Origin: Acidimicrobiia bacterium
GTDB lineage: Bacteria > Actinomycetota > Acidimicrobiia > Spongiisociales > JAENVV01
NCBI GenBank assembly: GCA_016650365.1
Contig: JAENVV010000005.1
Coordinates: forward strand, 1-34,439
Direction of reading: 5' to 3'
DNA length: 34,439 nucleotides
Positions within the stretch are counted from its first letter, which is position 1. Every line of letters begins with the position of its first letter. Positions 1 to 34,439 of the stretch are shown here, piece after piece. The notes under the pieces were generated by a model, which ran no database searches, was not told the origin of the DNA, and was given only the letters and a program-made list of their open reading frames with translations. Made by a program: the position numbers and the translations under genes.

Positions 1-930
1 GGGTCAGACGGCGCCGGTCACTACGTCAAAATGGTCCACAACGGCATCGAGTATGGCGATATGCAGGTCATTGCCGAGGCTTACCACCTTCTGAGCGTCG
101 GTCTGGGGATGGATCACGATGCCATGGCTGCCGTATTTGCCCGGTGGTCCACCGGCAGACTTGACTCGTTCCTCATCGACATCACCGCAGAGATCCTCGC
201 CACCCGCGATGCAGACGGTCACCCGCTGGTCGAGCGGATCGTCGACGCAGCCGGCCAAAAAGGAACCGGCAAGTGGACGGCGATATCGGCCTTGGACCTT
301 GGGATGCCGGTCACGCTCGTGGCTGAAGCTGTTTTCGCCCGAATCGTGTCTGCTCTCAAAGATGAACGAGTGGCTGCCTCGCAAGTCTTGACCGGTCCGA
401 CCCCCGACCCAAGCGAAGCCCCGGACGACTTCGCCGATGCCATCGGCGCCGCCTTGTACGCATCCAAGATCGTCTCGTACGCGCAAGGGTTCATGCTGCT
501 CAAGTCAGCGGCCGAAGAACACCACTGGGACCTCGACTACGGCCGCATCGCCGGCTTATGGAGAGAAGGCTGCATCATCAGAGCAGCATTCCTTGACGAC
601 ATCACCGAGGCATTCAGGGTAACTCCGGACCTCGCCTCGCTATTGGTCGCCCCGTTCTTTCAAGCCGCAATCGACGTCACTCAGGCCCAGTGGCGCGAAG
701 TGGTCGCCATGGCGGTCCGCTGGGGAATCCCGGTTCCGGCCTATTCGACGGCGCTCGCTTTTTATGACTCGTACCGGTCCGCACGACTGCCGGCGAACCT
801 CATTCAAGCCCAACGCGATTATTTCGGGGCCCATACCTACGAGCGAACCGATCAGCCGCGCGGAACATGGTTCCACACCAACTGGACCGGCGAAGGCGGA
901 GATGTCACTGCTGGATCCTACGACGCCTGA
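1..930 (+). CDS. gnd: 6-phosphogluconate dehydrogenase, decarboxylating (3' part)
   Basis: This is the C-terminal 309 residues of 6-phosphogluconate dehydrogenase, which oxidatively decarboxylates 6-phosphogluconate to ribulose 5-phosphate and makes NADPH in the oxidative pentose phosphate pathway. Frame 1 is open from the first base, so the gene starts before the window and the N-terminal Rossmann domain is missing. The fragment opens with G-A-G-H-Y-V-K-M-V-H-N-G-I-E-Y, the family signature that carries the catalytic lysine. The all-helical domain follows, and near the end comes Y-F-G-A-H-T-Y-E-R, the conserved C-terminal tail of the family, with a W-F-H-T-N-W stretch after it. The family is about 470 residues long, so roughly a third is outside. 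A 71-bp gap separates it from the next gene on the same strand. Confidence 0.95.
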   Translation, partial: GSDGAGHYVKMVHNGIEYGDMQVIAEAYHLLSVGLGMDHDAMAAVFARWSTGRLDSFLIDITAEILATRDADGHPLVERIVDAAGQKGTGKWTAISALDLGMPVTLVAEAVFARIVSALKDERVAASQVLTGPTPDPSEAPDDFADAIGAALYASKIVSYAQGFMLLKSAAEEHHWDLDYGRIAGLWREGCIIRAAFLDDITEAFRVTPDLASLLVAPFFQAAIDVTQAQWREVVAMAVRWGIPVPAYSTALAFYDSYRSARLPANLIQAQRDYFGAHTYERTDQPRGTWFHTNWTGEGGDVTAGSYDA

Positions 931-1001
931 CCGGGCAGTTTTGCAACGATCAATCCGGGTCTTAGCATTGCCCGGCACTCAGCCCCTCAGGAGCTCCATC
1001 T

Positions 1002-3557
1002 GTGTCTGACAATCCATATCGCCTGCCCCGTCACGTGACGCCGACGCGATACGACCTGACCCTCACTCCTGACCTCGATAACCACACGTTCACAGGAACA
1101 GTCACCATTTCGGTCAAGGTTCATGAAGCAACCTCGACGGTGACTCTCAACGCCGCGGAGTTGAACGTCAAGTCGGCCACGTTCGACAATGGGTCGGGCA
1201 CCTCCGTGGCCGCCCACGTTGTCATGGACGACGAGAGCGAGCGGTTGACACTGACCACCTCAGCCACACTGCCACCCGGCAGGTGGGCGCTGGATCTTGA
1301 GTTCAGCGGCACTCTCAACGACCAACTGCGTGGCTTCTACCGGTCCAGTTTCACCGATGTTCACGGGAATGATCAGACCATTGCCACCACCCAGTTCGAG
1401 GCGACCGATGCCCGGCGGGCCTTTCCCTGTTGGGACGAACCCGACCTTAAGGCGGTCTTCGCCATCACCCTCAACGTCCCGTCTCACCTTTTTGCGGTTT
1501 CCAATAGTCTGGAAACGAGCCGGACGGACAACGGCGACGGGACCACCCGAGTGTCCTTTGCCGATACGATGATCATGTCCACCTACCTGGTAGCCGTGGT
1601 AGTCGGCCCGCTTGAGGCGACCGACCCCATCGATGTCGATGGCGTGCCATTCCGGGTGATCGCCCCAATCGGCAAGGGTCATCTCACGGACTTCGCCCTG
1701 GAGGCTGGCGCATTCTGTCTCCGCTGGCTGAGCGATTATTACGGTATTCCATACCCCGGGGACAAGGTCGACTTCATCGCCGTCCCGGATTTCGCGTTCG
1801 GAGCCATGGAAAATCTCGGCGCCATCATTTACCGCGAAACGGCTCTACTCCTCGATCGCGATACAACGTCGCTGGCTGAGCAGCGTCGGGTGGTCGATGT
1901 GATTGCCCACGAACTTGCCCACATGTGGTTCGGAGACCTGGTCACCATGCGTTGGTGGGAGGGCATCTGGCTCAACGAAGCGTTCGCCTCACTCATGGAG
2001 ATGAAGGCAACCGAAGCAATGCACCCCGACTGGGAGCGGTGGCTGGCTTTCGCGGCCGATCCCGGTGCCGAACGGTCAGACGCGCTGACCATTGACGCCC
2101 TCGCCGAAAGTCGGGCCGTCGAGTATCCAGTTGGGTCACCCGATGAAGCCAACGAAATGTTCGATGCTCTCACCTACGGAAAGGGCTCTGCCGTACTCAG
2201 AATGATCGAGCAGTTTCTCGGCGGCGACCACTTCCGACTGGGCGTCGCAGACTATTTGCGTACCCACTCGTTCGGAAACACCGTCACCAACGATTTGTGG
2301 GCAGCACTCGACCGGGCATCAGGCATGCCGGTGGGCGACATCATGAACACCTGGATCCTGCAACCTGGCCACCCCCTCATCGAAATCAAGATCAGCGGCA
2401 ACACCGTCAAGCTCAATCAACGCCGCATGCTGCTCCGGGCTGACGAGACGGACATGTCGATCTGGGAAGTACCCATGCAGATCAAGGCATCGGTCAAAGG
2501 AGAAATTGTCACGCAGAAGTACCTCTTTGACTCCGACACGGCCAGCGTCGAATTCTCTGCTCCCGTCGACTGGGTGCTTGCCAATGGCGGCGGTCATGGG
2601 TTTTATCGGGTCAATTATCCCGATGCCGAACTGAGATCGCTCCTGGGCGAGATTGAGACCATGGAACCTCTCGAACGTCTGACCTTGCTCGACGACGTAC
2701 GGGCGACAGTGGTGGCAGGCCTGAGTCATGCCTCGGCCTATCTCGATCTGTGTGATGGATTCAAAAATGAGTCTCAACAGGCCATTTGGCAGTTGCTCCT
2801 TGGTGGCCTCAAAGAAATCATGCACATCATTCCGGATGCCCAACTCCCCAACTTTGAGCGGCGGGTGCGGTCAATCATCGGTAAGCGGGCTCACGAAATC
2901 GGATGGGAACCGATCCCTGGCGAGAGCGACCTCGATAACCTGCTGCGAGGCGACCTGATCCGGGCCATGGGAACCCTCGGCAACGACCCGGAAACCATCG
3001 CCAACGCCCACCCGTTTGCAATGGCCCTGCTGGATGATCCCGGTTCCGTCGATCCGGTCGTAGGCCAGGCGTCACTTTTTGTGGTGGCCGCCCATGGCAG
3101 TGATGAAGACTTTGCTCGCCTGCGGGCTGCCTATGACGATGCACCGACCCCTCAGCTGCGCCAGCGATACCTTCAGGCCATGGGGGCATTCGACGACGAA
3201 CGATTCGTGGCACAGGTCTTCGAGTGGACGTTCGATGGAACCGTCCGCGGCCAGGACGCCGCCTGGGTGGTCGCCCGCATGCTGAGCAACAGAGCGTCGG
3301 GGCCGGCCATTTGGAAACTCGTGCGAACCCGCTGGGATGACATCATCGATTCCTACCCTCAGGTAACCGTGCGCCACCTATTCGATGGCATCCCATCATT
3401 GTCTCAACCGGAAGTCGCGGCCGATGTTGCGGCGTTCTTCGCCGAAACCGAAGTTCGCTCGACAAAAACGCTGGCGCAGATGCTGGAGATCCTTGAGGTC
3501 CACGTGGCGCTTCGCTCACGCGAAGCGGGCCGAATCGGAGCAGCGCTCTCGGTCTGA
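1002..3557 (+). CDS. M1 family aminopeptidase (PepN/ERAP-like)
   Basis: This is a zinc aminopeptidase of family M1 that removes N-terminal residues from peptides; no signal peptide is visible, so it is probably cytoplasmic. The 851-residue length fits the family. The exopeptidase motif G-A-M-E-N is at residues 267-271. The zinc site H-E-L-A-H is at 303-307, and the third ligand lies in W-L-N-E-A-F about 20 residues later. The N-terminal beta domain (about 1-190) and the C-terminal helical ERAP1-like domain (about 520-851) are both present. The GTG start at 1002 is chosen because AGGAG at 989-993 lies 8 bases upstream and the protein then begins with the usual N-P-Y-R-L-P-R. It stands between gnd and an F420-type oxidoreductase on the same strand, with no functional link evident. 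Confidence 0.95.
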   Translation: MSDNPYRLPRHVTPTRYDLTLTPDLDNHTFTGTVTISVKVHEATSTVTLNAAELNVKSATFDNGSGTSVAAHVVMDDESERLTLTTSATLPPGRWALDLEFSGTLNDQLRGFYRSSFTDVHGNDQTIATTQFEATDARRAFPCWDEPDLKAVFAITLNVPSHLFAVSNSLETSRTDNGDGTTRVSFADTMIMSTYLVAVVVGPLEATDPIDVDGVPFRVIAPIGKGHLTDFALEAGAFCLRWLSDYYGIPYPGDKVDFIAVPDFAFGAMENLGAIIYRETALLLDRDTTSLAEQRRVVDVIAHELAHMWFGDLVTMRWWEGIWLNEAFASLMEMKATEAMHPDWERWLAFAADPGAERSDALTIDALAESRAVEYPVGSPDEANEMFDALTYGKGSAVLRMIEQFLGGDHFRLGVADYLRTHSFGNTVTNDLWAALDRASGMPVGDIMNTWILQPGHPLIEIKISGNTVKLNQRRMLLRADETDMSIWEVPMQIKASVKGEIVTQKYLFDSDTASVEFSAPVDWVLANGGGHGFYRVNYPDAELRSLLGEIETMEPLERLTLLDDVRATVVAGLSHASAYLDLCDGFKNESQQAIWQLLLGGLKEIMHIIPDAQLPNFERRVRSIIGKRAHEIGWEPIPGESDLDNLLRGDLIRAMGTLGNDPETIANAHPFAMALLDDPGSVDPVVGQASLFVVAAHGSDEDFARLRAAYDDAPTPQLRQRYLQAMGAFDDERFVAQVFEWTFDGTVRGQDAAWVVARMLSNRASGPAIWKLVRTRWDDIIDSYPQVTVRHLFDGIPSLSQPEVAADVAAFFAETEVRSTKTLAQMLEILEVHVALRSREAGRIGAALSV

Positions 3558-3610
3558 CATAGGCCGACAACCCTGATAGGTTCCTAGGCGTTCGCCCTAA
3601 AAGGATTCAC

Positions 3611-4393
3611 ATGAGCCACCCCATCCGCATCGCCGTTCAGCTGCAACCTCAACATGCCGAATACGCCGCACTCCGGGACGCCGTGATCATGGCAGACGAG
3701 ATGGGAGTGGACGTCGCCTACAACTGGGACCATTTCTACCCGCTGTTCGGGGAACCCGACGGTATGCACTTCGAGTGCTGGACGATGCTCGGCTCATGGG
3801 CAGAAGTCACGAGCAAGATCGAGATCGGCGCCCTGGTCACCTGCAACTCATATCGCAATCCCAATCTCCTTGCCGACATGGCGAGAACCGTCGATCACGC
3901 CTCCAATGGTCGATTGATCTTCGGCATCGGATCAGGTTGGTTTGAACGCGACTACGACGAGTTCGGATACGAGTTCGGTACGGCACCCGAGCGGCTCCGC
4001 AATCTTGATCGTGATCTGCCGATCATCCGCGAACGGTGGACAAAGCTCAACCCTCCTCCGACCCGTCACATTCCGATCCTCATCGGTGGAGGCGGCGAAA
4101 AGGTCACCCTTCGAATTGTCGCTGAACACGCCGACGTATGGCATGGCTTCGGGGATCTTGAAACCATCACCCACAAGATCTCGGTGCTGGAGGAATGGTG
4201 CAAGAAGATCGGCCGGAACCCTGATGAGATTCGCAAGTCAACCGGATGGGGAATGGTCAAGCCCGAAAACATCGATCAGGCTGATGCCCTCGTTGAGGCG
4301 GGCGTCACGGAATTCACCCTCGGGTTCGACGGCACAAGACTCGATATGCCAGGTCTTGCCGAGTGGCTCGCCTGGCGCGACTCCAAGCGCTAG
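3611..4393 (+). CDS. LLM-class F420-dependent oxidoreductase
   Basis: This 260-residue protein is a luciferase-like (bacterial luciferase alpha/beta barrel) oxidoreductase of the type that normally uses coenzyme F420 in actinobacteria. Supporting stretches are A-Y-N-W-D-H-F near residue 40, the L-A-D-M-A-R-T-V-D segment with G-R-L-I-F-G-I-G-S-G-W-F near 100, and I-P-I-L-I-G-G-G-G-E near 155, all typical of the family. The substrate cannot be read from the sequence. The ATG at 3611 follows an A/G-rich ribosome site (AAAAGGA). A short 6-bp hairpin (4397-4411, GCCTGC/GCAGGC) lies directly after the stop, without a T-tract. Use of F420 rather than FMN is inferred from the subfamily. Confidence 0.88.
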   Translation: MSHPIRIAVQLQPQHAEYAALRDAVIMADEMGVDVAYNWDHFYPLFGEPDGMHFECWTMLGSWAEVTSKIEIGALVTCNSYRNPNLLADMARTVDHASNGRLIFGIGSGWFERDYDEFGYEFGTAPERLRNLDRDLPIIRERWTKLNPPPTRHIPILIGGGGEKVTLRIVAEHADVWHGFGDLETITHKISVLEEWCKKIGRNPDEIRKSTGWGMVKPENIDQADALVEAGVTEFTLGFDGTRLDMPGLAEWLAWRDSKR

Positions 4394-4565
4394 CCGGCCT
4401 GCTCCGCAGGCTCCCACTCAGTGCTCTCCGCGGTTCTCTCGTCGTCGTCGGCCTGGTGTGTTGACCCTGGCAGCCGACCGATTCGCAGCCTCGGCAGCCC
4501 GCCCTGCAAGGCCATGGGGCGTAACTTCCGATCGGAGCCCTGGCGGAACCGGTGTCCCCGGCGCC

Positions 4566-5483
4566 CTAGGTGAGCGAGGCGCGGATCACCAGCACCGACC
4601 GGTCCGTGTGATAGGCCACTCGCTGGGTCACCGAACCGAGCAGGAACCGCTCGATGGCTCCTTTGCCCTTGTTTCCCATGATGATCAGATCGGCGTCGAG
4701 CCGGTCTGCGGCATTGACGATCGTATCGCCCACGTCACCGCTCTCCACCAATGTTGTGCGAACGTTCGGCGCGACGCGACCGATCTGAGCCGCGGCATCG
4801 GCGAGCGCGGCCTTGTCCGTCTCCGTTGTCTGGCGCCAGATTGCGTCCAGTTCTTGCCGGATGTCCTGACGGAACATGGTCACTACGGGCAGCACGGTGA
4901 GAATCTCGACTTCGGCGGAGTCGCCGAGAGGCAGCGAGACGCAGAACTCAACGGCCTTTCGAGCCGGGATGGAATCGTCGTATGCCACCACCAACCGCCA
5001 TCGGCGCCCCTGCGGGGGTGCCTCGTGCTCTTCCTCTCGCACATCTTCAGACTTTTTGACGATCAGCACGGAACAATCCGCCGATTGGAGCACCTGGCTG
5101 GAGACGCTCCCGATCAAGAACCGCTTGACGCCGGTGAGACCATGGGACCCGACGACGATAATGTCGGCCCCTGTCTCCTCCGCTGCCATCACGATCTCCT
5201 CTGCGGGGTGGCCGGTGCGCACCTGAGTGGAAACCGGTCGGCCTGTATCGCGAAGGACCAGAGCCTGGACGGCGATCATGTCCTCGGCTTCAGTGAGCGC
5301 GATGTTATGAGTCGCATCGAGCGCTTCTTGGTGGCGGCCGTCGAGCACTCCGGCGCGATGTTCGGTCTGCGCGACGACGCTCAACAGAGTGAGGTTGGTT
5401 TCGGCAGGGAGCGGGAATCTAGCAACGAAGTCGACTGCGGCCGCGGCGCTCTCTGATCCGTCGGTTGCGATGAGGACGTTCAT
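4566..5483 (-). CDS. Tandem-domain universal stress protein (UspA family)
   Basis: This 305-residue protein consists of two UspA domains in tandem (about 1-145 and 155-305). Each ends in the nucleotide-binding pattern of ATP-binding Usp proteins: V-G-S-H-G-L-T-G with F-L-I-G-S-V-S in the first, and M-G-N-K-G-K-G with F-L-L-G-S-V-T in the second. Tandem Usps are common in actinobacteria, where they respond to hypoxia, stress or cAMP/ATP status; the specific role here is unknown. The ATG at 5483 has a good GGGAG ribosome site. The cation antiporter gene lies 46 bp upstream on the same strand and may be co-transcribed. A long antisense frame covers this gene and is a shadow of it. Confidence 0.93.
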   Translation of the reverse strand: MNVLIATDGSESAAAAVDFVARFPLPAETNLTLLSVVAQTEHRAGVLDGRHQEALDATHNIALTEAEDMIAVQALVLRDTGRPVSTQVRTGHPAEEIVMAAEETGADIIVVGSHGLTGVKRFLIGSVSSQVLQSADCSVLIVKKSEDVREEEHEAPPQGRRWRLVVAYDDSIPARKAVEFCVSLPLGDSAEVEILTVLPVVTMFRQDIRQELDAIWRQTTETDKAALADAAAQIGRVAPNVRTTLVESGDVGDTIVNAADRLDADLIIMGNKGKGAIERFLLGSVTQRVAYHTDRSVLVIRASLT

Positions 5484-5529
5484 CTTCTGCTCCCGCCCCT
5501 CGACTCGATCTGAAGGGTGTCCTGCACCT

Positions 5530-6570
5530 TCAATCTACCAGTCCAACGTTCAAGACATACTGGAGGAGCACATACACCCCGTATACCCCGAGCAACCACG
5601 CGCCCTGCCATCGCCGGAAGTGATCGCGGTTCATGCTGATGAACACCCGGAACGAGATCAGTATGATCATCATGGCCGGGAAGTGGAATGAATAGAAGTT
5701 ATCCGGAATCGCCAGCGGCGCAGCGGTTGCCGCGGCACCGATGACGAACAGCACGTTGAGAACATCAGCACCAACGATGTTGCCCACCGTGATCTCCGGG
5801 TGGCCCTTGCGAATGGCGGCGATCGCCGTCATCAGCTCGGGAAGCGATGTGCCAAATGCTACGAGCGTGGCTGCGATCACATCCTCAGGAACCCCGACCC
5901 GCTGTGCGATCTCGGAGGCGGCAGGCACCAATACTCTGGCGCCGCCGATGACAAAGGTAAGGCCGCCGATCATCAGGAGCCAGGATCGACCGATGCTCAT
6001 CGGCTCCTCGACCACGACCCCGTCATTCGACGCCTCGTCGCCACTCTTCCTGGCCCAGCGGTAGGTGACATAGAGGTATCCGGCTAGCAGCACCAGAAGA
6101 GACACCCCTATCCATCGGCCGAGCGTCGGCTCGCCGTCGGACGCGAACCATGCCGCCACCGATACGACTACCAGCAAGGCGGCCGAACCGACCTGCACCC
6201 AACCGGTCCGATTGAGGATGAATCGGTTGACCGGCACGGCGACGAGGATGCACGTCAGACCGAAGATCAAGCCGGTGTCGGCGATGATCGAACCAACGCC
6301 GTTTCCGAGCGCCAACCCCGGATTGCCCAGGAAGGCGGCCATGACAGAGACAAAGGCCTCGGGTATGGTCGTCCCGAGCGCCACCACCGTGGCCCCGATC
6401 ACCATCTTGGGCAGACCAGTCCGCTGTGCAAGGTCGACTACACCGTCGATCATCCAATCCGCACCCTTGGCAAGCAGCGCAATCGATACGACGACGATGG
6501 CGAGCAGCACCGGGACGGACAATCCAGCCACCAAGTCCTGAAGCACTGACTCGTCTATCAACCAACCCAC
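5530..6570 (-). CDS. Calcium/sodium antiporter, CaCA family (YrbG-like)
   Basis: This is an integral membrane cation/Ca2+ exchanger with about ten hydrophobic segments. The two alpha repeats that form the ion site are clear. The first holds A-L-G-T-T-I-P-E followed by G-N-G-V-G-S-I; the second holds A-F-G-T-S-L-P-E-L followed by G-N-I-V-G-A-D-V-L-N. An acidic cytoplasmic loop (around D-E-A-S-N-D-G-V-V-V-E-E) separates the halves. I place the start at GTG 6570 (346 residues) because AGGAG lies 7 bases upstream; the frame stays open to 6639, but the extra 23 residues are not hydrophobic or family-like. It would export Ca2+ in exchange for Na+ or H+. The usp gene follows 46 bp downstream. Confidence 0.9.
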   Translation of the reverse strand: MGWLIDESVLQDLVAGLSVPVLLAIVVVSIALLAKGADWMIDGVVDLAQRTGLPKMVIGATVVALGTTIPEAFVSVMAAFLGNPGLALGNGVGSIIADTGLIFGLTCILVAVPVNRFILNRTGWVQVGSAALLVVVSVAAWFASDGEPTLGRWIGVSLLVLLAGYLYVTYRWARKSGDEASNDGVVVEEPMSIGRSWLLMIGGLTFVIGGARVLVPAASEIAQRVGVPEDVIAATLVAFGTSLPELMTAIAAIRKGHPEITVGNIVGADVLNVLFVIGAAATAAPLAIPDNFYSFHFPAMMIILISFRVFISMNRDHFRRWQGAWLLGVYGVYVLLQYVLNVGLVD

Positions 6571-6853
6571 CAGGTCACTCCTATTCACAGACGGCAGTAC
6601 CAGCGGCTCGAAATGGTAAACCCACGGAGCCCCCTCCAAGCCTCCGCCGACAAATCACCGGCCAGTCAACCAGCTCCAATCGCGGACGCGTCCGAGTCCG
6701 CGTCATCCTGAACGGTTCAACGACAAGCTGCAAGCGTGGGAAAATTCTACAATTTTGATTGACCCCACGGTGCCTTAGATGTCCAGACTCCATTCGAACG
6801 ACTAAAACAGAAGACACAGAACCCGGTCTAAGCGACCGACCTTAGTTGCGTAT
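6571..6853. other. Intergenic region with a nested inverted repeat
   Basis: I find no gene in this 283-bp gap between the fusion gene (3' end at 6854) and the antiporter (start 6570), both on the minus strand. It is less GC-rich than the rest of the window. Its main feature is the inverted repeat at 6735-6769, listed separately. The part nearest 6570 should hold the promoter of the antiporter/usp pair, but I see no convincing -35/-10 pair. Confidence 0.5.
6735..6769 (-). terminator. Nested inverted repeat, candidate terminator or operator
   Basis: The outer arms CGTGGG (6735-6740) and CCCACG (6764-6769) enclose a second perfect repeat, AAAATT (6741-6746) and AATTTT (6751-6756), with a CTAC loop and a 7-base bulge. 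It lies about 85 bp downstream of the DAHP synthase-like/chorismate mutase gene and upstream of the antiporter gene. It could end transcription of the first or act as an operator for the second. The AT-rich core stands out from its surroundings. Confidence 0.4.
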
Positions 6854-7894
6854 CTAGGTCTGCTCCCGAAGCTGTTCCTGGGCACGCCGGGACGCTTCAA
6901 GGATGAGGCCATATATTTCCTCGACGATGTCCTCGGCATATCCGAGTTCGGCAGCCTGGGTTCTGACCCGCTCGATTAGTTCGGCTTCACGATCAGGCGA
7001 ACGTACCGGCGCACCCCTTTCCGCTTTGGCCTGACCAATCTTCAAAGCCAACCGTTGGCGACGAGCGAGTAGATCAACCAGTTCGTAGTCGATGGCGTCG
7101 ATTCCGGTCCGGAGACGGGTAACCCCCAATTCGTGCATGAGTTCGGCGAATTCGACAAACCCGATCTGGTTCTCCGGATTGGCCAACGCCGAATCTGGAT
7201 CGGGATGGACTTCAACGATCACACCATCCGCTCCGACGCCGTGAGCGGCCAGCGTCAACTTGCCGACCAGAGTCCGCGAAGCCACGGCATGAGACGGCAG
7301 AGCAAGGACGGGGAGGTGAGAGCGCTCCTTCACAATCGCTACCGAGGTGAGATCGAGAGTGGGTGACTCCCCGAACGTGCGGATCCCCCGCTCCACGAGA
7401 ACGACCTGATCATTGCCTTCGGCCAGTACGTATTCGGCCGCCCACAGCCATTCGTCAATGGTCGCCGAACTGGCTCGCTTGAGCAGTACCGGCACCTTCG
7501 ACTGGCCAACAATCCGGAGCAGTTCGAAGTTCTGCATATTGGACGAGCCGATCTCGATCATGTCGACCAGGTGCGACCAATCTTCGACATGCTGCGGTTC
7601 GTTCACCTGCGTGATGACCGGTAACCCGGATCGGCGGCCGGCCTCAACCAGCCAGGCGACCCCTTCCGACCCGCGACCTCCAAACGCATAGGCTGACGCT
7701 CCCGTTGGGACCACGGCGGCGCGCAGCGCACTTGCCCCCGCCTGAGATACGGCTTCGGCCACGGCATTGATCTGAGCCTGCGATTCCACCGCACATGGTC
7801 CGGCGATTACCGGAAAGTGATCTGAACCGAACATGACGGGACCCACCGCGACCACGGTGTTTTCCTCAGATATGCGGTCGATTTTGCGTCCCAT
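6854..7894 (-). CDS. DAHP synthase-like / chorismate mutase (AroQ) fusion
   Basis: This 346-residue protein has a type I-beta DAHP synthase-like barrel (about 20-250) fused to a C-terminal AroQ chorismate mutase (about 258-346). The normal roles are the first step of the shikimate pathway and chorismate to prephenate. The barrel keeps G-P-C-A-V-E-S (Cys34), K-R of V-L-L-K-R, E-R-G-I-R-T-F, P-S-H and E-V-H-P. However, the catalytic KPRTS motif reads P-T-G-A-S (residues 63-67), GARNMQ reads G-S-S-N-M-Q, KRG reads K-R-A, and DPSH reads L-P-S-H. The mutase helix keeps the Arg near its start, A-R-R-Q-R, the A-K lysine, D-R-E and the late Gln, so it looks largely intact. ATG 7894 has an AAGGA site. 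It may be a true chorismate mutase with a degenerate partner domain. Confidence 0.8.
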   Translation of the reverse strand: MGRKIDRISEENTVVAVGPVMFGSDHFPVIAGPCAVESQAQINAVAEAVSQAGASALRAAVVPTGASAYAFGGRGSEGVAWLVEAGRRSGLPVITQVNEPQHVEDWSHLVDMIEIGSSNMQNFELLRIVGQSKVPVLLKRASSATIDEWLWAAEYVLAEGNDQVVLVERGIRTFGESPTLDLTSVAIVKERSHLPVLALPSHAVASRTLVGKLTLAAHGVGADGVIVEVHPDPDSALANPENQIGFVEFAELMHELGVTRLRTGIDAIDYELVDLLARRQRLALKIGQAKAERGAPVRSPDREAELIERVRTQAAELGYAEDIVEEIYGLILEASRRAQEQLREQT

Positions 7895-7916
7895 ACAGGG
7901 TCCTTACACAAATGAA

Positions 7917-7939
7917 CCCGGAGCGTCGTGGACTCCGGG
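7917..7939 (-). terminator. GC-rich hairpin between the lgt-like gene and the aro fusion
   Basis: A perfect 7-bp stem, CCCGGAG (7917-7923) with CTCCGGG (7933-7939), has a 9-base loop. On the minus strand the stem is followed by TTCATTTG, a weak T-rich tail, 22 bases before the start codon of the DAHP synthase-like gene. It may terminate the upstream lgt-like transcript or act as an attenuator in the leader of the aro gene. Confidence 0.5.
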
Positions 7940-7961
7940 CCGATGATTCATCTCGTTTCGA

Positions 7962-8021
7962 TCAACTACCGGATCCCCATAAAGATCGCACAGACCGGAA
8001 TGAAACAGGGAATTTGTTCAT
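7962..8021 (-). CDS. Possible 19-residue leader peptide (Phe/Trp-containing)
   Basis: A 19-codon frame starts at ATG 8021 and ends at TGA 7962. It encodes M-N-K-F-P-V-S-F-R-S-V-R-S-L-W-G-S-G-S and stops 22 bp before the GC hairpin that precedes the aromatic-pathway fusion gene. Two Phe and one Trp codons ahead of a terminator-like hairpin resemble a transcription-attenuation leader. Against this, no good ribosome site precedes the ATG, the codons are not clustered, and such short frames arise by chance. It is reported as a possibility only. Confidence 0.15.
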   Translation of the reverse strand: MNKFPVSFRSVRSLWGSGS

Positions 8022-8030
8022 GGTGAGACG

Positions 8031-8966
8031 CTACACCACCGGTGCGTCGTCATGCAATGGGTGGCCGGCCGCCGCCGCCAGGACAACATCGTTCTCTGGA
8101 GAAACAAACGGCTGTCGCCGTGCCTGAAACCGAATGAGCCAGACCCCCAGGACGACCATGACCAGGGCGGACCACTGTGACCAGGTGAACGGGCCGAGTA
8201 CGGCATCGGCCGCCCGGGATGCGTCAAGGCCCTGTTCAACGGGAACCTGGCGGGTGAAATCGATGAGGAATCTCTGGGCTCCGTACCAAATCACCCACAG
8301 CGAAAACATTTGACCGTAATGGCGACGCTTCCAAACCCGGTTGACCCAGGCCAGGACTCCGAGAAGAAGAATCGCCCCCAACATGTCGTACAGCCAGGTT
8401 GGGTGATATACGCCGCAGGTGATCTCAGGGACGACTTTGCCGAGGGTGCCACATTCGAGGGCGGTATGTTGCGGGGCAAGGTCGTAGCCGGATTTGACCG
8501 CATAACCGAGGAAGAAATCGGTGGCGGCACCCAGGTGCTCAGCGATGGCTAAGTCGCCAATCCGGCCGACGATCGTACCGACAGCCAATCCAAAAGAGGC
8601 CGTGTCGACCAGGGCCCACCACGGCTGATTGAGGCGCCGTGCCCGGACGGCGGCTGCCAGGATCCCGCCAAGCATTCCACCAAGAATTGAAAAGTTGCCG
8701 AGCGGTGAGATGATCTGGAAGAAGGAGGCCCCTTCGGAAATCTGGGCCCCGACGGTGAAATATCGGGCGCCAAGGATCGCCCCGACGAGCGCCCAGTTGA
8801 ACATCGAAAGATACGCTTCCCGGTCGTAACCGCGCCGCGCTGCCAGCTCGACGGCCAACCATGAACCGGCCAGAAACCCGAGGGCCGCGAACACCCCGTG
8901 CAGGGATAAGGTGAGCGGACCCACATCAAACAGTGGGATCGGCCGGTAGGTGAATTCAGCAAGCAT
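8031..8966 (-). CDS. Lgt-like prolipoprotein diacylglyceryl transferase family protein
   Basis: This 311-residue membrane protein has about seven hydrophobic segments and belongs to the Lgt family, which transfers diacylglycerol to the lipobox cysteine of prolipoproteins. Recognisable parts are P-L-T-L-S-L-H-G-V near the N-terminus, G-G-M-L-G-G, G-R-I-G-D-L-A-I-A-E (the Lgt signature region), H-P-T-W-L-Y-D and R-F-L-I-D-F-T-R-Q. Several residues differ from E. coli Lgt: the signature Asn is Asp, the His before G-G is Leu, and the Glu in the last motif is Asp. It may be a diverged paralogue rather than the housekeeping enzyme. ATG 8966 starts at the expected N-terminus. The 3' end is followed by the hairpin at 7917-7939. 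Confidence 0.8.
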   Translation of the reverse strand: MLAEFTYRPIPLFDVGPLTLSLHGVFAALGFLAGSWLAVELAARRGYDREAYLSMFNWALVGAILGARYFTVGAQISEGASFFQIISPLGNFSILGGMLGGILAAAVRARRLNQPWWALVDTASFGLAVGTIVGRIGDLAIAEHLGAATDFFLGYAVKSGYDLAPQHTALECGTLGKVVPEITCGVYHPTWLYDMLGAILLLGVLAWVNRVWKRRHYGQMFSLWVIWYGAQRFLIDFTRQVPVEQGLDASRAADAVLGPFTWSQWSALVMVVLGVWLIRFQARRQPFVSPENDVVLAAAAGHPLHDDAPVV

Positions 8967-9074
8967 CCTGTCAGGATACCGGCCCCGCCTCGGTTACTTT
9001 CCGAAACCAGTTTTCCGGATTGGTGTTCGTCAGGTCCTTCGATAGGCTTCACGCCTCCAATAAGTGGACCTGCC

Positions 9075-9524
9075 TTGCTTGCCAAACTTTCGCCTCACCA
9101 ACAAACCCTCAGCATCTTCTGGCTTTCCGGAGGATGGACGCTCATTGTCTGGGGCGGCAGGATTGGCCTGCTGACCGGCGCCGAACGGGTGGACCCTGGG
9201 AGCTGGTTCAGGATCGGCGGGTCGATCGCCTTCGGGATCACGCTCGTCTTTCTAGGCCTCCTCATGTGGCGGACCGAGTCGCCGAGCGGCTGGAGCGAGC
9301 CCGCCAGCTTCGCCAACTTGATATTCAACCTGGCTGTCTGGCTCCCGTCGGCCGCCCGGGTCGTGACCGGCGACGCAACGGCTGCCTTCAAGGCCGTCCA
9401 CGTGGCGCTGGCGGTGACCTCGGTGGCACTGGCCACCTGGGCGGTGTGGGCGGCCGGCCGGCCCCGTTCTACCGAACGACTACGTCAACCCAGATCGCGT
9501 CGAACACAAGAGCCAAGTAGATAA
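9075..9524 (+). CDS. Small multi-spanning membrane protein of unknown function
   Basis: I do not recognise this 149-residue protein. It has four hydrophobic stretches (about 10-30, 47-64, 80-95 and 107-128) and a basic, Arg-rich C-terminal tail. The best available start is TTG 9075, with a weak purine-rich site just upstream; no ATG or GTG fits. It diverges from the lgt-like gene, and its last 56 bp overlap the 3' end of ctaB on the other strand. The hydrophobic pattern argues that it is a real gene, perhaps tied to the respiratory cluster by position only. Confidence 0.65.
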   Translation: MLAKLSPHQQTLSIFWLSGGWTLIVWGGRIGLLTGAERVDPGSWFRIGGSIAFGITLVFLGLLMWRTESPSGWSEPASFANLIFNLAVWLPSAARVVTGDATAAFKAVHVALAVTSVALATWAVWAAGRPRSTERLRQPRSRRTQEPSR

Positions 9525-10419
9525 TTGACGTCCTGAACAGGGCCATGGCCGTCGTCGGATCCTTGTAGAGGCGGACCGCATCTCGCATCATCCAGGCGCC
9601 GAAGACGAGCGCACTCAGCAGATAGATCCACGACAGGCTCGTAACGAAAACCAGGCTGAGAGATACGAGCACCAACATGGCGGTGTACCAAAGAATCTGG
9701 AGTGACGTGTGGCGTTCGCTGGCTACCACCGGAAGCATGGGTACTCCCGCCCGGGCATAGTCATCTTTGTATCGGATGGCCAGGGCCCAAAAATGCGGTG
9801 GGGTCCAGTAGAAGACGATGGCGAACATGACCCACGCGGCGAGGTCGAGGCGGCCGGTCACGGCGGCCCAGCCCACGAGAACCGGGGCGGCACCGGCCGC
9901 TCCCCCGATGACGATGTTCTGGCGCGAATTCCGCTTCAGGTACTTCGTGTAGACGAAGACATAGAACAACAGAGCGGCAGTTGAGATCGACGCAGCCAGG
10001 AGATTGGTAAACGCCCACAGCCAGAGGAACCCGGCCGCCCCGAGTAGCACGCCAAAACGGAGAGCGTGCTCGGCGGGAACCTGGGCCTTGGGCAGCGGTC
10101 GGCCTTTGGTCCGGTCCATAACCAGGTCGATATCACTATCGACATAGTTATTGAGAACGTTGGCGCCTCCGGCGGACAACGTCCCACCGACGAGCGTGGT
10201 CACAACCAGGACCCAGCCGGGCCAGCCGTTGTTGGCCAGGACCATCGGCGGAATTGTCGTAATGAGGAGCAGTTCGATGATGCGTGGCTTGGTGAGAGCA
10301 ACGTAGGCTCCCAGGGTGCCGGCCCAACCGGGTTTGGAGACTTGTTCGGCTAACGCAGTGATGGTGAGGTCCTCAGTGGTTGGTCGTAGGATACCCCGAG
10401 GAACAACGGTCCGGGCCAC
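9469..10419 (-). CDS. ctaB: Protoheme IX farnesyltransferase (heme O synthase)
   Basis: CtaB joins farnesyl diphosphate to heme B to give heme O, the first step toward the heme A of aa3/caa3 oxidases. It is a UbiA-type polytopic prenyltransferase. The opening A-L-T-K-P-R-I-I-E-L-L-L, the first Asp motif N-N-Y-V-D-S-D-I-D-L-V-M-D-R-T with R-P-L-P, and the second motif around Y-K-D-D-Y are all present. The frame stays open to TTG 10464, which would run into the divergent glutaredoxin gene. GTG 10419 gives about 316 residues and leaves a short divergent promoter gap, so I prefer it, although no strong ribosome site supports either. It sits beside the oxidase genes that need its product. Confidence 0.93.
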   Translation of the reverse strand: MARTVVPRGILRPTTEDLTITALAEQVSKPGWAGTLGAYVALTKPRIIELLLITTIPPMVLANNGWPGWVLVVTTLVGGTLSAGGANVLNNYVDSDIDLVMDRTKGRPLPKAQVPAEHALRFGVLLGAAGFLWLWAFTNLLAASISTAALLFYVFVYTKYLKRNSRQNIVIGGAAGAAPVLVGWAAVTGRLDLAAWVMFAIVFYWTPPHFWALAIRYKDDYARAGVPMLPVVASERHTSLQILWYTAMLVLVSLSLVFVTSLSWIYLLSALVFGAWMMRDAVRLYKDPTTAMALFRTSIIYLALVFDAIWVDVVVR

Positions 10420-10444
10420 CCGGTTCCGAGCCGGGAGGACACGA

Positions 10445-10690
10445 ATGCCAGCCCAATCTGACAACCCGGTCGTGTACCTACGCCCCGGATGCCCTTTCTG
10501 TTCGAATTTGATCTCCAGCCTCGATCGGGCCGGAGTGACCTATGACGAGGTGAACATTTGGGATGACCCTGAAGCCGCCGCGTTTGTACGATCAGTCGCC
10601 AACGGCAACGAGACGGTTCCAACCGTCGTCATCGGCGGTGTGGCTCATGTCAATCCCCCACCACAATTGATTATCGACTCGGTGCGGTGA
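10445..10690 (+). CDS. Glutaredoxin-like protein
   Basis: This 81-residue thioredoxin-fold protein reduces disulfides or glutathionylated/mycothiolated targets. The active site C-P-F-C is at residues 16-19 after V-V-Y-L-R-P-G, and the substrate-binding T-V-P-T-V-V-I-G-G follows at about 57-65. It resembles the actinobacterial glutaredoxin/mycoredoxin group. The ATG at 10445 is chosen over the longer upstream frame because GGGAGGA (10433-10439) lies 5 bases before it and the fold begins there. It is divergent from ctaB and 117 bp before ctaC. A role in copper or thiol handling for oxidase assembly is possible but rests on position only. Confidence 0.88.
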   Translation: MPAQSDNPVVYLRPGCPFCSNLISSLDRAGVTYDEVNIWDDPEAAAFVRSVANGNETVPTVVIGGVAHVNPPPQLIIDSVR

Positions 10691-10714
10691 TCGAAATAAT
10701 CCACTTTCAGGGAA

Positions 10715-10743
10715 TTGTCCGATCTCAGTTCAACTCGTAACAT
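10715..10743 (+). promoter_or_regulatory. Candidate promoter of the cta operon
   Basis: TTGTCC (10715-10720) and TAACAT (10738-10743) are separated by 17 bases, and each matches four of six bases of the sigma-70-type consensus. The pair lies 65 bp before the ctaC start, in the only gap large enough for a promoter of the ctaCDEFG genes. The assignment is by pattern only. Confidence 0.35.
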
Positions 10744-10807
10744 ACGCCGCGTTCCGAGCGACTAGCCTCGGTCCGCAAACGTTCGTACATGGAGAGGTCC
10801 TGGCACT

Positions 10808-11830
10808 GTGACACGCCGCAGTTGGATAGGTATCGCGCTGGCGTCATCCTCGTTTACCGCCTGCGCCAGTGGCGGGCCGATGGATTCGCTTGACCCCCAG
10901 GGGCCGATCGCCACGGATATCGACGGCCTGTTCCGACTTACTTTGAACATCGCCACCGTCATTTTCGTGCTGGTCACCGGTGCACTCCTCTACGCCACCA
11001 TCCGGTTCCGTGACCGGGGCGACAGAACCCCTGAACCCAAGCAGGTCGAGGGTAATGCCCGCTTTGAAGTCATCTGGACGGTCATTCCGGTCCTCATCCT
11101 CGCCTCGATTGCCGTTCCCACCGTCGACCGGATCTTCAAATACACCTCGTGTGCCGATGATGCACTCCACATCGAGGTCACGGGACACCAGTGGTGGTTC
11201 GAATACAACTATCCCGACGATGGCTTCTCGACGGCCAATGTGCTCGTCATGCCCACTGACACCGAGATCTGCCTCGACATGTCGTCGGACGATGTCATCC
11301 ACAATTATTGGGTGCCCAAGCTGAACGGCAAGCGTTACCTCGTGCCGGGTCAGGCCACCGTGCTACTGCTCAGAGCCGACGAACCAGGTGAATACTGGGG
11401 TCAATGTGCGGAGTTTTGCGGCTTATCGCACGCCAAGATGCGCGCCAGGGTGATCGCGATGAACCCTGACGACTACGCAGATTGGCTCACCTCCCAGCAA
11501 CGGCCGGCCTCGATGCCGGCCGACGGAACGATCGAACAGGAGGGTATGAATCTATTCCTGGGCGGCCAGTGCGTCAGTTGCCACAACATTTCCGGAGTAA
11601 CGGCCAGTAATCCCGCCCTGGCGACCGGAAGTATCTACGGCCCGGATCTCACGCATTTTTCGAGTCGCGATGTCTTCGCTGGTGCAACCCTCAACCATGA
11701 CGATCCGGGGGCGATCGAAAGCTGGATCGACAATCCGCCCCTCATCAAGCCCGGTTCTTTCATGCCGAATATCGATCTCACCCAACAGGAGATCGAGGCG
11801 TTAGCTGCCTACCTGAGGAGCCTTGACTGA
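10808..11830 (+). CDS. ctaC: Cytochrome c oxidase subunit II with fused cytochrome c (caa3 type)
   Basis: Subunit II accepts electrons and passes them through the CuA centre to subunit I. The N-terminus has a basic start, a hydrophobic stretch and a likely lipoprotein cysteine (F-T-A-C19). Two membrane helices follow at about 42-62 and 88-105. The aromatic patch H-Q-W-W-F-E-Y precedes the CuA site C-A-E-F-C-G-L-S-H-A-K-M (first Cys at 200). A C-terminal heme c domain carries C-V-S-C-H at 255-259 and the axial Met319 in P-G-S-F-M-P, which makes this a caa3-type oxidase. GTG 10808 has GGAGAGG upstream. The stop overlaps the ctaD start by one base (TGATG), implying coupled translation. Confidence 0.96.
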   Translation: MTRRSWIGIALASSSFTACASGGPMDSLDPQGPIATDIDGLFRLTLNIATVIFVLVTGALLYATIRFRDRGDRTPEPKQVEGNARFEVIWTVIPVLILASIAVPTVDRIFKYTSCADDALHIEVTGHQWWFEYNYPDDGFSTANVLVMPTDTEICLDMSSDDVIHNYWVPKLNGKRYLVPGQATVLLLRADEPGEYWGQCAEFCGLSHAKMRARVIAMNPDDYADWLTSQQRPASMPADGTIEQEGMNLFLGGQCVSCHNISGVTASNPALATGSIYGPDLTHFSSRDVFAGATLNHDDPGAIESWIDNPPLIKPGSFMPNIDLTQQEIEALAAYLRSLD

Positions 11831-13842
11831 TGGCAACGACCGCTTCGCGTTCAGGCGCCCGCACCATCTTCCGCCGCCCGGACTCCAACACCGGTTTCTG
11901 GGGTTGGATCACGACCGCCGATCACAAGAAGATCGGGATCATGTACGGCTACACCGCCTTCACTTTCTTCATCCTCGGCGGCCTGGAAGCGCTGCTCCTA
12001 CGGATCCAGCTCTCGCAGCCCGACAACGTGTTCCTGTCGGCTTCGGAGTACAACGCCATGTTCACGATGCATGGCACCACGATGATCTTTCTGTTCGTCA
12101 TGCCAGTGTCGGCAGCCTTTTTCAACTATCTGCTGCCGCTCATGATCGGCGCCCGGGATGTCGCCTTCCCCCGGATGAACGCGGTCTCATACTGGATCTT
12201 CGTATTCGGCGGGATCTTCCTCTACAGCTCGTTTGTCTTCGGTACGACCGGCCCCCCGGAAGGCGGCAACCTCGCAGAAGTGGCGTCCCGATTGGGTTCG
12301 GGCCCGAACGGCGGATGGTTCGGATACGCTCCGAACTCCGGCCTTCGTTTCTCCACCGGGACCGTCATGGATTACTGGTCGATCGGGCTTCAGATTCTCG
12401 GCCTGGCATCACTCATTTCGTCGATCAACTTCATCGTGACCGTGTTCAACATGCGGGCCAAGGGTATGAAACTGCTCCGCATGCCAGTCTTCGTCTGGAT
12501 GACGACGGTCGTCGCCTTCCTCCTCCTGTTCTCGCTACCGATCATCGCGGTGGCGCTCTTCATGATCACCTTCGACCGCAACGTAGGAACCCTGTTCTTT
12601 GATCCGTCGATGGGCGGCGATCCGATTCTCTGGCAGCACTTCTTCTGGTTGTTCGGTCACCCCGAGGTCTATATCTTGGTCCTTCCGGCTATGGGCATCG
12701 TGTCCGAAGTGCTCCCGACGTTCTCGCGCAAACCGCTCTTCGGCTATCCGGCGGTCGTGTTTGCCGGTGCGGCTATCGGATTTATGGGATTCGGCGTGTG
12801 GGCCCATCACATGTTTGCCTCCGGCGTCACGCCGATTACCCAGGCGGCGTTCGGCTTGTCAACGATGGCGATTGCCATCCCGACCGGCATCAAGATCTTC
12901 AACTGGATCGGAACGATCTGGGGCGGCAAGATCAAGCTGAATACCCCCATGCTGTTCTCGCTCGGCTTCGTCGGCATGTTCGTCATCGGCGGGCTCTCCG
13001 GCGTAACCCACTCGATCGTGCCGGCCGACTGGCAGCAGACCGACACCTACTACATCGTCGCCCACTTCCACTACGTCCTGTTCGGGGGCGCCATCTTCGG
13101 CCTGTTCTCGGGGCTGTATTACTGGTTCCCGAAGCTGACCGGTCGAATGTACTCAGAGACACTCGGCAAGCTCCACTTCTGGGTCTTCTTTGTCGGGTTC
13201 AACCTGACATTCGGGCCGATGCACTGGCTCGGGCTCAACGGCATGGTCCGCCGCACCTGGGTCTACGCGGAGGAAACCGGCCTGGGACCGTGGAATATGG
13301 TGGTCACGATCGGAGCGTTCATCATCGCCCTCGGGGTGCTCATCTTCATGATCAACTGGACCTGGTCAAAGCGCAACGGACCGATCGCACCATTCGATCC
13401 TTGGGATGCCAGAACGCTTGAGTGGACCCTGCCGTCTCCGACCCCCGAGTACAACTTTGCGGTCAACCCGGTCATAACGTCACTCGATGACTTCTGGCAC
13501 AAGAAGTATTCCGAAGATGCGGACGGTCGACCGGTTCGACGCCCGGAGGCCACTGCCTTGCTCGCCGAATACGAGGAAGTCGGACTCAATCCACCAGAAC
13601 CCATTCACCTCCCCAACCCTTCGTACTACCCGTTCTTGGTGGGAGTTGGCATGCCAATGGTCGGCTACGGACTCATATACGACAACACCGCCTGGGGTAT
13701 TCCGTTGCTAATCCTCGGAGCGGTCACCATTGTCGGGTCGTTCATCGGATGGGGTGTCGAGCCGCTTGAGGAACCTCATGCCGACCACCACTCCGACGAA
13801 CCCGACCACGAACATCCCGGTACCGATGGGGAGGACAGCTGA
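11830..13842 (+). CDS. ctaD: Cytochrome c oxidase subunit I
   Basis: This is the catalytic subunit, which reduces O2 to water at the heme a3-CuB site and pumps protons. Visible ligands are the heme a His81 in M-H-G-T-T-M, the cross-linked H-P-E-V-Y motif at 277-281 (CuB His and the Tyr), the CuB pair His326-His327, and His412/His414 in H-F-H-Y-V (heme a3 and heme a). The Glu of H-P-E-V-Y marks it as a type A oxidase. The protein is 670 residues, longer than minimal subunit I: after about 545 residues comes an extension with two more hydrophobic segments and a His/Asp/Glu-rich tail. It overlaps ctaC and ctaE by one base on each side. Confidence 0.97.
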   Translation: MATTASRSGARTIFRRPDSNTGFWGWITTADHKKIGIMYGYTAFTFFILGGLEALLLRIQLSQPDNVFLSASEYNAMFTMHGTTMIFLFVMPVSAAFFNYLLPLMIGARDVAFPRMNAVSYWIFVFGGIFLYSSFVFGTTGPPEGGNLAEVASRLGSGPNGGWFGYAPNSGLRFSTGTVMDYWSIGLQILGLASLISSINFIVTVFNMRAKGMKLLRMPVFVWMTTVVAFLLLFSLPIIAVALFMITFDRNVGTLFFDPSMGGDPILWQHFFWLFGHPEVYILVLPAMGIVSEVLPTFSRKPLFGYPAVVFAGAAIGFMGFGVWAHHMFASGVTPITQAAFGLSTMAIAIPTGIKIFNWIGTIWGGKIKLNTPMLFSLGFVGMFVIGGLSGVTHSIVPADWQQTDTYYIVAHFHYVLFGGAIFGLFSGLYYWFPKLTGRMYSETLGKLHFWVFFVGFNLTFGPMHWLGLNGMVRRTWVYAEETGLGPWNMVVTIGAFIIALGVLIFMINWTWSKRNGPIAPFDPWDARTLEWTLPSPTPEYNFAVNPVITSLDDFWHKKYSEDADGRPVRRPEATALLAEYEEVGLNPPEPIHLPNPSYYPFLVGVGMPMVGYGLIYDNTAWGIPLLILGAVTIVGSFIGWGVEPLEEPHADHHSDEPDHEHPGTDGEDS

Positions 13843-14468
13843 TGTCTGACGTCGCGCACGCTGACGGCCACCACGATGTCCACGAGGGCACCGGCATCGA
13901 CAACCGCAAACTCGGTATGTGGGTCTTCCTGTCGTCGGAGTTCATGTTCTTTGGAGCGCTCATCTCCAACTACATGTTGTTCAAGGGACGCGATTACAGC
14001 GCCTTCATGCCCACCGGCCAGAGTGTCCTCCTGCCAAGGGGCTTGTACGACATCCCGTTTACGTCGGTTTCATCATTTGTTCTTCTCATGTCATCACTGA
14101 CGATGGTTCTCGCTCACGACGCCCTGGTGTCGGGAGACCAGAACCGGACCAGGGTCTGGTTGGCCGCCACCGGCATGCTCGGATCCGTGTTCATCGGCGG
14201 CCAAGTTTTCGAGTTCACCGAGTTCGTTCAACAGGGGATGACAATCTCATCGAACCCGGCGGCATCGGCCTTCTTCATGTTGACCGGGTTCCACGGGGCC
14301 CACGTGTTCTTCGGAATTCTCATGTTGCTGTCGCTGTACGGTATTTCCAAGCGACAGGGCGGCCTTACCGAGGTGCAAGGCCTGAACGTCGAACTAGTTG
14401 GCTTGTACTGGCACTTCGTTGACATCATCTGGATCGTCATTTTCACCATCGTCTACCTGATCCCCTGA
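13842..14468 (+). CDS. ctaE: Cytochrome c oxidase subunit III
   Basis: This 208-residue subunit III has about five membrane helices, the short form usual in bacteria that lack the first two helices. The first helix follows K-L-G-M-W-V-F-L-S-S-E-F-M-F-F. Later come F-E-F-T-E-F, the F-H-G-A-H-V-F-F-G stretch, and the final W-H-F-V-D-I-I-W, both hallmarks of the family. It stabilises the proton-pumping core rather than binding metal. Its ATG overlaps the ctaD stop, and ctaF starts 7 bp after its end, so the cluster reads as one transcript. Confidence 0.96.
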   Translation: MSDVAHADGHHDVHEGTGIDNRKLGMWVFLSSEFMFFGALISNYMLFKGRDYSAFMPTGQSVLLPRGLYDIPFTSVSSFVLLMSSLTMVLAHDALVSGDQNRTRVWLAATGMLGSVFIGGQVFEFTEFVQQGMTISSNPAASAFFMLTGFHGAHVFFGILMLLSLYGISKRQGGLTEVQGLNVELVGLYWHFVDIIWIVIFTIVYLIP

Positions 14469-14475
14469 GGAAGCC

Positions 14476-14790
14476 ATGGCAGAAGAACACGCACTCGCCC
14501 ATCCGACTCCCCGCCAATACGCTCAGATCGCCATTCTGCTGGCCTTTCTGACCGCCATTGAGGTATCGCTGTACTACCTGGAACAGAGCATCGATGCCTT
14601 CACAACGTCCATTTCTGCGCCGCTGCTCATTCTGTTGGCCGTCATGAAGTTTGTGATCGTGGTCGGCTGGTTCATGCATCTGCGGTTCGAAAAATCGTTG
14701 GTATCGAAGTTCTTCACCACCGGTTTCGTCGCCGCCATCGTTTTGTATGTGGCAGTCCTGTCAGCTCTCGGCGCCATCGTCCTGACCTGA
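14476..14790 (+). CDS. ctaF: Cytochrome c oxidase subunit IV (prokaryotic COX4 type)
   Basis: This small 104-residue membrane protein has three hydrophobic helices (about 15-34, 46-66 and 76-102). Its size, the stretch V-M-K-F-V-I-V-V-G-W-F-M-H-L-R-F and its place directly after subunit III match the prokaryotic subunit IV of caa3/bo3 oxidases, which aids assembly and stability. The ATG at 14476 follows GAGGAAGCC. It overlaps the start of the next gene by one base. Confidence 0.9.
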   Translation: MAEEHALAHPTPRQYAQIAILLAFLTAIEVSLYYLEQSIDAFTTSISAPLLILLAVMKFVIVVGWFMHLRFEKSLVSKFFTTGFVAAIVLYVAVLSALGAIVLT

Positions 14791-15608
14791 TGAACGAAAT
14801 CCTCGGATTTCACCCTCATTACGACGTCGCTCTGACGATGGGCGGCCTGGTGGTCGCCTACCGCTATCTCAGTACCCGCATCGCCCGCAAGGTCCTTCCG
14901 GCTGGAACGGTTGGCGCCACCAGGCGCCAACAAGCTCAGTTCTACGGTGGGTTGGTGGTCATGTTTCTCGTGTCAAGCTGGCCGATCCATGATATTGGTG
15001 AGCAGTCGCTGTTCACCTTTCACATGATCGAACACCTGGTTATTGCCCTCGTAGGCGCCCCGCTCCTACTCCTGGGCGTGCCAAGATGGATGGCCTCATT
15101 CCTGGTCGAAAAACCAAAACAAGTCCGTCTTCTCAAAGCCGCCAGCCACCCGGTAGTCGCCTTCGCCTTCTTCAACTTCACACTGGCAGGCCTGCACTGG
15201 CCACAAATCATCGAGTTGATGGTGACGATTCCGTGGTTACACTTTGCCGTCCATGCCACCCTGTTCACGTCGGCGGTTCTGATGTGGATGCCGGTGCTGT
15301 CCCCCCACCCTCAGGTTCCGCGACTGAAGCCGCCGGGCGCCATGATGTATCTCTTCGCCCAGTCCCTGGTCCCCACCATTCCGGCGGCCTTTCTGATTTT
15401 TGGCAATACCCCGATGTACCCGCATTACGCAGAGGCGCCCAAGCTGTGGGGCTGGAGTCCAATGATGGATCAGGCGATCGCAGGGGTCATCATGAAACTC
15501 GGCGGTGGATTCCTCTTGTGGGCGATCATCACCGTTATCTGGTTTCGCTGGTACCGGCAAGAACGCAAGTGGGATGCCATCGAGCGGAACCTACGCGAGA
15601 CCGTCTAG
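14790..15608 (+). CDS. ctaG: CtaG-family cytochrome c oxidase assembly protein (caa3 type)
   Basis: This 272-residue polytopic membrane protein has about seven hydrophobic segments. It resembles the caa3_CtaG family found with caa3 oxidases in Bacillus and actinobacteria; it is unrelated to the Cox11-type CtaG of proteobacteria. Conserved-looking parts include the S-W-P-I-H-D-I-G segment, F-H-M-I-E-H-L-V-I, W-M-P-V-L-S-P-H-P and the terminal Y-R-Q-E-R-K-W-D. The histidine-rich membrane segments fit a proposed role in CuB site formation, an inference from the family. Its ATG overlaps the ctaF stop. It is the last gene of the operon; the next gene is convergent, 59 bp away, with no clear terminator between. 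Confidence 0.88.
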   Translation: MNEILGFHPHYDVALTMGGLVVAYRYLSTRIARKVLPAGTVGATRRQQAQFYGGLVVMFLVSSWPIHDIGEQSLFTFHMIEHLVIALVGAPLLLLGVPRWMASFLVEKPKQVRLLKAASHPVVAFAFFNFTLAGLHWPQIIELMVTIPWLHFAVHATLFTSAVLMWMPVLSPHPQVPRLKPPGAMMYLFAQSLVPTIPAAFLIFGNTPMYPHYAEAPKLWGWSPMMDQAIAGVIMKLGGGFLLWAIITVIWFRWYRQERKWDAIERNLRETV

Positions 15609-15667
15609 GGAACTGCCGGGTGGGCTAAGAGCCAATCAAACTCTGGATTCGGAACGCCGGGACCGCT

Positions 15668-16852
15668 TTATATCCACACCTGAACAACGGCGTTGTCTCC
15701 AGCTGGTTGGTCGGTCTCCGAGTGCTCGCTATCCCCACCCGAGACGGCGTTCGTAACCAGGGCAACGAAGAGCAACACAACACCGATCCCGACCGCCGCC
15801 ACCGCAAACTCTCCCGCGCTGATGGTGCCATTGGGTTTCGAAGCCGCCAGGCCGGCGAACGTGAGGACACCTCCGGCTGCCACGATGGCGATGAGCGGCG
15901 CAGACGCATGGAACGTAAGAAGTAACCACGCGAACGGCAGAACAAACGAGGCGATCGCCAGAATCACCAATACCGGCATAAGGTACGAGGTGGCCAGCCG
16001 GTGTTTGATGACATCTGATTCGGCTTCCTCATCCTCGGTCAGTCCAGCTGGCGACGCCATCATTTGCACAGCGGCCGCCACGGCGACTCCGACAATGATC
16101 ATGATCACCACCAGGAGCAGTGAAGAGGCCACCGGCGACATCGCAACCATTACCGGATCTTCGGGGAGAACCGGCTCGATCGTAGATCCGGCCCCAATCA
16201 GCACGCCGGAGCCCACCAGCCCGGCGACCGCTCCCACGGCAGCTCCGACCACCGTCAGGCTCCCGCGCCGCGACCGGATGGAAAAGTCTCTGTCGAACCA
16301 AGCCGGAATAGCCGAAGCGGCTCCGGCGAGCAGCCCTCCAAACAGCGTGGTCAAGATCGTGACGTAGAGAACGACGTCGGCAGGGGCAGCCAGACTGCTG
16401 GCCCTGAGCGCCTCGCCGTCGAAGGCGGGAGCGATTCTGGTCAGAGCAAACCGGGTACTGACGACGGCCGCAAAGATTCCGAACATGAGCCCTGCCATGG
16501 CTCCGAGCTTGGCCCCGAACGCCAGACGGTCACGAATCGGCGGGGCTACGATCGGCTCTTCTGGTTCCTCCAGAACCGCTACTGCCATCGGGGCGGCAGT
16601 TTGAGCAACCGCGCGTTCCGGGGCCTCGGCGATCGGGACGGCAGCCGGAGCTTCCGCCACCACTTCTGCAGGTGCACTTGTCGCGGCGGCGGCAGCAGGG
16701 GTCGCCGGACTCACCGACCCACCCCCGGACCAGGCAGACAAGACATCGTCCACGCTACTGCCTGAGGCTTCGGCACGAGCCCGCGCCGACCGCATCACCA
16801 ACTCTTCGGGTACCTTCATCGACTGGGCGATGGATTGAGAAACGTCGCTCAT
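15668..16852 (-). CDS. Multi-spanning membrane protein with Ala/Pro-rich N-terminal linker
   Basis: I do not recognise a named family for this protein of about 394 residues. The N-terminus (about 1-45) is a small helical segment ending in S-V-D-D-V-L-S-A-W, followed by an Ala/Pro/Glu-rich linker to about residue 105. Roughly seven hydrophobic segments then follow, many Gly/Ala-rich, and a short acidic tail. The frame extends to TTG 16873, but ATG 16852 (M-S-D-V-S-Q) is the more natural start; neither has a strong ribosome site. It ends a run of minus-strand genes and is convergent with ctaG. A membrane or respiratory role is a guess from position. Confidence 0.75.
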   Translation of the reverse strand: MSDVSQSIAQSMKVPEELVMRSARARAEASGSSVDDVLSAWSGGGSVSPATPAAAAATSAPAEVVAEAPAAVPIAEAPERAVAQTAAPMAVAVLEEPEEPIVAPPIRDRLAFGAKLGAMAGLMFGIFAAVVSTRFALTRIAPAFDGEALRASSLAAPADVVLYVTILTTLFGGLLAGAASAIPAWFDRDFSIRSRRGSLTVVGAAVGAVAGLVGSGVLIGAGSTIEPVLPEDPVMVAMSPVASSLLLVVIMIIVGVAVAAAVQMMASPAGLTEDEEAESDVIKHRLATSYLMPVLVILAIASFVLPFAWLLLTFHASAPLIAIVAAGGVLTFAGLAASKPNGTISAGEFAVAAVGIGVVLLFVALVTNAVSGGDSEHSETDQPAGDNAVVQVWI

Positions 16853-16899
16853 AGCCGCCATAGTAGATGGCAAAACGGCCGAGGGCGAAGCAAGCGCCT

Positions 16900-17088
16900 C
16901 TAGTTGGAAAAACCGTCCTGATCTTGTTGCTGGGCGAGACCGTTCTCGTCTTTGGCAGCCTCGACTTCTGACGCTTCGGCGCGGGTACGCACCGATCGTT
17001 CGCTCCGGCGTAACAGCAACAATCCGAGGATGATGACCCCAACCATGACGGCAATATCGTCTACGCCAGTTCCATGTCCAAGATACAT
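16900..17088 (-). CDS. Small single-span membrane protein
   Basis: This 62-residue protein has one strong hydrophobic helix (V-M-V-G-V-I-I-L-G-L-L-L-L) at about residues 14-26, then a basic R-R stop-transfer and a charged, Gln/Asp-rich tail. No known family is recognised. It lies between two larger membrane protein genes on the same strand, 77 bp after the 17166-18518 gene and 47 bp before the next, so co-transcription is likely. The ATG at 17088 has only a weak ribosome site. Confidence 0.5.
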   Translation of the reverse strand: MYLGHGTGVDDIAVMVGVIILGLLLLRRSERSVRTRAEASEVEAAKDENGLAQQQDQDGFSN

Positions 17089-17165
17089 CGGGTCACCGCC
17101 ACCGGTCGTCGGATCTGCATGCTAGGCCGTTCGGCTTGTTCCATCTAGGCGGAATACTCGAAGGT

Positions 17166-18518
17166 CTAGCCCTCGGCGAGAATGAACAGGCCGAGAAGGG
17201 TGAGCAGCACCATCAAGCCAAGCATGGCCCATTGGGAACGAACGGCTTTGGCGCCACCAAACTCTGCGAGAGCTCGATCGTGGGCCAGTACGACCCCCGC
17301 CACGTGCCCGGCCACGATTGCTCCGAGTTGCACCCACCAGATTCCATCGGTCGGGAACCAGTAGACGATCTTCCATTGGGCAGTTCCGAACAGGTTCCAA
17401 CCCAGGTCGAACGGGTCACTCACCGTTGACAGAAGTTTCTGGCCTTCAAAGAGGACGAGGGTGAAGTAGTGGGCAAACGCATAGGCGAGACCGATCGGAA
17501 CCAGAGTGTGAGCGAATGAATCGGCTACCTCCCGGGCCGAGCGATCCGTCCCCCCGAGCTTGACCGCCCCCCAGGAAGCCCCGTAATACGCCAAACCGAG
17601 CCCGACCACGATGGCAACCATCGCCAGCGTTTTGAACCAGACGTACGACTCGACCTCTCCGAACCAGCCAAGCCAACGTTGGGTACCCGACAGGCCGTCG
17701 AATGTGACCGTTCCGATCATGACCAACACAAACGGGGTCAGGCCGGCCCAGCGCGGAAGCACCGGCAACGCCCTGAACCATCCTCGCCACACCCATCCGA
17801 TGCCGTCGGCGGCCCGGCCGATTGGGGCGATGGCCGAAATCAACCGGTTGTAGGTGCTGAATCCATCAGCCGCCAGCATCGCGTTATCGCCGCCGAATCG
17901 AACCGTCCAGACCACCAGCCAGCCCGTATAGGCAATGGCGTAGAGCGACAGCGTGCGCGGTTCGGCGCCGGTCACCGATGCCAGCTCAAACCAGGTGAAT
18001 GTGAAGAAGGCGGCCACGGCCGGCCAGATACCGACTCTGGGAGGAACCGGACGTGCAGGGAATCCGAGAAATCGGGTAAAAATCCGCCAGGGATTGGTCT
18101 GAGAGTAGATGTTTCCCAGGACCGCTCCACCAAAAGGAATGATCAAGAAGAGAAAAATGTAGACAACGTAGGGCGACAGTGAGAACGAGGCCCGCGGTTG
18201 GCCGATAAAGCCACCGGCAATGACAGTGCCAAGAAAGACGAAGCCAAGAACCTGGCCGACGGCTACCAGCCATTTGAACCAGGTCGCCTTGATCCTGCGC
18301 TGTCGAGGACCGTCCTGGAGTCGGGCGGTCGGCCACAGGGAACCGAGCAGCACGAACGACAAAACAATGACCGCTACGGCCACCGTACTCGAGGTTGAAA
18401 GGGGAATCGGCAAGTCCTGGCGCCCACCCACTCCGTGAGCCAACGCCACGGCCGGATTGCCAACCACTCCATAGACCACGACCGCCAACCCGGTCCCCAA
18501 GCGGCTCCACTGTTTCAT
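17166..18518 (-). CDS. Polytopic membrane protein, actinobacterial family annotated as fenitrothion hydrolase-like
   Basis: This 450-residue integral membrane protein has about ten hydrophobic segments. After an N-terminal signal-like helix comes A-H-G-V-G-G-R-Q-D-L-P-I-P, a motif I associate with an actinobacterial family sometimes labelled fenitrothion hydrolase from distant similarity; that label probably does not describe its real role. Conserved-looking His and Trp residues (for example A-F-A-H-Y-F and A-G-H-V-A-G) sit within membrane segments, which could suit metal or heme handling, but this is speculation. Its ATG overlaps the stop of the upstream lipoprotein gene (ATGA), so the two are translationally coupled and likely act together at the cell surface. 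Confidence 0.75.
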   Translation of the reverse strand: MKQWSRLGTGLAVVVYGVVGNPAVALAHGVGGRQDLPIPLSTSSTVAVAVIVLSFVLLGSLWPTARLQDGPRQRRIKATWFKWLVAVGQVLGFVFLGTVIAGGFIGQPRASFSLSPYVVYIFLFLIIPFGGAVLGNIYSQTNPWRIFTRFLGFPARPVPPRVGIWPAVAAFFTFTWFELASVTGAEPRTLSLYAIAYTGWLVVWTVRFGGDNAMLAADGFSTYNRLISAIAPIGRAADGIGWVWRGWFRALPVLPRWAGLTPFVLVMIGTVTFDGLSGTQRWLGWFGEVESYVWFKTLAMVAIVVGLGLAYYGASWGAVKLGGTDRSAREVADSFAHTLVPIGLAYAFAHYFTLVLFEGQKLLSTVSDPFDLGWNLFGTAQWKIVYWFPTDGIWWVQLGAIVAGHVAGVVLAHDRALAEFGGAKAVRSQWAMLGLMVLLTLLGLFILAEG

Positions 18519-18988
18519 TGATTTACGACGAGTTCGAGAACCTGCAACCGAAGGCCCTCGAGTTCGACCTCGAAAATCCCCGGAATCTCAGCCACAAGAG
18601 CCAGTTCGGCATCCTGACCGGCTGCGACATCGACGGTGAGGTCGTATCCGTGCAGATGCAGTTCGTCGGCGGTGTCCGACCGGATGACAATTTTGACGTT
18701 ATCACCGAGTTTCACCTCAGCCCGGCGCTCAGATGTGAGCTGCCCTCCTGCCACGGTCACGAGGATCTCGACAGAATCGTCGACCAGGGTCGTGGGGGTC
18801 ACCGAAGTTGTGGTCGGCGTGGTCAACGTCGTTGATGACGGGTTGGAAGTGGTCGTCCCAGCGCCAGAGGTCGAGGGGGTACTCGCTCGGGTCGAGGGTG
18901 GAGACGTGGTGATCGTGGAACCAGACCCACCGGTAGAACACCCACCTACGGCCAACGACATCGCAACAAGCCCAATCAACAAACGCAT
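18515..18988 (-). CDS. Lipoprotein with a beta-rich, cupredoxin-like C-terminal domain
   Basis: This 157-residue protein has a lipoprotein signal with the lipobox A-V-G-G-C17, then a Thr/Ser-rich linker (about 18-68) and a compact domain of about 85 residues. The domain has the strand pattern of cupredoxin-like proteins: V-K-L-G-D-N-V-K-I-V-I-R, then D-E-L-H-L-H-G-Y-D-L, then I-P-G-I-F-E-V-E-L. The His-x-His lies where such domains often place a metal ligand, but the usual Cys and Met ligands are absent, so copper binding is uncertain. It is coupled by a 4-base overlap to the membrane protein gene downstream and starts 9 bp after the DUF1023 gene ends. Confidence 0.8.
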   Translation of the reverse strand: MRLLIGLVAMSLAVGGCSTGGSGSTITTSPPSTRASTPSTSGAGTTTSNPSSTTLTTPTTTSVTPTTLVDDSVEILVTVAGGQLTSERRAEVKLGDNVKIVIRSDTADELHLHGYDLTVDVAAGQDAELALVAEIPGIFEVELEGLRLQVLELVVNQ

Positions 18989-18997
18989 CCGACGATG

Positions 18998-20395
18998 CTA
19001 GAACAACTCAGCAACCGGTCGGTCGCATCGGTCTTCGATCCGCGTTCCCACCATGATCCTGACGATGGTTTCGGCCGACTGGCCCGACGTATACGTCGTA
19101 TGGGCATCAATGACGCCGACGTCCTCCACCTCAAAGACGGTGGCCGACCAGTCACAGTCGCCAGGGTCATATCCGTGTCCGAGGCCCGACCAGTCATCCC
19201 GCCAACCATCGGTAAGGTCTCCGAGTGCGACGACCGGGTCGTGCGGCGCCTCCCCTACGAAAACACCGGCCGTGCCGGGCAGGTTGAGCGCCCCGACGTC
19301 GGCCGCTACCAGATTGGGACTACCGATGATGATGAGTCGGTCGGCATGCAAGTGATCGTAGGCGGCCGCCCATCCTGCCACGACGGATCCATAGGAATGC
19401 GCCACGACTGAAAGCGGAATATCGGGACGCTGCGCGGCCAGCCCATCGACAAAATCGGCCAGGCCCGGCGCACCGGCGACCGCCTTGTCGGTCGTGGCCG
19501 CTTCCAGGTTGAAGCCAATCCCGGCTGGAGCGTCGTAGCCAAGCCAGGCGACGACGGCAATTTCTTCATTCATCGTTTCGGCGGTGGCAACCAGAGAGCG
19601 GGCTTGCGACGCCACCATTTCAAAGGAATCGAGTTCACTGCTTATCCCTGGAACGAACACCGCGACCGCTTTGGCAGAAGCTAGGTCACCGACGACTTCA
19701 ATAAGCTGCCCATCGTCGGCTGGATCGAACCAGACGAATACGCGGTCGGAGGAAATCCAGTCGTCGAGGAGGGCTAGGCGCGTTTGCATCGCTTCGCGTT
19801 CATGACGATCGGACGGCTCATCGAGTCGAATCGGACGAAGAGCCAGTGATGAGCGCAAACGCTCAGCTTCGGTAACCATCAGGCGCCTCGTGGCAAGTTC
19901 CCGCCATACCAGTGGCATCCCATCCGTGGCCGCCACGACCGCCGGGGTTCTTGACGCCAGGCGCCGCCCAACCTCAATGGGGAGACCAGCCATCAAAGCT
20001 GCCACCTGTGACGGCGTCAACCCCTCCAGCGCGGCTACGAGGGCCGTCTCGCTGGCAACCGCCCTCTGCAACATGGCGTCGAGTTGGGGGTCATTGTCCG
20101 ACCCGTCGAAGGTTTGAATGTCCCACCAGAGCGTTGATAGTGCCCAGCGTTGCCGCCACGCTTCATCCCATCGGCCGCTCCCAACATCAGCTAGAAAGAG
20201 CGCTCTGCGCAAAAGATCCCCGGACCGCGACTCGCACTCGATGACTACCGCGCCGAGTGCCGCAGCCGCACTCGATTGTCTCCCGGCCATCGCCAACACC
20301 GCTTCCGTCGCTTGGCGAGTTGCGTCGAGCTCGGCTGAAACGGCATTGAGCCATCCAGCCAGGGCAAACAACTCATCGTGGTCGAACCTGTACAC
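18998..20395 (-). CDS. DUF1023-type alpha/beta hydrolase
   Basis: This is a protein of about 465 residues. Its N-terminal helical half (1-220) resembles WXG-like/ESX helper regions, and its C-terminal half is an alpha/beta hydrolase of the DUF1023 family, widespread in actinobacteria. The hydrolase part shows V-F-V-P-G-I-S-S, then V-A-W-L-G-Y-D-A-P, the nucleophile elbow A-H-S-Y-G-S (Ser334) and a late D-A-H-T-T-Y with the probable catalytic His. The substrate is unknown. The frame stays open to 20680, but the extra N-terminus is Arg/Ser-rich and overlaps the divergent gene. GTG 20395 starts exactly at V-Y-R-F-D-H-D-E-L and leaves a 110-bp divergent gap, so I choose it. Confidence 0.85.
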   Translation of the reverse strand: MYRFDHDELFALAGWLNAVSAELDATRQATEAVLAMAGRQSSAAAALGAVVIECESRSGDLLRRALFLADVGSGRWDEAWRQRWALSTLWWDIQTFDGSDNDPQLDAMLQRAVASETALVAALEGLTPSQVAALMAGLPIEVGRRLASRTPAVVAATDGMPLVWRELATRRLMVTEAERLRSSLALRPIRLDEPSDRHEREAMQTRLALLDDWISSDRVFVWFDPADDGQLIEVVGDLASAKAVAVFVPGISSELDSFEMVASQARSLVATAETMNEEIAVVAWLGYDAPAGIGFNLEAATTDKAVAGAPGLADFVDGLAAQRPDIPLSVVAHSYGSVVAGWAAAYDHLHADRLIIIGSPNLVAADVGALNLPGTAGVFVGEAPHDPVVALGDLTDGWRDDWSGLGHGYDPGDCDWSATVFEVEDVGVIDAHTTYTSGQSAETIVRIMVGTRIEDRCDRPVAELF

Positions 20396-20505
20396 GGATC
20401 CCGCTTTCGCCTGTCGTTCTGTCGTAACGCAACTTAAACCATCAACCGTGGGACCGGAAGGGTGACCGCGGGAAGTTAAGCGCTGCCTGATAGGTTTGTA
20501 TATCC

Positions 20506-21015
20506 ATGACTCAGCTTGATGACTTCCGCTCAGCCAAAAACGAGTTCTTTGCGAGCCCGAACTCACCGATCGAGGACTTTGAGGGTTTCCAGGGCCTCGC
20601 CTACTACCCGGAGTCTGACCGGCTCCGCTTCGTACTCGACCTGGAACCGTCTGACGGTGGTGAGGTGACGATCGGCACAAGCGACGGGCACAACAGGACC
20701 TATCAAAGAGCCGGAGTGGTGAGGTTCCTTGTGGATGGATCGGAATCCCAACTCACCCTCTTGAACCACATTGGCGACGACGGCTACTTCCTCCCGTTCC
20801 GGGACGGCACCTCGGGCAAGACCACCTACGGGGCTGGACGGTATCTCGACATCGAGTCAGCCGAAAACGGCCAGGTCTCGGTGGACTTCAACCTCGCTTA
20901 CAACCCGTATTGCGCGTACTCGGACGCCTATTCCTGTCCACTCCCACCGACCGAAAACTGGCTGACCGTACCAATCGAGGCGGGTGAACGTTCCTACGGG
21001 TCAGTCGCCGGCTAA
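20506..21015 (+). CDS. DUF1684 domain-containing protein
   Basis: This 169-residue protein matches the DUF1684 family, whose function is not established. The hallmarks are F-L-P-F-R-D-G-T-S-G-K-T-T-Y-G near residue 105, G-R-Y-L-D-I, and the Cys-containing core F-N-L-A-Y-N-P-Y-C-A-Y-S followed by C-P-L-P-P-T-E-N-W. No signal peptide or membrane helix is present. It is divergent from the DUF1023 gene and its last 15 bp overlap the 3' end of the alpha/beta hydrolase on the other strand. Confidence 0.92.
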   Translation: MTQLDDFRSAKNEFFASPNSPIEDFEGFQGLAYYPESDRLRFVLDLEPSDGGEVTIGTSDGHNRTYQRAGVVRFLVDGSESQLTLLNHIGDDGYFLPFRDGTSGKTTYGAGRYLDIESAENGQVSVDFNLAYNPYCAYSDAYSCPLPPTENWLTVPIEAGERSYGSVAG

Positions 21016-21915
21016 CCAGTTCGAAATTGCTGCGACCATCTCGGCGTGGTGGGTGAGAGGCGCCTCATGACGAGCCCCAACCAATTCGACGACGACCGCC
21101 CCGGCTAGTCGCTTGCCAAGGTCATCTTGCGCGGCGGCCGGCACCAGTTGGTCTGCGGTGTTCACGATCACCAATGCCGGGACGGTGATGGATGACACCC
21201 AATAGCGTGAATCGAAGCCCGAAGCCGCGAAACCGGCAGCCCAATACGATTCCGGGTCCCGGCCAATGGACTGCAACCAGAAATGTTGCGCTTCGTTCGC
21301 CGAGATCGCACCGACTCGCTCGAGGTACTTAGTGCGAACGAACGACACCTCGGACCGGGTGAAGCGTTCGATGCCTCGAGCAAGGTAGAAGGCGATCGAG
21401 GCGAGCATGGCTCCCGCCGTCCCCCCTATCGAGACGTGGGCGGCCGTTCCTCCCAACCCGATCTTGCCGACGAGATCAGGCCTGCGGTGAGCAAGTTCCT
21501 GAACGATCATGCCACCCATCGAGTACCCGAAGACCGCACACCCGGTTAGATCAAGGGCGTCGAGGACGCCGGCCAGATCGTCGGCCGCATCGGCGATTTC
21601 ATAACGACTCCGGACCGCATCCGACTTGCCGGCGTCGCGGTTGTCGACTGCGATGACCCGGAACTCCTCGGCCAGAGCCGGCATGATCCTGGCATAAATG
21701 ACGTTCGAGGGATCCCCCCACCCATGCACGAGCACGATCGGTAACCCGTCAACCGGGCCGGCCTCCCGGATGAACACTTCTCGCCCGTTGACAAAGACCG
21801 TCCGGCCGGGTATCTCCATGGGATGAGTCTGATTTGGCGCAAATGACGGTCGAATCTCCGGCCCGAACAGGCGCCACAGAATCAAGGCGATAAAAATCTT
21901 CTTGAGCAGATTCAC
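21001..21915 (-). CDS. Membrane-anchored alpha/beta hydrolase
   Basis: This protein of about 304 residues starts with a short hydrophobic helix ([10 protein letters not shown]), so it is likely membrane-anchored. The alpha/beta hydrolase core has the oxyanion segment L-V-H-G-W-G-D, the nucleophile G-Y-S-M-G-G, an acid in N-T-A-D-Q-L-V-P and a late G-A-R-H-E-A with the catalytic His. The substrate is unknown. I choose GTG 21915, which overlaps the ferredoxin stop by 4 bases (GTGA); the frame extends to 22020 but that part lies inside the ferredoxin gene. It is the last gene of the selD operon. Confidence 0.88.
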
Positions 21916-22331
21916 GTCAGGTCGTCCCTGGCGAAGATGAACTCGTCCACCGGGCTGCCACCGATCAAATGCTCGTCGATGATCCGATCCAGGACCTCGA
22001 CAGTCACCGAGTGGTACCACACGCCTTCCGGGTAGACGACGGCGATCGGTCCCATTTCACAGATTCTGAGACAATCGACCTTGTTGCGCAGGATGGACCC
22101 GTCGCCCGGCGTGGGTGGGGTGGGCGGCATTGAAAGCTGGGCTTGCCAGACCGGTGGGGCGCTCGTTGCACCGGTTTGTTTGAGCCGCGTCTTGAGGTGC
22201 CGCCAGACTTCGTTCGTCTGCTCGACCGGGGCACACTTGGCCGTCGACTGATCGGCGCACAGGAAAATATGGCGCTGAATCTGGCCGATCGACAGCGCCT
22301 GAGCAATCGACTCAATACGGTACGTAGACAT
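21912..22331 (-). CDS. Thioredoxin-fold [2Fe-2S] ferredoxin
   Basis: This 139-residue protein looks like the thioredoxin-fold (Aquifex-type) 2Fe-2S ferredoxin family. Four cysteines are placed as expected for a cluster: C25 in F-L-C-A-D-Q, C33, then C87 and C91 in V-D-C-L-R-I-C. The segment [13 protein letters not shown] follows, a signature of the group. A Pro/Thr-rich insertion lies at about 55-80. It would carry single electrons, but its partner is unknown. It sits 18 bp after selD and is coupled by a 4-base overlap to the hydrolase gene, so it belongs to the same operon. Confidence 0.88.
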
Positions 22332-22349
22332 GGCGCGAGTCTAGGAGTG

Positions 22350-23393
22350 TCACCGAACGAGTCGGATGGTGCCTTCTGCCCCACTGTGAATCTCACCGAT
22401 GACCGCACTCTCAAAGCACTCGTGTTCTTCAAGCCGATCGAGTAGGTCCTGAGCTTCGGCTGGCGGGACGCAGATCAACAAGCCCCCGCTGGTCTGAGCG
22501 TCCGCGAAAAGCTGAAGCCAGGCTGGTTCGACGTCCGATGTCACATGCGGGGACACCTCTTCAAGGTTCCGCTGACTGCCTCCGGGAAAGAAGCCGGCCT
22601 CGAGCAGCGCCTCGACACCGTCCATCAACGGGACCTGATCGACCTCGATGAGCGCACTTACGCCAGCCGACGTGAGCAACTCGCGCAGGTGGCCGAGTAA
22701 ACCATATCCCGTCACGTCCGTACAGGCGTGGGCATTGACCGCCGCCATGGCCAGCGAAGCCCCAGCGTTCAATTCAGCCATCGTCTCGATGCAATAGCGG
22801 GCGAGTTCCTCGTCCACCTTTCCGGCTTTGAGAGCCGTGGTGATAATGCCCGTCCCGAGCGGCTTGGTCAGAACCAGTTGATCGGCCGGCCGGGCTCCGG
22901 CGTTGGTTTGGAGTCGACCCGGCTCGACGATGCCGGTTACGGCAAATCCGTATTTCGGTTCGGGATCATCAATCGAATGGCCGCCAACGACCGTGCAGCC
23001 AGCTTCTTCCATGACGGAAAGGCCGCCTTCGATAACTCGCTCAAGCACGTCAAAGCCAATGACCCCCCGGGGCCACCCGACCAGTTGGAGGGCCGTGAGG
23101 GGGTCACCACCCATCGCGTAGACGTCGGACAGGGCGTTGGCCGCGGCGATTCGCCCCCAGTCGAACGGGTCGTCAACGATCGGTGTGAAGAAGTCGACGG
23201 TTTGAACGAGCGCGTCTCCGCCGGGCGCCATGAAGACACCCGCATCGTCGGCATATTCGATTCCGACGATCAGATCGGGATGCTGTGTGGCAGGGGAATT
23301 GTGCAAGGGGCGCAGAACCTGCGCCAACTCAGCTGCGCTGAGTTTGCACGCTCAGCCGGCGCCATGTGAAAAGGCAGTAAGCCGCTCAGACAT
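22350..23393 (-). CDS. selD: Selenide, water dikinase with selenocysteine at UGA (codon 14)
   Basis: SelD makes selenophosphate from selenide and ATP, the selenium donor for selenocysteine and selenouridine synthesis. The body carries the family core A-D-D-A-G-V, T-V-D-F-F-T-P, A-N-A-L-S-D-V-Y-A-M-G-G, V-V-G-G-H-S-I and T-D-V-T-G-Y-G-L-L-G-H. A naive frame starts at TTG 23327 and lacks the N-terminal catalytic segment. Reading upstream in the same frame gives M-S-E-R-L-T-A-F-S-H-G-A-G, then TGA (23352-23354), then A-C-K-L-S: exactly the G-(C/U)-x-C-K site, with UGA at the position that is Sec in many SelD proteins. ATG 23393 has AAAGGGGA upstream. A perfect hairpin follows the UGA. The full length is 347 residues. 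It lies 21 bp after the DivIVA-repeat gene. Confidence 0.93.
23326..23354 (-). promoter_or_regulatory. Candidate bacterial SECIS hairpin in selD
   Basis: The in-frame UGA (23352-23354) is followed, 7 bases later on the minus strand, by AACTCAGC (23337-23344), a GCA loop (23334-23336) and GCTGAGTT (23326-23333), an 8-bp perfect stem. Bacterial SECIS elements are hairpins inside the coding region shortly after the UGA, with a guanosine early in the apical loop; here the loop begins with G at the 16th base after the UGA. SelB binding is inferred, not shown. Confidence 0.75.
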
Positions 23394-23414
23394 GAATCCC
23401 CTTTCCGGGACGGA

Positions 23415-24011
23415 TCAGATCCCGGTGCCGGTTTCTGAGCGTCTTCGGAAGTCACGCTCGTAGCGGCTGATGGTTTCAGCTGCCCGATCAAGGATTTCAT
23501 CGACTTCCCGTTCGGCATAGCCGCGCATGGAAATGGGAAACACTTTTCTCGCAACCTCGGAGGCGTCAACAAGCGGCGACGGTCTGCCCGTCTCACATGC
23601 GTACAACGTTCCAGAGACCCGGTTCAGGAACCGGTCTACTTCCTTCAGGTTATAGCCTCGGAAGACGACAGTGAGGGCCAGTCCGGTGATTTCGTCGGAA
23701 GTGAGTCGCTGGAACGGCTTGGCAGGCGCCAACTCGTACCCGGCTTGCGCCCGCTCGTAGGCACCGACAATCCGGCCTGCCCGCTCAAGGAACTCGTCAA
23801 CGGCCTCATAGTCGTAGCCTCCCGTGACCCACGGAAAGGCTGCCAGTCGGATCTGGTCACTCGTGACGGGAAGCGCCTCGCCGAGGTTCCTCTCGATCAC
23901 AAGCAATGATCCAGCCACCCGGCGCCTCATATGATCGACCTCGCGGCGCGCGTACCCGCGACCGGTCTTCAAGAATCGTTGTCTTGCCGCCTCCGTTGCG
24001 GTCAGCGCCAC
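23415..24011 (-). CDS. DivIVA-repeat protein
   Basis: This protein of about 198 residues contains four copies of the DivIVA-domain core pattern G-Y-x3-(E)-V-D-x2-L-x-R: G-Y-A-R-R-E-V-D, G-Y-D-Y-E-A-V-D-E-F-L, G-Y-N-L-K-E-V-D-R-F-L and G-Y-A-E-R-E-V-D-E-I-L. The later copies are preceded by (T/A)-S-(D/E)-type segments and an F-P or F-R before the G-Y. True DivIVA/Wag31 has one such domain plus a long coiled coil, which is missing here. These repeat proteins occur in actinobacteria without a defined role. GTG 24011 is preferred over GTG 24020 because GGAGGT lies 7 bases before it. It is the first gene of the selD operon. Confidence 0.82.
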   Translation of the reverse strand: MALTATEAARQRFLKTGRGYARREVDHMRRRVAGSLLVIERNLGEALPVTSDQIRLAAFPWVTGGYDYEAVDEFLERAGRIVGAYERAQAGYELAPAKPFQRLTSDEITGLALTVVFRGYNLKEVDRFLNRVSGTLYACETGRPSPLVDASEVARKVFPISMRGYAEREVDEILDRAAETISRYERDFRRRSETGTGI

Positions 24012-24034
24012 CGCAAACACCTCCGTTGTGCCCG

Positions 24035-24040
24035 ATCATA
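24035..24040 (-). promoter_or_regulatory. Candidate -10 box of the DivIVA-repeat/selD operon
   Basis: TATGAT, five of six bases of the -10 consensus, lies on the minus strand 23 bp before the GTG at 24011, in the 87-bp gap shared with the divergent greA gene. No clear -35 box is seen at the usual distance. The assignment is tentative. Confidence 0.3.
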
Positions 24041-24098
24041 GAACTACACACATGAGATTTGTGGCATTGCGGGACATTTCGGGTAGTAACCTCGTGAA

Positions 24099-24578
24099 AT
24101 GAACAACGAAGAAACAACCTGGCTCACTCCGACCACTTTTGAGCGGTTGAAAGCCGAATATGCCGAGTTGACCGGGCCTGGGCGCATCGAGATCGAGGCG
24201 CGGATCGCCGAGGCCCGCAGTCACGGAGACCTTCGCGAGAACGCCGACTACGACGCCGCCAAAAACGCCCAGGGCATGATGGAGGCACGCATTCGACAAC
24301 TCCGCCATATTCTCGAAAACGCGGTAGTGCGCGAAGCAAGCGACTCCGGCAAGGTAGAAGTTGGTTCAATCGTTGTCGCCGTCGATGCCGACGGCGATGA
24401 AATGGAGTACTTCGTCGCAACCCCGGAGAACAAGGTTCGCGGCTACGTCCTCGCCTCACCGTCCTCGCCGATGGGTCTTGCCCTCCTCGGGGCGACCGTC
24501 GGCCAGGAGGTCACCTACCAGGCTCCTGGTGGAACGTTCACGCTCAAAGTGGTGGATATCAAGCCGTACCAGGGGTAA
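24099..24578 (+). CDS. greA: Transcription elongation factor GreA
   Basis: GreA rescues backtracked RNA polymerase by stimulating transcript cleavage. This 159-residue protein has the N-terminal coiled coil (about 10-80) with the tip acidic motif inside G-D-L-R-E-N-A-D-Y-D-A-A-K, which inserts in the polymerase channel, and the C-terminal FKBP-like domain starting near V-G-S-I-V-V-A-V. The end P-G-G-T-F-T-L-K-V-V-D-I is usual. The start is ATG 24099; its ribosome site is weak. mgtE follows 16 bp after the stop. Confidence 0.96.
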   Translation: MNNEETTWLTPTTFERLKAEYAELTGPGRIEIEARIAEARSHGDLRENADYDAAKNAQGMMEARIRQLRHILENAVVREASDSGKVEVGSIVVAVDADGDEMEYFVATPENKVRGYVLASPSSPMGLALLGATVGQEVTYQAPGGTFTLKVVDIKPYQG

Positions 24579-24594
24579 CTGGAGGACGAAATCC

Positions 24595-25974
24595 ATGGTC
24601 AAATTCCGTCTCAGGACCCCCCGCGAGCACGCGACCCACCTACGGAAACGGGCGAAGACCGACCCGCGCGAGGTTGAGGGATACCTTGATAGCCACCTGG
24701 CCGAGTGGACGGCGCTCGCCGAAGCCGACCCGGCCGACGCCGCCGATATTCTCGAAGAGCTCGGAGAGGACGCCGCCTCCGACCTGTTACTTGAGCTGAC
24801 CAGCCAGGGTGCGGCCGAGGTACTGGACGAACTTCGCAGCGATCTGGCAGTCGACCTTGTCGAACGCTTCAGCCCCGAAGCTTCTGCAAGGATCTTGGCC
24901 GCTCTGACGCCGATGGAAGCCGCCGACATCATCGGCCATCTGGGGGCCGAACATCGCGACGCCGTGCTCGAAATCATGGCAGACGATATGTCGAACACCG
25001 TCGAGTCGTTGCTCCAGTATCCCCCGGATTCGGCTGGCGGCTTGATGACCACCAAAGTGGCGGCTTTGCCGGTAACCATCACCGCCGGGCAAGCCATCGA
25101 AGCCGTGCGCAAGATGCACGAAGTTCTCGAGGACCTCTCATACGTCTATATCGTCGACGATGAGCAACGCCTCCTCGGAGTCCTATCATTTCGGGACCTG
25201 GTTTTCAATCCGCCAGAAGTTGGCCTTGAAGGGGTAATGGTCGCCCATCCGGTCACCGTCACGCCGTTCACCGACCGGGAGGAAGTAGCGGAGCTAACCA
25301 CCCGGTACAACCTTTTCGGACTCCCCGTCGTCGAGACAAACGGTCGACTGCTGGGCATGGTCACCACCGAAGCCGTCATCGACGCGGTTCAGCAGGAAGC
25401 GTCCGAGGACTTCGCTACCGCCATGGGGGCCGGTAAATCAGAGACTCCATACTCTTCGATTTATCAATCGGTGCGGAACCGAATTCCCTGGTTGGCCGTC
25501 AACCTCGTCTTGGCGTTGGGCACCCTTGAAGCAATCAGTCGCCAGTCGGGCGTTATCGCCAACCTGCCGGTCCTGGCAGCCCTTATGCCACTCGTCGCCA
25601 CGCTCGGAGGAAACGCCGGAGCTCAGAGCCTGGCGGTCACGATCCGCGCCCTGGCCACAGACGACGTTCCCCGATCCGAGATACCAGGGATCTTGGGGAG
25701 ACAGCTCGCCATCGGCGCCCTCTCTGGATTGGCGATTGGCACCCTCGCCTTCGCGGTCTCGCTGACGAGAGCGGATGTTTCGGTGGCGGCGGTCGTCGGC
25801 CTCGCTTCGTTCACGAACCTGGTCATCGCCACCTCGGCCGGTTCCGGCATCCCGCTTCTCCTCCGAAGCCTCGGCTTGGATCCTGCCCTGGCGTCGAACA
25901 TTTTCGTGACCTTGATAACCGACCTGACCGGATTCGGCGGATTCCTCGCCATGGCGTCGATCCTGCTGTTCTAG
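24595..25974 (+). CDS. mgtE: Magnesium transporter MgtE
   Basis: MgtE is a gated Mg2+ channel of the inner membrane. In order, this 459-residue protein has the N domain of helical repeats (about 20-125, with A-D-I-L-E-E-L and A-A-D-I-I-G-H-L), a CBS pair (about 130-255), a connecting helix and a five-helix pore domain (about 285-459). The pore shows L-G-G-N-A-G-A-Q-S and the terminal L-I-T-D-L-T-G-F, where the conserved Asp coordinates Mg2+. The ATG at 24595 has GGAGGAC 7 bases upstream. The same frame is open further upstream inside greA, but that part is an overlap artefact. N-domain and CBS sites normally close the channel when Mg2+ is high. Confidence 0.96.
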   Translation: MVKFRLRTPREHATHLRKRAKTDPREVEGYLDSHLAEWTALAEADPADAADILEELGEDAASDLLLELTSQGAAEVLDELRSDLAVDLVERFSPEASARILAALTPMEAADIIGHLGAEHRDAVLEIMADDMSNTVESLLQYPPDSAGGLMTTKVAALPVTITAGQAIEAVRKMHEVLEDLSYVYIVDDEQRLLGVLSFRDLVFNPPEVGLEGVMVAHPVTVTPFTDREEVAELTTRYNLFGLPVVETNGRLLGMVTTEAVIDAVQQEASEDFATAMGAGKSETPYSSIYQSVRNRIPWLAVNLVLALGTLEAISRQSGVIANLPVLAALMPLVATLGGNAGAQSLAVTIRALATDDVPRSEIPGILGRQLAIGALSGLAIGTLAFAVSLTRADVSVAAVVGLASFTNLVIATSAGSGIPLLLRSLGLDPALASNIFVTLITDLTGFGGFLAMASILLF

Positions 25975-25998
25975 GACAGCCAGGCGACCAAACTCCAA

Positions 25999-27582
25999 TC
26001 AGGCAGGGAAGTCAATGATGGTGGCGCCACCGGATCCTGCGTCGGACTCGAGCAACTTCATCAACGCCTCGACAACCTCGGGATCAAAGGCCGTGCCCGA
26101 ACCGCCAAGAATCTCGGCAATCGCCGCCGCCCTCGGTCGTCCGGGCCGGTCAGGCCGGTCCGCTCTCATCGCTTCGAAAACGTCTGCCACATGGGCGATC
26201 CGACCGAAAAGCGGAATCGCCTTGACGCTGAGGCCGTCAGGGTACCCGCTACCGTCGAATGCTTCGTGGTGAGCGCGCACCGCCGCGGCAATCTCCGGGC
26301 GCGTAGCGTCCACGACAAGGTTATATCCGTGAATCGGATGCTGCTGGACGGCCAACGTCTCGTCATCGGTGAGCGCCCCCGGCTTCATCAAGATGCTCTC
26401 CGGCACCCCCAATACGCCGACGTCATGAAGGAGGGCAGAAACCCGCAACCGTTCAACGTCGACTACGGAAAGCCCCATCACCTCGGCAAGTCGGACGGAT
26501 AACTCGGCAACTCGTCGGGACCGGTTCACCAGGCGGGGAGCCTTAAGGCCCAGGGCGGCAAGGAGCGCAGCCACGACCGGACCCATCGATCCGATGAGTT
26601 CGACCGGACCCGAATCACCACCGACCAGGCGGGTGCAGTTCTTTCCAGCATGCTTGGCTTCGTAGAGCGCCCGATCCGCCGCTTCGACGAGGGCCGCCCC
26701 GTTGGCAGCGTGATAGGGGTGAACCGCCACGCCAAGGCTTATGGCAACCGACCCAACCGTTGGCAGGCTCAGGTGGTTGACGGCCATCCTGACCCGCTCA
26801 GCGGCTCGCAGTGCGCCATCAATATCGGTTTCAGGGATGATGAGGGCAAATTCTTCGCCGCCGACCCGACAGGGGATGTCGGACTCGCGGACCGAACCAA
26901 GAATGGCCGTCCCCACGGCACGAAGGACCTCATCACCGACGGAATGCCCGTACGCATCGTTCACAGCCTTGAAGTCATCGATGTCGGCCATGATCACGGC
27001 AAGCGGGCGGTCATAACGCCTGGCCCGCTCAAGCTCTTCGACCAGGCGATCCCAGAAGAACCCGTGATTCTTCAGGCCGGTCAACCAGTCCGTTACCGAG
27101 ACCGCTTCGAGCCGTGAGACAGTCGCCTCCAACTCGTGATTACGTTCAATCTCGGCTTCGTACCGTCGTTGGATTTCTTCGAGCAGGGGCCGACTGGCCT
27201 CCGCGGACAACATGCCTGAGCCGGCTGACACCGCCCGAACCGCCGCCACCAGATCGTCGAGTTTACCTTTGACGATGAAGGCGGCCGTTCCGGTGGCAAC
27301 CATGTCGACTACGGAGTCGACATTGGAAAAAGACATCTGAGCGATCACATCGAGGCGGTAGCCGAGCAGGTCGCGCAACCTCCGCACCGTCGTGTCGGCG
27401 GTCATGCCCTCAACACCAACATCGATCAGGACGATGGTTGGTTGGGCGGTCCTGGCAACCGCCAGGGCTTGCTCACCGGATGCGACAGATCCAACGACTT
27501 CAATATTCGCTGCAATCATCGCCTGTTCGGAGACGGCCCTGGCAGTCGCATCGGGATCCACAATAAGGATTCGCGAGCTCAT
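25999..27582 (-). CDS. REC-GGDEF-HD-GYP cyclic-di-GMP signalling protein
   Basis: This 527-residue cytoplasmic protein has three domains. A receiver (1-120) has D9, the phospho-acceptor D54 in V-L-I-D and K in V-K-G-K. A short coiled coil (about 130-160) leads to a GGDEF diguanylate cyclase, with intact G-G-E-E-F at 241-245 and an inhibitory site R232-x-x-D235 (R-E-S-D). A C-terminal HD-GYP phosphodiesterase has H386-D387, K-P-G, H-H-E and G-S-G-Y-P. All signatures look functional, so one protein could both make and break c-di-GMP under phosphorylation control. No histidine kinase is nearby. Its 3' end is convergent with mgtE, 24 bp apart. Confidence 0.93.
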   Translation of the reverse strand: MSSRILIVDPDATARAVSEQAMIAANIEVVGSVASGEQALAVARTAQPTIVLIDVGVEGMTADTTVRRLRDLLGYRLDVIAQMSFSNVDSVVDMVATGTAAFIVKGKLDDLVAAVRAVSAGSGMLSAEASRPLLEEIQRRYEAEIERNHELEATVSRLEAVSVTDWLTGLKNHGFFWDRLVEELERARRYDRPLAVIMADIDDFKAVNDAYGHSVGDEVLRAVGTAILGSVRESDIPCRVGGEEFALIIPETDIDGALRAAERVRMAVNHLSLPTVGSVAISLGVAVHPYHAANGAALVEAADRALYEAKHAGKNCTRLVGGDSGPVELIGSMGPVVAALLAALGLKAPRLVNRSRRVAELSVRLAEVMGLSVVDVERLRVSALLHDVGVLGVPESILMKPGALTDDETLAVQQHPIHGYNLVVDATRPEIAAAVRAHHEAFDGSGYPDGLSVKAIPLFGRIAHVADVFEAMRADRPDRPGRPRAAAIAEILGGSGTAFDPEVVEALMKLLESDAGSGGATIIDFPA

Positions 27583-27626
27583 ACTCTCTCGTTATCGGCG
27601 CCTGGAGGGCAAAGATTGACCGCTAA

Positions 27627-28169
27627 TCACGATCCGAGGGAAGCCTGGCCCATCGGTTCATATGGTCCCCGGAAAATCAGCCGGATCCCGTCGACCAGCT
27701 CGACCAGGAAGTGCTCTTCGAGAAGGGCGGCATCTTCAGCCAGGGCGTCAGCGGTGTCATATCGACTCGCTGCACCAACCGCGGCAAGATCCGAGACCAC
27801 TCTGACCGAATTAGCGGCCGGATACTCTTCGACAATGTCGCGCATGAGGTTTTCCATCTCGTCAAAGGTATATTCCTCGTCTCCAACGACCACGATGAGG
27901 GCATCGACCCCATCGTTCATGGTCTTCAGCGACGCGACCTCATAGGCGATGGGATCCACGGCCGCCGGTGTTGAGCCGTTTGTCGAAGGAGCCGTCGAGG
28001 AGGTCGTGGAGCCCTGAGCACCACTCTGCGTCGCCGAACCAGAGCGAATCGTGGTAGCCGACGAACCGGCGAGGGTAACGGCAGTGGTCGAGGCAGCCTC
28101 GTCATCACCACGGTTGCAGGCGATGCTGGCCAACAGGAGTAGAACGAGCAATGCGATTCGTGTTCTCAT
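27627..28169 (-). CDS. Lipoprotein of unknown function
   Basis: This 180-residue protein has a basic N-terminus and a lipobox A-S-I-A-C18, then a Ser/Thr/Gly-rich linker to about residue 70. A folded domain of about 100 residues follows, with several acidic stretches (G-D-E-E-Y-T-F-D-E-M-E). I recognise no family. The start codon follows a fair purine-rich site. It lies 44 bp before the REC-GGDEF-HD-GYP gene on the same strand and may be co-transcribed. It is divergent from the M23 peptidase gene, with the inverted repeat at 28204-28237 between them. Confidence 0.8.
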   Translation of the reverse strand: MRTRIALLVLLLLASIACNRGDDEAASTTAVTLAGSSATTIRSGSATQSGAQGSTTSSTAPSTNGSTPAAVDPIAYEVASLKTMNDGVDALIVVVGDEEYTFDEMENLMRDIVEEYPAANSVRVVSDLAAVGAASRYDTADALAEDAALLEEHFLVELVDGIRLIFRGPYEPMGQASLGS

Positions 28170-28203
28170 ACCGTCCTTTAACGATGGGGGAAAGTCTATG
28201 GTT

Positions 28204-28237
28204 CCCGTCCCAAAAAGACGATAGTATATGGGACGGG
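28204..28237. promoter_or_regulatory. Perfect 9-bp inverted repeat in a divergent promoter region
   Basis: CCCGTCCCA (28204-28212) and TGGGACGGG (28229-28237) are exact reverse complements with a 16-base AT-richer spacer. The spacer contains TATACT on the minus strand (28223-28228) and TAGTAT on the plus strand (28222-28227), both like -10 boxes. The repeat lies between the lipoprotein and M23 genes, so an operator over divergent promoters is plausible; a hairpin role is also possible. Confidence 0.45.
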
Positions 28238-28262
28238 GCTAGTTCGACATGGGTATGGGAGC

Positions 28263-29534
28263 ATGACCAGGTATCTCGGGATTCTGATGCTTACGGGTTT
28301 GCTTATGGTGAGTCCGATAGTCGCAGGCGCCCAGACCACCCCTAACCCGTCCGACCGGTTGTCGATGTGCGATCCCGTCACCCTCAGTGACCTCTTCCCG
28401 GAACCCGTCGAACCGGCACCCTTTGATACGCCGATTTCGATTGGCGGTCGCGGCCGAACACCGATCGCCCCCGTCACGCCCCCCGTTACCCCCGTTACCG
28501 TCCCTCCCGATGCGCCGGAGGTGAATTGCCGCCCGTTCGTCTACGAGATGGGATCCCCGGTTGGTCATGCTCCCGGCGTGATTTCCGGGTTCGGTGCCGA
28601 CCGACCAGAAGGCCGGAAGCACAAAGGCGCCGATGTCGGCGGATCAAAGCTCACGCCCGTCTACGCGGTTTCCGACGGAGTAATTTCATTCTTTGGCAAT
28701 GAATGCTGCAGCCTGGCTGTTCGGCATGCGGATGGATGGACCAGCTACTACATCCACCTGAACAATGACTCCCTCTGGGCTGACGACGGCGCCGGTTGGG
28801 GCATCGCCCCCGACCTCACCATTGGCACGCCCGTCAAACGTGGCCAACTTCTCGGTTGGATCGGAGACTCTGGTAACGCCGAAACTACGGTTCCTCACCT
28901 CCACTTCGAGTTGAGAATGCCCGACGGTACTGCAGTCGACGCGGTCCCTTCGCTCCAGGCTTCCGAGTCGACCTCGACCGCTGCAGCCATGGCCGGCCTG
29001 GCGGTCAGCCCGGAGATCGTGGAATTCGATATGACCGGCCCGTTCCGCTTCCCCTACGTTGACGACGACGGAAGCCACTATGAAGCAGCCATCGGTGAGC
29101 TAACCGCCCTGGGGTTGGTTACTGGCTGTGGACTGCCGCTCGGCTCAGCCTTTTGCCCGGACGCCCCCGTTTACGGAGCCGACGTCGAGAGCTTCATTCA
29201 CAACGCTTTCGGACTGGACCTGTCGGCCAGGGACATCATCCAATACGAGCCTCCGACGGGCACCAGGGCCTTGACCGCCATCGTAAGCGTGTTCGACTGT
29301 GGAGTCGGTCGCTACTGCGACGGCGAGCCGCTGACCGCCAGAGGCGTGGCTCAAATGTTCGCGGCCATCGGTGATACCGCTCCGGTCCGCACCGGACCGA
29401 CGGTGCTCGGACTGGCCGCCTGTGATCTGCCCCTGAGCGATCCCGATGTTGTGATCACCCGAGCTGAGTTCGCCGCCGCGGCCGTCGACCTCCTCGGACT
29501 AGCCGCCGAAGTCGAATGTGGGGCGGCCGACTAG
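28263..29534 (+). CDS. Secreted M23 family peptidase (LytM-type) with C-terminal SLH-like region
   Basis: This 423-residue protein has a signal peptide likely cleaved after A-G-A (residue 23), then a Pro/Val-rich linker (about 45-85). The M23/LytM peptidase domain (about 95-230) carries the metal motif H-K-G-A-D (HxxxD) and the H-L-H-F-E-L end motif (HxH). M23 enzymes cut peptidoglycan cross-links. After about 260, two SLH-like repeats (Y-V-D-D-D-G-S-H-Y-E-A-A-I-G-E-L followed by G-L-V-T-G-C) and Cys pairs suggest surface attachment. It acts outside the membrane, in cell wall remodelling. The ATG at 28263 has a weak site (GGGAGC). Confidence 0.9.
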   Translation: MTRYLGILMLTGLLMVSPIVAGAQTTPNPSDRLSMCDPVTLSDLFPEPVEPAPFDTPISIGGRGRTPIAPVTPPVTPVTVPPDAPEVNCRPFVYEMGSPVGHAPGVISGFGADRPEGRKHKGADVGGSKLTPVYAVSDGVISFFGNECCSLAVRHADGWTSYYIHLNNDSLWADDGAGWGIAPDLTIGTPVKRGQLLGWIGDSGNAETTVPHLHFELRMPDGTAVDAVPSLQASESTSTAAAMAGLAVSPEIVEFDMTGPFRFPYVDDDGSHYEAAIGELTALGLVTGCGLPLGSAFCPDAPVYGADVESFIHNAFGLDLSARDIIQYEPPTGTRALTAIVSVFDCGVGRYCDGEPLTARGVAQMFAAIGDTAPVRTGPTVLGLAACDLPLSDPDVVITRAEFAAAAVDLLGLAAEVECGAAD

Positions 29535-29541
29535 GCAGGCT

Positions 29542-30360
29542 CTACTCGCGGGGGCTGACCGTATAACCGGCGTCAATCAATCCTGCCCGAAAGTCTCGCG
29601 CCAGGCGGTCCGTTACCGGCCCTGGTTCAAACGAGAACTCGCCAAGGCGAGCGACCGCGACGACTTCCTTGATCGTCGACATTACAAACACCTCAGAGGC
29701 CGAGACGATTCGTGAGAGATGGAACCGACCCTCAAGGACCTCTTCCGCCAGATTGAGGACGTAGCGTCGCGTGATGGAGTCGAGGATCAGCAGATCCAGC
29801 GCGGGGGTTTCGACTACGCCGTCGATCACCCAGCCAATGGTGAACGTGGGACCTTCCAGGACGATGTCGTCATCGCTCACGAGCAGGGCATCGTCGAATC
29901 CCCGTTCCCTGGCAACCCGGCCGGCGTTGACATTTGGCCCGTAGGACAGTGTCTTGGCTCCCGCCAATTCCCAGGGGCGCCCTGCAGAGTGCCACGGTGC
30001 CCGAATCGGAAGCAAGGCCAAGTTTTCCAGAAGAGCCGGCAATGGTTCCGAGATAACGACGACAATCGGAGGAGCCACTATCTGATCCGGTCCCCCGCGG
30101 GTGGCGATCACTCGCACGATCCCATCCCCCGCCTCCCGGGCGGCGGTCGCAATCCACGCTTCAAGCTCGTCTGCGACCGGAAGCGTCATCCCCAGGGCTG
30201 CGGCCGACCACTGCAAACGTTGAATATGTTCGGTCAGCGCAAAGGCGCGCCCACCATAGGATCGAAGTGCCTCGAAACAACCGTCCCCCCGAACGAATCC
30301 TGCGTCGTGAACCGACACCGTGCCGGCTTCTGACGGCTCTCCGTTGATCCAGACCGTCAC
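29542..30360 (-). CDS. Class IV PLP aminotransferase / aminodeoxychorismate lyase-like
   Basis: This 272-residue enzyme has the fold-type IV PLP family layout: W-I-N-G at the start, then D-A-G-F-V-R-G-D-G-C-F-E, the PLP lysine K136 in A-G-A-K-T-L-S-Y-G, and E169 in V-L-E-G-P-T-F. It could be 4-amino-4-deoxychorismate lyase (PabC, folate pathway) or a branched-chain/D-amino acid aminotransferase; sequence alone cannot decide. The start is GTG 30360, directly after the nadE stop (TGA then GTG, no spacer), so translation is coupled. It is convergent with the M23 gene, 7 bp apart. Confidence 0.88.
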   Translation of the reverse strand: MTVWINGEPSEAGTVSVHDAGFVRGDGCFEALRSYGGRAFALTEHIQRLQWSAAALGMTLPVADELEAWIATAAREAGDGIVRVIATRGGPDQIVAPPIVVVISEPLPALLENLALLPIRAPWHSAGRPWELAGAKTLSYGPNVNAGRVARERGFDDALLVSDDDIVLEGPTFTIGWVIDGVVETPALDLLILDSITRRYVLNLAEEVLEGRFHLSRIVSASEVFVMSTIKEVVAVARLGEFSFEPGPVTDRLARDFRAGLIDAGYTVSPRE

Positions 30361-32019
30361 TCATCCACCCCGATACTTGGATGTAATCGGGAGTCGCCGA
30401 TCCTTACCGAACGCCTTGACCGAAATCTTGACCCCGGGGGCAGCCTGCCGACGTTTGTACTCGTTGTGATCCACCAGTCCGCACACCCGTCGAACCACGG
30501 CTTCGTCATAACCCTCGGCGACGATCGACCCGATCGATCGATCTTCCTCGATATAGCGCTCAAGAATCGCGTCCAGGATCGGGTACTCCGGGAGACTATC
30601 CGAGTCCTTCTGATCCGGGCGGAGTTCGGCCGAAGGAGCCTTGTCGATAATGGACTGGGGAATAACGACTCCGTTGCGATTGCGCCAGCGGGACAGTTCA
30701 TACACCTGCATCTTGAATACATCTTTGAGCACTGCGTATCCGCCCGCCATGTCGCCATACAGGGTGGCATAGCCCACAGCCATCTCTGATTTGTTCCCGG
30801 TGGCGACCACCATGCCCCCGAATTTGTTCGAGACAGCCATGATGAGGGCTCCCCGCACCCGCGCCTGGAGATTTTCCTCGGCGACTCCGAATTCGGTTCC
30901 GACAAATACCGGCTCCAAAGTCTTGAGGTGGGCCTGGAAGATGTCATCCATGGGGAGCACGTTGAAACGGATACCAAGCCGATCGGCCAACTCCTTGGAG
31001 TCATGAATCGACCCCTCGCTGGAGAATCGCGAAGGCATCGAGATCCCCCACACATTCTCGGGGCCGAGCGCGTCTGCCGCCAGCGCGGCTGTCAAGGCCG
31101 AGTCGATCCCCCCGGAAAGCCCGATGACGACATGCTTGAAGCCATTTTTGCGAACGTAGTCCCCAAGACCGGTAGCGAGGGCCGAGTAGAGCTCCTCGTT
31201 CGGTTCCATGGGTGTCGCGAGCGAGCCTGCCGGGCCAGGAGCAACGCCGGCCAGGGGAACATCAACCACAAACCGGTCCTCGACGAATTGAGGCGAGCGA
31301 TGCAGGACCGTGCCGTCGGCGGCCACAACCAACGACCCACCATCGAACACGAGCTCGTCCTGGCCACCAACGAGGTTCACATAGACCAGCGGCACTCCGG
31401 CCGCCCGGGCCCGACCAACGAGCATCTGTTCGCGGGCGGCTGCCTTGCCAAAGTCGTAAGGGGACGCATTGATATTGATCAGTACCTCAGCTCCCGACGC
31501 GGCTTGCTGCGCAGCGGGACCGTCGGCGAGCCAGATGTCCTCACAGACCGAGACACCCAGGTTCACACCGATAACCCGGTGGAGATCGGCAGGGGCGCCA
31601 CCCCGGACAAAGTACCGGCTCTCGTCGAAGACTCCGTAGTTGGGTAGCAAGACCTTGTGATAGGTGCCGACAATCTGACCCTGGTGCAGAATGGCAGCCG
31701 CATTCGCCACGGTGCGAGACGTGGCATCATCGGGTTCCTCATCGATCTCATCGGCTCGGTCGACAAAGCCGACGACGGCCACGATGTCGCCGACTTGCTC
31801 GGCAATCTTGTTAAGTGCGTCGAGGTTGGCAGACACGAACCCGTCGCGGAGTACCAGGTCCTCCGGCGGGTAGCCTGAAATCGACAGTTCGGGGAAGACC
31901 ACGATCTGGGCCTGCTGAGCGTGCGCCCATGCGATCGTTTCGACAATGCGACTGGTGTTGGTATCCAGGTCCCCAACGGTGAGGTTTAGTTGAGCGCCGG
32001 CGATCCTGATGTGGTCCAC
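30361..32019 (-). CDS. nadE: Glutamine-dependent NAD+ synthetase
   Basis: NadE performs the last step of NAD biosynthesis, amidating nicotinic acid adenine dinucleotide with glutamine as nitrogen source. The 552 residues contain an N-terminal nitrilase-like glutaminase with the triad E44 (F-P-E-L), K122 (Y-H-K-V) and C159 (V-S-V-C-E-D). The C-terminal synthetase has the PP-loop G-L-S-G-G-I-D-S-A and later G-N-K-S-E. The start is GTG 32019 (V-D-H-I-R-I), which leaves 56 bp to the divergent M20 gene. It is followed without spacing by the class IV aminotransferase gene. Confidence 0.96.
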   Translation of the reverse strand: MDHIRIAGAQLNLTVGDLDTNTSRIVETIAWAHAQQAQIVVFPELSISGYPPEDLVLRDGFVSANLDALNKIAEQVGDIVAVVGFVDRADEIDEEPDDATSRTVANAAAILHQGQIVGTYHKVLLPNYGVFDESRYFVRGGAPADLHRVIGVNLGVSVCEDIWLADGPAAQQAASGAEVLININASPYDFGKAAAREQMLVGRARAAGVPLVYVNLVGGQDELVFDGGSLVVAADGTVLHRSPQFVEDRFVVDVPLAGVAPGPAGSLATPMEPNEELYSALATGLGDYVRKNGFKHVVIGLSGGIDSALTAALAADALGPENVWGISMPSRFSSEGSIHDSKELADRLGIRFNVLPMDDIFQAHLKTLEPVFVGTEFGVAEENLQARVRGALIMAVSNKFGGMVVATGNKSEMAVGYATLYGDMAGGYAVLKDVFKMQVYELSRWRNRNGVVIPQSIIDKAPSAELRPDQKDSDSLPEYPILDAILERYIEEDRSIGSIVAEGYDEAVVRRVCGLVDHNEYKRRQAAPGVKISVKAFGKDRRLPITSKYRGG

Positions 32020-32075
32020 GCCGCAAGACTATCGCGCTCGACGGACCATCGGAGCAGACCCTAGGATTGCCGCTC

Positions 32076-33224
32076 ATGTTTGAATTGAAAACGGACCTCA
32101 TCGAGGCAGCCACAGCACTGCGTCGGGCCATACATCACAATCCCGAACTCGGATATCAGGAAACGGAAACGACCGATGCGGTCGCGACGGCTCTCGATGT
32201 ACCGGGGATCACCCTCACCCGTCGCACCGGGACCGGTCTCATCGCCGACGTGGGGTCGGCTGGCAAGAGAGTCGCTTTTCGAGCCGACCTCGATGCCCTA
32301 CCAATCCACGAACTTACCGATGTGGCGTTCGCTTCGAAAACCCCAGGCGTCATGCATGCCTGCGGGCATGACGCCCACACGGCCATTGGTGTAACGATCG
32401 CCAAGCATCTCGCCAGGATGGAACTCCCCGGCCGGGTCCGGTTCATCTTCCAGCCTGCCGAGGAAAGTTTCCCGGGGGGAGCCCAGCTACTCGTGAACGA
32501 AGACATTCTCGACGATGTCTCTGCAATCCTCGCTTTCCATGTCGACCCTTCGCTTGAAGTCGGCAAGGTCGGTCTCAAGGCTGGTGCGATCACCAGTTCC
32601 TCCGACCGTTTCGAGATCATGTTGTCCGGTCCTGGCGGCCACACGGCCCGGCCTCACGAAACCGTCGACCTCCTCCACGCCGCCGGTCGGATGCTCACCG
32701 ACTTACCTGCCCAATTCGCCAGGAGCATCGACGCTCGCATCCCGGTCGCCATGGTGTTCGGCCAGATCGCCGGCGGTTCGGCCGACAACGTCATTCCCAC
32801 AGAAGTCCGGATGTCAGGGACCTGCCGGGTGCTTGATGAGCCCACCTGGCAGAGTATCCCCGAACGTCTTGAGCGCCTCGTTCAGGCAATCGTCTCTCCG
32901 ACCGGCGCTATCGCCAAGCTGACGTACAGTCGAGGGATCGCGCCGGTCGTGAATGACCCGGCCACACTGGCCACCGCCGGGGCGGCCATCGAGGGCGAAC
33001 TCGGCGCCGGGTCGACGGTGGGCACCGACGCGTCCATGGGAGCTGAAGACTTCTCCAGTTACCTACAGATGATCCCGGGAGCACTGCTCCGACTCGGTGC
33101 TTGGGACGGCGTATCGGTAAAGACTGCCTTGCATTCGGCCTTCTTCACGATCGATGAGCGGGCGATCGAAACCGGCGTACGGGCCGGGGCCGCCTCGTTG
33201 CTGGCTCTTCTCTCGGCCGAATGA
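32076..33224 (+). CDS. M20 family amidohydrolase (carboxypeptidase-like)
   Basis: This 382-residue dinuclear metal hydrolase of the M20D/amidohydrolase group removes acyl groups from N-acyl amino acids or related amides (hippurate-, IAA-amino acid- or N-acetyl-diaminopimelate-type). It shows H-N-P-E-L-G-Y at the N-terminus, A-F-R-A-D-L-D-A-L-P, the metal site H-A-C-G-H-D-A-H-T, the Glu pair in P-A-E-E-S, F-H-V-D-P, the dimer-domain histidine in G-P-G-G-H-T-A-R-P, and M-G-A-E-D-F near the end. The exact substrate is not readable. I prefer ATG 32076 over TTG 32067 because of AGGA about 9 bases upstream. Confidence 0.93.
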   Translation: MFELKTDLIEAATALRRAIHHNPELGYQETETTDAVATALDVPGITLTRRTGTGLIADVGSAGKRVAFRADLDALPIHELTDVAFASKTPGVMHACGHDAHTAIGVTIAKHLARMELPGRVRFIFQPAEESFPGGAQLLVNEDILDDVSAILAFHVDPSLEVGKVGLKAGAITSSSDRFEIMLSGPGGHTARPHETVDLLHAAGRMLTDLPAQFARSIDARIPVAMVFGQIAGGSADNVIPTEVRMSGTCRVLDEPTWQSIPERLERLVQAIVSPTGAIAKLTYSRGIAPVVNDPATLATAGAAIEGELGAGSTVGTDASMGAEDFSSYLQMIPGALLRLGAWDGVSVKTALHSAFFTIDERAIETGVRAGAASLLALLSAE

Positions 33225-33306
33225 CCATCTAGTCACTCCCAACCGACCTGGCGGGTTCCAATCCGGAAACGGCGAACGGTGGATTGGTCAAGGCAGCGCC
33301 GGTGCC

Positions 33307-33618
33307 ATGGCCGTTTGGCTGACACTCCAGACAAGTACCAACACCAACGGCTCAGATGGCCTGGAGACGACTACGACCATTAGCCCGACTGACTCCTACT
33401 ACGAGGGCGGCCAAACCAGCATCGATCTGTTGTTTTCTGACGACCTGGTGAATTGGTCGGTCATTGATTTGAACGAGTTCTTGGGGTCGGTCGCAACCGA
33501 CAGCGATCTATGGCTGAACCAGATCTCCGTGAGCGATACAACCATCTACTTCACGGTGAGCGGGTACAACCAGGACTCCAACGAAACGTACGCAGCCGCG
33601 GTGGTTGGCAGGCGGTAG
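33307..33618 (+). CDS. Short hypothetical protein, probable 3' fragment of a secreted-protein gene
   Basis: The 103-residue frame reads like the C-terminal part of a larger extracellular protein: Thr/Ser/Asp/Asn-rich, with Y-Y-E-G-G-Q-T-S-I-D-L-L-F-S and D-L-V-N-W-S-V-I-D-L, then W-L-N-Q-I-S-V and an A-A-V-V-G-R-R end, suggesting beta strands. There is no signal peptide and no good ribosome site. Upstream the frame only continues into antisense-quality sequence over the end of the M20 gene, so a 5' part seems lost. It is likely a gene remnant, though a small orphan gene is possible. Confidence 0.35.
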   Translation: MAVWLTLQTSTNTNGSDGLETTTTISPTDSYYEGGQTSIDLLFSDDLVNWSVIDLNEFLGSVATDSDLWLNQISVSDTTIYFTVSGYNQDSNETYAAAVVGRR

Positions 33619-33668
33619 CCACACACAAGGTGGTGCTCGCCTGCGATGGGGCGGGCACCGGCTGCCCG

Positions 33669-34202
33669 TTAGGGGATCGCCGCCATCACCTCGTCGAGAT
33701 CGGCATGATCGCCGGCGTGGTCCTCGAAGTCGGCATACAACAGTCCATCGCCCGGTCCGATCACCAGGGTGGCACCCAGCTGGAATGGCCGGCGACCGCT
33801 CTTGCGTTGGCGATGGCCGGCCGCCAGGCTACGCGCCCCGGCCGCCAGGGCGGACGGCTTGGCGATGGAAGCCAATCCGAGCCGCCCGGTTCCGACGAGT
33901 TCGGCAGCCAACCCATCTTCGTCGAGTAGGACGTCGAAGGGCACGCGCTCATCTTCGATAAACGACTGGGCGTAGCGCTTGCCACCGGTTCCGATGGCGA
34001 CCACGGTCGCCCCTGTCGCGGTGATCTCCTCATATCTGTCGCGGACCTGACCGGCCCGCTCGCGGCACGTCAGTCAGCCAAAGTGCCTGAGGAACAGCAC
34101 GATGGCAGGCGCTTCAGCCCACCGGTCGCCGAGGCGATGCTCGCCACCCTCGGGGTCGATCAACACCTGATCGGCTAGCTCACCGACGTCGAACGATCTC
34201 AT
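33669..34202 (-). CDS. Peroxiredoxin-like (AhpC/TSA, PRX-like2/SelL-type) selenoprotein, Sec at UGA codon 43
   Basis: The 177-codon frame begins with ATG 34202 and contains a single in-frame UGA (34074-34076). Translated through it, the protein reads V-L-F-L-R-H-F-G-Sec-L-T-C-R-E, which is the F-G-C-x-x-C-R active-site region of the thioredoxin-fold PRX-like2 (FAM213/AhpC-TSA_2) family with the first Cys replaced by Sec (U43-x-x-C46). The rest fits the fold: V-V-A-I-G-T-G, F-I-E-D-E-R-V-P-F-D-V-L-L-D-E-D-G and a C-terminal G-D-G-L-L-Y-A-D. A gene caller would see only the 3' piece from GTG 34004. Its ATG overlaps the stop of the preceding lipoprotein gene by 4 bases. It probably acts as a thiol peroxidase or oxidoreductase. 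Confidence 0.85.
34047..34076 (-). promoter_or_regulatory. Candidate SECIS hairpin after the UGA of the peroxiredoxin-like gene
   Basis: Directly after the UGA (34074-34076), CTGAC (34069-34073) can pair with GTCAG (34047-34051). Inside it, GCC (34064-34066) can pair with GGC (34054-34056), leaving a 7-base loop and a small internal loop; CCG/CGG pairing with a CGAG loop is an alternative. The stem is weaker than the one in selD, but its place fits a bacterial SECIS. Confidence 0.5.
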
Positions 34203-34439
34203 GGCCCGAACGATTCCATAGGAGTCACGTTATCTTCGTCTGGCAAGTCGATGACGACGTTCTCGTCGTAATCGAACAGGTCATATTGCATCGACAAAAC
34301 TCCCGCCGCGCTGACTTCCTCATACGAGATCGCATATCGATAGATCCAGTTATCACCGGTGATCCAGACATCCATCGGCAGCTGCTCGATCCCTGAAGCT
34401 CGCAGCTCCTCCACCGTAACTCCACCACCTAGGTCCCCA
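34199..34439 (-). CDS. LppX/LprG-like lipoprotein, C-terminal part
   Basis: Only the last 79 codons are in the window; the frame is open to the right edge and no start is needed inside. The text G-G-G-V-T-V-E-E-L-R-A-S-G-I, then L-P-M-D-V-W-I-T-G-D-N-W-I-Y-R-Y, then a strand ending Y-D-L-F-D-Y-D, resembles the C-terminus of LppX/LprAFG-type (DUF1396) lipoproteins of actinobacteria, which bind lipids outside the membrane. The stop overlaps the peroxiredoxin-like ATG (ATGA), implying one transcript and coupled translation. The call is moderate because the signal region is outside. Confidence 0.55.
   Translation of the reverse strand, partial: GDLGGGVTVEELRASGIEQLPMDVWITGDNWIYRYAISYEEVSAAGVLSMQYDLFDYDENVVIDLPDEDNVTPMESFGP

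Follow-up and report, generated by a model that had tools for sequence, protein, structure and literature searches.

A predicted PRX-like2/SelL-related UxxC selenoprotein with its own SECIS-like hairpin in an uncultured Acidimicrobiia lineage

Catalogues of prokaryotic selenoproteins hold more than 110 families, including a Redoxin-family UxxC protein (PMC13188914; PMC9312934). A peroxiredoxin-like family protein (cd02970/PF13911) is listed as a UxxS selenoprotein (PMC13188914 Table 1; PMC9312934) and a Prx-like thiol:disulfide oxidoreductase (PF00578) as UxxC/UxxU (PMC13188914 Table 1). 'ULPU-containing' proteins have been catalogued (PMC5029168), and a UAG-Sec 'AhpC' has been described in Blastococcus (PMC5330540). 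The window analysed here, a stretch of 34,439 nt from an Acidimicrobiia metagenome-assembled genome (MAG), carries a gene that is related to the catalogued UxxC, UxxS and UxxU proteins and that, judged from comparative sequence analysis, is almost certainly a genuine selenoprotein gene.

The gene lies on the minus strand (34202 to 33669) and consists of 177 codons followed by a TAA stop (33669-33671), with a single in-frame TGA at 34074-34076 (TCA on the plus strand) as residue 43. The product reads MRSFDVGELADQVLIDPEGGEHRLGDRWAEAPAIVLFLRHFG-U-LTCRERAG... (177 residues). Within the context LFLRHFGULTCRERAG, the predicted selenocysteine U43 opens LRHFG-U-LT-C-R and is the first position of a UxxC motif. 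The second position is Cys46 (TGC, 34065-34067, minus strand), which is the sole cysteine of the protein and is invariant in 30 sequences. A preliminary description of this DNA had reported one TGA interrupting a continuous 178-codon frame; its coordinates are correct, although it left the strand unstated. It had also expected standard annotation to cut the gene and this is indeed the case: when the UGA is not recoded, mechanical ORF calling yields only a 111-aa fragment (33669-34004) from an internal GTG start. Recoding therefore explains a gene that would otherwise be shortened to this fragment.

The gene upstream, of which the 3' part (34199-34439, minus strand) is present before it runs off the window, is lipoprotein-like but has no Pfam match. 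The ATG of the Sec gene (34202-34200) and the TGA of the upstream gene (34201-34199) form an ATGA overlap. In three congeners (L052-L054) a full-length lipoprotein-type ORF (signal ...LMLVLAACGGG) ends at the same overlap. The overlap noted earlier is thus real, but the coupling is genus-specific and conservation of this neighbour stops at the genus. The genes found immediately upstream, judged by eye, resemble those of a peptidase, a membrane protein, a cyclase-like protein, ornithine carbamoyltransferase and a luciferase-like oxidoreductase, and outside the genus we found no conserved operon or neighbour except within one family (f7). Because the neighbours vary in this way the coupling to the lipoprotein gene is uninformative, and it is probably without functional meaning. 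A search of viral contigs and plasmids found no relatives.

We searched 149 genomes related to the Acidimicrobiia MAG of the window for near orthologues and found 28 copies in 27 genomes, with 62-97% identity. Each of the 28 copies has exactly one stop and in every case it is TGA. In a codon alignment the TGA occupies one shared column in 26/26 copies and there are no further in-frame stops. From codon +15 onward, the changes relative to one of these copies (L021) fall at codon positions 1, 2 and 3 in 14, 11 and 70 cases, respectively. Against the same copy there are 59 synonymous and 22 amino-acid changes, and synonymous changes also clearly outnumber amino-acid changes against the congeners. 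The excess at third positions downstream of the UGA argues that the frame is translated beyond it, and the pattern of substitution indicates that the downstream half is under protein-level selection in the Sec frame. This agrees with the earlier view that both flanks of the TGA belong to the same frame.

These data bear on whether the TGA could be a nonsense mutation in a Cys-type PRX-like2 gene, that is, a pseudogene or a sequencing error. The window and its near relatives are metagenome assemblies and one TGC to TGA change would suffice to produce the observed codon. However, the same TGA is present in 27 genomes at 62-97% identity, selection downstream of it is purifying, other stops are absent and synonymous sites after it are frozen (see below). 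The recurrence of the TGA in independent assemblies also means that it is not a sequencing error, a check that had been proposed in the form of resequencing. Conservation rules out the pseudogene or assembly error, which we regard as having a negligible chance of being correct, and a chance origin of the in-frame TGA is excluded by the sequence comparison.

The genome has a complete set of genes for SelA, SelB, SelD and tRNA-Sec, in accordance with the proposal that selA, selB and tRNA-Sec should be sought. selA and selB adjoin each other on one contig (C167) and a single tRNA-Sec exceeds the Rfam cut-off (76.3 bits, anticodon tca). selD (selenophosphate synthetase) is in the same window as the Sec gene (22350-23393, minus strand) and itself has an in-frame UGA at 23352-23354 (HGAGUACK), which is the classical Sec site. 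There is a hairpin right after the selD UGA; selA/selB and tRNA-Sec are encoded on contigs other than this one. Among the relatives selA is present in 122/149 genomes, so its co-occurrence with the Sec gene is expected and is not extra evidence. In the 27 carriers, selA was not found in G002 and G086 and is a fragment in G075, all three being incomplete assemblies (MAGs). One selA homologue over the cut-off (G102:C24:10358-11668) contains one in-frame TGA.

There is a bacterial SECIS-like hairpin, GCGGGCC-GGUCA-GGUCCGC (34041-34059, minus strand), in which the 7 bp stem encloses a 5 nt loop (34048-34052), 21 nt after the UGA. Published criteria for such elements are a loop of 3-9 nt, a stem of 4-16 bp, G in the first two loop positions, a spacing of 16-37 nt from the UGA and a minimum free energy of -7.5 kcal/mol or lower (PMC13188914 Fig. 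2). The window hairpin agrees with all of these: a 7 bp stem closes the 5 nt GGUCA loop, the spacing is 21 nt and the consensus has a free energy of -10.1 kcal/mol. Downstream of the UGA, synonymous sites are near-frozen in codons +5 to +11 (GCC, GGT and CAG, 26/26 each; GTC, 23/26; CGG, 22/26) because these codons are part of the hairpin. In the six-codon window from +5 (codons +5 to +10) synonymous entropy is 0.16 of expectation; the 156 other windows of the gene average 0.77 (sd 0.08) and the lowest of them has 0.59. Pairing is retained in 95.6% of the cells of the 7 bp stem and falls to 43% or less when the partner is slid by 1-3 columns. The stem hardly varies within the clade of the window, so covariation there is weak and amounts to two compensatory G-C to A-U cells, both at one pair. 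When folded on its own the window hairpin is not exceptional in energy compared with shuffled sequences (z -0.87), so the case for a SECIS rests on conservation. For some orthologues the minimum-energy structure is a competing fold, and an Rfam scan of the Sec-gene locus gave no match even at an E of 1. A lower stem (columns 9-13 with 41-45) was also considered and rejected, its support being no better than that of shuffles.

A family profile search of 396 Actinomycetota genomes recovered additional Sec homologues as well as some with Cys. At the column of the UGA, L018-L047 have TGA, and L096, L114-L116, L084 and L086-L088 have TGC or TGT. It had been suggested that the TGA falls on the first Cys of an FGCxxCR motif and that relatives should have Cys at this column; the aligned relatives have either Cys or Sec there. 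In more distant Acidimicrobiia paralogues the same column is likewise Sec (RYFGU-x-x-C) or Cys (RYFGC-x-x-C). For L073 and L076 (G122 and G021), and also in G073:C84, there is a second, distant UxxC selenoprotein paralogue of the RYFGU-x-x-C kind approximately 2.5-4 kb from the family gene.

Homologues L094, L095, L097-L113 and L117 keep the UGA but have a different hairpin in the same place, for which GUCGCGC-AGUU-GCGCGAC is typical. Across 19 of these distant Sec homologues with the AGUU-type hairpin there are both-sided changes at 5/7 pairs, and the covariation score of 0.382 (0.177 in shuffles) was reached by 0/500 shuffles. The four Cys homologues that were folded (L096 and L114-L116) have no such hairpin at that place, and three of them (L096, L114 and L115) have CTG or CTC where the Sec homologues with the AGUU hairpin keep TTG. 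The bacterial SECIS that had been proposed after the UGA therefore fits the published model, shows synonymous freezing in the clade of the window and has covariation behind it in sister clades. A third Sec group (L118-L121) has, at a similar distance from the UGA, a hairpin of another SECIS type, CACCT-CGUGA-AGGUG. One locus (L095; G172:C130:56119-57215) is a tandem pair of adjacent UGA-containing family copies.

Sequence alone cannot reveal the inserted residue, and the UGA might be decoded as another amino acid or be read through independently of a SECIS. We consider this very improbable, since the genome carries the Sec machinery, the UGA replaces Cys at a redox site (as the selD UGA is at a classical Sec site) and the SECIS-like hairpin is present here but absent from the four Cys homologues that were folded. 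Insertion of Sec is thus the preferred reading. In the proposed mechanism, SelB would bind the hairpin through its GGUCA loop and bring Sec-tRNA-Sec to the UGA, and the product would be a cytosolic protein of 177 aa in which U43 is the sole Sec and C46 the sole Cys. Each of the proposed tests that could be run was in favour of the redox selenoprotein suggested earlier, in which Sec in the protein is still a prediction.

A tree of 69 rows contains 58 Sec and 11 Cys sequences and the clade of the window is wholly Sec. The Sec/Cys labels require 4 changes on this tree, compared with a mean of 10.4 when they are shuffled. Sec seems, on these sequences, to have been retained throughout the Acidimicrobiia clade of the window. 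By contrast, Cys forms occur in sister lineages, and one genus holds both a Cys (L096) and a Sec (L098) homologue. The Acidobacteriota have both UxxC and UxxU members. Two of the acidobacterial sequences (L128 and L129) are SelL-type, with two in-frame UGAs (AULPU and GULLU), the first of which is followed by an AGUU-loop hairpin.

The window protein has Pfam matches to AhpC-TSA, AhpC-TSA_2 and Redoxin. For AhpC-TSA_2 (PF13911) it scores 42.8 bits against a gathering score of 27, and 30/30 members of alignment A2 match this domain. With a domain over the gathering score and a redox motif at the CxxC column, it belongs to PRX-like2/AhpC-TSA_2. The AlphaFold model, made from a five-sequence alignment, has a pLDDT of 78.8 and a pTM of 0.81. 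PRXL2B (9us9) is the top match both by sequence (E 8e-6) and by structure (E 2.5e-9, TM 0.71/0.87).

The favoured reading is that the protein is a Trx-fold selenol oxidoreductase of the PRXL2/SelL type, for which peroxide, disulfide or endoperoxide would be candidate substrates on pure inference; we hold the oxidoreductase mechanism to be somewhat more probable than not. In PRXL2/SelL-like action, the U43 selenolate would attack a peroxide or disulfide substrate and C46 would resolve the U43 adduct to give an intramolecular U43-C46 selenenylsulfide (Se-S), which may then be reduced by the thioredoxin or mycothiol system. As C46 is the only cysteine, this selenenylsulfide is the obvious intermediate. 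The protein might instead act mainly as a true hydroperoxide-reducing peroxiredoxin, and the AhpC-TSA and Redoxin domain matches are in keeping with this, as is the general expectation that a selenol would react well with peroxides. However, the classical peroxiredoxin motif PxxxTxxC is absent (the sequence is RHFGULTC). In the alignment to BcpB (5epf), R39, U43 and C46 fall on P, T and C, placing U43 at the Thr position and C46 at the position of the peroxidatic Cys. Additionally, the best fold match is to PRXL2B and not to a peroxidase. A true peroxiredoxin is therefore the less probable of the two, with perhaps one chance in three. The earlier term 'peroxiredoxin-like' stands as far as the PRX-like2 domain is concerned, but this is not a peroxiredoxin proper and its closest relatives are SelL-related/PRX-like2 proteins.

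With these results, a little-studied lineage of uncultured Acidimicrobiia gains a selenoprotein branch with good support. The clade is apparently Sec without exception whereas sister lineages have Cys forms, and together with the congeneric Sec/Cys pair this makes the family a natural test case for the retention of selenium in thioredoxin-fold enzymes. Between clades the type of SECIS shifts (loops GGUCA, AGUU and CGUGA) while the distance from the UGA is nearly constant, which should be useful for studying hairpin recognition by SelB.

Among known systems, the nearest NCBIfam model is the SelL-related redox protein NF040769. The window protein shares with SelL the fold region and the LRHxGU-x-x-(C/U)-R motif, with 30/30 members of A2 matching. 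However, it scores 84.4 bits, below the cut-off of 120, whereas sister groups score 101-182 bits and several pass, among them acidobacterial UxxC and UxxU relatives (134 to 182 bits). All 30 members of A2 have UxxC, which separates them from the UxxU diselenide motif of SelL proper. The catalogued cd02970/PF13911 selenoprotein has in common with the window protein the AhpC-TSA_2 family and a Sec in a UxxX redox-type motif but is UxxS, where all members of the window family are UxxC, a separation made by description and not by aligning the sequences. The PF00578 UxxC/UxxU protein shares UxxC and a Prx-like fold and differs in its PF00578 class, again as compared by description only. In human PRXL2B, a prostamide/prostaglandin F synthase (PDB 9us9, 9usa), the catalytic CxxC (C44/C47) aligns with U43/C46; this is a Cys enzyme with approximately 18% identity to the window protein and a shared substrate is not implied. 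Set apart from the catalogued families by their descriptions, the window gene is probably a new subfamily of a known kind of Sec redox protein. On balance, we lean towards an uncatalogued SelL-related/PRX-like2 UxxC subfamily that is apparently Sec-only across the Acidimicrobiia (28/28) and has a frozen GGUCA SECIS of its own, within a superfamily from Actinomycetota and Acidobacteriota that mostly contains Sec and shows Sec/Cys exchange between congeners (L096 and L098).
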